64,000 nucleotides of DNA from Rugalucina vietnamica (taxonomy: Eukaryota; Mollusca; Bivalvia; Lucinida; Lucinidae): positions 46,060,997 through 46,124,996 of the forward strand of contig OZ024883.1 in the NCBI GenBank assembly GCA_964017185.1, given 5' to 3'. A program made the translations under genes and the position numbers. Under the pieces are notes generated by a model. The model was not told the origin of the DNA. It saw only the letters and a program-made list of their open reading frames with translations, and did no database searches. This document shows, in pieces, positions 1 through 64,000 of this stretch. Numbering within the stretch: position 1 is the stretch's first letter; every line of letters begins with the position of its first letter.

Positions 1-3000
1 CTGGGGCCTTATCAGCAGGAGTGATTACAGGCAATTATAGAGGCATTTATAGTACAACTAAAGACTGGGGCTAATTCGCTGTAGTAGTCACACGTGATGA
101 TAGGTGGTTTTCAGTATGATATAACACTGGGACCTTATCAGCAGGAGCGTTTACATGCGATGACAGGGACGTTTATAATACATTATAACTTTGGGGCCTA
201 ATCAGCAGCAGTTATGACAGGTGGATTGAAGTACTATATAACACTATGGCCTAATCAACAGGAGTGATTACAGGTGTTGATAGGGGGGGGGGGTGGGGTT
301 CATAAAATATAACACTGGGGCCTTATCAACAGGAGTGATGAGAGACGAAAATAGTGGATTTTGTAGTACAATATAAATTTGGGGCCTATTCAACAGGGGT
401 GATTTCAGACGATGATATGAGCGTTTGAAGTACAATATTACACTGGGGCCTAATCAACATGAGCCATTACGGGCAATGATATTGGTATTTGTAGTAAAAT
501 ATAACATTAAAGCCTAATCAGCAGCAGTGATTACAGGTCATCAGGTTTGTAGTAATACATAACACCAGTGCCTAATCAACAGGAGTGATAACAAGCGATG
601 ACAGGTACGATTTTATACTTTATAACACTGGGACCTTATCAGCAGGAGTGAGTACAGAAGATAATAGAGGCGTTTTGTGACGTTTGTAGTACAATAAGGT
701 ATTGGGGCCTAATCAGTAGGAGTGATAATAGGACCGCATTTAGTTCAATATTACTTTGGGGCCTTATCAGCAGTATGTGACTTCATGCGTTGAAAGAAGC
801 GTTTGTAAATAAACATAAGACTGCAGATTTATCAGCAGGACAGATTACAGGCAATGATATGGGCATTTGTTGTACAATTAAACTCTAGTGCCTAATCAGC
901 AGGAGTGATAACAGGTCACGAAAGGGAGGTACGTAGTACTACATAACACTAGGACTAATCAACAGGAGTGATTACAGGCGTCCATAGGCACGTTTGTATA
1001 ACACTATTTCACTGGGGCCTTATTATGAAAGGGGTATAATTTGCAGGAGTAGCTACATGCGATGAACGTGACGTTTGAAGTACAATAACGCATTCGGGCC
1101 TAATAAGGAGGAGTTTTTACAGGCGATGAAAGGGGCGTTCGTAGTACAATATTACTTTGGGGCCTAATCAGCATGAGTGATTACAGGCGATGAAAGCAGC
1201 GTTTGTAATAAAATTTTACACCGGGGCCTTATCAACAAGAGTGATTACATGCGACTCAAGGCACGCTTGTATTGCAATGTAAAATTGGCGCCTTTACAGC
1301 AGGGGTGATTACAGACGATGAAAGAGGCGTTAATAGGAATATTTTGTTCAACTATATAACACTAGGGGCTTAATCAACAGGAGTGATTACAGGCAATGAC
1401 GGAGGCGTTAATATGTAGTTTTGTAGAACTATATAGCACTAGGTGCCTTATCAACAGGAGTGATTACAGGTGACGACAGGTACGCTTGTCTTGCTATATG
1501 AAACTGGGGCTTTATCAGCAGGAGTAATTACAGGCAATTATAGAGGCATTTATAGTACAACTAAAGACTGGGGCTAATTCGCAGTAGTAGTCATACGTGA
1601 TGATAAGGGGTTTTCAGTATGATATAACACTGGGACCTTATCAGCAGGAGCGATTACATGCGATGACAGGGACGTTTGTAATACATCACATATTTGGGGC
1701 CTTATCAGCAGCAGTAATGACAGGAGGATTGTAGTACTATATAACACTATGGCCTAATCAACAGTAGTGATTACAGGTGTTGATGGGGGCGTTTTCATAA
1801 AATATAACACTGGGGCCTTATCAACAGGAATGATTAAAGGCGAAGATAGTGGATTTTGTAGTACAATATTAATTTGTGGCTTTATCAGCAGAAGTGATTT
1901 CAGGAGCGTTTGAAGTACAATATTACACTGGGGCCTAATCAACATGAGTCACTACAGGCAATGATATTGGTATTTGTAGTAAACTACAAGAGTATAGCCT
2001 AATCAGCAACAGTGATTGCAGGTCATGAGGTTTGTAGTACTACATAACACCAGGGTCTTATCAACAGGAGTGATAACAGCCGATGTCATGTAGGTTTTCA
2101 TACTATATAACACTGGGACCTTATCAGCAGGAGTGAGTACAGAAGATAATAGATGCGTTTTCGTTGCACAAAAAGAGGAGGCATCATTTGCAGGAGTAGT
2201 TTCATGCCATGATAGTGACGTTTGTAGTTCAATAAAGTATTGGGGCCTAATCTGTAGAAGTGATTACAGGCGATGATAGGAGCGCTTTTACTTTGGGGCC
2301 TAATAAGGAGGAGTGACTACATGCGTTGAAAGAAGCGTTTTAAATGCAATATAGCACTGCAGATTTATCAACAGGAGTGAATACAGGCAATGATACGGGC
2401 ATTTGCAGTACAATTTAACTCTAGTGCCGAATCAGCAGGAGTGATAACAGGTCACGAAAGGGAGGTACGTAGTACTACATAACACTAGGCATAATAAACA
2501 GGAGTGATAACAGGAGACGACAGGAATATTTGTATTACTATATGACGCTTGGATCTTATCAGCAGGAGTGATGACAGGCGATAATTGTGGTACAATATAA
2601 CGCGGGTGCATAATTTCCAGTCATAGTTACAGGCGATGTAGTACATTATAACTTTGGTGCCTTATCGGCAGCAATAATGGCAGGTTACGATAGGGTGGAT
2701 TGTAGATTACATAACAATACGGCCTATTCAACAGGAGTGAATACACGCGATGATAGAACCGTTTTAGTACAATATATCACTAGAGCCTTATCAACAGGAG
2801 TGGTTAAAAGCGGAGTGGATTTTGTAGTACGATATAGGGCATAATCAGCAGGGGTGCTTACAGACGACGATAGGAAGGAACGTTTGTACTACAATATAAC
2901 ACTTGAGCCTAATCAACAGGAGTGATTACAGGTAATGGTATGGGTATTTGTGGTACTACATAATACTAGTGCTTAATCAAAAGCAGTGAAATTTGGTCAC

Positions 3001-4230
3001 GATTTACAGGCGATGAAAGTAGAGTTTGTATTACAATACAGTATAACACTGGGGCCTTATCAACAGGAGTGATTATAGGCGAGGAAAGGCACGCTTGTAT
3101 TGTTATATAAAACTTAGGCCTTATCGGCAGGAGTGATTACAGACGATTAAAAGGGCATTTCAAGGCATTTTTGTACAACTTTATAACACTAAGGGTCTAG
3201 TCAACAGGAGTGATTACCGGCGATGACAGACAGACTATATTCAACTTAGGCCTTATGAGCAGGAGTGATTAACAAGGCATTTATAGGGAGTTTTGCAGAA
3301 CTATATATAACACTAGGGGCCTTATCAACAGGAGTGATTACTGACGATGACAGAGGCGTTGATATGTAGTTCCGTAGAACTATATAACACCAGGTGTCTT
3401 ATCAACAGGAGTGATTACCGGCGATGACAGACACGTTAGTATTGCTATATGAAACAGGGGCCTTATGAAAAGATATAACATGCGATGATAAAGTCGTTTA
3501 TAGTACAATTTGAGACTCGGGCTAATTCGCAGGAGTAGTCACGGGTAATGATAGTTTTTTTTTCTCAGTATAATATAGCACTGGAACCTAATCAGCATGA
3601 GTAATTGCATGCGATGACAGGGCATTTCAACAGGAGTGATTACCGGCGATGACAGACACGTTAGTATTGCTATATGAAACTGGGGCCTTATGAAAAGATA
3701 TAACATGCGATGATAAAGGCGTTTATAATACAATTTGAGACTCGGGCTAATTCGCAGTAGTCACAGGTAATGATAGGTTTTTTTTTTCAGTATAATATAG
3801 CACTGGAACCTAATCAGCATGAGTAATTGCATGCGATGACAGGGGCGTTTGTAGTACATTATAGTATTGGGGCCTTATGAGCAGCAGTGATGACAGGTCA
3901 CTATAGGGAGGATTGTAATTCTATATAACACTACGGCCTAATCAACAGGAGTGATAACAGGGGCTGATAGGGGCCTTTTAATAAAATATAACACTGGTGC
4001 CTTATCAAATGTGAGTAAAGGCGAACATAGTGAATTTTGTAATACAATATAAATTGGGGGCCTTATCAGCAGGGGTGATTTCAGACGATGATAGGAGCGT
4101 ATGTAGTACAATATAACACGGGGGCCTAATCAACAGGAGTCATTACAGGCAATGATATTCATATTTGTAGTACAATATAACACAAGTGCCTAATCAGCTG
4201 CATTGATTACAGGACAAGATAGGAAGATTG

Positions 4231-6871
4231 TAGGAGGTTTGTTCCCCACCTTGGTTTTTGTAGTGGGATTTTTTTCTGGTTGCGCCTTTTCCTAATACTC
4301 GTACCTTTTTGTTGTACTTCATTACACTAGGGCCTAAACAACAGGAGTGATCAAAGGCGATGATACGCACGTTTTATTAATAAATAACATTGGAACCTTA
4401 ACCGCATGAGTGAATAAATAAGATAATATAGACGTTTGTGGTACAAACTTTGAGGGGGTGGGGGGCATAATTTGCAGGAGTAGTTATACGCGATGATAGT
4501 GAGGTTTGTAGTACACGAAAGTATTGGGGCCTAATCAGGAGGACTGATTACAGGCGATGATAAAGGCGTTTGTAGTACAATGTTCCATTTATGCCTAATC
4601 AACAGGAGTGATTACAGGCGATGAAAGTAGAGTTTGAAATATAATATACCATTGGGGCCTTATCAACAGGAGTGATTACTGGCGAGGAAAGGCACGCTTG
4701 TTTTGCTATACAAAACTTAGGCCTTATCAGCAGGAGTGAATGCAAGCGATTAAAAAGGCATGTATAGGGATCCTTGTAGCACTAAATAACACTAGGGGCC
4801 TAATTTACAGGTGTGAATACTGGCGATGACAGAGGCGTTGATATGTAGTTTTGTAGAACTATTTAACACTAGGGGTCTAACCAACAGGAGTGATTAACGG
4901 CGATGAAAGACACGCTTGTAATGTTATATGAAACTGGGGCCTCATCAGTAATGATTACAGGCGATGATAGAGGCGTTTATAGTACAACTTTAGCCTGGGG
5001 CTAATTCGCTGGAGTAGTCACAGGTGATGATAGATGATTTTCAGTATAATATTTCACCGGGGCCTAATCAGCATGAGTGAATGCGTGTGATGACAGGTAC
5101 GTTTGAAGTACATAATAACTTTTGGGCCTTATGAGCAGCAGTAATAACAGGTCACTATAGGGCGATGTAGTACTATGTAACACTTCGGCCTAATCAACAG
5201 GAGTGATTACAGGGGCTGATAGTGGCGTTTTAATAAAATATAACACTGGGGCCTTATCAACAGGAGTGATTAAAGGCGAAGATAGTGGATTTTGTAATAC
5301 AAATTTGGGGCCTATCAACAGGGACGACTTCAGACGATGACAGGAGCGTTTGTGGTACAATATAACACTGGGGCCTAATCAACAGGAGTCATTACAGGCA
5401 ATGATATGGGTATTTGTTGTACAATATAACAATTGTGCCTTATCAGCTGCAGATATTACAGGTTACGATAGGGAAGTTTGTAGGAGGTTTGTTTCTCACC
5501 TCGGTGTTTTGAGTAGGAATCTTTTTCTGATTTCACCTTTTTCTTATCTTTGTCAACTTGTACCTTTTTGTAGTACTTCATAACACTAGGGCCTAATCAA
5601 AAGGAGTGATCAAAGGCGATGACAGGCACGTTTTATTAATAAATAGCACTGGAAAATTGTCAGCAGGAGCGATTACATATGATAGTAGAGGTGTTTGTGG
5701 TACAAAACGTAGTTACATGCGATGATTGTGAGGTTTGTAGTACAATAAAGCATTAGGGCCTAATGAGGAGGACTGTTTACAGGCGACGATATGGGCGTTT
5801 GTAGTACAACCTAATTAACAGGAGTGATTGAATGCGATGAAAGTAGCTTTTGTAATACAATTTAACACTGGGGCCTTATCAACAGGAGTGATTTTAGGCC
5901 AGGAAAGCCACGTTTGTATTGCTATAAAAAACTAAGGCCTTACACGCAGGGCAGAAGTGATTACAGGCGATTAAAAAGGCATTTATAGGGAGTTTTGTAG
6001 AACTATATAACAATAGGGGCCGTATCAACAGGAGTGATTACTGGCGATGAAAGAGGTGTTGATATGTATTTTGTACAGGCGAGGAAAGGCACGCTTGTAT
6101 TGCGTTATAAAACTTAGGCCTTATTCGCAGGGCAGGTACGATTACAGGCGATTAAAAGGCATTTATAGGGAGTTTTGTAGATCTATATAACACTATGGGT
6201 CTAATCAGCAGGAGTGATTACCGGCGATGACAGACACGCTTGTATTGATAAATGAAACTGGGGCCTTATTAGCAGTGATTACAGGCGATATTAGAGGCGT
6301 TTATAGTTCAACTTAAGACTGGGGCTTATTCGCAGGAGTAGTCACAGGTGGGGTGTTTAGTAAAATATAACACTGGAACCTAATCAGCATGGGTAATTGC
6401 ATGCGATGACTGGGGCGTTTGTAGTACATACAGTTTTGGGACCTTATGAGCAGCTGTAATGACAGGTCAGTATAGGGAGGATTGTAGTACTACATAACAC
6501 TACGGCATAATCAAAAAGAGTGATTATAGGGGCTGATAGGGGCGTTTTAATAAAAGACTGGGCCCTAATCACCAGGAGTGAGTAAAGGCGAAGGTAGTGG
6601 ATTTGTAATACAATATAAATTTTGGGCCTTATCAGCAGGCGTGATTTCATACGATGATAGCAGAGTATGAAGTAAATATAACACTAGTGCCTAATCAACA
6701 GGAGTCATTACAGGCAATAATATGGGTAGTTTTATTTCAATATAACACTAATGCCTTATCTAGGGAGGTTTGTAGGAGGTTTGTTTCCAACCTCAATTTT
6801 TGGAGTGGGAATCTTTTTTCTGATTGCGCATTTTCATGATCTATGCCTACTTGTACCTTTTTATAGTACTT
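4231..6871. repeat. Local higher-order repeat marked by a non-canonical monomer
   Basis: A monomer with an unusual pyrimidine-rich insert begins with TAGGAGGTTTGTT at 4,231 and with TGTAGGAGGTTTGTT at about 5,480 and 6,771. Each insert runs about 90 bp before the array resumes at ACTTCATAACACTAG-like sequence. The spacing of 1,250 and 1,290 bp shows that a third period class exists in the left part of the array. The insert was not seen elsewhere in the array. Confidence 0.75.
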
Positions 6872-7410
6872 CATAACACTAGTGCTTAATCAACAGGAGT
6901 GATCATAGGCGAAATCAGGCACGTTTTATTACTACATTACACTGAGACCTTATCAGCAGGAATGATTACATAAGAAAATAAAGACGTTTGTGGTACAAAA
7001 CGTGACGGGGGTACAATTTGCAGGAGTGTATATAGTTACTGGCGATGATAGTGACGTTCGAAGATCAATAAAACATTGGAGCCTAATCAGGAGGAGTGAT
7101 TACAGGGGATGATAGGGGCGTTGTTTGTACAATATTACTATTGGGCTTAATCAGAAGGATTGATTACAGGTGATGAAAGTAGCGTTTGTAATTCAATATT
7201 ACTCTGGAGTCTATCAACAGGTGTGCTTTAATGCGATGAAAGATGTGTTTATATGAAGTTTTTAGTATTTTTTTTAGCAACACTACTACCTAATCAACAG
7301 GAGTGATTACGGGCGCTGATAGGGGCGTTTAATAAAATATAACACGGGAGCCTTTTCAGCAGCGGAAATTACAGGACACTATAGAAAGATTGTAGTACTA
7401 TATAACACTA

Positions 7411-7488
7411 CATAGCAATACAAGCGTGCCTTTCCTCGCCTGTAATCACTCCTGTTGATAAGGCCCCAGTGTTATATTGTATTACAAA
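7411..7488 (-). repeat. Inverted satellite segment inside the array
   Basis: These 78 bases are the reverse complement of the surrounding monomer. Read on the minus strand they give AATACAATATAACACTGGGG, then CAACAGGAGTGATTACAGGC and GAGGAAAGGCACGCTTGTAT. The neighbours on both sides are in plus orientation. It is the only clear inversion I found in the 28.7-kb array. Confidence 0.85.
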
Positions 7489-10400
7489 AGCCTAATCAGA
7501 AAGATTGAATACAGGCAATGAACGTAACGTTTGTAATTCAATATAACTCTGGAGCCTATCAACAGGAGTACTTTAATGCGAAGAAAGATGTGTTTATATG
7601 AATTTTATTTAGAAATATGTAACACAACGACCTAATGAACAGAGATGATTTCAGGCACCGATAGGTGCGTTTAATTAAAGTATAACATTGGAGCCTTATC
7701 AGCATGAGTGATTTTAGGCGAAGATAGTGGATTTTGTCGTACAATACAGATTTTGGGCCTTATCAGCAGGGGTCATTAAGGCAATTATATGGGTATTTGT
7801 AATACAGTATAACACTAGTGCCTTATCAGCAGCAGTGATTACAGGTCAGGGTAGGGGCGTTTGTAGTACAATATTACTTTTGGGCCTAATTAGCAGAAGA
7901 GATTACAGGCGATGAAAGTAGCCTTTGTAATACAATATAACACCGGGGCCTTATTACAAGAGTAATTATAGGCGAGGCAAGGCACGCTTGATTTGCTATA
8001 TAAAACTGGCGACTTTTCAGCAAGACTGATTACATGCGATGATAGAGGCGTTTATAGGGAGTATTGTAGAACTATTTAACACTAGGGGCCTAATCAACAG
8101 GAGTGATTACAGGCGACTACAGAGGCGTTGATATGTAGTTTTGAAGAACTTGGTAACACTTGGGGCCTAATCAATAGGAGTGTTTACAGGCGATGCCAGA
8201 CACGCTTGTATAGCTATACGAAACTGGGTTCTTATCAGCAGGAGTGATTACAGTCTATGATAGAGGCGTTTATAGTGCAACTGGATACTTGGGCTAATTC
8301 GCAGGAGTAGTTACAGGTGATGATGGGGGTTTCGGAGCAATGTAACACTGGGACCTTATCAGCAGGAGTAATAACATGCGATGACAGGGACGTTTGTAGT
8401 ACATTATAGCTTTGGGGCATCAGCAGCAGTAATGACAGGTCACTTTCGGGAGTTTTGTTGTATTATATGACAATGACACTACGGCCTAATCAACAGGAGT
8501 GATTACAGGTGCTGATAGGGGCCTTTTAAAATAATAATAATAAAAAAACACTAGGGTCTTATCAACTGGAGTGATTAAAAGAGAATATAGTGGATTTTGT
8601 AGAACAATATAAATTTGGGGCCTTATCAGCAGGGGTGATTTAAGACGATGACAGTGAGCGTATTTAGTACAATATAACACGGGGGCCTAATGAACAGTAG
8701 CCAAAACAGGCAATGGTATGGGTTTTAGTAGTACAATGTAACGCTAGTGCCTAATCAACTGCAGTGATTACAGGTTACGATAAAGAGCTTTGAAGTACTA
8801 CATAACACTAGGACCTTATCAACAGGAGTGATAACAGGCGATGATATGTACGTTTTTTAACTATATCACACTGGGACCTTTTTAGCATGAGTGATTACAG
8901 AAGATAATAAAGGCGTTTGATGTACAAAATATGACGTGGGCATAGTTTGCAGGAGTAACTACATGCGACAAGTGACGTTTGTAGTACAATAAAAGCATTG
9001 GGGTCTAATCAGGATGAGTGATAACAGGCGATGATAGGGGCATTTGTAGTAAAATATTCATTTGGGGGCTAATCAGCAAGAGTGATTACAGGCTACGAAA
9101 GTAGCATTTGCAGTACCATGTTACACTGAGGTGTAATCAGCAGGAGTGATTACAGGCAATTACAGGCAGACCTGCATTGCTTTGTAAAACTGGGGCCTTA
9201 TCAACAGGAGTGATAAAAGGCGAATATAGTCGATTTTGTAGTACAATATAAATGCATGACCTTATCAGTAGGTGTTATTTCAGACGATGGAAGGAGCATT
9301 TGAAGTACAATATCACATTTGGGCCTAATGATTAGGAGTTTTTACGTGCAATGATATGGGTATTTGTAGTACAATATAACAGTAGTGACTAATCAGCAGC
9401 AGTGATTTCAGGTGATGATAGGGAGGTTTGTATTACTACACACCACAAGGGCCTTATCAACAGGAGTGATTACCGGCATGACAGTCACGTTGTATTACTA
9501 AATAACACTGGGACCTGATGAGCAGGAGTGATCACAGAATATAATAGAAGCGTTCGTTGTACGAAAATAACGGGACATACACGCGATGATAGTGATGTTT
9601 GTCATACAATAAAGCATTGGGGCCTAATTAGGAGTAGTGATTATAGGCGATGACATGGGCGTTTGTAGTACAATGTAACTTTGGGGCCTAAGGAGTGATT
9701 ACAGGCGATGAAAGTAGCGTTTATAATACAATATAACCTTTGGGCTTTATCAACCAGAGTTATTACAGGCTAGGCAAGGCACGCTTGTATTGCTATATAA
9801 AACTGTCGTCTTTTCAGCAAGAGTGATTACCGGCGATCAAAGAGGCATTTATACGGAGTTTTGTAGAAGTATATAACACAAGGGGTCTAATCAACTAGGA
9901 GTGATCACATGCGATGGCAGGTACGCTTGTATTGCTATATGATAACTGGGGGCCGTATCATCAGGAGTAATTACATGCAATGATAGAGGCGTTAAAAGTA
10001 CAACTGGAGACTGGGGATAATTCGCCTGAGTAGTTACAGGTGATGATAGGGAGTTTTACCTGCCATGACAGGGACGATTGTAGTATATTATAACTTTGAT
10101 GCTTCATCAGCAGCAGTAATGACAGGCCACTATAGGGAGGATTATAGTGCTATATGACACAAAGGCCTAATCAACAGGAGTGATTACAGGGGCTGATAGG
10201 GGCGTTTTAATAAAAATATAACACTGGGCCTTATCAAAAGGGGTGATTAAAGGCGAAGATACTTGATTTTGTAGTACAATTTAAATTTGGTGCCTAATCA
10301 GCAGGGGTGTTTTCAGACGATGATAGGAGTGTATGTTTTACAATATAACACTGGGGCCTGATGAACAGTAGTCATAACAGGCAATGTAATACAATGTAAC

Positions 10401-13400
10401 GCTAGTGCCTAATTAGCTGCAGTGATTACAGGTCATGATAGGGAGGTTTGTGTTACTACATAACGCCAGGGCCTAATCAACAGGAGTGATAAAAGGCCAC
10501 GACAGGTACGTTTCAATACTGTCTAACACTTGGACTTTATCAGCAGGAGTGAATACAGAAGATAAAAGAGTAGTTTGTGGTACAAAATATGACGGGGGCA
10601 TAATTTGCAGGAGTGGTTACATGCGATGACAGTGACGTTTGTAGTACAATAAAGCATTGAATCCTTATCAGGAGGAGTGATTACAGGCGATGATAGGGGC
10701 GTTAAAGTGCAATATTACTTTAGGGCATGAGTGACTACATGCCTTGGAAGTATGTTTTTAAACAATATTACACTGGAGCCTTATCAACAGGAGTGATTAC
10801 AGGCAATGATAAGGACATTTACAGGACAATTTAACTGTAGTGCCTAATCAGCAGGAGTGATAAGAGGTCACGACAAGAAGATACGTAGTACTACATAACA
10901 CTAGGCCTAATTAACAGGAGTGATTACAGGTGACGACAGGCAGGTTTGTATTACTATATGGCACTGGAACCTTATCAGCAGGAGTGATAACAGGCGATAA
11001 TAGAGGCATTTGTGGTACAAAATATCTCGGTTGCATACTTTCCAGTAGTAGATACAGGCGATGTAGTACATTATAACCAGCGGATCTTATTAGCAACAAT
11101 AATGATATGTTACGATAGGGAGGATTGTAGAAAATATAACACAACGGCCTAATCAACAGAAGTGAATACACGAATGAAAGGGGCATTTTAGTGCTACATA
11201 TCACTGGGGCTTTATCAACAGGAGTGAATAAAGGCGAAGATAGAACTTTTTATAGTACAAAATAGGTTTGGGGCATAATCAGCAGGGGTACTTACAGACG
11301 ATTACACTAGCGTTTGAATAACAATATATCACTGGGGCCTTATCAACATGACTGATTACGGGCAATGATATTGGTATTTGAAGTAATATTTTTCACTAGG
11401 ACCTAATCAACAGGAGGAGTGATTACAGGCGATGACAAGCACGTTCTATTACTATATAACACTAGGACCTTATCAACAGGAGTGACTGCAGAAGATAATA
11501 GAGGTGTTTGTTGTACAAAATACGACGGGGGCTTAATTTGTAGGAGTAGTTACATGCGATGAAAGTGATGTTTGTAGTACCATAACGCATTCGGGCCTAA
11601 TCAGGAGGAGTTATTACAGGCGATGATAGGGGCGTTTATACTACAATATTTCTTTGGGGCCTAATCAGCAGGAGTGATTACAGGCGATGAAAGTAGCCTT
11701 GTAATAAAATATAACACCTGGGCCTTATCAGCAAGAGTGATTACATGCGACTCAAGGCACGCTTGTATTGCTTTGTGAAATTGGCGACTTTACAGCAGGA
11801 GTGATTACATGCGATGAAAGAGGCGTTAATTGGGAGTTTTGTTTAACTATATAGCACTAGGGGCCTAATCAACAAGGAGTGAATACAGGCAATGATTGAG
11901 GCGTTAATATGTAGTTTTGTAGAGCTATATAACATTAGGGGCCTCAACAACAGGAGTGATTACAGGTGATGACAGGAACGCTTGTCTTGCTATATGAAAC
12001 TGGGGCCTTATCAGCAGGAGTGATTATAGGCTATTATAGAGGCATTTTTTAATCTAAAGACTAAAGACTGGGGCTAATTTGCAGTTGTAGTCACACGTGA
12101 TGATAGTTTTTTAATATAATAAAACACCTGGCCCTTATCAGCAGGAGCGATTACATGCGATGACAGGGACGTTTGTAATACATTATATCTTTGGGGCCTT
12201 ATCAGCAGCAGTAATGGCCGGTCACTATATGGAGGATTGTAGTACTATATAATATTATGGCCTAATCAACAAGAGTGATTACAGGTGTTGATAAGGGCGA
12301 TTTCATAAAATATAACGCTGGGGCCTTATCATTAAAAGCTATTATAGGCGAAAATAGTGGATTTCGCAGTACAATATAGATTTGGGGCCTCTTCAGCAGA
12401 AGTGATTACAGGCGATGATAGGGACGTATTTAGTTCAATATTATTTTGGGGTCTAATCAGCAGGATGTGACTACATGCGATGAAAGAAGCGTTTGTAAAT
12501 AAATATAACACTGCAGATTTATCAGCTGGAATGATTACAGGCAATGTTATGGGCATTTATAGTAAAAATTAACTCTAGTGCCTAATCAGCAGGAGTAATG
12601 ACAGGTCACGAAAGGGAGGTACGTATTACTACATAACACTTGGCCTAAGAAGCAGGAGTGATTACAGGCGACGATATGCACGTTTGTATAGCAATAGAAC
12701 ACCGAAGCCTTATCAACAGGACTGATTACAGGCAATGATATGGGTATTTGTAGTAATAGGGCATTACCAACAGCATATAACACTGGGACCTTATCAGCAG
12801 GAGTGACTGCAGAAGATAATAGAGGCGTTTGTTGTACAAAATATGACGGGATGAAATTTACATGCGATGTAAGTGACGTTTGTAGTACAATTACGAATTC
12901 GGGCCTACTCAGCAGGAGTGATTACAGGCGATGAAAGCAGCGTTTGTAATAAAATTTAATACCGGGGCCTTATCAACAAGAGTGATAACAGGCGACTCAA
13001 GGCACGCTTGTATTGCTATGTAAAATTTTAGAGATTACAGGTGAAGAGCATTTATAGTACAACTAAAGACTTGGGCTAATTCGCTGTTATAGTCACACGT
13101 GATGATAGTGGATTAGTATAATAAAACAGCGATTACATGCGATGACAGGGACGTTTGTAATACATTATATCTTTGGGGCCTTATCAGCAGTTATCAGCAG
13201 CAGTAATGACAGGTCACTATATGGAGGATTTATAGTACTATATAACACTATGGCCTAATCAACAGGAGCGATTAGAGGCGACAATAGTGAATTTTGTAGT
13301 ACAATATAAATTTGGGGCCTATTCAGCAGGGGTGATTTCAGACGATGATAGGAGCGTTTGAAGTACACTATTACATGCGATGACAGGGACTTTTGTAATA

Positions 13401-15298
13401 CATAATAACTTTGGGGCCTTATCAGCAGCAGTAATGACAGGTCACTATAAGGAGGATTGTAGTACTATATAACACTGTGGCCTAATCAACAGGAGCGATA
13501 AAAGGTGTTGATAGGGCGGTTTTCATAAAATATATCACATAGGCCTTATCAACAGGAGTTATTAGAGGCGAAAATAGTGGATTTTGTAGTACAATATTAA
13601 TTTGGGGCCTATTCAGCAGGGGTGATTTCAGACGATGATAGGAGCGTTTGAAGTACAATATTACACTGGGGTCTAATCAACATGAGTCATTACAGGCAAT
13701 GATTTTGGTATTTGTATTAAAGTATAACAGTAAAGCTTAATCAGCAGCAGTGATTACAGGCCATTAGTTTTGTAGTACTACATAACACCAGGGCCTAATC
13801 AACAGGAGTGATAACAGGCGATGACAGGTACGTTTTCATACTATATAACACTGGGACCTTATCTGCAGGAGTGAGTATAATAGATAATAGAAATGTACAA
13901 GAGGGCAAAGATCAGAAGAGAGGCGTTTTTGTGACGTTTGTAGTACAATAAGGTATTGGGGCCTAATCAGTAGGAGTGATTACAGGCGATGATAGGGACG
14001 CATTTAGTTCAATATTACTTTTTGGCCTTATTAGCAGGATGTGACAACATGCGTTGAAAGAAGCGTTTATAAATAAATATAACTCTGCAGATCTATCAGC
14101 AGAACTGATTACAGGCAATGATATGGGCATTTGTAGTACAATTTAACTCTATTGCCTAATCAGCAGAAGTGATAACAGGTCACGAAAGGGAGGTACGTAG
14201 TAATACATAACACTAGGACTAATCAACAGGAGTGATTACAGGCGTCGATAGGCACGTTTGTATAACAATATTTCACTGGGGCCTTATCAACAGGAGTAGT
14301 TACAGGCAATGATATGGGTATTTGTAGTAATATATTTCAGTAGGGCCTAATCACCAGCAGGAGTGATTACAGGCGATGACAAGCACGTTCTATTACTATA
14401 TAACACTAACATTATCAGCAGGAGTGACTGCAGAAGATAATAGAGGCGTTTGTTGTACAAAATATGACAGGGGTATTATTTGCAGGAGTAGTTACATGCG
14501 ATGAAAGTGACGTTTGAGTACAATAACGCTTTCGGGCTTAATCAGGAGGAGTTTTTACAGGCGATGATAGGGGCGTTTGTAGTACAAAATTCTTTTGGGG
14601 CCTTATCAGCAGGAATGATTACAGGCGATGAAAGCAGCGTCTGTAATAAAATTTTACACCGGGGCCTTATCAACAAGAGTGATTACAGGCGACTCAAGGC
14701 ACGCTAGTATTGCTATGTAAAATTGGCGCCTTTACAACAGGAGTGATTACAGGTGATAAACGAGGCGGTAATAGGGAGTTTTGTTTAACTATATAATACT
14801 AGGGGCCTAATCAACAGAAATGATTACATGCAATGACAGAGGCATTATCATGTAGTTTTGTAGAACTATATAGCACTAGGGGCCTTATCAACAGGAGTGA
14901 TTACAGGTGATGACCGGTATGCTTGTCTTGCTATATGAAACTTGGGCCTTATCAGCAGGAGTGATTACAGGCAATTATAGAGGCATTTATACTACAACTA
15001 AAGACTGGGGCTAATTCGCAGTAGTAGTCACACGTGATGATAGGGGGGTTTCAGTATGATATAACACTGGGACCTTATCAGCAGGAGCGATTACATGCGA
15101 TGACAGGGACGTTTGTAATGCATAATAACTTTGGGGCCTTATCAGCAGCAGTAATGACAGGTCACTATGGAGGATTGTAGTACTATATAACACTATGGCC
15201 TAATCAACAGGAGTGATTACAGGTGTTGATAGGGCGGTTTTCATAAAATATAACACTGGGGCCTTATCAACAGGAGCGATTAGAGGCGAAAATAGTGG

Positions 15299-15640
15299 CG
15301 GCCCTAAAAAATCTCCCCGTACATCATCCATAGTGCAGGTTATATTTCCTTTTGGTCCTTTGAGATCAGCGAGAATTTTCTGAGAAATCAGAAATTTATT
15401 ATCGGTTTCGATTCATTTTCTTACCAATGTTTAATATAGTTGGTCCCATTTGGAAATATACTAGTCTTTGTATCGACTACCATGTTGAAAGATGCAAAAT
15501 TTCAGTAATTCTCTTTGGCTCCATGTTGCCAAATCTAAAGGGTCACTGCCGAGATTTAATAGTCGAAACCGAGGTATGGCCCATGCCCTTTCTCATTAAT
15601 ATGTTCGCTGCTCTTAAAGGATCTCAGTTTTTATTTTTAT
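15299..15640. other. Unique 342-bp insertion in the satellite
   Basis: The satellite stops after AATAGTGG at 15,298 and resumes at TTGTAGTACAATATAAATTT near 15,641, which is just where an uninterrupted monomer would continue. The insert has no satellite homology, no obvious terminal inverted repeat and a T-rich right end (TTTTTATTTTTATTTG). On the minus strand its left 115 bp are open for about 38 codons and include LADLKGPKGN and TMDDVRGDFLG, which look coding-like. I do not recognise them. The minus strand starts A-rich at the right border, which does not fit a normal retroposed poly(A) tail for that orientation. It could be a gene fragment or a mobile-element fragment. Confidence 0.6.
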
Positions 15641-17200
15641 TTGTAGTACAATATAAATTTGGGGCATATTCAGCAGGGGTGATTTCAGACGATGATAGAA
15701 GCGTTTGAAGTACAATAGAACACTGGTGCCTAATCAACATGAGTCATTACAGGCAATGATATAGGTATTTGTATTAAAATATAACAGTAAAGCCTAATCT
15801 GCAGCAGTGATTACAGGCTATTGGGTTTGTAGTACTACATAACACCAGGGCCTAATCAACAGGAGTGATAACAGGCGATGACAGGTACGTTTTCATACTG
15901 TATAACACTGGGACCTTATCAGCAGGAGTGAGTACAGAAAATAATAGAGGCGTTTTTGTGACGTTTGTAGTACAATAAGGTATTGGGGCCTAATCAGTAG
16001 GAGTGATTACAGGCGATGATAGGGACTCATTTAGTTCAATGTTACTTTGGGGCCTTATCAGCAGGATGCGACTTCATGCGTTGAAAGAAGCGTTTGTAAA
16101 TATATATAACACTGCAGATTTATCAGCAGGAATGATTACAGGCAATGATATGGGCATTTGTAGTACAATTTAACTCTAGTGCCTAATCAGCAGAAGTGAT
16201 AACAGGTCACGAACGGGAGCTAAGTAATACTACATAACACTAGGACTAATCAATAGGAGTGATTACAGTCGTTGATAGGCACGTTTTTGTAACAATATTT
16301 CACTGGGACCTTATCAACAGGACTGATTACAGGCAATGATATGGGTATTTGTAGTAATATATTTCACTAGGGCCTAATCAACAGCAGGAGTGATTACAGG
16401 CGATGACAAGCACGTTCTATTACTATATAACACTGGAGGATTATCAGCAAAAGTGACTGCAGAAGATAATAGAGGCGTTTGTTGTACAAAATATGACCGG
16501 GGTATAATTTGCAGGAGTAGTTACATGCGATGAAAGTGAAGTTTGTAGTACAATAACGCATTCAGGCCTAATGAGGAGTAGTTTTTACAGGCGATGATAG
16601 GGGCGTTTGTAGTAGAATATTACTTTGAGGCCTAATCAGCAGGAGTGATTACAGGCGATGAAAGCAGCGTTTGTATTAAAATTTAAACCGGGGCCTTATC
16701 TACAAGAGTGATTAAAGGCGACTCAATGCACGTTTGTATTGCTATGTAAAATTGGCGCCTTTACAGCAGGAGTGATAACAGGCGATGAAAGAGGCGTTAA
16801 TAGGGTGTTTTGTTTAACTATATAATACTAGGGGCCTAATCAACAGGGGGGATTACAGGCAATGACAGAGGCATTAAAATGTAGTTTTGTAGAACTATAT
16901 TGCACCAGGGGCCTTATCAACAGAAGTGATTACAGGTGATGACAGGTACGCTTGTCTTGCTATATGAAACTGGGGCCTTATCAGCAGGAGTGATTACAGG
17001 CAATTATAGAGGCATTTATAGTACAACTTAAGACTGGGGCTAATTCGAAGTAGTAGTTATACGTGATGATAGGGGGTTTCCAGTATGATATATCACTGGC
17101 CTTTATCAGCAGGAGCGATTACAGGGACGTTTGTAATACATAATAACTTTGGGGCCTTATCAGCAGCAGTAATGACAGGTCACTATATGGAGGATTGTAG

Positions 17201-20200
17201 TACTATATAACACTGTGGCCTAATCAACAGGAGTGATTACAGGTGTTGAAAGGGCGGTTTTCATAAAATATAACACAGGGGCCTTATCAACAGGAGTGAT
17301 TAGAGGCTAAAATAGTGGATTTTGTGGTACAATATAAATTTGGGGCCTATTCAGCAGGGGTGATTTCAGACGATGATAGGAGCGTTTGAAGTACAATATT
17401 ACACTAGGGCCGAATCAACATGAGTCATTACAGGCAATGATATTGGTATTTGTATTAAGATATATCAGTAAAGCCTAATCAGCAGCAGTTATTACAGGTC
17501 ATTAGGATTGTAGTACTACACAACACCAGGGCCTAATCAACAGGAGTGATAACAGGCTATGGCAGGTACGTTTTTATACTATATAACACTTGGACCTTAT
17601 CAGCAGGGGTGAGTACAGAAGATAATAGATGACAGGGACGCCTTTTGTTCAATTTTTGTGACGTTTGTAGTACAATAAGGTATTGGGGCCTAATCAGTAC
17701 TAGGCGATGATAGGGACGCATTTAGTTCAATATAAATTTGACGCCTTATCAGCAGGATGTGACTTCATGCGTTGAAAGATGCGTTTGTAAATAAATATAA
17801 CACTGCAGATTTATCAGCAGGAATGATTACATGCAATGATATGTTAGAGTTAAAGTATCGAGTAGAAAAAATAAGTAAAATAAAGCGAGTCGTAGACGAG
17901 CTGTTTTTACTTATTTTTTCTACGAGGTCTTTAACTAACTTGTAGTATAACAGAACACCAATTGACAGATCCGTACTGTAAGTTCCGACATCAGGAAGCT
18001 ACAGTACGGTTTTAATTCCGCCTCCTTCCTGAGTATTAATATGAAGGCCCGCCTCCTTTGATATTTACTTGTATTGATTTAATCTTACAAAAACATCAAA
18101 AAAGCAGAAATCATACTCAAGGGCTTTTGTAATACAATTAAGCTCTAGTGCCTAATCAGCAGAAGTGATAACAGGTCACGAAAGGGAGGTACGTAATACT
18201 ACATAACACTAGAAATAATCAACAGGAGTGATTACAGGCGTCGATAGGCACGTTTGTATAACAATATTTCACTGGGGCCTTATCAACAGGACTGATTACA
18301 GGCAATGCTATGGGTATTTGTAGTAAAATATTTCACTAGGGCCTAATCAACAGCAGGAGTGATTACAGGCGATGACAAGCACGTTCTATTACTATAAAAC
18401 ACTGGAACATTATCAGCAAAAGTGACTGCAGAAGATAATAGAAGCGTTTGTTGCAAAAAAAATATGATCGGGGTATAATATGTAGGAGTAGTTACATGCG
18501 ATGAAAATGACGTTTGTAGTACAATAACGCATTCGGGCCTAATAAGGAGGAGTTTTAACAGGCGATGATAGGGGCGTTTGTAGTACAATATTACTTTGGG
18601 GCCTAATCAGCAGGAGTTATTACAGCCGATGAAAGCAGCGTTTGTAATAAAATTTTACACCGGGGCCTTATCTACAAGAGTGATTACAGGCGACTCAAGG
18701 TACGTTTGTATTGCTTTGTAAAATTGGCGCCTTTACAGCAGGAGTGATTACAGGCGATGAAAGAGGCGTTAATAGGGAGTTTTGTTTAACTATATAACAC
18801 TAGGGGCCTAATCAACAGGAGTGATTACAGGCAATGACAGAGGCATTAATATGTAGTTTAGTAGAACTATATAACACTAGAGGCCTTATCAACAGGAGTG
18901 ATTACAGGTGATGACAGGACAGGTACGTTTGTCTTGCTATATGAAATTGGGGCTTTATCAGCAGGAGTGATTACAGGCAATTAAAGAGGCATTTATAGTA
19001 CAACTAAAGACTGGGGCTAATTCGCAATAGTAGTCATACGTGATGATAGGGGGGTTTCAGTATGATATAACACTGGGACCTTATCAGCAGGAGCGATTAC
19101 ATGCGATGACAGGGGCGTTTGTTATACATAATAACTTTGGGGCCTTATCAGCAGCAGTAATGATAGGTCACTATATGGAGGATTGTAGTACTATATAACA
19201 CTGTGGACTAATCAACAGGAGTGATAACAGGTGTTGATAGGGCGATTTTCATAAAATATAACACAGGGGCCTTATCAACAGGAGTGATTAGATCCGAAAA
19301 TAGTGGATTTTGTAGTACAATATAAATTTGGGGCCTATTCAGCAGGGGTGATTTCAGACGATGATAGGAGCGTTTGAAGTACAATATTACACTGAGGCCT
19401 AATCAACATGAGTGAGTACAAAAGATAGCAGAGGCGTTTTTGTGACGTTTGTAGTACATTAAGGTATTGGGGCCTAATCAGTAGGAGTGATTACAGGCGA
19501 TGATAGGGACGCATTTAGTTCAATATTACTATGGGGCCTTATCAGCAGGATGTGACGTCATGCGCTGAAAGAAGCGTTTGTAAATAAATATAACACTGCA
19601 GATTTATCAGCAGGAATGATTACAGGCAATGATATGGGCATTTGTAGTACAATTTAACTCTAGTGCCTAATCAGCAGAAGTGATAACAGGTCACGAAAGG
19701 GAGGTATGTAATACTACTTAACACGAGAAATAATCAACAGGTGTGATTTCAGGCGTCGATAGGCACGTTTGTATGACAATATTTCACTGGGGCCTTATCA
19801 ACAGGACTGATAACAGGCAATGATATGGGTATTTGTAGTAATATATTACACTAGGGCCTAATCAACAGCAGGAGTGATTACAGGCGATGACAAGCACGTT
19901 CTATTACTATATAACACTGGAACATTATCAGTAAAAGTGACTGCAGAAGATAATAGAGGCGTTAGTTGTACAAAATATGACCGGGGTATAATTTGCAGGA
20001 GTAGTTACATGCGATGAAAGTGACGTTTGTAGTACAAAAACGCATTCGGGCCTAATAGATAGGAGTTTTTACAGGCGATGATAGGGGCGTTTGTAGTACA
20101 ATATTACTTTGGGGCCTAATCAGCAGGAGTGATTACGGGCGATGAAAGTAGCGTTTGTAATAAAATTTTACACCGGGGACTTATCTGCAAGAATGATTAC

Positions 20201-20485
20201 AGGCGACTCAAGGCACGTATGTATTGCTATGTAAAATTGGCGCCTTTACAGCAGGAGTGATTACAGGCGACGAAAGAGGCGTTAATAGGGAGTTTTGTTC
20301 AACTTTATAACACTAGGGCCTAATCAACAGGAGTGATTACAGGCAATGACAGAGGGATTTAAATGTAGTTTTGTAGAACTATATAGCACTAGGGGCCTTA
20401 TCAACAGGAGTGATTACAGGTGATGACAGGTACGCTTGTCTTGCTATATGAAACTAGGGCATTATCAGCAGGAGTGATTACAGGC
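17201..20485 (+). repeat. Satellite block, copy 1 of a 3.28-kb duplication
   Basis: This stretch matches 25,225-28,504 in order and with few differences at an offset of 8,017 to 8,027 bp. Shared private features include the foldback insertion at 17,844-18,120, a monomer with GATGACAGGGACGC beside it, and a monomer with AGAGGGATTTAAATG near 20,351. The match starts at TACTATATAACACTG. It ends where copy 2 leaves the satellite pattern. Confidence 0.8.
17844..18120. mobile_element. Foldback insertion in satellite, copy 1
   Basis: A 277-bp non-satellite segment lies between GATATG and GGGCTTTTGTAATACAATT. Its left part is an inverted repeat: AGTTAAAG and TAGAAAAAATAAGTAAAA (17,848-17,880) pair with the complementary run ending at 17,936. 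A second hairpin is formed by CCGTACTGTAAGTTCC and GGAAGCTACAGTACGG. There is no open frame. I infer a small non-autonomous element of unknown class. It was duplicated together with the satellite. Confidence 0.65.
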
Positions 20486-23400
20486 AATTATAGAGGCATT
20501 TATAGTACAACTAAAGACTGGGGCTATTTCGCAGTAGTAGTCATACGTGATGGTAGGGGGTTTTCAGTATGATTAAACACTGGGACCTTATCAAAAGGAG
20601 CGATTACATGTGATGACAGGGACTTTTGTAATACATAATAACTTTGGGGCCTTATCAGCAGCAGTAATGACAGGTCACTATATGGAGGATTGTAGTACTA
20701 TATAACGATAACACTGTGGCCTAATCAACAGGAGTGATAACAGGTGTTGATAGGGTGGTTTTCATAAAATATAACACAGGGGCCTTATCAACAGGAGTGA
20801 TAAGATCCGAAAATAGTGGATTTTATAGTACAATATAAATTTGGGGCCTATTCAGCAGGGGTGATTTTAGACGATAATGGGAGCGTTTGAAGTACAATAT
20901 TACACTGGGGCCTAATCAACATGAGTGAGTACAGAAGATAATAGAGGGGGTTTTGTGACGTTTGTAGTACAATAAGGTATTGGGGCCTGATCAGTAGGAG
21001 TGATTACAGGCGATGATAGGGACGCATTTAGTTCAATATTACTTTGGGGCCTTATCAGCAGGATGTGACGTCATGCGTTGAAAGAAGCGTTTGTAAATAA
21101 ATATAACACTGCAGATTTATCAGCAGGACTGATTACAGGCATTGATATGGGCATTTGTAGTACGATTTAACTCTAGTGCCTAATCAGCAGAAGTGATAAC
21201 AGGTCACGAAAGGGAGGTACGTTATACTACTTAACACTAGAACTAATCAACAGGAGTGATTTCAGGCGTCGATAGGCACGTTTGTATGACAATATTTCAC
21301 TGGGGCCTTATCAACAGGACTGATTATGGGCAATGATATGGGTATTTGTAGTAATATATTTCACTAGGGCCTAATGAACAACAGGAGTGATTACAGGCGA
21401 TGACAAGCACGTTTTATTACTATATAACACTGGAACATTATCAGCAAAAGTGACTGCAGAAGATAATAGAGGCGTTTGTTGTACAAAATATGACCGGGGT
21501 ATAATTTGCAGGAGCAGTTAAATGCGATGAAAGTGACGATTGTAGTACAATAACGCATTCGGGCCTAATAAGAAGGAGTTTTACAGGCGATGATAGGGCG
21601 TTTGTAGTTCAATATTACTTTGGGGCCTAATCAGCAGGAGTGATTACATGCGATGAAAGCAGCGTTTGTAATAAAATTTTACACCGGGGCCTTATCTACA
21701 AGAGTAATTACAGGAGACTCAATGCACGTTTGTATTGCTATGTAAAATTGGCGCCTTTACAGCAGTAGTGATTACAGGCGATGAAAGCGGCGTTAATACA
21801 GAGTTTTGTTTAACTACATAACACTAGGGGCCTAATCAACATGAGTGATTACAGTGACATAGGCTTTAATATGTACTTTTGTAGAACTTTATAGCACTAG
21901 GGGCCTTATCAACAGGAGTGATTACAGGTGATGACAGGTACGCTTGTCTTGCTATTTGAAACTGGGGCCTTATCAGCAGGAGTGATTACAGGCAATTATA
22001 GAGACATTTATAGTACAACTAAAGACTGGGGCTAATTCGCAATAGTATTCATACGTGATGATAGGGGGTTTTCAGTATTATATAACACTGGGACCTTATC
22101 AAAAGGAGCGATTACATGCGATGACAGGGACGTTTGTAATACATAATAACTTTGGGGCCTTATCAGCAGCAGTAATGACAGGTCACTATATGGAGGATTG
22201 TAGTACTATATAACACTGTGGCCTAATCAACAGGAGTGACAAAAGGTGTTGATAGGGCGGTTTTCATAAAATATATCACATGGGCCTTATCAACAAGAGT
22301 GATTAGAGGCGAAAAATAGTGGATTTTGTAGTACAATATTAATTTGGGGCCTATTCAGCAGGGGTGATTTCAGACGATGATAGGGGCGTTTGAAGTACAA
22401 TATTACATAGGGGTCTAATCAACATGAGTCATTTCAGGCAATGATATTGGTATTTGTATTAAAATATAACAGTAAAGCCTAATCGGCAGCAGTGATTACA
22501 GGTCATTAGGTTTGTAGTACTACATAACTAATCAACAGGAGTGATAACAGGCGATGACAGGTACGTTTACATACTATATAACACTGGGACCTTAGCAGCA
22601 GGAGTGAGAACAGAAGATAAAAGAGGCGTTTTTGTGACGTTTGTAGTACAATAAGGTATTGGGGCCTAATCAGTAGGAGTGATTACAGGCGATGATAGGG
22701 ACGCATTTAGTTAAATATTACTTTGGGGCCTTATCAGCAGGATGTGACTTAATGCGTTGAAAGAAGCGTTTGTAAATAAATATAATACTGGAGATTTATC
22801 AGTAGGACTGATTACAGGCAATGATATGGGCATTTGTAGTACAATTTAATTCTAGTGCCTAATCAGCAGGAGTGATAACAGGTCACGAAAGGGAGGTACG
22901 TAATACTACTTAACACTAGGTCTAATCAACAGGAGTGATTTCAGGCGGCGATAGGCACGTTTGTATAACAATATTTCACTGGGGCCTTATCAACAGGACT
23001 GATAACAGGCAATGATATGGGTATTTGTAGTAATATATTACACTAGGGCCTATTCAACAGCAGGAGTGATTACAGGCGATGACAAGCACGTTCTATTACT
23101 ATATAACACTGGAACATTATCAGAAAAAGTGACTGCAGAAGATAATAGAGGCGTTTGTTGTACAAAATATGACCGGGGTATAATTTGCAGGAGTAGTTAC
23201 ATGCGATGAAAGTGACGTTTGTAGTACAATAACGCATTCGGGCCTAATAAAAAGGAGTTTTTACAGGCGATGATAGGAGCGTTTGTAGTTGTAGTACAAT
23301 ATTACTTTGGGGCCTAATCAGCAGGAGTGATTACAGGTAATGAAAGCAGCGTTTGTAATAAAATTTTACACCGGGGCCTTATGTACTAGAGTGATTACAG

Positions 23401-23716
23401 GCGACTTAAGGCATGTTTGTATTGCTATGTTAAGTTGGCGCCTTTACAGCAGGAGTGATTACAGGCGACGAAAGAGGCGTTAATAGGGAGTTTTGATCAA
23501 CTTTATAACACTAGGGCCTAATCAACAGGAGTGATTACAGGCAATGACAGATGCATTTAAATATAGTTTTGTAGAACTATATAGCACTAGGGGCCTTATC
23601 AACAGGAGTGATTACAGGTGATAACATGTACGCTTGTCTTGCTATATGAAACTGGGGCCTTATCAGTAGGAGTGATTACAGGCAATTATAGAGGCATTTA
23701 TAGTACAACTAAAGAC
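19013..23716. repeat. Higher-order repeat units of ~1.5-1.7 kb in the satellite
   Basis: The marker variant reading roughly GACTGGGGCTAATTCGC lies at about 19,013, 20,518 (one base changed), 22,025 and 23,716, giving periods of about 1,505, 1,507 and 1,691 bp. A second marker, a monomer with GTGACTGCAGAAGATAATAG, is at about 18,420, 19,930, 21,445 and 23,130 with nearly the same spacing. Elsewhere in the array these markers are mostly 1.25 to 2.06 kb apart. Each unit is therefore about 23 to 32 monomers, with gains or losses of several monomers between units. Confidence 0.85.
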
Positions 23717-25224
23717 TGGGGCTAATTCGCAGTAGTAGTCATACGTGATGATAGGGGGTTTTCAGTATGATATAACACTGGGACCTTATCAGCAGGAGCG
23801 ATTACATGCGATGACAGGAACTTTTGTAATACATAATAACTTTGGGGCCTTAGCAGCAGGAGTGAGAACAGAAGATAAAAGAGGCGTTTTTGTGACGTTT
23901 GTAGTACAATAAGGTATTGGGACCTAATCAGTAGGAGTGATTACAGCCGATGATAGGGACGCATTTAGTTCAATATTACTTTGGGGCCTTATCAGCAGGA
24001 TGTGACTTAATGCGTTGAAAGAAGCGTTTGTAAATAAATATAATACTGGAGATTTATCAGCAGGACTGATTACAGGCAATGATATGGGCATTTGTAGTAC
24101 AATTTAACTCTAGTGCCTAATCAGCAGGAGTGATAACAGGTCACGAAAGGGAGGTACGTAATACTACTTAACACTAGGTCTAATCAACAGGAGTGATTTC
24201 AGGCGTCGATAGGCACGTTTGTATAACAATATTTCACTGGGGCCTTATCAACAGGACTGATAACAGGCAATGATATGGGTATTTGTAGTAATATATTACA
24301 CTAGGGCCTAATCAACAGCAGGAGTGATTACAGGCAATGACAAGCACGTTTTATTACTATATAACACTGGAACATTATCAGCAAAAGTGACTGCAGAAGA
24401 TAATAGAGGCGTTTGTTGTACAAAATATGACCGGGGTATAATTTGCAGGAGTAGTTACATGCGATGAAAGTGACGTTTAAAGTACAATAACGCATTCGGG
24501 CCTAATAAATAGGAGTTTTACAGGCGATGATAGGGGCGTTTGTAGTACAATATTACTTTGGGGCCTAATCAGCAGGAGTGATTACAGGCGATGAAAGCAG
24601 CGTTTGTAATAAAATTTACACCGGGGCCTTATCTACAAGAGTGATTACAGGCGAATCAAGGCACGTTTGTATTGCTATGTAAAATTGGCGCCTTTACAAC
24701 AGGAGTGATAACAGGCGATGATAGAGGCGTTAATAGGGTGTTTTGTTTAACTATATAATACTAGGGGCCTAATCAACAGGGGTGATTACAGGCAATGACA
24801 GAGGCATTAAAATGTAGTTTTGTAGAACTATATTGCACCAGGGGCCTTATTAACAGGAGTGATTACAGGTGATGACAGGTACGCTTGTCTTGTTATATGA
24901 AACTGGGGCCTAATCAGCAGGAGTGATTACAGGCGATGAAAGCAGCGTTTGTATTGAAATTTACACCGGGGCCTTATCTACAAGAGTGATTAAAGGCGAC
25001 TCAAGGCACGTTCGTATCGCTATATAAAATTGGCGCCTTTACAGCAGGAATGATAACAGGCGATGAAAGAGGCGTTAATAGGGTGTTTTGTTTAACTATA
25101 TAATACTAGGGGCCTAATCAAAAGGGGTGATTACAGGCAATGACAGAGGCATTAAAATGTAGTTTTGTAGAACTTTATTGCACCAGGGGCCTTATCAACA
25201 GGAGTGATTGCAGGTGATGACAAG

Positions 25225-28200
25225 TACTATATAACACTGTGGCCTAATCAACAGGAGTGATTACAGGTGTTGAAGGGTTTTCATAAAATATAACACAGGG
25301 GCCTTATCAACAGGAGTGATTAGAGGCTAAAATAGTGGATTTTGTAGTACAATATAAATTTGGGGCCTATTCAGCAGGGGTGATTTCAGACGATGACCGG
25401 AGCGTTTGAAGTACAATATTACACTGGGGCCGAATCAACATGAGTCATTACAGGCAATGATATTGGTATTCGTATTATGATATAACAGTAAAGCCTATCA
25501 GCAGCAGTTATTACAGGTCATTAGGTTTGTAGTACTACACAACACCAGGGCCTAATCAACAGGAGTGATAACAGGCTATGGCAGGTACGTTTTCATACTA
25601 TATAACACTTGGACCTTATCAGCAGGGGTGAGTACAGAAGATAATAGATGACAGGGGCGCATTTTGTTCAATTTTGTGACGTTTGTAGTACAATAAGATA
25701 TTGGGGCCTAATCAGTACTAGTGTTTACAGGCGATGATAGGGACGCATTTAGTTCAATATTACTTTGACGCCTTATCAGCAGGATGTGACTTCATGCGCT
25801 GAAAGATGCGTTTGTAAATAAATATAACACAGCAGATTTTTCAGCAGGAATGATTACAGGCAATGATATGTTAGAGTTAAAGTATCGAATAGAAAAAATA
25901 AGTAAAATAAAGCGAGTCGAAGACGAGCTGTTTTTACTTATTTTTTCCTCGAGGTCTTTAACTAACCTGTACTACGATAGAACACCAATTGACAGATCCG
26001 TACTGTAACTTCCGACATCAGGAAGCTAAAGTACGGTTTTAATTCCGCCTCCTTCCTGATAATTAATATGAAGGCCCGCCTCCTCTGATATTAACTTAAA
26101 TTGATTTAATCTTACAAAAACATCAAAAAAGCAGAAAGTCATACTACAAGGGCATTTGTAGTACAATTAAGCTCTAGTGCCTTATCAGCAGAAGTGATAA
26201 CAGGTCACGAAAGGGAGGTACATAATACTACATAACACTAGAAATAATCAACAGGAGTGATTACAGGCGTCGATAGGCACGTTTGTATAACAATATTTCA
26301 CTGGGGCCTTATCAACAGGACTAATTACAGGCAATGATATGGGTATTTGTAGTAAAATTTCACTAGGGCCTAATCAACAGCAGGAGTGATTACAGGCGAT
26401 GACAAGCACGTTCTATTACTATATAACACTGGAACATTATCAGCAAAAGTGACTGCAGAAGATAATAGAGGCGTTTGTTGTAAAAAATATAATCGGGCTA
26501 TAATCTGTAGGAGTAGTTACATGCAATGAAAGTGACGTTTGTAGTACAATAACGCATTCGGGCCTAATAAGGAGGAGTTTTTACAGGCGATGATAGGGGC
26601 GTTTGTAGTACAATATTACTTTGGGGCCTAATCAGCAGGAGTGATTACAGGCGATGAAAGCAGCGTTTGTATTAAAATTTACACCGTGGCCTTATCTACA
26701 AGAGTGATTACAGGCGACTCAAGGCTCGTTTGTTTTGCTATGTAAAATTGGCGCCTTTACAGCAGGAGTGATTACAGGCGATGAAAGAGGCGTTAATAGG
26801 GAGTTTTGTTTAACTGTATAACACTAGGGTCCTAATCAACAGGAGTGATTTCAGGCAATGACAGAGGCATTAATATGAAGTTTAGTAGAACTATATAACA
26901 CTAGGGGCCTTATCAACAGGAGTAATTACAAGTGATGACAGGTACGTTTGTCTTGCTATATGAGATTGAGGCCTTATCAGCAGGAGTGATTACAGGCAAT
27001 TATAGAGGCATTTATAGTACAACTCAAGACTGGGGCTAGTTCGCAATAGTAGTCATACGTGATGATAGGGGGTTTCAGTATGATATAACACTGGGACCTT
27101 ATCAGCAGGAGCGATTACATGCGATGACAGGGGCGTTTGTAATACATAATAACTTTTGGGCCTTATCAGCAGCAGTAATGATAGGCCACTATATGGAGGA
27201 TTGTAGTACTATATAACACTGTGGACTAATCAACAGGAGTGATAACAGGTGTTGATAGGGCGGTTTTCATAAAATATAACACAGGGGCCTTATCAACAGG
27301 AGTGATTAGATCCGAAAATAGTGGATTTTGTAGTACAATATAAATTTGGGGCCTATTCAGCAGGGGTGATTTCAGACGATGATAGGAGCGTTTGAAGTAC
27401 AATATCACACTGGGGCCTAATCAACATGAGTGAGTACATAAGATAACAGAGGCGTTTTTGTGACGTTTGTAGTACAATAAGGTATTGGGGCCTAATCAGT
27501 AGGAGTGATTACAGGCGATGATAGGGACGCTTTTAGTTCAATATTACTTTGGGGCCTTATCAGCAGGATGTGACGTCATGCGTTGAAAGAAGCGTTTGTA
27601 AATAAATAAACACTGCAGATTTATCAGCAGGAATGATTACAGGCAATGATATGGGCATTTGTAGTACAATTTAACTCTAGTGCCTAATCAGCAGAAGTGA
27701 TAACAGGTCACGAAAGGGAGGTACGTAATACTACTTAACACTAGGATTAATCAACAGGAGTGATTTCAGGCGTCGATATGCACGTTTTTATAACAATATT
27801 TCACTGGGGCCTTATCAACAGGACTGATAACAGGCAATGATATGGGTATTTGTAGTAATATATTACACTAGGGCCTAATCAAGAGCAGGAGTGATTACAG
27901 GCGATGACAAGCACGTTCTATTACTATATAACACTGGAACATTATCAGAAAAAGTGACTGCAGAAGATAATAGAGGCGTTTGTTGTACAAAATATGACCG
28001 GGGTATAATTTGCAGGAGTAGTTACATGCGATGAAAGTGACGTTTGTTGTACAATAACGCATTCGGGCCATATAAATAGGAGTTTTTACAGGCGATGATA
28101 GGGGCGTTTGTAGTACAATATTACTTTGGGGCCTAATCAGCAGGAGTGATTACAGGCGATGAAAGCAGCGTTTGTAATAAAATTTTACACCGGGGCCTTA

Positions 28201-28504
28201 TCTACAAGAGTGATTACAGGCGACTCAAGGCACGTTTGTATTGCTATGTAAAATTGGCGACTTTACAGCAGGAGTGATTACAGGCGACGAAAGAGGCGTT
28301 AATAGGGAGTTTTGTTCAACTTAATAACACTAGGGCCTAATCAACAGGAGTGATTACAGGCAATGACAGAGGGATTTAAATGTAGTTTTGTAGAACTATA
28401 TAGCACTAGGGGCCTTATCAACAGGAGTGATTACAGGTGATGACAGGTATGCTTGTCTTGCTATATGAAACTAGGGCCTTATCAGCAGGAGTGATTACAG
28501 GCGA
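25225..28504 (+). repeat. Satellite block, copy 2 of a 3.28-kb duplication
   Basis: This is the second copy of the 17,201-20,485 block. At its left border the sequence jumps from GGTGATGACAAG directly to TACTATATAAC, skipping monomers present before copy 1, so the border looks like an unequal-exchange or replication junction. It carries its own copy of the foldback insertion at 25,871-26,149. Confidence 0.8.
25871..26149. mobile_element. Foldback insertion in satellite, copy 2
   Basis: This 279-bp copy corresponds to 17,844-18,120, lies at the same place in the same monomer and has the same two hairpins with a few substitutions and small indels. The identical insertion point shows that both copies descend from one insertion followed by amplification of the satellite block. 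Confidence 0.65.
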
Positions 28505-28690
28505 TGATCGAGGCGTTTATGGTACAACGTGAGACTGTGGCCATTTGGCAGGAGAAGTTACAGGTAATGATAGGATGGGTTCAGTATAATACATCACTGG
28601 GATCTAATCAGCTACATCACAGGGAGGTTTGTAGTACATTTTATCTTTTGGACCTTATCAGCAGCACCAATGATAGAGGCATTTATAGCA

Positions 28691-29050
28691 AACAGTTATT
28701 TCATGGTTATTAAAACTATTGCCCCGAGGTGGCCTGGATGACCACGGTTGACTATTGCCCGACGGAAACCACTATAAACTTTTAAGAAGTGTGAAGTTGT
28801 CGATTCGTCCTAATGTTAAAAAATCAAAACAGATAAGCCCCTAGCCTTCTATACAGTGGGTCTTATGTAGATACCTTGCTTTATTGTAATGCGAATCGGA
28901 AACGAGATCCAGCCTCTGTATGACCATAGCTTTTGTTGGGACGGACGTCAATTCACAAATACAAAAAGCTTAGGTTCAACAGTGAATTTGTTTCTGACTT
29001 TAATATGGCATGTTGACGAAAATTAAACTTAACTCAAATACTCTTTCGCT
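28691..29050. other. Non-coding junction between satellite and transposon
   Basis: The last recognisable satellite traces fade by about 28,690. The following 360 bp contain no credible gene, no tandem repeat and no RNA gene that I can recognise. A short GC-richer stretch (CCCCGAGGTGGCCTGGATGA) near 28,721 is unassigned. Confidence 0.5.
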
Positions 29051-29668
29051 TCACACAGTAGCGTATAACCCAAACGCGCGCCGGGCGTATGATAAATCTC
29101 AACAGGCTGAAGACTTTGGGCGTATAAAAATAATTTGCTTTAGAAGTCACACATTAGCGCCTGCCGGACGTATAAAAAATCTCAAAGTTTATTAGTACGG
29201 TTGTGATACGTCCAAGACACGCTAAGCACCCGCTACAGGCGCGCATCGAACGTTCAACGCGCGTTTCACATACGCTTGGGGCACGCTAGTGAAGCAACAT
29301 CTAATAAAATCGGAACGCGCATGGAACGTACACTGGTGTGCTTCAAACGCGCGCCAAACGCGTTCAGAGCGTATTCAACGCGCCTGTAGCGCGCGTAGAA
29401 CTTATTCGGGACGTATAAGTCACACGCCCGAGACACGCCGAGTTTTTCGAAAATTTTTAAGCATGTTTAATTTTTTTAGCCCAAAAGAGCGAAACGCGCA
29501 GAGACTTTTGAAGCGACGTACAGCGACGAGCGCCGGACGTACACCAAAGGTACCCAACGCACTTGTAGCGTGTTTTGAACGTGTTTCCGACGTGCGTCTG
29601 GCGTATGTTGAATTTTGCTATTTTTTCAACACGCCCGGCGCGCGTTTCACTTATACGCTACTGTGTGA
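29051..29668. mobile_element. CpG-rich non-autonomous DNA transposon with 38-bp terminal inverted repeats
   Basis: The left end (TCACACAGTAGCGTATAA followed by AAACGCGCGCCGGGCGT) is matched in reverse complement at the right end, with about three mismatches in 38 positions. The 618-bp interior is unusually rich in ACGCG, CGCGT and ACGT-type motifs compared with the A+T-rich surroundings. It carries no transposase. A 154-codon open frame crossing it is very rich in Arg, Cys and Ala from the CG motifs and runs past the right terminal repeat, so I do not call it a gene. No target-site duplication was convincing. Confidence 0.7.
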
Positions 29669-30253
29669 CTGCTGTTTAAATGATTCCTACAATGATGGAT
29701 GCATACACGTTTGTAAATACGAGTTGCCCAACAAGGTGAAGAAGGACAGCTAATGGGCAAAACAGAAGTAGTTGGGTTTTAACACTACATATGGACATGA
29801 CAGCCATCATTAGTCATGTGACCTGGATTTGTTATATACACTTTTGGTTCCACTTTCCTATAGATGCCTCATATAAACTGTGGCTTTGATTGACAAAGCC
29901 GTTCCAGAGGAGAACATGTTAAAATTTTATACATGTACATCATCCCAGAGTGGGGTCAGATTTTTCTCAAAACCATTACTATTCAGTAATGTTGTCCATT
30001 TCCTGCGATGTTTACCTTTAAATGACATTCTAAAATTTTTCACCATTCTAATGCATAATTATGTGACCTATGTTGGCTTTGCCAAAATAGGTCATGGTAA
30101 TCACAGAGTCATGATTCGTATAGTACTTTGGTCATTAATGCTCCATGCCATGTTTCGTTGAAACCAGTCCAATATATCAAGAGAAGATGGTCTTTGAAAA
30201 GTTTTACCATGCATGAGCATGGTGGCTATCTGGGTGATGTGATCTGGATTATT
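29669..30253. other. Non-coding stretch
   Basis: No gene, RNA gene or clear repeat is visible. A 93-codon open frame near 29,880 lacks any recognisable motif. Confidence 0.4.
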
Positions 30254-30320
30254 TACTCGTTAAAACCGCCTCGGCGAGGCGGTTCTAATGTGTACCCACA
30301 ATCAATGTCTTGAGCAAACA
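30254..30320. repeat. GC-rich hairpin repeat, copy 1
   Basis: ACCGCCTCGGCGAGGCGGT forms a near-perfect hairpin, followed by TGTGTACCCACAATCAATG. The same hairpin and 3' flank recur at 30,883-30,972 and 31,000-31,060. Confidence 0.7.
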
Positions 30321-30665
30321 ATGAAATTCAAAATATTTCCGATTTCATTTTTATTTTTTCCTACTAAAAAATCACTGTATTGTGCATGGACATGTTTTCG
30401 AAATGTAATATCAAAGACTGATGTGGCCCCACCAGGATTGGTGTGGGACTGGGGAGAACGATATAGTAGTTATAACGTGTACCCACAATCAATGTTTTGA
30501 GCAAAAATATCAAAATTTTCAAAATATTTCCGATGACATTTTCATTTTTTCCTACTGAAAAAATCACTGTATATAGTGCATGGACATGTTTTAGTAATGT
30601 AATATCAAAGACTCATATGTGGCCCTCAAGGAATAGATTGGACAGGACAGAACGATATCTATTTC
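30291..30665 (+). repeat. Tandem duplication, ~188-bp unit
   Basis: Two adjacent copies start at TGTACCCACAATCAATG (30,291 and 30,479). They share TTTTGAGCAAA-like sequence, AAATATTTCCGAT, TTTTTCCTACT, CATGGACATGTTTT, TAATATCAAAGACT and GAACGATAT in the same order. They differ by small indels. Open frames in this region are repeated shadows of the duplication. Confidence 0.75.
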
Positions 30666-30882
30666 AAGAAACATCAGATAATAATTTAAAGAAGTTATGG
30701 GGCAAATCTATTGAGCTTTTCGAGAACTGATGAAAACAGGGGGCTAGGGAAAAAGGTGGTTTATTTTTCGGGACGATTGAGCCATGCATCAGGAAAACAT
30801 GTCAGTGAAATATTTACCCCCTCAAACCCCACTTTTATATAGCAAAACTGGGATATGCAGGGGTATACCTATTTTTCTTATA

Positions 30883-30972
30883 TTTGCTCCAAAATATAGA
30901 TTGTGGGTACTCGTAATAATCGCCTGGGCGAGGCGGTTCTAACGTGTACCCACAATCTATGTTTTGAGCAAA
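30883..30972. repeat. 90-bp foldback palindrome with GC-rich core, copy 2
   Basis: The outer arms TTTGCTCCAAAATATAGATT and the complementary AATCTATGTTTTGAGCAAA flank GTGGGTAC and GTACCCAC. The core is CGCCTGGGCGAGGCGG. The whole unit can fold into one long hairpin. It may be a small foldback element, and its right half is shared with the repeats on either side. Confidence 0.7.
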
Positions 30973-30999
30973 AATAAGAAAAAAAGCAATTTTCATTTT

Positions 31000-31060
31000 G
31001 TACTCGTAAGAACCGCCTGGGCGAGGCGGTTCTAACGTGTACCCACAATCTATGTTTTGA
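31000..31060. repeat. GC-rich hairpin repeat, copy 3
   Basis: GAACCGCCTGGGCGAGGCGG plus the same right arm as copy 2 (GTACCCACAATCTATGTTTT). The left outer arm is missing apart from GTACTCGTAA. Confidence 0.7.
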
Positions 31061-32116
31061 GTAAAAAACAAGAAAAATAGCAATTGCCCTTTTTACAACT
31101 TTAAAAATCTCTGTATGCTGCACGAGCATATTTTTGTAATAAACCCAGGTGATAAAATCCCGGTTCCCTCTGTTAGGCCCTTACCCATATTACAAAAGGG
31201 GGTCAAATGATCAAATTTCAGCTGAGAAGTTGTACTCCCCATTTTAATTTCTACATATAACCTTATTTACCTCAAAGGATCAAAAGAAAACTTAAATCTG
31301 CAAAAACGGATGTGCAACATGCCAGTTTTACAATATCCGGTATTTAGAGCGCTAATACACCGTATTTACGGAAAAAATACGTTTTTTCTATAAATCGTAA
31401 CTCTTGACAATTTTCCAGTTGATAGCTGCAACTGTAGTGCAAATTTTCGCAACTCTTGGCGATTTTCCGGTCGATAACTACAACTGCAGGGACCTCAGCT
31501 GCAGGAGGGACCTCAATAGCAGGAGGGACCTCAACGACAGGGGTGGAAGTTGAGCCTTATTGTAAAACTGAATTAAAAAAAATAAAACCATGCGGTTTGT
31601 CGACGACTACGATGATAAATGTTTGTGTGTGTTTTTACATAATTATGTATCTAGTTTTGGTATAATCTAAATCTTCGACGAAACAATTGCCAGCATTTTA
31701 TACTATATGCAACCAAGATAGGGACCATTAAGTAGAGGCATTAGTATAGGTTTTGATCGAACTTTAAACTAGCAAAGCAGGCATAGAAGATCAGCAAGAT
31801 TATGTGGTTCTGTCTGTAACTGAAAACATACAAACAATCACTCATTACATGAATGAAAGGGGGCAACACATTTGCTGCATTATAACAAGACTATTGTATT
31901 TTGATTTAAGCCGCGAGCGTTAACAGATGCCTTCGTGGTATTAGGTCAGGTAAGACAAACAATATGTTGCACAGCCACAGAAATCTACTGAGCACTCTTG
32001 ATACTTTGGGTTCAGAAAACAGAGGGCTTGTAGACCTACTATTTTGTATTGTAACACAAGCACTGATCTGCTGCTCAGCTGATCTATGCTAATATTATCG
32101 TATATACAAAAGTCGT
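31061..32116. other. Non-coding stretch
   Basis: No gene is visible. Near 31,485-31,540 a short GCAGGAGGGACCTCA-type motif is repeated about three times. The rest shows no RNA gene or repeat that I can support. Confidence 0.4.
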
Positions 32117-32135
32117 TTTTCTCATAATGCGGCTC
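32117..32135 (+). mobile_element. Terminal fragment of the palindromic MITE family
   Basis: TTTTCTCATAATGCGGCTC matches the right terminus of the fuller MITE copy at 35,545-35,779 with one mismatch. Only the terminus is present. Confidence 0.5.
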
Positions 32136-32466
32136 ATATGAAACATTGGAAGGAATTGCCTTCAGTTTGCTTTACGTTTCCTACTTAAGCGCAGTGAACG
32201 AATTTCCGAGATAAGCGCAATTTTCTTTCTTCACCTGGACGGTTTTTCCCTATTTAAGCGCATTTCCTACTTAGTCGCCTCTAAGGTGTTATCGGCACGA
32301 CCGTCGTGCGACAAACGACACAAGGGGTGCCGTGTGCAAAAATTGATGGACGCTGGAAAACGCTCAGAAAAAAATTGAAAAAAGAATATCATATCAACGT
32401 TGTGTTAAATAATTCACTGACACTGTGCAGAATAGTTGATCCTCACTTGATTCAAACACTGAACTC

Positions 32467-33304
32467 ATGACCGGGGCAAGAGGAACCGGCAAAAAGGCAA
32501 ACGCCGCTAGTCAGTCGCCCAACAGCAGTCAGAGAAATCGGCCCTTTGTGTTCAAATGTGGGGGATCTGTGTAGTACATCTGATGAAAATGATGAGGACG
32601 TTATTCCCAAGTTACAGGAGATGCTCAGAGATCAGGCTGATCAGCCTGGGCTAGATAAGAATACTGCTACCGCAGTGGCTGTCACACAGTTACTTTTACC
32701 AGTGATGGACATGACAAATAGGAATGTTGAAAAGAGGCTTGCTCAAACTGAAACGTCCATAAACAAACTCAGAGCCTCAGTTAGGTTGAACGCTTATGAG
32801 AATGACAGATTACAGCAATATACCCGCAGGGAGAACATTAGAATCTCAGGCATACCAGAGGTGGATGGGGAGCAGTTGAAAGGGAAAATTGTTGAGCTGG
32901 GCAATGAGATGGAGCTCAACATAGTTGAGAGGGATATTAATGCTTGTCATCGGCTAGGACCCAAACATCCAGGGAGATCGCGTGCTATCATTGTACGCTT
33001 TTTTGCGAGAGATACGAAGCATGACTTTCTTGTGAACAAGAACAAGCTGAAAGACAAAGTCAGTTATAGAAACGTGTATATTAATGAAGATCTCACGCCT
33101 CTGAGGTCAAAGATGCTTCACTACGTTAAACGACAAGACGGTGTGGAATCGGCGTACACTCGGGAGGGAAAAGTCACCTGTCGCATCCGCGACGGATCTC
33201 GGATTACTATTGAAACGCCTGATGACCTGTTTAAGCTGGGACTGACGAATATACAGCTCGGTTTCAAAAATAACATGCCCTTGCAATGTCGCAAAATAAA
33301 TTGA
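32467..33304 (+). pseudogene. LINE ORF1 (coiled coil plus RNA-binding domain), frameshifted
   Basis: The protein is of the RRM-type ORF1 family that binds the element's own RNA in non-LTR retrotransposons. A leucine-rich, probably coiled-coil segment (VEKRLAQTETSINKLRASV) is followed by QYTRRENIRISGIPE, a signature of this ORF1 class, and then by RLGPKHPG and RAIIVRF. The likely start ATG is at 32,467 and begins a basic, Ser/Asn-rich leader. That frame meets a stop near 32,572, whereas the main frame (252 codons) is open without an ATG where it begins. A one-base excess in the GGGGG run at about 32,559 would explain the break. Length is somewhat short for the family. Whether it belongs to the LINE that follows is uncertain. 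Confidence 0.75.
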
Positions 33305-33599
33305 CCTCTTCGCCTACATTGCATCGACATTTGCTTGATGGCTATTAACCTGGTACGAATGAAACTTCTGCATATTGTGCATATGGATAAGTGTGTTAAA
33401 ATGGTATAAATGTTATATCGATCATGAGCAGTCCGATCTGACAGGAAGCTGCTTTTGGCGTATACCAAAATTCTGACAGATTTAAAGTCAAGTTTTCAAA
33501 TTTAGGCGGTTGTCATGGTGTACGTACTGTGAATATTGCCACTTTATGACCTGCATTCTAGGCATTGACACCTATTTGGGACATCTTAAAACTTGCACT
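33252..33599 (+). repeat. 348-bp inverted repeat, left arm (ORF1 3' end and downstream)
   Basis: The arm starts in the last codons of the ORF1 pseudogene (TACAGCTCGGTTTCAAAAAT) and runs through non-coding sequence to AAAACTTGCAC. It is matched in inverse orientation at 34,584-34,931 at moderate identity. The two arms have nearly the same length and face each other across about 1 kb. Confidence 0.8.
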
Positions 33600-34583
33600 A
33601 CACTCGCAAAAGTATAGAATCAGACAGTGGGAGTTTAATGTACCCATTGCCTTGTATATAAGTACCTTGCAAAAGCATGTTTTCAACACAAAAATTATCT
33701 TCAAATTTATCCAATTTTATAAATTTGCATCTGAATAGCAGTAATAATTGAAATGATTATTTTTAGATATTTCCTATATATATATTGTTTCTCATATAAC
33801 GCGCACATGCCTATGACAATGTTAAAGTTATGTAATGACCCTCTTAAACATAGTACATGTATATTAATCAAAGACATCTGTTGGTATGTGAATATATTTG
33901 TTTGAAATACTGTGACTGATGATCTTATGAAGACGGTTTATATAAGAAATAATTCCAGAGAAACTCTTACCAAACAAATATCAGGCGCAAGAGAACACAG
34001 TAAGATGTAAATGGACAGTAAGAAAAGTTTTGCTTCCTGAACACTGTTAAGACCTAGCGTAACTAGACAGGTACAGCGAAAAACAACCAAGTAATTTAAA
34101 CTTAACAATATTTAATTTTAAACAATAATCCAAAGAGAATTTAGAATTCTCCAGAGAGAATTCAAGGCCGCAACGACCATCAAGACTAAACGAGAGTCCA
34201 CTAGACCCTTCGAGATCTCAGTATACATAGTCCAAATATATTTTTAACTTATGGTAAAAAAAAACACTCACTCCATTTTCATCTGGAATTATCCACAAAG
34301 TGCTCATAGAATTTTCTATACTTCTAAATTATATAACAGTGATAAAGATAATCAATGACATTCTTCTACAAAGTTCTAGATAATAAATTGTAGAAACATA
34401 AAAAGAAATATATATTAATTAATTGGGTTACTCCCCTTTGATTATATATATATAAATTATAAGTAATAGCTTTTAAAAGAATCAATATTATTGAATCAAT
34501 TATATATAACAACACACGCCTTTAATGAAAGGAATAGCGTCTATTTAATCATTATTTTAGTACTTAAAATGTAACACGAATCT
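33600..34583. other. A+T-rich spacer of the inverted repeat
   Basis: About 984 bp of A+T-rich sequence with TATATATA runs near 33,775 and 34,445 and no credible gene. Its base composition is more A+T-rich than the arms. Confidence 0.5.
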
Positions 34584-34931
34584 GGTGCAAGTTTTAAGGT
34601 ATCTAAAATAGATGTCCATGAATCAGGTTCAGGTCGGAAAGTGGCAATATTCACAGTACGTACATCATACCAATCGCCTAAACTTGCAAACTTGACTTTA
34701 AATCTGTCAGAATTTTAATCATGGCCAAAGGCAGCTTCCTATCCGATTGCACTGCTCATGATCAATATAAATTTAATACCATCTTGACACACATAAAAAT
34801 AGGCAAAAAATGTAGAAAATTTATTTGAACCAGGTCAACAGTCATCAAGCAATGGTCGATGCAATGAAGGTAAGGTGGTCAATTTATTTTGCGACATTGC
34901 AGGGGTATGTTATTTTTGAAACCGAGCTGTA
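34584..34931 (-). repeat. 348-bp inverted repeat, right arm
   Basis: Reverse complement of 33,252-33,599: it contains TTTTTGAAACCGAGCTGTA, GCGACATTGCA, GCTCATGATCAATAT and ATTCACAGTACGTAC. It is a second, inverted copy of the ORF1 3' region. The level of divergence suggests two family members in opposite orientation rather than a very recent palindromic duplication. Confidence 0.8.
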
Positions 34932-35193
34932 GATTACATTGCTCTGGGCCTTAGTGCTTTAGAGTAGTGCAGGCAGGGAAGGGTCAAGAGTACTCTTAAC
35001 CATGACTATGATACCAGATGTGACAATCCAAATAAACAGAGTCTAGACTCTAGATGGCATAGTGTGTTTCCTACTCGCGTTCGCGTAACAGAAAGTTCTA
35101 ATCCGAATCGCGTTCGCGTAACAGAACTGAGTTCTAATTATAGACATTGTTGTCTCACACAGAAATCGGGTGGTAACAGTTCACATAATATAA
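34932..35193. other. Region with ACTCGCGTTCGCGTAACAG motifs upstream of LINE-A
   Basis: Short copies of a motif close to TCGCGTTCGCGTAACAGAA occur near 35,076 and 35,109 and again inside the following open frame (near 35,288 and 35,324). In-frame stops such as TAA at 35,191 bound the coding part of LINE-A on this side. Confidence 0.45.
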
Positions 35194-35544
35194 ACTCTGA
35201 AGGTCAATAAACATTCTGAAGAAGAAACTCTACAGGCTCAAGTTCAACAGAGAGACGTTATAAATTTAAATAATGTTAATACTACTCGCGTTACTCGCGT
35301 TAGCGTAACAGAAAGTGTTAAAAATACTCGCGTTCGCGAAAGTTCTAATCATAGACATTCTGATGTCAATAAACATTCTGATGAAGAAGCTCTACAGGTC
35401 CAAACCCAACACACAGACATTATAAATTTAAATGACCCCATAATTTTACCAAATGTTATATCAGAAGAAAGTTTTGATACTCTTGATTCTACATCTAGTA
35501 GTCGTAATTTTGAGATAGAGCCAGTTGATACTGTTTTATTAAAT
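35194..35544 (+). pseudogene. LINE-A N-terminal segment with in-frame repeat
   Basis: An open stretch in frame with the endonuclease once the MITE is set aside. It is rich in Ser, Asn, Thr and acidic residues (for example SDEEALQVQTQHTDIINLND). A 162-bp (54-codon) repeat is visible: GTCAATAAACATTCTGA starts at 35,203 and again at 35,365, followed by similar codons ending in ATAAATTTAAAT. Function is unknown. It precedes the endonuclease domain and could be the C-terminus of an ORF1 or a linker of ORF2. Confidence 0.5.
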
Positions 35545-35779
35545 GAGCCGCGACGTGAGAAAACCGGTCTTCGGGGTTTCCGACCAGGTCCGACACAAAC
35601 TGAGCTGTGCAAGCACAGAAGATGACTAGAGACTGTAAATTTTGGATTTAGAAAGAAGGGGAATTGTACTATCCGTGTAGCGAAAACAAAGCCGCTGATC
35701 AGCTTCGCAGTTACTGCGAAGCTGATCTGCGCCTTTGTTTTCGCATAAGCGAAAATCCGGTTTTCTCATGACGCGGCTC
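35545..35779. mobile_element. Palindromic MITE (235 bp) inserted in LINE-A
   Basis: The ends are inverted repeats: GAGCCGCGACGTGAGAAAAC at the left and the complementary ...TTTTCTCATGACGCGGCTC at the right. The centre is a long hairpin around GATCAGCTTCGCAGT and ACTGCGAAGCTGATC. AAAT occurs on both sides (35,541-35,544 and 35,780-35,783). Removing the element with one AAAT joins the LINE-A reading frame exactly in phase, which supports the boundaries and a 4-bp duplication. There is no coding capacity. Related copies are at 44,429, 60,750 and 62,456, with a terminal fragment at 32,117. Confidence 0.85.
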
Positions 35780-35783
35780 AAAT

Positions 35784-36887
35784 AATTCTAGTCCTGAGAA
35801 TTCTAGTCTTGAAAGTGTTAATACTAGTCATGAGGATTCTACATTTGATGCATCACTTGGCTTACTCGAGCTTAGTGATGTATCAGATGATATGAATGTC
35901 TCAAATGATGCTATGATTTTAAAGGAACATACCTACTCTATACCTGATAATTCATTGTCAGTCAAGCTGGTTTATATCAATGTATATTGCCTACTTTCAA
36001 AGTTGCGTTACCCGGATTTTGAGGAATTCTGTCAGTCTTATGACATAATTTGTTTAGCTGAGAGTAAGTTGGGTTCTTTTGATAGTTTTGACATTCAGAA
36101 CTTTAGCATTTTGCACTTGATTAATCGTAAGCAAGCCAAAATAAGATCAGGTGGAATTGCAGTCTTGGTTAAGGATACTATTTTTGAACATGTTAAGGTT
36201 TTAAATAGTAGTTCTGAAAACGTGTTATGGTTTACAGTTAATAATTCGTTGTTACATGAGTTAGTATTATTTGGTGTTGTTTATATACCTCCTGAAAGTA
36301 GTTCATACAGTAAAATAAGCATTTTTGGTTCCATTGAGAATGACATATTAACATTAAATCCTGAAAATAATCACAGAATCTGTTTGATAGGGGATTTCAA
36401 TGCTCATACATCAAATGCTGATGATTTTATTTATGTAAATGAGTATATCTGTGACAATTTTAATTTGGATGATGTCACAAAACAAGTTTTACATAAAAGT
36501 TTACTTGAAGATTTGGGCATAACTACTACTAGATATAATTCTGATAAATCTAAGATTGATAATTATGGATCTCGCCTTTTAGGTATGTGTAAGAGTTTTG
36601 ATATACACATTGCAAATGGTAGGTTGTTTAAAGACAGGGGTATTGGAGCTGCTACTTGTAAAAATACAACTGTTGTTGATTATTGTATTATGTCACCTGA
36701 ATTGTTTTCATATGTGTCAAACTTTGAAATTTTACCTTTTGATCCCTTGTTGAGTGATGTACATAATGGCATTGCTGTTGAATTTTTAAGCAAGCCTGTA
36801 AAGGCAGATGTATTTGAGGTAGAGGAGCAGCCCACAAAAAATGCAAATGGTCTAATGAGAAAAAAGACACCTTTATCAATTCATTAG
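35784..36887 (+). pseudogene. LINE-A apurinic/apyrimidinic-type endonuclease domain
   Basis: Nicks target DNA to prime reverse transcription in non-LTR elements. The domain is marked by VYINVYCLLSKL near its start, the catalytic-type DIICLAESKLGS, GGIAVLVKD, CLIGDFNAHTS and a C-terminal SDVH motif, in family order. An ATG at 35,892 lies inside the open stretch, but the frame is already open upstream of it. The frame ends at 36,887 only because of a one-base shift in an A run near 36,838. The correct frame continues with FINSLDLLSVLELEHK. Confidence 0.8.
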
Positions 36888-37423
36888 ATTTACTATCAGT
36901 TTTAGAACTTGAGCATAAAATGTCTGATATTTTGTCTACGGACTGTGCCAACGTTAACCAAACAATTATTGACTCTCTTGTTGAAAATTGTAATAAGATT
37001 TTATTAGATGCAGCGTCAGAATCTGATATGTTTTTTACCACAAAACATAAAAAACTACTGTTAAAAAAATTAAAAAGCCTTGGTTTAATAGAGATTGTTT
37101 TATTAAACGTAAAGAATATTTTAAGGCCCGAAATTTAAGTTGGAGAACTAAATCTACAGAAAACAGCAGTGGCGGATTTAGAGGGGGTTCGGGTGGTTCG
37201 CTTGAACCCCCCTCTGGTACCAAATTATTTCCATTTCATGGGGAAATTTATTCAAAATAAGGTAAAATATTGAAAACGAACCCCCTCTTGAGGGATTTGA
37301 ACCCCCCTTCCAGAAATCCTAGATCCGCCCCTGAACAGAACAAATCTAATCCGTTGTAGTAAAGCATACAAAAAAGAAATTAATAAACAATACAATGCTT
37401 ACAGAAAGGATTTTATTTCAAAG
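36888..37423 (+). pseudogene. LINE-A linker between endonuclease and RT, frameshifted
   Basis: After the first shift the sequence continues with SDILSTDCANVNQTIIDSL, then a second shift in an A run near 37,065 leads to KKPWFNRDCFIKRKEYFKA, a KPWF-type linker typical of these ORF2 proteins. The TIR element at 37,167-37,333 is inserted just downstream. Beyond it the frame resumes with NLIRCSKAYKKEINKQYNAY, directly ahead of the reverse transcriptase. Confidence 0.75.
37167..37333. mobile_element. 167-bp TIR element with 5-bp target duplication, in LINE-A
   Basis: The element begins CAGTGGCGGATTTAGAGG and ends CCTAGATCCGCCCCTG, which are inverted repeats of each other with a few mismatches. AACAG lies on both sides (37,162-37,166 and 37,334-37,338). 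Removing the element and one AACAG restores an unbroken reading frame in LINE-A, which strongly supports the borders. The interior is G- then C-rich (runs of GGGGG and CCCCCC). CAGTGGCGGAT-type ends are common in small non-autonomous DNA transposons of marine invertebrates; the superfamily is not assigned. Confidence 0.85.
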
Positions 37424-38558
37424 TTGAGAAGTATGAAGACGAATGATCCTAAATCATACTGGTCGCTAATAAATAAATCCACGGAAAAACAAAAATCTGT
37501 TGTGAACAAAGTGGCTTTGGAAACTTTTTATGACCATTTCAAAAACCTTAGCAATGAAAATAATGAGCCTGTTGCATTCACATTTGATATTGAAAATGTA
37601 GATATTAATGATAATACTGAGGTAAATAGACCTTTTTCTGAAGCTGATATACTACAGGCTATAAAATCCTTGAAAAATAACAAAAACTGTGGTACTGACT
37701 TAATTTTGAATGAATTCCTGAAATGTGCCTCTGGAAAAATGTTGAATGTATTGAAGCTTTTTAATATTGTTTTTGAGTCAGGAATTGTACCAAATAGTTG
37801 GACTGAAGGCATAATTTGTCCTATTTATAAAAATAAAGGTGATGTGAATGATCCAGACATTATAGAGGAATTACTATTTTAAGCTGTTTTGGTAAATTGT
37901 TTACTTCTGTTTTAAATAGCAGACTTAATTGTTTTTTGGAGAGTATGAATGTATTATGTGAAGAACAGGCTGGTTTTAGAAAAGGTTATAGTACTATGGA
38001 TCATATCTTTAATCTTAAATGTCTAGTTGATTTGTACATGTATCTGCACCGAAATAAGCATTTATTTTGTGCATTTATTGATTATAGGAAAGCTTTTGAC
38101 TCAGTAAATCGTTTGGCATTGTGGCAAAAACTTTTACAGCAAAATGTAAATGGAAAAATGTTAAAGATTATTTATAGTATGTACGATAGTGCAAAATCAT
38201 GTGTTCGGCAAAACCAACATTTGTCAAATTATTTTTTTAGCAATGTTGGAGTCCGTCAGGGTGAGAACTTATCCCCAATACTCTTTTCACTGTTTTTGAA
38301 TGACTTAGTAGAGTTTATTTCACATGGATTTGATGGTTTGACAAATATAACTGAAGCTATACATTTGTTTTGTGACACCGATGATGTAGAAGTCTATTTT
38401 AAACTGTATCTCTCGTTATATGCCGATGATACAGTCATTTTGGCTGAGTCTCAGGAACAGCTGCAGGCTGCACTAAATTCTATGTATTTGTATTGTCAAA
38501 CATGGAAACTTTAAGTAAATCCTGCAAAAACTAAAGTGGTTATATTTTCTGAAAGAAA
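37424..38558 (+). pseudogene. LINE-A reverse transcriptase domain, broken
   Basis: RT motifs appear in order: KNNKNCGTDLILNEFLKCA, GIICPIYKNKGDVNDP, EEQAGFRKGYSTMDHIF, FCAFIDYRKAFDSV (catalytic Asp of motif A), GVRQGENLSPILFSLFLNDL and LYADDTVILAE (YADD of motif C, near 38,416-38,433). A one-base loss near 37,858 puts the frame into a stop at 37,882, and a TAA sits at 38,512 after CQTWKL. The following codons (VNPAKTKVVIFSERK) show that the domain went on. LINE-B is inserted directly after them. The copy cannot make active enzyme. Confidence 0.9.
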
Positions 38559-38831
38559 GTGACCTGGCTACGTATCTGGCCTAGCAAATGGAGCCCAAAT
38601 AACGTAATCATACGGATAAATGTCGAAGATGACGAGTTTGCAGATCGGCTACTGTCTCCAACATTTTGGCCTCGGGGAGTCAGGTGCAGGCCTTGGGTAG
38701 ATAGAAGGGGCGGTTACTCTGATCGACGCGCTACTAATCGTTCAAACTTTGATCGGCAGCTATACGGTCGGGCTGATGTTGATGATTACAATCCTTTCTC
38801 TCCCCTGAGGAATGAATTAAATATTGACTAA
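38559..38831 (+). pseudogene. LINE-B ORF1, C-terminal fragment
   Basis: The frame is open from the truncation point with no ATG of its own. It includes WSPNNVIIRINVEDDEFADR, the segment FWPRGVRCRPW, an Arg/Gly-rich stretch and a short acidic end. FWP.GV.CRPW followed by a basic tail looks like the end of a nucleic-acid-binding ORF1 protein. It stops 33 bp before the ORF2 start, the close spacing usual for such elements. Confidence 0.6.
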
Positions 38832-38864
38832 AGTTAAGTACATTAGTAACCACGACCCTTTTTC

Positions 38865-41800
38865 ATGGCAGAAACCATTAATCAAACCATAAATATCCTA
38901 AGTTGGAATGCCACTGGCATTATGTCAGGCTCGACCTATCTTAGCAATATTCTTAACCAACGACAAATAGATATTTGCGGCATTTCAGAACATTGGTTGT
39001 ATGAAAAAGATTTAATGTTTTTGGATAAGTTAGACAGTAACTATCGCAGTTTTGCTGTCTCGGACGTATCGTTAAGTTTCCCTACAAAAAGGAAAGTCGG
39101 AAAAGGGGGTGTTGCTATTTTGTGGCATAAAAGACATGATCAATATATCGCCCCATTGGATATAGATGATGATCGAATTATAGGCATTAAGTATAACTGC
39201 AGTCTTAACTCCGCGTTGTATATTTTCCAAATGTATTTGCCATGTAGCAACTATTCATTGATAGCGTTTACGGAATATATTGATAAATTGCGAAATATTT
39301 TGAATTTGTATACCGAGAAAGGTATTGTAGTTCTAATGGGTGATATGAACGTTAATCTTCTGCCGAATGCCTCTCAAGTAAATCCTACAGGGAGAAAGCT
39401 GCGGTTTCTAGATTTCTTACGTGACAAGAATCTTATTTCTCTCACTACGTTAGAGTCGTGTGCTGGTGCAAGCTCTTCTTTTGTCTCCTATGATAATTCA
39501 ACCGAGTCACTAATTGACCACATCTTATTTCCGGTTGAAAAATTGCTGTATGTAAATCAATGTGAAATTTGCGATGATGATTGTTTAAATGTATCTAGAC
39601 ACAGGCCTATTGCTTGTCAAATACGAATTCCAACATTTAGCCAGTGGTCTTTTGGTTATGAGGGTGATAACTCTATTAATTGGAAAATGGTATCAGATGA
39701 AACTTTGGTTAACTATAGGCAGCGTTTGAGCGATGATATCTCGATACAAAATATTTTAAATAACGACTTTGTTTCTGAAACCGACATTAATAACGCATAC
39801 TCAACTATTGTTTCTGTAGTTAAGAAGGCTGCTGTAGAGTCCCTACCCATAAAGAAATTTAAAAGTTTTTTGAAGCCATATTGGAATGACGAATTAAAAG
39901 GTCTGCATAAAGAAATGAAATGTAAACGTGCAAATTGGATTCGCAGTGGTAGACCGAGGGGAAATAACTCGGAATCATACACTATCTATAAAACGGCTAA
40001 GTGTGACTTTAGACGTATACATCGCCGTATAGTGGACGCATTTATGAAACGCCAAATTGAGGAAATCGATCGCGTGGCAGAAATAGATAGTACGCTGTTC
40101 TGGCGCTTAGTAAACGCTAAACGTAAAAAGTCAGCGTCAGCCGTCTGTGCTGATATAAATTTTAATGGTCATATGGCCTCTACTCCGCAAGAAATTACCG
40201 ATGGTTGGGCTGAGCACTTTGAAACGTTGTATTCATCCTCGGATGATCCTCGATTTGATGATGAGCATAAAAATCATATTTCAAGGCAGCTGCAAATTAT
40301 TAATGAAAATCTAGCCTTTTCAGAACCGCCGACCATTAGTACGGAAGAAGTCGAAGCGGCTGTACGTCTCGGCAAAAAGGGAAAAGCCGCAGGTGATGAT
40401 GGCATCACGTACGAACATATAGCTTTTGGGGGTGAAATTATATTCGTGTTGCTTGCTAAATTTTTTACGGCCATGCTAAAGCACTCACACGCACCTGATG
40501 ACATTAAACGAGGGATTATCATAACGTTATTTAAAGGGGGTAATAAAAGAAAGGATAACCCGGACAATTACAGGGCAATAACTCTCTCGTCTGTAATTCT
40601 TAAACTATTCGAAAGGATATTACTTACTCGCATTCAGCTTTTTGACAATTTGTGCCCGCCTATACATCCGCTTCAAGGAGGCTTTCAAAAGAACATGGGT
40701 TGTTTAATGACGTCATTCTTATTAAGGGAGACCGCTAACTATGCAAATGAAAACGGGAGCTTATTATATGTTTGTTTTCTAGATGTAAGAAAAGCGTTTG
40801 ACTGAGTATGGCATGATGGCCTATTTTATAAGCTGTACAATATTGGTATTGATAAAGCCATATTCAAAATTCTACAAAATTTGTATAAGGGTATGACAAG
40901 CTGTGTAAAGTTTCATGGTTGTAGGTCGGACTGGTTCCCAATAAATCAAGGTACCCGTCAGGGGGGAGTTATTTCCCCTTTCCTTTTTCTAGTATATTTC
41001 AATGATCTGTTGTACGAACTAGAAAGATCGGGTTTAGGTATATGCATGCACAATTTATGCTTGTCTAGTCCAGCAGTAGCTGATGATTTGCTAGTAGCGT
41101 CTCTTTCAAGATCTGGTCTGAATGGTTTAATGAGAATATGTTTTATATATGCTTGTCTTTGGAGGTTTTTACATGCAGCTCTTAAAAGTGCAGTGGTGGT
41201 CTTAAACGAAAAAAGGTTGAAATATTTATCAGCTCAAAGAATTTGGAAACTCGGAGATGAATTAGTTCCAGAAAAAGATCAGTATAAACATTTGGGTATT
41301 ATTTGTGAAAAGAACTTGGGTCTAAACGAAGTAATTGCTGAAGCATGTAAAAAACTCAAAAGCATTTTTTTGAATATTGCTAACTGTGGTTTGCATGATA
41401 ATGGGCTTAACCCTATCACGTCCCTTCGTATTTATAATTCTGTAGTCCTACCAAAGGCACTATACGGTTGTGAGTTATGGTGCGATATGTCTCCAAAATA
41501 TATGTTACCTTTAGAAAGAGCTCATCGTTTTTGTCTGAAATTTATGCAAAACCTACCACGTAATACAAAAACAGAAGTAGTATTGAATTTAATTGCAAGT
41601 AAAACAATAGAAGAAGAAATAGATAGGCGTAAACTCATGTTTTTTGAACAATTATGTAATTTGCCAAGCCATCTACTTGTTAAAGAGTTCTTTATACATA
41701 GATTAATGAACTATTTTGATAACCCTAGACGACAGGTTGGGTTTATTCCTGATATGCACAGAATTTTAGAAAAATATTCATTGACATTTGCTTTGCAAGA

Positions 41801-42341
41801 TTTTATGGAACATGGCCGTTTTTTGTCAAAATACTATTGGAAACGACTTTTGAAAGAAAGAATGTCTTCACAATGTCGTAATGAATTATTGTTGAAAGCT
41901 AATGACTCTGCATCTTTAACTCGCTTTCTTAAAATTCATGATTCGCCTGAACCATACATGTTATATCATGTTATCAGAGAAACGCCAAAGCTGTACAAGT
42001 ATGGCAAGTTAGCAGTCCGTCTATTGGGTTTTTTGTTTTCTGGTGATTATACTATGGTATGTCGCTCATGTGGTGTTGTAACTAGTAAGTTGACAGAGCA
42101 TCTGTTACTATTTTGTACTGACAATGAAACTTTTCGTACTAGATTGTGGCAGGGTTTAATTTACCGTTTTGGTGTTAACTTTTTTAATAGATTTATAACA
42201 TTATCTCCAGCAGATCAAGTAAACAGTCTTTTCTCTGGTTGCTCCAACATTTTACAAAATGAAGTTGACATGAAATATTGTTTTAGATTATTTGTTGTAT
42301 CTCTAGGTAAAATTAATTTTACACAACGTATACAGCTCTGA
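38865..42341 (+). pseudogene. LINE-B ORF2 (endonuclease-reverse transcriptase) with one internal stop
   Basis: One frame of 1,158 codons is interrupted only by TGA at 40,803-40,805, within motif A (FLDVRKAFD, stop, VWHDGL). Residues 1-260 are the AP-type endonuclease: INILSWNATGI, ISEHWL, VLMGDMNVNL, LIDHILFPVE and the S.HRP motif in NVSRHRPI. The reverse transcriptase covers about residues 480-800: GKAAGDDGITYEHIAFG, ITLFKGGNKRKDNPDNYRAI, HPLQGGFQKNMGC, GTRQGGVISPFLF and SPAVADDLLVAS, where the usual YADD is VADD. A CRSCG...HLLLFC zinc-binding-like motif lies near residue 1066. The start ATG is upstream of the whole endonuclease, and the length suits a complete ORF2. Confidence 0.9.
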
Positions 42342-42724
42342 AATGTAATAACAAAATGAAATTACTTAGTAATATATTAATACATATAATAAGGATATGT
42401 GAATATATATAGTATCTTGCAGTCTCAGTGGTAAACCTTATTCTTTCTTTTTTCCTTGTATTTCGTTTCGACAAGGGAAATGTATTATGTGGGAAAACGG
42501 GATACCCTGAAACTTATAATTATAACAAGTTTGATGCTTCCTTGATTAAGGTCGCATTCAACCGAGCTTGTTCAGAATTGGAAGCTATGCACCGGTGTTG
42601 GTTTGGTTGTATGATTTGTATAATATGTATTGTTCTTTGTATATATGTTCTTTTGATCTTGTTCTTGCTACATTTTGCATCATGTTAATAACTTTGCTAT
42701 TCGCTTGTATTTTTTTTTTGTATG

Positions 42725-42772
42725 CTCTCCGATCTTGGAGGAAATAAAATATCTTATCTTTATCTTATCTTT
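42725..42772 (+). other. LINE-B 3' end: hairpin, GAAATAAA and short tandem tail
   Basis: CTCTCCGATCTTGGAG can fold into a small stem-loop. It is followed at once by GAAATAAAAT and then by TATCTTATCTT-type repeats up to the junction with LINE-A. A similar hairpin plus GAAATAAA ends LINE-C. Such ends are used as the RT start site in LINE families with short-repeat tails. Confidence 0.7.
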
Positions 42773-43680
42773 GTTTTTACGTATAATGGTGAAAATTTAG
42801 CTGTTGTAGATGACTTTGTTTATTTGGGTGTTACCTTCACACGCAATGCATCTTTTGTTAAGCATAAAAATATCTTTTAGAACAAGGTAGAAAAGCTATG
42901 TTTAGTGTATTGAGATAAACTAGAAAGCTAGATTTACCAGTTGATATGCAACTACAAATGTTTGACTGTATGGTAGTACCAATTTTACTATATGGGGCTG
43001 AAATTTATGGTTATGAGAAGTCTGACATAATTGAATCATTATTTTTACAATTTTATAAGATAATTATTTGTTTCAAGAAATGTACACCAAATGCCATTCT
43101 TTATGGCGAATTAGAACGTTATCCTGCTGATATTTTAATTAAGTCACGTATGGTTGGTTGTTGGAAAAGATTGGTTTGTGGTAAACAAGATAAAATTTCT
43201 TGTATATTGTATAATCTTATGTATAAGCTGCATACTGGAAATTTCTATTTTTCTAAGTGGCTAAATTGTGTTGAAAGTACGCTGAATAACACTGGTTTCT
43301 CTGAATATTGGATTCATCAAAATGTTCCAGTTAATTACTGCCTGGCGAAAATGGTCAAAAGTCGATTGATAGATCAATTTAAGCAAAATTGGTATAACTC
43401 TGTTTTTGATCTTTCCAAATGTCTTAATTACAGAATTTTTAAGAGAAACCATTGTTTTGAAAATTATTTATCCATGCTTCCAACAGATTTAAGAATATCT
43501 TTAAGTAAATTTAGATGTATGAATCATAATTTGCCAATTGAAAAAGGTAGATACATTGGAATTGCAAGAGACGACAGAATTTGTAATTTATGCAATAGTG
43601 CAAATTTGGGGGATGAATACCATTATATATTTGAATGTCATTTTCTAAAATCTCAAAGGAAAAAAAATTATTCCTATTGA
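42773..43680 (+). pseudogene. LINE-A C-terminal region with CCHC-type finger
   Basis: This continues LINE-A after the LINE-B insertion. FVFTYNGENLAVVDDFVYLG corresponds to the conserved YLG segment after the RT domain. After two stops or shifts around 42,878-42,920 a 245-codon frame runs from 42,946 with MVVPILLYGAEIYGYE and, near its end, CNLCNSANLGDEYHYIFEC, a C-x2-C-x8-H-x4-C finger typical of ORF2 C-termini. It ends at 43,680 by a shift in an A run. The rest of the 3' UTR extends to 44,022. Confidence 0.8.
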
Positions 43681-43974
43681 ATACCATAAAAAGCATAACA
43701 TACAAAAATATCATGATCTTTTTAACTCTACTGACTACAATACTATTCTTCGCTTAGCTAAATTCTGCAAAATTATTTTAAAACTTTTCAAATAAACTTG
43801 TACTCATTGTACCTTCCCTTTTTCATTATTTCAATTTAACATCAATTACAATCGTTTAAGCATTTAGAAAAGAATAAGCAATGTAGCTTATATGTATTTT
43901 ATAGACTCATGCTACTTTGATGTCCATCAATTGCCATGCATGTATTTGTGTTACTATGTTTGTATATTTCACAT

Positions 43975-44022
43975 ACCCTCGGTTAGGGGGTCTTGAATAA
44001 AATTTTGACTTGACTTGACTTG
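43975..44022 (+). other. LINE-A 3' end: hairpin, AATAAAA and TTGAC tail
   Basis: ACCCTCGGTTAGGGGG forms a short hairpin, followed by TCTTGAATAAAATT and then about three and a half repeats of TTGAC. This is the same layout as in LINE-B and LINE-C and marks the 3' border of LINE-A. Confidence 0.7.
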
Positions 44023-44428
44023 AAGAAAGCTGGAGCATCCCGCATGAATTTCCCAGATCCCATTGGCCAACTGCGACAGGTCAGTGCGTGAAGCGCTACC
44101 TGTCAGCGACAATGACTTTCAATATCATTTTCATGCACTTCCATATTTGGGCATTTCCGTGACTATTACGGAAATTAACGGTAGACCTAGGATGATTTTA
44201 CAAGTTCCGAATCACTTTTCTCTATCAAAAACGAGATTGCTATATCATTGAAAAAAGTCCCGTAGTCATGGTAGTTAAATATTCACCCATAGACTGGAAA
44301 TGTTGGATACAAAGGCGCTAATCACATTTCTTGTATGTGCTAATGTCATTGTTCTTATTGTGTTGCATGCTATGTTTTTCTTCATATTCTTTATAGTGTT
44401 ATACTGTTATATATCTGTCTTATGTCTT
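44023..44428. other. Non-coding stretch
   Basis: No recognisable gene. A 62-codon open frame near 44,063 has no known motif. Confidence 0.4.
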
Positions 44429-44500
44429 AGCTTCGCAGTACTGCGAAGCTGATCTGCGCATTTGGTTTCGCATATGCAGATTTTCCCATGCGGCGGTTCA
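44429..44500 (+). mobile_element. Right half of the palindromic MITE family
   Basis: AGCTTCGCAGTACTGCGAAG is the central palindrome of the family, followed by CTGATCTGCGCATTTGGTTT and a diverged right end near CCCATGCGGCGGTTC. The left half is missing. Confidence 0.65.
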
Positions 44501-44920
44501 CCGGTTCATTATATCAGTTACGAATCACATTTACATTTTTTTATTAAAAAAATAATAATGATAAAGAGCCCTCAGTGGTGCAATTTTAAAGAATAATGAA
44601 TATACCAAAATTTGGCTCCAGAATTGTCTTAGATGACCTCCCTGACATTCTAAGATTTATCTTTTTTTTCTGGGTTCTGTGGGGTTCCTCCCCAGACCCC
44701 ATTATCTCAAATTGTATTATTCATAAGTAAGTAGTTTATTTAACAAGTCCAAAAGGCTATAAAGCCCATGAGGAAACATACATTACATATATACAATGAC
44801 GACAGTACAGTACAACGGCATAATCAATGAAAATAAATGTATGCTACGTTTTCTATATATATATATGTTTTAAGTATTAAGTATAGATAGCACAATCTTT
44901 AACCATCATATATAGAGGAT
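44501..44920. other. Non-coding stretch
   Basis: A+T-rich. CTGGGTTCTGTGGGGTTCCT at about 44,669 has a G-rich then C-rich composition but no identifiable element. Nothing else is supported. Confidence 0.35.
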
Positions 44921-45070
44921 ATTCAAGTTTTTGGAGTGAATATGAGTTTTATTTCATTGAGTGAAGTGAAAAAAAATTATATTTCATGAGTGCCGAAGGC
45001 ACGAATGAAATATATAATTTTTCACTTCACGAGATGAAATAAAAGTCATATTCACGACAAAAACTTGAAT
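44921..45070. repeat. 150-bp foldback element
   Basis: The left end ATTCAAGTTTTTGGAGTGAA and the right end TTCACGACAAAAACTTGAAT are inverted repeats. Nearly the whole unit pairs: GTTTTATTTCA, GTGAAGTGAAAAA and ATATTTCAT each have their complement in reverse order on the right. The loop is near GTGCCGAAGGCAC, itself a perfect palindrome. It looks like a small foldback MITE. Confidence 0.8.
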
Positions 45071-45261
45071 TTTCTTTTTATTATATTGCATGTAGTAATT
45101 GTAACGTTGCGCGCTAAAGCATATGACGTCATTACATCACGTCATTAAAAGCTATTGTGTGTGAACGTTCATTGCGTCAACAACAGCATAGATTATAAAA
45201 TTTAGATATGTATAAATTAGAAATGAAACGGTGTAATCGTAATTTGCGTATTCCCAAATCT

Positions 45262-45319
45262 TATATTTTCACATGTGAAAATATAACTTTTTTTTTATAT
45301 TTTCACATGTGAAAATATA
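45262..45319. repeat. Two tandem perfect 24-bp palindromes
   Basis: A perfect palindrome centred on CACATGTG, with arms TATATTTT and AAAATATA, occurs at 45,262-45,285 and again at 45,296-45,319, separated by CTTTTTTTTT. The function, if any, is unknown. Confidence 0.85.
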
Positions 45320-46611
45320 ACTTTTTCAAATATTGGTTATATTTAATACATATGTCTCTATATTTCATCACTTGCCATATAATAAAACGTACAACATAAC
45401 GTATCGTGATCAAATATTCATATATGATGACATCTCAAATGTTTGAATTGACAATAGTTTTGCCTGCAGGAACCCAAGAACGTAGGGGCTTGCAACATGA
45501 ACAACTCTCATCTGTTGTTCCATGTTTTGGTCAGCCTTCGGGGAGCCGGGGCTTTTAGCAGAGATTTTACCAGAAATCTGGCCCGCAGTGCCGGGCTTTT
45601 AGCGGGGCTTTAAAAACTGAAAAGTTAAAAGCCTCGCTATTCCCCGGCCCTACGAGAGCCGGGGATACAAATGGTGCATAACATTGACGTGTCATTTTTG
45701 CTGATTCGAAGCTACTCAAATCGACGCTGCTCTCACGAAGGGAAACAAGGCCACGTGACTCGGAACTGACCAAGATTCGAAAAGCTAAGTTGCTTTCTTT
45801 TTACGCAGAGTATAGTTTATTAACAAAACTTATGCCAATGCTCAGGGGCACGGCTAATCTGAGGAAAGATCAAAACAACTTTATTTCATACTTTATAAAT
45901 ACGACTAATAAAATGTTTGCAAGTATTAACCTGGTGCCCACACCCAGTCTGTGAAAAAAAAATCGAATTTCAATATATGCTCTTGGTCAAGTTTGCTTAC
46001 TATTGTCCTCTATGCAAATAATGGATCACTCTTATGTCACAAAGGTCTTTACACGGTTGAATAAGTGAGCATTATGCGGTAGTGTGGGTGGATTTACGGC
46101 CAAAAACAGGTAGATATAGTTTTCTTTTCTTTGCTGTTTGTTGCGCATATTAATATTTTCTTCATTCTCTGAAAATCTTGTTTACCTACCGATAAACCGA
46201 AATTCCAGAAACTCGTTTCTTCAGTTCTGAGAGATAGTATTAGTAAGACGTGATTTTCAACACTGATCGAGGGGCAACGTGGTGACTTAAGATTACATGT
46301 AGTTAATGTTTGTTTGTGGCGTAGCGTCCTAGTCAACAGCTATGATCATGCCGGGACGTTGCCTCTACTTTATAGGACTTTTACCCAAGGATGTTATAAC
46401 ATCCAAAATGTGCTTGAAAATATAACCATCCAAGTAAACAACTAAGCCTGTGTATGCATATGGATGGATTGACTGTCCTAGAACTACTCTTCCTTTGGGA
46501 GCTCTAAGACCAGTAATCGGATGGCCAGGCTTTGCACAAGCAAGCTATCTGTAGTATTTCTCACAGCCCCGATAGGTGGGGCCCTAAATTTGTTTATTTG
46601 TTTATTTATTC
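45320..46611. other. Non-coding stretch with GC-rich island
   Basis: Between about 45,530 and 45,670 a GC-rich segment contains the inverted pair GAGCCGGGG and CCCCGGCCC and repeats of GGGCTTTTAGC. The rest is A+T-rich without a credible gene. Short open frames here lack recognisable motifs. Confidence 0.4.
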
Positions 46612-46711
46612 AGAGAGAGAGAGAGAGAGACTACCAAACAGTTAAATGCGTAACCACCGGTTAAGAATAGACATCCGATTCACGTCCTTCCGGTTTTGCG
46701 TGTAAGGTGCA
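46612..46711 (-). repeat. Dispersed repeat plus GA microsatellite, inverted copy of 58,941-59,071
   Basis: A (GA)n run at 46,612-46,630 is followed by about 80 bp (CTACCAAACAGTTAAATGCG to TTTTGCGTGTAAGGTGCA) whose reverse complement is present just upstream of the secreted-protein gene at 58,941-59,020, again next to a (GA)n run. Identity is high with a few small differences. Confidence 0.8.
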
Positions 46712-47310
46712 ACAAAATATAAACAAAACATCGATCGATAATTATTTTGTAGTTCAGAACGGTATCAAAAATCTAAGAATGCTGTTTTGTCACTTATTTA
46801 TCATTGTTAGACAGCACCAAAACAGTTTGCGACATTACTTGATGTTTTTGGGGGTTATTTGTGCCCTCCTACGAAACATGTGTTTGAAGAATTTGCCTCA
46901 TCCCTGTTTACGAGACAGGGAAGGATCGTCAGAATTCCCTCTCACAAAAGAGAAGTTTTCTTTCTTTATTTGTGTTTATAATTGTTTTGATTTCAGCTTA
47001 GGTTGATTGAGACCAGTAAAATATACTTGCTGGTCGCCAATTTATTGACAAATTCAAAGTTTATTGAGGATTTTTGCCCTTTGAAAATTTTCCCGCCATT
47101 CACTAATACAGTGGGTGGGGTATACGAGAAAAAAAAAACAAGTGCAGAAATTGACTTTGCTCTGTCAGAGTCTTTGAGTCAGAATAGTTTACTGGATTTT
47201 GAGTTTATCAGTTCTTGTTTTTCCTGTAAGTGACACATTAGGTAGGGAAACCACCCAGCCAGGTGTTTACTTGCAGCTTGTTTGAATTGTCACTTGTGTT
47301 GCTTATTCAG

Positions 47311-47311
<1 letters not shown>
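46712..47311. other. Non-coding stretch before LINE-D
   Basis: Open frames of 76-99 codons here have no recognisable motif. The region may be 5' UTR or promoter of LINE-D, but nothing in it proves that. Confidence 0.35.

Positions 47312-47349
<38 letters not shown>
47312..47349 (+). repeat. (TTG)n microsatellite
   Basis: About twelve TTG repeats lie 20 bp upstream of the ATG that starts the LINE-D frame. Confidence 0.9.
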
Positions 47350-47369
47350 CAAATTGTATTTATCACATA

Positions 47370-48236
47370 ATGCTCTACAGGTTGGCCTTGTTCCTTGCTT
47401 TAGGGTTTGGTTTTTGGAAGTGGATTAACTCTACATGTTCCTTGGACCCGAACCATGACTGCAACATTGGTAGTGAAAAAACTTCTGGCAATATTTCACA
47501 CTTTTTGGCATACTCAAGGAAGCTTGGCAATCGCAGGAGTTCTGAAGGTCTTCAAAGTTTTAAGCCCTCAAAGGGAGCCAACCTGCTCACCCTCATCATC
47601 CTGGCTGGAGACATTGAAATGAATCCAGGTCCCAGGTTCCTGTGTCGGCTATGCAAAAAATACTGTAAAGCTACCGACAAATTTGTCACTGCGAAAAGCG
47701 CTTTCATGCGACATGTGCAAATCCCAGCGAAAAAGAACTTTCCAGTTTGAAAAATGAAAATGAACCTTGGTATTGTTCAGACTGCAAAGCAGACTGTGGT
47801 CTTTGCAGTGGGGCTGTCTTAAATAGTCACAAGGCTGTTCAATGTGACAAATGTGAAATGTGGGTCCACAATAAATGCTCCCTTGTCTCAGATAACCAGT
47901 ATGAAAATATACAAAATTCAAATTGTTCATGGATTTGCCCAAAATGTGACTTCTTCAACTTTTCGGATTCATTCTTTTCTGATCAATTAAACTTGGAAGA
48001 ACAAAATAGATTTGCTCCATTGTCAAACGATAGTAGCTGTGGTACTAAAACTTGTGGTCCAGGTACAAACAAAAATAAATTTATCAGTGGGTTAAAATTC
48101 TCAAGCATAAATATCAATAGTATCAGAGGTAAAAAACTTGAGTTGTTGGCATTTCTTGATCTCCATCAACCTCAGATTGTTGCAATTCAAGAAACTAAAA
48201 TTGACAACACTATTTCAACTTCAGAATTGATTGATT
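47370..48236 (+). pseudogene. LINE-D N-terminal region: signal-like start, 2A motif, PHD fingers, start of endonuclease
   Basis: The ATG at 47,370 begins a hydrophobic stretch (MLYRLALFLALGFGFWKW) that resembles a signal peptide. Residues 72-88 read LLTLIILAGDIEMNPGP and fit the 2A consensus D-x-E-x-N-P-G-P; ribosome skipping would separate Gly87 and Pro88 (47,628-47,633). A first Cys/His cluster follows (CRLCKKYC onward), broken by a one-base shift near 47,680. The frame then carries WYCSDC, and a PHD finger with CGLC, CDKCEMWVHNKC and CSWICPKC. KFSSININSIRGKKLELLAF and QIVAIQETKID start the AP endonuclease. LINE-C interrupts it after STSELI. Confidence 0.8.
47610..47633 (+). other. 2A-like ribosome-skipping motif
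   Basis: Codons for D-I-E-M-N-P-G-P, preceded by a Leu/Ile-rich stretch ending in AGD, as in known 2A-like peptides. In non-LTR elements such motifs let the ribosome release the N-terminal product and go on with the downstream protein. The motif is intact even though the element is broken downstream. Activity is inferred from the motif only. Confidence 0.8.
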
Positions 48237-48262
48237 GATTCTTTATTTCCTCCTTAAAGGAG
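48236..48262 (-). other. LINE-C 3' end: hairpin, GAAATAAA and AATC tail
   Basis: Minus strand: CTCCTTTAAGGAG hairpin, then GAAATAAAG, then about three AATC repeats reaching the LINE-D junction. It is the counterpart of the LINE-B 3' end at 42,725-42,772. Confidence 0.75.
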
Positions 48263-48776
48263 AGTATACATACATAATAAAACAAACATACAAGTAGGAA
48301 CAATAATAAACATCATAGACAGAGAACAGAGAAAAAATACATGTATATGGTCAGTACCTGTGCAGTCACTAACGAGGCAGCATTGTTTGTAATTGACACT
48401 CGTGTCAGCAAGAACATTCAAAACAATCATGCACAAATATGCGTGCGAGAGACATAAGAACATCACCACCTAAGATCTACAGTGATATAATTATATATAG
48501 ACCATCAGCATCGGTTCATCAGGAATCAGTCAGAATTGAAAGCCACATCGTGTGAAAACCTGCATTTTGCACATGCAAGTTACAAAGGCAGAGATTACCA
48601 TGCGTTGTCAGAACAGTATAATGGCTTTATCGTAGATTGGAAATTCAAAGCGGCTGGATTGGCAGACACAGTTTGCAGCTGGACGATGTAGCAGAATACA
48701 GGCTATCTCAAGACGCGGCTTACATATTAACAAGACAATAATATAACATTACTTTTGGTACTGGCCATTTAGCAGC
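48263..48776 (-). other. LINE-C 3' untranslated region
   Basis: About 514 bp between the ORF2 stop and the terminal hairpin, on the minus strand. No open frame or other element is visible. Confidence 0.7.
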
Positions 48777-51700
48777 TTACGTGCGGCTGCTACAGACGTT
48801 TTCTAGTATGTATAGAAAGCGAGCCACGAAGCAATAAAAATGCATTTTGTGCTCAGTGTCTAAGAGATCTGCAATAAGACCATAATTGCCAAACAGGACG
48901 GATAATAGAGTCTCACTATCAAATCCGGCCAGTCTAATATACAGGTCCACACCAAACTTTCTCCAAATGCCATTCCACATTTTGTGCCTATGGCTAGCAT
49001 TCACATTACACCAGAGAAGGCAATGAGATGTGTAATTCAATGCTAAGCTTCCGCATGCCGAGCAAACCCTTTCAGGAAGTCTGTTAAGCCACAATGAGAT
49101 TAACCTAACAGCAGATTTGCATATGCTTATCATGTTTGGGTGTTGTTTGCAGATTTCCCAGAACAGTGACGGTTTTGCCTCTGGTTGAATAGCCAAGAAG
49201 ACATGAAGTCCCTCGTTGGTTGCTTGAGACATAGCATCGCGTTCAGCACATGACCTTAATTTGCTATTTACGAGTCTCTTCCAACAGTATTTGGACAAAA
49301 ATCTTCCAGAGTTCATGAAATCAGTGAGAACATATTCAAACTCATAGTCTTTGAGTAGCTGGGATATGTCATAGATGAAACCATAGGTAATATTCCCGAA
49401 AAGATATTGTGATGTTAATCTGTACAAGAAAAGCCGCTTCGCAGCATAAAACGTGTCAAGCCTACAAAGTTGTCCAAACAACGTCAGCTTACGCTTATGG
49501 ATCTCGAATATCAAACTAGATGTTCCTAATAAGCTGAGTGCGACACATGTTATTGTACGTCTGTCCATATTCTGCATAGATTTAACACAGAAACGATGTG
49601 ATCTTTCTAGCAAGAGAATGTCATTTTGGCACAAATTACTCCACAGTTTACATCCGTACAGTGCTCTAGGAATAACTATTGATTCGTAAATCCGTTTCAG
49701 AGTATATGGGTGCAGTTCCATCCCGTCGTATTCGCAGCTAAAAACACCAAAAAATGTTTTACGAATCTTCGACGCTGAGTCACTGATGTTTCGTTTTACT
49801 TTCATGTCCTTGTTCACCAGAAATCCAAGATGTGTGTATTCAATCCCCTCTTGTATTTCAGCATTGCCAAGAAACCATCGACGGTGTGAACGGTTGTATG
49901 CGGCCATTAGTTCATTGAAGACTATAACCAGGCATTTTAGTATATTATAATCCAGGCGCCATTTCTTGAAGTATATGACACAGATATTTATTAGCATTTG
50001 TAATCCATTCTTAGTTAACGATTGCAAAAGCATATCATCTGCAACACTTGGACAGGTCGAATTTATCCCATTTATAACTAATCCAAAGCCAGAATCACAC
50101 AGCTGATTGAGTAAATCGTCAATAAAACACAAGAACATGTAAGGGGAAAGAACTCCTCCTTGTCTAGTTCCACGTCGTATCTTAAACGGTTTAGATTTAA
50201 AACCACGAAATAACACAAAGCTGCTAAGTTCAGTATGTAGAGATACAATGAGTTTCCACAAATAAAAGTCTAGACCCATTTCATACAGTTTTAAAAACAG
50301 TCCGTCGTGCCAGACTTTATCGAACGCCTTTTGGGCGTCGAGAAAACAGGCGTATAATTTACTATTATTCTCTTTTGCATAGTTAATGCTTTCTTGCAAG
50401 ATAAAGGATGTCATATTGCACCCCATATTCTTTTGGAAGCCACCCTGTAACGGATTAAGGTGAGTATCAATACTTTGGACGATTCGCTTGTATAGCAATT
50501 TTTCAAACAACTTTAACAGTGCCGATGTTAATGTGATCGCCCTATAACTGTTCGGATCATCTTTGCGTTTGTTACCTCCCTTGAATAGAGTAATAATAGT
50601 GCCAGTTTTCATTTCCTGTGGAATATGAGAGTACTTTATCATCGCATTGAATAGATTAATAAGCCCTTTCCGAAAAATAGGGCCACTGTTAATTAAATGT
50701 TCGTTGTCAATTTTATCCTCGCCAGACGCTTTCCCGGTACTCAGTTCTGAAATTGCGGTGTCCAATTCCTGTTCCTGAATAGGAGTTATATCACTATTGT
50801 CAAAATGGCGTTGTTTTAGGATAGTAACTTGTGATGTAACATAATCATAATGATTACTGTCATAATTATTATTATCAGTGTCACTATAGAGAGAGCCGAA
50901 GAAGTTCCCCCATTCGGTACATATAACTTCCGAATCACGACATGTTTTATTATTGAACACTATTTCAGCACCGATGTTACTGGAATTATTACTTTTTCTC
51001 CTGTTAATAAGCTTCCAGAAATAGTCACAATTGATTTCCGCAGCACGATCTATTTCCTCATTTAGAGATTTAAGATAGTTTTCTGCACACTTCCTGTGAT
51101 ATTGTCTAAACACACGCTTTGCTTGTTTATAAGAACGGTATGACTCAAATAGCACACCCCGTGGTCTATTATCTAAAATCCAGATTCTACGTTTATCTCT
51201 CATCTTTTTGTGCAGATTCTTCAGAGTGTCATCCCAGTACGGTTTCAAAAACTGCTTAAATCCTTTCCGATAAGGGAGATGATTTTTAGAAGATGATAAC
51301 AAAACTAATCTTATGTCATTATACATAGTATCTATATCTTGTGTGGTATTAATTGATCTGACATATAATTTGTCGTTTTCAGATTGCTTTTCAACGTCCT
51401 GTCTGTAGTTTGCTATAACATTTGGCTTACTACCACGCCATTTGACACTCTGATTCACCATAGGGAACGGTTTGACAGGTTGCTCGCCATGCGGAAGCTT
51501 AACATTACAATATATAGGCCTATGAGTTGATACGTTTAAGGCATTATCATCTAATATTTCACATACAGATACCAAATCGCCTTTCTCGACAGGCAAGAGG
51601 ATATGATCGATCATAGATGATTGCTCACCGGAGTAAGATACATAAGTTGACATAGCTCCTATGCACGTCGGTAAAGTATTAATCGAAACTAAGTTATTAC

Positions 51701-52022
51701 CCACTAGAAACTGCGTTAATAAACCACTACGCCCGTCAGCAGGTTTAATAAATGTTGCTCCATTAAGATGAGCATTAAAGTCGCCCATTATCAGTATTGT
51801 GCCTCTTTCTCCGTATTTACTATAAATGTCCTGCAGTTTCAGCATGTAATCACTTAATTCCGAAATTGGGTGATTCGATGATGGCAGGTACACCTGTATT
51901 ATGTAAACATAATTATTACTAGAAATTTGATACTGAATACCGACTATACGGTCATCTTCGATATTGAGTATAGCCACTCTATTATCAAAGCTTTTCTTCC
52001 AAAACAAGGCAACACTTCCCAT
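48777..52022 (-). CDS. LINE-C ORF2, 1,081 codons open, 5'-truncated endonuclease-reverse transcriptase
   Basis: The frame is unbroken but starts inside the endonuclease. The ATG at 52,022-52,020 belongs to the flanking LINE-D sequence (CAT of its His codon), so this start arose at the insertion junction and is not the native one. Visible motifs are ILIMGDFNAHLNG near residue 80, SMIDHILLPVE, NVSTHRPIYC, the RT blocks TGTIITLFKGGNKRKDDPN, CFLDAQKAFDKVWHDGL (about residue 560), RRGTRQGGVLSPYMF and CPSVADDMLLQSL (about residue 660, VADD instead of YADD), and CSACG...HCLLWC near residue 985. Roughly 85 N-terminal residues are missing compared with LINE-B. The stop TAA is at 48,777-48,779. The open RT frame suggests recent insertion. 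Confidence 0.9.
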   Translation of the reverse strand: MGSVALFWKKSFDNRVAILNIEDDRIVGIQYQISSNNYVYIIQVYLPSSNHPISELSDYMLKLQDIYSKYGERGTILIMGDFNAHLNGATFIKPADGRSGLLTQFLVGNNLVSINTLPTCIGAMSTYVSYSGEQSSMIDHILLPVEKGDLVSVCEILDDNALNVSTHRPIYCNVKLPHGEQPVKPFPMVNQSVKWRGSKPNVIANYRQDVEKQSENDKLYVRSINTTQDIDTMYNDIRLVLLSSSKNHLPYRKGFKQFLKPYWDDTLKNLHKKMRDKRRIWILDNRPRGVLFESYRSYKQAKRVFRQYHRKCAENYLKSLNEEIDRAAEINCDYFWKLINRRKSNNSSNIGAEIVFNNKTCRDSEVICTEWGNFFGSLYSDTDNNNYDSNHYDYVTSQVTILKQRHFDNSDITPIQEQELDTAISELSTGKASGEDKIDNEHLINSGPIFRKGLINLFNAMIKYSHIPQEMKTGTIITLFKGGNKRKDDPNSYRAITLTSALLKLFEKLLYKRIVQSIDTHLNPLQGGFQKNMGCNMTSFILQESINYAKENNSKLYACFLDAQKAFDKVWHDGLFLKLYEMGLDFYLWKLIVSLHTELSSFVLFRGFKSKPFKIRRGTRQGGVLSPYMFLCFIDDLLNQLCDSGFGLVINGINSTCPSVADDMLLQSLTKNGLQMLINICVIYFKKWRLDYNILKCLVIVFNELMAAYNRSHRRWFLGNAEIQEGIEYTHLGFLVNKDMKVKRNISDSASKIRKTFFGVFSCEYDGMELHPYTLKRIYESIVIPRALYGCKLWSNLCQNDILLLERSHRFCVKSMQNMDRRTITCVALSLLGTSSLIFEIHKRKLTLFGQLCRLDTFYAAKRLFLYRLTSQYLFGNITYGFIYDISQLLKDYEFEYVLTDFMNSGRFLSKYCWKRLVNSKLRSCAERDAMSQATNEGLHVFLAIQPEAKPSLFWEICKQHPNMISICKSAVRLISLWLNRLPERVCSACGSLALNYTSHCLLWCNVNASHRHKMWNGIWRKFGVDLYIRLAGFDSETLLSVLFGNYGLIADLLDTEHKMHFYCFVARFLYILENVCSSRT

Positions 52023-52814
52023 TTTGTGGCAAGTTGGTATCGACCTCCAGATGGTAAGATAGAGGAACTCGAGTTATTCAAAGACCAACTTGAAAAGGTG
52101 AAAACTTTACATAAAGGAAACAAACCACCCTCGGTCCATGTCTTGGGTGACTTCAACTTCAGAGATATTGTTTGGCCAGATAGACTCAACAAACACGGTT
52201 TTTCATTGAGCGTGTCTGAAGGTGCAAAGTTGGTAGAACTTATAAGTGACCATGAATTGGAACAGGTAGTGCACTTCCCCACAAGAGGACAAAACACATT
52301 GGATTTGATTATCACTTCACTTCCCGGACAATGTGTTGATATTCATTCCCCGGACAGGCTTAGTGATCATGACATTGTCTCTGGAACTTTGAAAATAGTT
52401 ATTCCCCCCATCAAGAAACCTAAGAGAAAGGTGTATAAATATCAGAAAGGTGATTATGAATCTATGAAAGGTGCTGCCCTTAAATTTGCAAAGGAGAAAT
52501 ATTTCAACGGTTACTCTGGCACACGGTCGGTTCAAGAAAACTTTAATTTGATCACATCTTTTATCCAGGAATCAGTGAATAAACATATCCCATCAAAGAC
52601 AAGTCGCTCAGTTTCCTCAGTCCCATGGTTAACTCCTGAAATAAGAAGAAAGATTCGTAGAAAAAATGCAACTCACGCTAAAGCGAAGAAAACTGGGAGT
52701 GCAAAATTTAGAACAAAATTTGAAACTTTGAGAAGAGAAATCAAAGCAGATATCAGAAATCAGCATGAGTTGTATGTAAATAACTTAGTTGGTGATGTTA
52801 AGGCTAATCCAAGA

Positions 52815-53006
52815 GATTTTTATCGGTACATAAATAGTCAGAAAAAAGATGTTCAAGGTATCCCCCCTTTGAAAAAGCGAAATGGAAGTGGTCTTGCTGA
52901 ATCAGATTTTGATTTTTATCGGTACATAAATAGTCAGAAAAAAGATGTTCAAGGTATCCCCCCTTTGAAAAAGCGAAATGGAAGTGGTCTTGCTGAATCA
53001 GATTTT
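52815..53006 (+). repeat. Exact in-frame tandem duplication of 96 bp in LINE-D
   Basis: 52,815-52,910 is repeated base for base at 52,911-53,006, duplicating 32 residues (DFYRYINSQKKDVQGIPPLK through AESDF) just before the RT domain. GATTTT is present at the start of each unit and after the second, so slippage or unequal exchange between GATTTT sites is a likely origin. The reading frame is kept. Confidence 0.95.
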
Positions 53007-54523
53007 GAAAAGGCTGGTGAATTCAATGGTCAGTTTACGGATGTGTTCACCAAAACTGAACATAGCCAGGTCCCTCTTTTGAATAGAAAAGCCCCGTTTA
53101 TGGAAGACATAGTGGTATCCAAAGAAGGTGTCACAAAACTTCTGAAAGGTTTGAACCCGTCGAAAGCTTTAGGTCCTGATGAGCTTCATCCTAGAGTCCT
53201 TAAGGAATTGGCATCTGAGCTAGGTCCTGTTTTTGCACATCTTTTTCAACAGTCAATAGACTCTGGTGAAATCCCCAAAGAATGGTCTTTAGCAAACATT
53301 TGTCCCCTGTTCAAAAAGGCTGACAGGTCTCTTGCTTGCAACTATCGTCCAGTTTCCTTGACCTGCGTACCCTGCAAACTTCTGGAACATATAGTGTGTT
53401 CTAATATCATGTCCCATTTGGATCATCATAAACTTTTGTCAGACGGGCAACATGCATTTAGGAAATCCCATAGTTGTGAAACCCAGTTAGCTACAGTGAT
53501 TGATGACTGGGCAAAAATCTTAGACAATCAAGGTCAGGTTGATACATTTATCTTGGATTTTGAAAAAGCTTTTGACACTCCTCCGCATGAACTCCTTAAA
53601 AGCAAATTGTTCAGTTATGGAATTGGTGGGAAGACAATTAAATGGATTGATGCTTTCCTTTGCTATAGACAACAAAGAGTTGTGGTTAATGGCGTTAAAT
53701 CAGACTGGGCTCCTGTTGTATCTGGTGTCCCACAGGGCACCGTTCTTGGCCCCTTGTTGTTTTCGTTGCATATAAATTATATCACCTCAGATATTGAATC
53801 GGAAATCAGACTCTTTGCTGATGATTGTGTTTGTTATCGTGAAATTAAGAATGTGGAGGATACAGTGAAACTTCAGAAGGATATTGATCGATTAGGTAGT
53901 TGGGCCAGGAAATGGGGTATGAGATTTCAACCTGTCAAGTGCAACATGATGCAGCTGACAAATAAACGTACTAGTAAAATTCAGGCTTCTTACAAGCTTG
54001 AGGGTACTGTGTTGGAAAATGTTGAGAGTATCAAATATCTTGGTGTAACAATAACTAAGGATTTAAAATGGAATACTCACATCAGCAATGTGTGTACCAA
54101 AGCCAATAGGACCCTTGGTTTTTTGAGACGAAATCTGTTTTCTTGCCCCCAAGATGTAAGAGAAGCTGCCTATAAAGGTCTGGTGAGACCTATTCTTGAA
54201 TATGGTAGCTCAGTTTGGGACCCTCATTATGAAGGTCTGATAGATGATTTGGAGAAGGTGCAAAAGCGTGCGGCTAGGTTTGTAACTAGGAACTATACAT
54301 ATGAAAAAGGTAGTATGACTGGCATCCTTAAAAAACTAAAATGGGAATCCCTGCAGAAAAGAAGGAAGGATAATAGAATTATATTACTTTACAAAGGTCT
54401 AAAAGGGAGAGCAAAAATACCCACGGATGACCTTATCCCCAAAAATAGGCGTTGTAGGAATCAACACTCCTTGGCATTTCAGATACCTTCAGCAAGTACA
54501 AATGCCTATTTACACAGTTTCTT

Positions 54524-54537
54524 CCCCCCCCCCCCCC
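54524..54537 (+). repeat. Run of 14 C in LINE-D
   Basis: It lies in the coding part where related elements usually have a short Phe-Pro-Arg/Gln segment before TIRDWN. The run is read as PPPP here. Homopolymer length may be wrong in the assembly. Confidence 0.8.
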
Positions 54538-54613
54538 AGACCATTAGAGATTGGAATGAACTCCCTGATTCTCTGATCTCCTCTGCTGAATTGTCAGATG
54601 ATTGTGTGTCTAA

Positions 54614-54806
54614 AGGGCCTGTTACAGGGTATGGGAAATTAACATGGGAGTTTGTCCACGCATGGAATTTTATGAAATTATGGGCATTTATTGTCTTGGT
54701 TATGACTGCTATAATAATGGTGTATTCCCTTGTAAATTTAATTCCACTGGCAAAATATGACGTAATAAATGACGTCACTACGATAGCTAAGGGCACCCCA
54801 CTTTAA
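54614..54806 (+). CDS. Possible terminal host exon with one membrane segment (uncertain)
   Basis: After LINE-D sequence ends, the frame stays open for about 60 codons and stops at TAA 54,804-54,806. It encodes VTGYGKLTWEFVHAWNFMK and a hydrophobic run WAFIVLVMTAIIMVYSLVNL of membrane-segment length, followed by a polar end. Possible splice acceptors are AAAG at 54,612-54,615 and TTACAG ending at 54,627. AATAAA follows at 54,860-54,865. This is what a last exon with a short 3' UTR would look like. Chance continuation of the open frame is the alternative. I do not recognise the product and see no upstream exon in the window. Confidence 0.3.
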
Positions 54807-54969
54807 ACACTTCTATAGTGACCAACAATTCATGAAGCAAATGTTGGAAGCTTTCCAGAAATAAAATAGTCATTGGTAGGTTTGCTGATACTATAAATGA
54901 CTTTGTATGTATCAAGATAGTGGCGGAGCAGTCATTTTCATGTACATGTAACCCCTATTTTCACATGCT

Positions 54970-57130
54970 TATTTTAACAGAGGTAGAATTTGAATTAAAT
55001 ATTTTCTGTGTTCCAGTCTTTGTCAAGACACCATTTTAATATAAAAACTGCCCACATATGTTAGGAATATATTCGTGAAATATCACGAAAATCGTGGACC
55101 GGTAACATGGTGTTTTGTTACATTCATTACACATGACCCTTATTCATCAAAATGTTAACTTGTTCACTAATAATTACAAAGTACTTAAATAAATGATTTA
55201 TGACTGTATGAGTTTTACTGTAGGCTTATTATAAGCAATTTATATTATTATAGCATAATTTTAATGAAACCCAACACACAGACCTTATACCCTGTTACAT
55301 AAGTTACCGTTTGGACAGTCTTAAAATAATTTAAAGAGTTCAATAAAGTTTTGTGTTTAAACATCACATTAGTATAACTGCAGGGTTTAAAATGCAATAT
55401 TATTGATCTTCCTTAATTCAGAAGTTGTCTCACAGTACCCTTTCCATTTGTTACATATGTTACATTTAGCGCAAACCTGTACTGTGGACAATTTTCATAT
55501 GATACGATCTTTAAGAGCTGATTTTTTTTCTTATTTTAAAAGGATGTTATATGTTACTTGTTAATACACATGCTAAATCATGGGGATGTTAAATTGCATT
55601 CATCTTTAATTAGCATGTTACAAAATTATAAATTAAGAAATAACATTTCATTGAACATCACAATACATGTACTGCCATATTAATCTCAAGAAAAGATAAG
55701 TTCATAACCCATATTTTGATGCAAACCCTATCTTAGTACTTTTGCAGGCTTGTGCAACCGATAAGAACACATAAGATGCAAGATTAATGTTTGTATAAAT
55801 TTGTATGAAACGAAGCTAGTTTGTCTACAAGACGTTTGTCATGATATGACACAACTTACTTTATAAAATCTAATTTTTACCAAGAAAATATTATCTTTAA
55901 TATCTTAGTTCTGAATGATGTAATGTATGTTACATACAATATACGTTTAATAGGCTGAATAAGATCCATAGGAATGTGAATATAGGAAGTGGACTTGCTT
56001 TAACGATGAAACATACTTCATAATCAGCCTAAATGCATACATTTTATAGGAGAATTTGTTTTGATGTTTATTTTGCAAGCATTTATGTGGGTGACATATG
56101 TAATGCAGTGATGTTGCATTTGACTGAAGGCTAAATGCTTAAAATACTTATGGCATATGACTACAGAATTTATGTCTGTTTTAATCTCATGTAAAGATCA
56201 AAATCAGATCGTTTGTTGAAAATCAAAGTTATAAAATTTGAGTACAGTAAGCGATATAGGAGGTACTGTAGCTTTCCCTCTAAAAAATTAAAACATGGAA
56301 TTGGTATGTTAAAGTAATATACAGTGAACATTTGTCTATATTTCCACTTGTGTCTTATACAATAAAATATTTTTGGTCCAAGAGTGAGAAATAATAATAT
56401 CAAATTCAGTTTCAAACTGTGACGGTCACTACGAGACAATTCCACATGGACCTGCCTGTCTCACTCCTATATATGAGAAGCATAACATATGATTATCAGT
56501 TAAACAAATTTAAACATCCTCTATTATTTCTTCATTAGAATAGAATTGATTCAACTGAAGGCAAACTGTAAGCTATTTGGACTCACTGCTGTTATCGTTC
56601 TAAACCTAAAGAAAACAGTCAAGTGTGAAAAACAGATGGTAGAAAACCATCATGAATAACATTTTTTTGGCAAAAGTAAGCAATGGCCAGGAGCTGCTGC
56701 AATTAGAACCAAGGTTCAACCTAATATCCCACGTGGAAAACAAGCGAAATAACAAATAGTTACTTGTACAAAAGAGAATGTACAGTTTGACAAGAGAACG
56801 GCTATTTCCCAACAGGTGGCCACACAGTTACATAAATGTAACTACTTGTATGTCATTCAGGATTGCCTTAGCACAATGTGTGTCAGAAATGTGCAATATG
56901 GTCATAATCCAAAACCTTTTTACGATGTTTTGGAGCAACTTCAACATTTTGTTAAAATTATGAAAAGTGGCATACATGTATACAATGTAAAAAATGACAA
57001 TTTTACCGGCTTTGAATTATCGTGAAATTTTGCTCATATCAAGAGGATATATATGCCATGTTTTTATGCAAATATGGTATCTTGACAAAGACTGGAACGT
57101 ATTTATCTTTTAAGTTGAATTTGGTATTTT
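54970..57130. mobile_element. Possible 2.15-kb element bounded by diverged long inverted repeats
   Basis: About 54,970-55,115 and 56,995-57,130 are inverted repeats. The best conserved part is GTTCCAGTCTTTGTCAAGA on the left and its complement TCTTGACAAAGACTGGAAC on the right; further matches are GTAGAATTTGAATTAAA-like ends and CGTGAAATATCACGA versus its counterpart. The interior is A+T-rich without a credible gene but has several GTTACAT/ATGTAAC motifs (for example TTGTTACATATGTTACAT near 55,449 and GTTACATAAATGTAAC near 56,826). I infer an old non-autonomous DNA transposon. Confidence 0.5.
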
Positions 57131-57303
57131 TTGTAGATTTTCGAGAAAAAATTAAGAAATTTTATAATTATTTAATCAGGAAATCAATATAATACTTCTG
57201 TAAAATAATTATACGGTATACGTATAATGCCTGGGATGTTCTCGAGCCAATCCACTTGACAAATCTTAGAAAATGATAAAACTTAAATTTTAGGACACAC
57301 AAA

Positions 57304-57360
57304 GATGATGGTAGGTTTCATGTCAATTTGGGAGTGAGCCAAGGTTGTCTCCTGAGTCCT
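57304..57360 (+). pseudogene. Reverse transcriptase relic
   Basis: Nineteen codons read DDGRFHVNLGVSQGCLLSP, close to the G-V-x-Q-G-C-x-L-S-P motif of LINE reverse transcriptases. The frame is lost on both sides. It is too short to assign to a family. Confidence 0.4.
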
Positions 57361-57627
57361 ATAATTAATTATTTAATTCAATACATACATTTTCGTAGCT
57401 TAAATATGATGACCTACTTATGTGTAAAATTTAAAGAAAATCCATGCGTGGGCACATTTGTAACACCCCCTTTACTTCTCTTGTGAGAGCTCGGGACTAA
57501 TCCCCTCCGGTCAAGCCCCATCCCCCTGGTGTGGTATTGTCAGTTTGACGTTTCACCAGTAAACTATTCTGATACTGATGTGTTTCAACACGGTCAAGAG
57601 TGGCAAAATACAACTAAAAATTGGGCA
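57361..57627. other. Non-coding stretch
   Basis: No feature recognised. A GC-richer piece around 57,480-57,545 contains CCCCTCCGGTCAAGCCCC but no identifiable element. Confidence 0.35.
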
Positions 57628-57788
57628 AATCACGATTATAAGGAGACAAATCTGGAAATCCTTTGAGATACGATAAGATCAATTTATAACTAACAAAATT
57701 GCGTTGAGAAAAATTTTAATAACTTTCTCCAGGTGAGAATAAATTACTTGGAAACGCGAGCTGCGAAAGTTTGTTTACCTTTTACTGC
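57628..57788 (+). repeat. 161-bp direct repeat, copy 1 (possible alternative first exon)
   Basis: This copy matches 58,782-58,942 over its full length with about one difference (GCGTTGAG versus GCATTGAG). It contains CTTTCTCCAG followed by GTGAGAATAAA, a strong splice donor at 57,733, and TTTATAA about 50 bp before it. It could provide a distal 5' non-coding exon for the secreted-protein gene, spliced to the acceptor at 59,131. The open frame after the donor has no ATG at its start, so I do not call it coding. Confidence 0.8.
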
Positions 57789-58781
57789 TGTTAAATATCA
57801 TGTTTTTGTGATTGTTCCGCGTCAGATTTGTAGTTATATATTAAATAAATTACAACTGATGTCTGCCACAGTATTCACTTTTCTTAGGGTTCAACATTTA
57901 TTTTTCGAAGGGAAGAAAAAATGGTTAAGCATTTAATCATTAAAATAAGAAGGATTTATTTCAAGATATGTTTGAAAACCTCTGCCTGTTTTATGATATT
58001 TAACATTATTCTCTGTACATCGTTTTAGATGAAAGCAAACGAAAAAGAGAGCAAATTACAGTATTCACAATGTTTTAAAGTCTAAGTTTTATCATAAACA
58101 GGAATACCATACATGTGAATTACAGTGTTTTGTATTGCATGCTTGTTGCAAAAATGTTTGTATTTTGATATATACCAAGTACTCTCACTGCAAACATCAC
58201 AAATAAACCAATTTTGGATTTTTTGTTCATTTTCTTTGAGAGGGGTTGTCTATATGTATTAGATCTAACTGGGTTAATTATTTTTAACATTATCACTCAC
58301 TAAAACCATGAGCAAAAGGAAAACCAAGGTATATTTAAGGCTTTTGTATATGCAGATTCTCGTTTGTTTGTTTTTTCTTGCACCCCACTGTAAGTCAAAA
58401 ACCCTTCAATAAAACTTGATTTGTAGAGGTAAAAACATACAAAGATGACGAGACACTGTGATAATTAAATTGTTAAACGTAGAACTCGAGAGAGAAACTA
58501 AAATACAGGTGCTTTTAATGTCGATTATTTTGCTATCATTCTAATGATTAAATGCGTGACCGAAATTTGACACAGCTTTTAGCCAGATATACATAGAATG
58601 CAGCGGTCAATGGCAAGGAAAGTGTTCACAGAACGTATACAATGTTAAAATCATCTGTTCGCTGCCTTGCCGTCCGTTTATAATGACGCAATTAGCGGGG
58701 ATCTAAAATATCCCTATGACTGACCCACATTTTCTTCATGTACAATGCAATCTCAACATGCATTTTGGAGGAGGGAATAAA
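57789..58781. other. Unique spacer between the 161-bp repeats
   Basis: 993 bp of A+T-rich sequence with no recognised gene or repeat. Confidence 0.5.
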
Positions 58782-58942
58782 AATCACGATTATAAGGAGA
58801 CAAATCTGGAAATCCTTTGAGATACGATAAGATCAATTTATAACTAACAAAATTGCATTGAGAAAAATTTTAATAACTTTCTCCAGGTGAGAATAAATTA
58901 CTTGGAAACGCGAGCTGCGAAAGTTTGTTTACCTTTTACTGC
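58782..58942 (+). repeat. 161-bp direct repeat, copy 2 (possible proximal first exon)
   Basis: Second copy, with the same CTCCAG|GTGAGA donor at 58,887. Splicing to the acceptor at 59,131 would remove a 245-bp intron containing the dispersed repeat and the GA tract. It is nearest the coding start and so is the likelier standard first exon. Confidence 0.8.
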
Positions 58943-59022
58943 ACCTCACACGCAAAACCGGAAGGACGTGAATCGGATTTCTTTTCTTAACCGCGGTTAC
59001 GCATTTAACTGTTTGGTAGCCG

Positions 59023-59071
<49 letters not shown>
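58943..59071 (+). repeat. Dispersed repeat and (GA)24 microsatellite
   Basis: About 80 bp (CACGCAAAACCGGAAGGACG to TTTAACTGTTTGGTAGC) are the inverse of 46,631-46,711, followed by a GA run at 59,024-59,071. They lie within the proposed 5' intron, just upstream of the first coding exon. Confidence 0.8.
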
Positions 59072-59072
<1 letters not shown>

Positions 59073-59131
59073 AGTAGCAACAACAAAACACAAAATATCG
59101 CTCAAAACTTGTTGTTGACTTTTTTTTTCAG

Positions 59132-59420
59132 AATGTTACAGTGCTTGTTGACCCTCGCAGCGTTGGTTGCCATTCATTTACTGGGATTCGCACATGGCAC
59201 CGCTGATCATGTTGACATCAGCCCGACTGACATGTATGCGCGCAGTCTGGACGATTCACGGCACGTAGATCGTCTAGAGAGACATAAACGTCAATCTGGG
59301 ACGTCAGAAGTACGTGAGATGTTTGTTACACAGTGTGGTTACTATAACACAGAACCCGTGGCGGAGCCCAGCATCAACGTGAAAGGCGTTGATCTCAATA
59401 ACTGGGCTGCGGTGGAAAAG
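59132..59420 (+). CDS. Coding exon 1: signal peptide and propeptide
   Basis: The acceptor is a T-rich tract ending CAG at 59,131; the ATG starts one base into the exon. It encodes residues 1-96 including the signal peptide, the RHKR cleavage site and VTQCGYYN. The exon ends AAG|GTGGGT in phase 0. An in-frame stop lies soon after the donor. Confidence 0.75.
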
Positions 59421-59562
59421 GTGGGTTATTGTAGTACTTTGATAAAACAAGTTTCCAAGTTTATTTGTTCTCTCTCAGTTTACAATGTATGTAAAAACAT
59501 GAGATAAACTGACATGCAGAAAGGTTATGGCGGTATCAAATGAACAAACACAAAAATATACA

Positions 59563-59644
<82 letters not shown>

Positions 59645-62600
59645 CTAAACATACACATATATATGCTGAGGGCGACCTAGGTGGACAAGGATTGTATACA
59701 CCCAAGTATACTAGTTTAGATTATTCAAGGGAGAGAAGAGTGAATCATTTCGAACTCTTCAAAAACAAGCGGTTATTTTTCTTACACCAGCGTCGAAAGC
59801 GACGTGCTGGTTCCCAGACAAATCGTGTAAATTTTTCTATTTTTTTTCACATAGTGACATTTGAATGCTACACGACCACGGTTAACAGTTATAACATGAT
59901 ATTACACTCTAGATAGTGACGAGTAGCGCGGTCGCCAGCTGGTTGAGGAGTCGGACATCGCACCAGACGGTCCCAGAGACAGTGGCTTCGAAGCCCATCG
60001 GCGCCAGGTTGTGTTTTTGACCAAGACACATTAACTCCCCATACTAAGTACATATACTGGTTAATAGCCAGGAAGCGATGAACCTCCAGACATGACTGAA
60101 ATATGTTGACTGTGACGTTAAATCACAAAGGACTAATAGAGATTGTAAAGAGGCCTCATTATTATAAACGCATATTTTTCTCTCCAACAGACTGCAGAGT
60201 TGGTTTATCTGATGGTGCGGTTTATGCCACGACCTATATTCGTTCAGCTAGCATCCAACAGTAGTGTGGGTCTATTCAGCGTAATCAGCCTGCCTACATT
60301 GGTTTTTGATGAGTTTGCGGACATTGGTGGATGCCTTGGTAAATAATCTCCTTTGTTTAGATCCCTTGATTTGGATATTAGTAATGTTTTACGATGTTGT
60401 ATCGTTCGGTGTGCTAAACATTTCAAGACTTAAAATCAACCATGTCACAAGATCTGGGAGATATGCTCAAAAACCGAATCATGCCAATGGAACTGAAGAA
60501 AAACAAGTTTATTCATTAATTGTGAAACATTTATCGTTTCAGCATCGTGCAGTGGCGACTGTGCCCAGTGGTGTACACCACCAGAGTACAGTTATTACTC
60601 GAGTTACCCGATCTCTTACCTCTGGGCATACGGTGGTGTATCCCGAACATTTGTGGTGGAAACCAACATGCTGTGTGAGGGTTATAACCCCAGTAATGGT
60701 CTGTAACATATTAGAACACTTCTTTTCGGTAGAAACCAGCATCGTACATGAGCCGCGTTATGAGAAAAACAACGATGTGGTTTTCGAACAGGTCCGACAC
60801 AAACCGAGCTGGACAAGCATAGAAGATGGCTAGAGACTGGAAATTTGGGGTTTAAAAAATAGAGGAATTTAACTATCCGTGTAGCGAAAACAAAGGCGCC
60901 CATAAGCTTCGAAGCTGATCTGCGCCTTGTACACTACCGCTCGCGTATTTGTACTCGTCGTTTACGCGTAACATACGCGCGTAATACGTGCGAATAACGC
61001 GCATAATTTATACGCGTACATGTCCATAACCAATAAGAAATCAATATCAATTACGCGTACCATGGAAATAATGCGCGTATATTACACACGATATCTTTAG
61101 CTAATGTGCGACCAAATCATTAAGCTAGTCATTACGCGTAATTCAGAGTATAACGCGTATATACGCGTATTGTTCCCACCAATCAGTAGTAAAACAGTCA
61201 GACACACACACGATACGCGTAATAAAACAGCCCATTATGTTAAGATTCCAATAACGCATCAAAATAGAAATGAACGAAGAAAAAACATGTCAAAACCTTT
61301 CCTCGAGAAATTCTGAATGCTTAGATCGGTATCATACCTGATCGCACAAAGACTAGTGTTTCAAAATATTGTGCTTGCGGGATTATTTCGAAGGAAAGCA
61401 TTTTCAGGGACTGTGTTTAATATATACATGCATATAAATAAGAAAAAGAAATCAAACCTGCCTTCATGAATCAGGAACAGCAGAGTTTGGAACACATTAT
61501 CCATCGTATAACAGGTTGAAAGTAAAGTCACACAAGTTTCACAATCACGATATATCAGTATAATCCATTAAACTTGCACTTAATTTTCATAACAATAACA
61601 ACATCAACATTTCGGTACTATAGCGTGTATACCTACTGTAATTACGCGTATGATACGCGTAATTACGCGTAGGCGTATAGACAATGTGATTGGCTTATCA
61701 TTCATGCGCGTAATGAACAAACCTTACGCGTATTGACGATTGTATGTATGCTTATGAATATTAATGAGATACAATACGCGTATATATGCCCATGTTACGC
61801 GTATGTTGCGCGTAAAAAGTCTTACGCACGTAATACGCGCAAATGGAGTACAAATACGCAAGCGGGATATACAAAATGTTGGTTTTCTCATGACGCGGCT
61901 AAGCTATAATACCGACCTTGTGAGGATGTTCTGGTAGTTTGTGATGGGAACCAACAAGTCTTGTGAGAAATACGTCTGTCAAATGTAACGTTTAATGATC
62001 TTTAATTTGTACGTATTGTAACATGCCTGTCAGACCAATAGCTAAATGTCAGGTTACGGACCCAGGGAGCGCCACAATAATCCGAGCCGCCTCTCAATAT
62101 ACATAATACCTGACCGTGAGTTAGTAACACTTTAGTCAAGTCTCTTTCAGTAGAAGATCATGAGGGCCTGCGTAGACGTTTTTAAAAACAAAATTCACGT
62201 GCGCCTTTATTCTTGGGGACTACTTTAATTTTGCAGGAAACGAGAACCTCCTTGTTCGAGAGTACGGTCTAACAGTGATGACACGAGGGGTGTCAAATGA
62301 AACGAGAGACGAAATCCGGCAAGCATTTTCTCTAGCTCAACAAAATGGGAAATGGCCGCAGATTCAAAATGAATATGAATATTTTATGAAGGCGACTTTG
62401 ATATGGTTTGATGCATCCAAACAGTTACTACAAGGTAAAACACTAATTCAACTATAAAACCTGTCTTCAGGGTTTCCAACTAGGTCCGACACAAACCGGT
62501 CTGTGCAGCCATAGAGGATGGCTAGAAGATTGAAATTTCGGATTTATGAAGAAGAGAAATAGTGCTATATGTGTAGCGAATACAAAAGCGCAGATCAGCT

Positions 62601-63084
62601 TCGCAGTTACTGCGAAGCTGATCTGCGCATTTGTTTTCGCATAGGCAAAATTCCGGTTTCTGCCGCGACTCAAATAATGTTATTTTGTGGTCCCGACTCT
62701 ACCTGGTGTCAAAACTTATAGGGGTGTCATATCATGCAGAAGATAAGCGTACTTGTAACCATGTTCATAAAATTCCCAAAGGAAACAAACAATGCTACTA
62801 ACATGACCCTTTCTTTGATACAAATGTCACGTATCTATAGTGTCATAGTGAACAGTAAAATATAATTCATACAAGAAACGAACCCATTCCCTAATATCTG
62901 TGTTCATTTTGCTTTGGTTTCAGGTGGAATGTCATGTAAAGCCCAGTTTAACTGTGCCTCAACCAATCCAGAACATAGACTCTACCTAAAACAAGAGGAT
63001 CCAGAGATATACAGATTGTTAAATCATATTTATAACAACAACAGAGAATATCTAAACGGTGAAACCTCCACTTGTAATTGGTGA
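59133..63084 (+). CDS. Secreted metallopeptidase-like protein with degenerate zinc site (5 coding exons, 316 aa)
   Basis: Joining 59,133-59,420, 60,191-60,338, 60,543-60,698, 62,237-62,434 and 62,924-63,084 gives 951 nt with every junction in phase and GT...AG borders. Residues 1-22 are a signal peptide (MLQCLLTLAALVAIHLLGFA), so the product should be secreted. RHKR at about 51-54 is a furin-type site. N-glycosylation sites are NSS and NET; the mature part has nine cysteines. The second half resembles a secreted zinc-metallopeptidase-like family I know from its motifs (ENLL...HEF.H..., A...G.W, EYF.E....WF, YDP.LY.LL). Here ENLLVREYGLTVMTRGV has R205 and L209 in place of both HExxH histidines, while E206 and NEYEYFMKATLIWFDA remain. 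I infer a non-catalytic homologue. Expression is not shown. Confidence 0.75.
59561..59644 (+). repeat. (AAT)n and (AAAT)n microsatellite in intron
   Basis: About 17 AAT repeats to 59,613, then about seven AAAT repeats, in the intron after coding exon 1. Confidence 0.9.
59925..60140 (+). mobile_element. tRNA-derived SINE in intron
   Basis: GTAGCGCGGTCG, then AGCTGGTTGAGGAGTCGGAC (A-box-like) and GTGGCTTCGAAGCCC (B box, close to GGTTCGAANCC) have tRNA-like spacing. The tail part includes GACTGTGACGTTAAATCACA, similar to conserved 3' parts of metazoan SINEs. The tRNA-like part cannot fold as a normal functional tRNA without mismatches, so I call it a SINE rather than a tRNA gene. Confidence 0.6.
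60191..60338 (+). CDS. Coding exon 2
   Basis: The acceptor is TTCTCTCCAACAG. It encodes residues 97-145 (TAELVYLMVRFMPRPIFVQL and DEFADIGGCL) and ends CTTG|GTAAAT in phase 1. Confidence 0.75.
60543..60698 (+). CDS. Coding exon 3: cysteine-rich segment
   Basis: The acceptor is ATCGTTTCAG. It encodes residues 146-197 with four cysteines close together (SCSGDCAQWC and MLC) and an aromatic stretch SYYSSYPISYLWAYGG. The donor GTCTGT is weaker than the others; phase 1 is kept. Confidence 0.7.
60750..61900. mobile_element. Palindromic MITE copy carrying a nested transposon, in intron
   Basis: The ends GAGCCGCGTTATGAGAAAAA and GGTTTTCTCATGACGCGGCT match the MITE at 35,545-35,779, and internal pieces such as AGGTCCGACACAAACCGAGC and CCGTGTAGCGAAAACAAAGG are shared. 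After GATCTGCGCCTT the element is interrupted at 60,929-61,872; the family sequence resumes at AAAATGTTGG. About 16 bp of the MITE seem lost at the insertion point. Confidence 0.8.
60929..61872. mobile_element. ACGCGT-studded TIR element nested in the MITE
   Basis: A 944-bp element. The left end GTACACTACCGCTCGCGTAT and the right end, read in reverse (GTATATCCCGCTTGCGTATT), share about 19 conserved positions running into TTTGTACT. The interior has about 13 ACGCGT hexamers, often as TACGCGTA, plus CGCG variants, in two subterminal blocks (60,964-61,222 and 61,643-61,804). The central 400 bp or so lack the motif. There is no credible coding frame. Dense subterminal motifs suggest transposase binding sites. 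Confidence 0.75.
62237..62434 (+). CDS. Coding exon 4: degenerate metallopeptidase core
   Basis: The acceptor is TTTAATTTTGCAG. It encodes residues 198-263, containing ENLLVREYGLTVMTRGV, RDEIRQAF, NGKWP and NEYEYFMKATLIWFDAS. It ends CAAG|GTAAAA in phase 1. It follows the longest intron (60,699-62,236), which is filled mainly by nested transposons. Confidence 0.75.
62456..62671. mobile_element. Palindromic MITE copy in intron 4
   Basis: It contains AGGTCCGACACAAACCGGTC, the long central hairpin GCGCAGATCAGCTTCGCAGT / ACTGCGAAGCTGATCTGCGC around a single T, and TTTGTTTTCGCATAGGC. The left end is truncated or diverged (AAAACCTGTCTTCAGGG) and the right end is short (CCGCGACTC). It starts about 20 bp after the exon 4 donor, so it shapes most of that intron. 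Confidence 0.75.
62924..63084 (+). CDS. Coding exon 5 and stop
   Basis: The acceptor is GCTTTGGTTTCAG. It encodes residues 264-316 with three cysteines (SCKAQFNC and TCNW) and LKQEDPEIYRLLNHIYNN, which resembles the C-terminal motif of the family. TGA is at 63,082-63,084. Confidence 0.75.
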
Positions 63085-63283
63085 AAAGGTGACTACATGT
63101 ATAACTATAAATCTCTTCTGCCTGGTTCAAACTGACAGACATTAAATGGTTATCAAGTAATTATATTTCTAGTGAGCTAGACTGTTTCTCATTAACTTTA
63201 TGTGGTTACTTATTAACACCCCGGTTAAAGCATTTTACCCATCGAAAACAGGAAGAAGAAAACAAACAAACAAATAAACAAAA

Positions 63284-63314
<31 letters not shown>

Positions 63315-64000
63315 AAATAAATGCTTATTGTTTAAAGCCGCACGCACACAGTGTTTGATTAATGCACCAGTCATTTGTAACCACTCCCCCACCTACGTTT
63401 TTGACTTCAGCTATAAGCTCCACCCCAGGAGACAAACTGGAGGTCAAAACTTTGCCCTTTGTCCCGACCTTCGCAAAAGATAATATTCCTGAGGTATGGA
63501 TCCTAATGTCGAAACCCCGTCAGTTCCCTTGCGATCAAAAAGTAATTGCCCCGCTTTTAGCCTGCTATCTCACATCCTTCCCATAAGGCGTGGTTACAAA
63601 TACGATTTTGGAAAAATCGTGTATCTGTTGTTATGGATTATGTGATGAAGCCTAGGATTGAACTCATGGATGCCAGCGGCTCTGTTCGTACCTCACCATG
63701 GAGGCACTGAAGAACAACTTACTTACATATACTTACACTGACAATGTCAGTGTGACTACTGGGCCCCCGCCCATTTGGACCTAAAGAAATTGATGGGCTG
63801 CTTGTGCCTCCAGGCAAAGCTTCTTCGCTGCTGACTGACCATCTGATTACTGGTTAACCGCGCAGGACTGAGCCTGCCCAGGAAAAGTGGTTCATGTCAA
63901 CCTATCCATACATATAAGCACTGTTGGTTTAGTTGGGTGGTTATATTCGAAGCACTTTTTGGATGTAATGACGTCCTAATTTTGGATAAAAGTTACATAA
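63085..64000. other. 3' flank of the secreted-protein gene
   Basis: Probable 3' UTR followed by non-coding sequence. ATTAAA is near 63,142 and AATAAA units lie in an (AAAT)n run at about 63,284-63,322. At 63,620-63,715, on the minus strand, GAGTTCAATCCTAGG resembles a SINE B box but the rest is weak. No other gene is supported. A 74-codon frame at 63,362 has no recognised motif. Confidence 0.4.

What the first reader, a model, noticed from the sequence alone, without database searches (positions are those of the whole stretch)
59133..63084. Secreted pseudo-metallopeptidase: HExxH replaced by REYGL
Five exons join in phase to a secreted, furin-processed, cysteine-containing protein. From memory of the family pattern, the region ENLL...(H)E..(H), A..NGKW, EYF...T..WF and DPE.Y.LL matches a secreted zinc-metallopeptidase-like family, but both zinc-binding histidines are gone (R205, L209) while E206 and the downstream Glu/aromatic motif are kept. 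CGA and CTA are each two changes or a different base from a His codon, so this is not a single read error. A dead protease fold could act as a decoy, inhibitor or binding protein. That role is inference.
Basis: partly seen in the sequence, partly recalled or inferred. Interest (0 to 1): 0.8.

Follow-up and report, generated by a model that had tools for sequence, protein, structure and literature searches.

The report
Secreted animal protease that lost zinc
An animal gene appears to encode a secreted protein built like a bacterial zinc protease, but the residues that hold zinc and cut proteins have been lost while sister genes in the same genome keep them, so it probably now binds something instead of cutting it.

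The parts
59133..59420 (+). Exon 1: signal-peptide-like start, propeptide, RHKR site, start of mature protein
   Evidence: donor gtgggt, phase 0
59133..59198 (+). Residues 1-22, signal-peptide-like
   Evidence: read by eye from the translation; no predictor run
59280..59291 (+). RHKR (residues 50-53), furin-type site; sister gene A has RPKR before its domain
60191..60338 (+). Exon 2: N-terminal half of the peptidase-like domain
   Evidence: aligns to sister genes
60543..60698 (+). Exon 3: four-cysteine stretch (C144 from exon 2, then C148, C152, C156) shared with sisters, and VETNMLC block
62237..62434 (+). Exon 4: active-site helix and third-ligand helix
62257..62271 (+). REYGL (residues 205-209) in the place of HExxH: R205 and L209 replace the two zinc His, E206 kept
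62359..62376 (+). Region where about four residues, including the conserved oxyanion Tyr, are missing relative to relatives
62377..62379 (+). E245, place of the third zinc ligand, kept
   Evidence: role from PPEP-3 Glu197 (PMC12828418)
62924..63084 (+). Exon 5: C-terminal part (DPEIYRLL), last cysteines, stop codon

Best explanation
The gene encodes a secreted, probably furin-processed pseudopeptidase. Its domain descends from a zinc endopeptidase with the Pro-Pro endopeptidase / lethal-factor catalytic fold, of which the same genome keeps at least three genes with intact motifs. After duplication, this copy lost both zinc histidines and the oxyanion tyrosine but kept the frame, splice sites, most cysteines and the structural part of the motif. 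It most likely works extracellularly as a binding protein: the former cleft or surface holds a peptide or partner without cutting it, as an antagonist or decoy for what the intact sister enzymes cut, or as a partner of those enzymes. Shown: homology, motif loss, sisters with intact motifs, intact gene model. Inferred: fold of this particular protein, zinc-lessness and lack of activity, secretion, and role.
Against: The window protein itself was not folded. Foldseek TM-scores of the bacterial model are moderate (0.42 by query, 0.60 by target for PPEP-3). The window branch is very long (3.29 changes per column against 0.22 and 0.10 for A and B), which also fits relaxed constraint and makes its place in the tree less sure; the tree tool warned of long branches meeting. 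Two cysteines of the sisters are absent from the window protein and C268 is off by one. No transcript, protein or orthologue from another species was available, so selection after the loss is not measured. No binding partner is known.
Confidence: 0.67

Rival explanations
1. It is a young, non-functional pseudogene: catalytic residues drifted away and stops have not yet appeared.
For: Very long branch of the window protein; two sister cysteines lost; no expression evidence.
Against: Frame, four GT/AG introns, RHKR site and most cysteines intact; only 1.3% of simulated neutral copies survive 0.1 substitutions per site without a stop, and the motif changes are multi-step, with a gap of whole codons.
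Confidence: 0.15
2. It still binds a metal or catalyses by other residues (E206, E245 and substitutes).
For: E206 and E245 are kept.
Against: Both His and the oxyanion Tyr are gone; H-E-H-Y-E is found in all 84 bacterial frames that cover these positions.
Confidence: 0.06
3. The gene model is wrong and real transcripts use other exons, for example one carrying an intact HExxH.
For: No RNA evidence; the exon 3/4 junction lies at a different place from sister genes A and B, where an intron follows the motif.
Against: The exons align in order to sisters, and the domain to bacteria; two junctions match sister A in place and phase; tblastn of the protein against the window, the own genome and 30 kb downstream showed these five exons and no further motif exon at this locus.
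Confidence: 0.06
4. The resemblance to a metallopeptidase is chance.
For: No Pfam or NCBIfam match and only noise-level PDB sequence matches for the window protein.
Against: Profile score far above all 2000 shuffles; strong similarity to sisters that carry the motif.
Confidence: 0.02

Closest known systems
Pro-Pro endopeptidases PPEP-1, -2, -3 (secreted bacterial zinc proteases)
   Different: Window protein lacks both His and the Tyr; it has a four-cysteine stretch and a propeptide; substrate of the family unknown.
Anthrax lethal factor catalytic domain (Pfam ATLF PF07737) and its N-terminal domain
   Different: Animal sister genes score 15.5 and 14.8 bits against a Pfam cut-off of 27.4 and the window protein does not match at all; host protein, not a toxin.
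Peptidase_M90 (PF06167)
   Same: 20 of 49 bacterial members match at E <= 0.1 (best 1e-6), and sister gene A matches weakly.
   Different: Gene A 20.6 bits, below the cut-off of 26.2; no match of the window protein.
Known metallopseudopeptidases (ADAM2, ADAM22, gone early and others; review PMC11266112, passages seen)
   Same: Same kind of event: catalytic-site residues replaced in a copy whose relatives are active.
   Different: The table passages seen name families M1, M12, M13, M14, M16, M24 and M41; 'M34' and 'lethal factor' do not occur in the main text. That this fold belongs to family M34 is recalled.

Membership tests
PPEP/lethal-factor-type metallopeptidase (active enzyme) | HExxH zinc motif | tested here: not met
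   REYGL in its place
PPEP/lethal-factor-type metallopeptidase (active enzyme) | Third zinc ligand Glu | tested here: met
   E245 aligns with L081 E258
PPEP/lethal-factor-type metallopeptidase (active enzyme) | Oxyanion-hole Tyr seven residues before that Glu | tested here: not met
   Gap in the window protein
PPEP/lethal-factor-type metallopeptidase (active enzyme) | Pro-Pro cleavage | not testable with these tools
   needs an assay
PPEP/lethal-factor-like fold | Fold | tested here: inconclusive
   Met for bacterial member L081; the spliced window protein was not folded
Bacterial/animal family represented by alignment A3 | Significant sequence homology | tested here: met
   32.8 bits against at most 5.7 in 2000 shuffles; groups with own genes A and B 100/98
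Pseudopeptidase | Homology to enzymes with the motif, catalytic residues replaced, gene otherwise intact | tested here: met
Pseudopeptidase | Expressed, folded, without activity | not testable with these tools
   no transcripts, no assay
Pfam ATLF / Peptidase_M90 | Score above the curated cut-off | tested here: not met
   no match for the window protein; sister A 15.5 bits against 27.4 (ATLF) and 20.6 against 26.2 (M90)

The most novel reading that the evidence does not exclude
A zinc-less, secreted animal pseudopeptidase of the Pro-Pro endopeptidase / lethal-factor fold that evolved by duplication from secreted sister enzymes with intact motifs and now antagonises them, or bacterial enzymes of the same fold, by holding substrate or enzyme without cutting.
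Probability: 0.25. Interest if true: 0.72.

Novelty: new variant of a known kind. Interest (0 to 1): 0.55.

Why it matters
It adds a fold family to those in which animals seem to have turned proteases into non-cutting proteins. The loss can be polarised: sisters with the motif sit in the same genome and bacterial relatives with the motif are plentiful.

Tried and rejected
Rejected: that the resemblance is chance. A viral source found no support: viral contigs gave 193 pattern matches and no confirmed relative, phages no tblastn match of the Rhizobium protein at E <= 1, and the viral fold library nothing at E <= 0.001. Weak PDB sequence matches of the window protein (1ly1, 1fsi; E 0.58 and 0.95) were taken as noise, as was a three-times-repeated short match of the Rhizobium protein (8v2d, 8v3b; E 0.0029). 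Own-genome weak hits at C15:42576185, C14:52394214, C13:34153543 and C3:74251121 were not accepted as paralogues; these loci were looked at only in part and the ORFs of C14:52394214 not at all. A motif-like match downstream on C15 had no open context. No first exon of sister B was found; a 5000-base run of N lies between A and B. No single-exon piece of the window was folded, as it would say little. The PDB search with profile A3 gave lethal factor at E 0.054 at best, taken as a hint only. In the tree the four own genes do not form one group (2 changes; C1 sits with planctomycete proteins on an open fork), the pair A + B has 98/76, and the letter make-up of A and B differs from the alignment's.

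Literature: searches listed no paper that by its title and abstract start deals with this family in molluscs or with a pseudopeptidase of this fold; the lists of 85, 90 and 91 were cut to 10 of 49, 2,034 and 203 papers, and the ten listed held neither PPEP nor ATLF, so it says little. sought residue roles and the lethal factor N-terminal domain. Passages were read in PMC12828418, PMC11460543 and PMC11266112 only; the library holds open-licence papers only.

Selection caveats: the search for related loci searched with patterns containing HE[FY][SA]H or EYW, so the bacterial loci lean towards intact motifs. Of 8 frames whose motif block does not fit the first pattern, 6 cover the positions and all 6 are intact; 2 are fragments. 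Script 55 took 52 of these 80 loci and required HE..H; A3 holds 49 of them (L093, L098 and L100 left out). One search used all 80 loci, with the profile built from A3. The stop simulation has substitutions only and starts from the window's own coding sequence.

Full report
Observation. Joining 59133-59420, 60191-60338, 60543-60698, 62237-62434 and 62924-63084 gives 951 nt in phase with GT...AG at all four introns and a 316-residue product with REYGL at 205-209. Arg205 is CGA and Leu209 is CTA, each two substitutions from a His codon.

Family. The window protein has no match in Pfam or NCBIfam and only two noise-level PDB sequence matches (E 0.58 and 0.95), and a first scan of prokaryote genomes with it alone confirmed none of 32 pattern matches. 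tblastn against plasmids gave 8 Rhizobium records, best E 3e-3 over residues 176-307. The Rhizobium protein carries HEFSH and DEYWAEG. From it, three further plasmid proteins and two own-genome genes I built A2. A profile of 49 of these (A3), without any sequence of the window's genome, scores the window protein at 32.8 bits; the best of 2000 shuffles of it scores 5.7. Own-genome genes score 194.9 (C1), 88.5 (A) and 82.9 (B).

What was lost. In PPEP-3, His153 and His157 hold zinc, Glu154 is the base, Glu197 is the third ligand and Tyr190 the oxyanion-hole residue (PMC12828418, passages seen). L081 has H213, E214, H217, Y251 and E258, invariant in A3, with the same Tyr-to-Glu spacing of seven. 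Over all 80 loci, 84 of 86 family frames read H-E-H-Y-E and the remaining two are fragments without the region. The retrieval patterns favour intact motifs, but the six frames that do not fit the first pattern and cover the region are intact too. The window protein reads R-E-L-gap-E: two of three zinc ligands and the oxyanion Tyr are gone, the last by a gap of about four residues. Inactivity is an inference from this.

Sister genes. The own genome (G000, 1.09 Gb, window at C15:46060997-46124996) holds at least three other members: A (matched exons C14:46003317-46007376, minus), B (C14:46022405-46026019, plus) and one on C1:86366347-86367303 (counts are lower bounds). All three keep H-E-H-Y-E. 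A and B are 78% identical to each other and 35% and 33% identical to the window protein. The tree groups window, A and B at 100/98; A and B pair at 98/76, below the starred level. The window branch is very long (3.29) and the tool warns of long branches meeting, so the exact place is uncertain, but the shared four-cysteine stretch agrees with the grouping and a loss on the window lineage is the simplest reading. A shares with the window gene the exon 1/2 (phase 0) and exon 2/3 (phase 1) junctions and an RxKR stretch; the exon 3/4 and 4/5 junctions differ (by eye).

Is it a dead gene? The frame is open over 316 codons; in simulation with random substitutions 39%, 10%, 1.3% and 0.05% of 2000 copies stay open at 0.02, 0.05, 0.1 and 0.2 changes per site. 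The motif has taken at least four substitutions in the His codons and a gap of whole codons. Seven of ten window cysteines align with sister cysteines; against this, two sister cysteines are missing and C268 is off by one. On balance this favours a maintained protein, but without orthologues or transcripts a young pseudogene is not excluded.

How it may work. Secretion and furin processing are read from the sequence. Loss of zinc ligands with a kept scaffold is a known route to a non-cutting protein; the review of metallopseudopeptidases describes use of pseudo-active sites or other surfaces for interaction (PMC11266112, passages seen). I therefore favour an extracellular antagonist, decoy or partner related to the sister enzymes. 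This last step is inference.

Novelty. In the table passages seen of that review the families are M1, M12, M13, M14, M16, M24 and M41, and its main text does not contain 'M34' or 'lethal factor'. CD1597, a PPEP-like protein discussed as a possible inactive pseudoprotease, keeps HEXXH (PMC11460543, passages seen). Seven searches listed no paper that by title and abstract start deals with such a protein in an animal, though three of the lists were cut and only listings were seen. I rate it a new variant of a known kind.

Noticed in passing
C1:86366347-86367303 of the own genome (L113, L117): Animal member with intact motif (HEMSH...EYFAEG), 49% identical to a planctomycete protein, with an ShK-domain frame (Pfam ShK 33.7 bits) about 0.6 kb downstream; whether it belongs to the gene is not shown.
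   Followed up: partly
L019, C14:46025634-46026019: Sister gene B is followed by two similar candidate last exons (alternative ends or a partial tandem copy).
   Followed up: no
C14 between sister genes A and B (about C14:46013431-46018430): The two sisters lie on opposite strands, pointing apart, about 15 kb from each other, with a 5000-base run of N between them.
   Followed up: no
L001, L005: The bacterial family is common on Rhizobium plasmids (51 of 53 plasmid records with a match); in the R. phaseoli R620 locus it lies about 1 kb from nodA. Annotated as hypothetical protein or glycoside hydrolase.
   Followed up: partly
window 306-28446: About 28 kb of diverged tandem repeats, mostly of about 64 bp, with strong GC skew (0.21-0.27 in 4-kb steps to 28 kb).
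   Followed up: no
window 35772-42341, 48777-54806: Several long ORFs look like LINE-type endonuclease/reverse transcriptase pieces, on both strands (read by eye).
   Followed up: no
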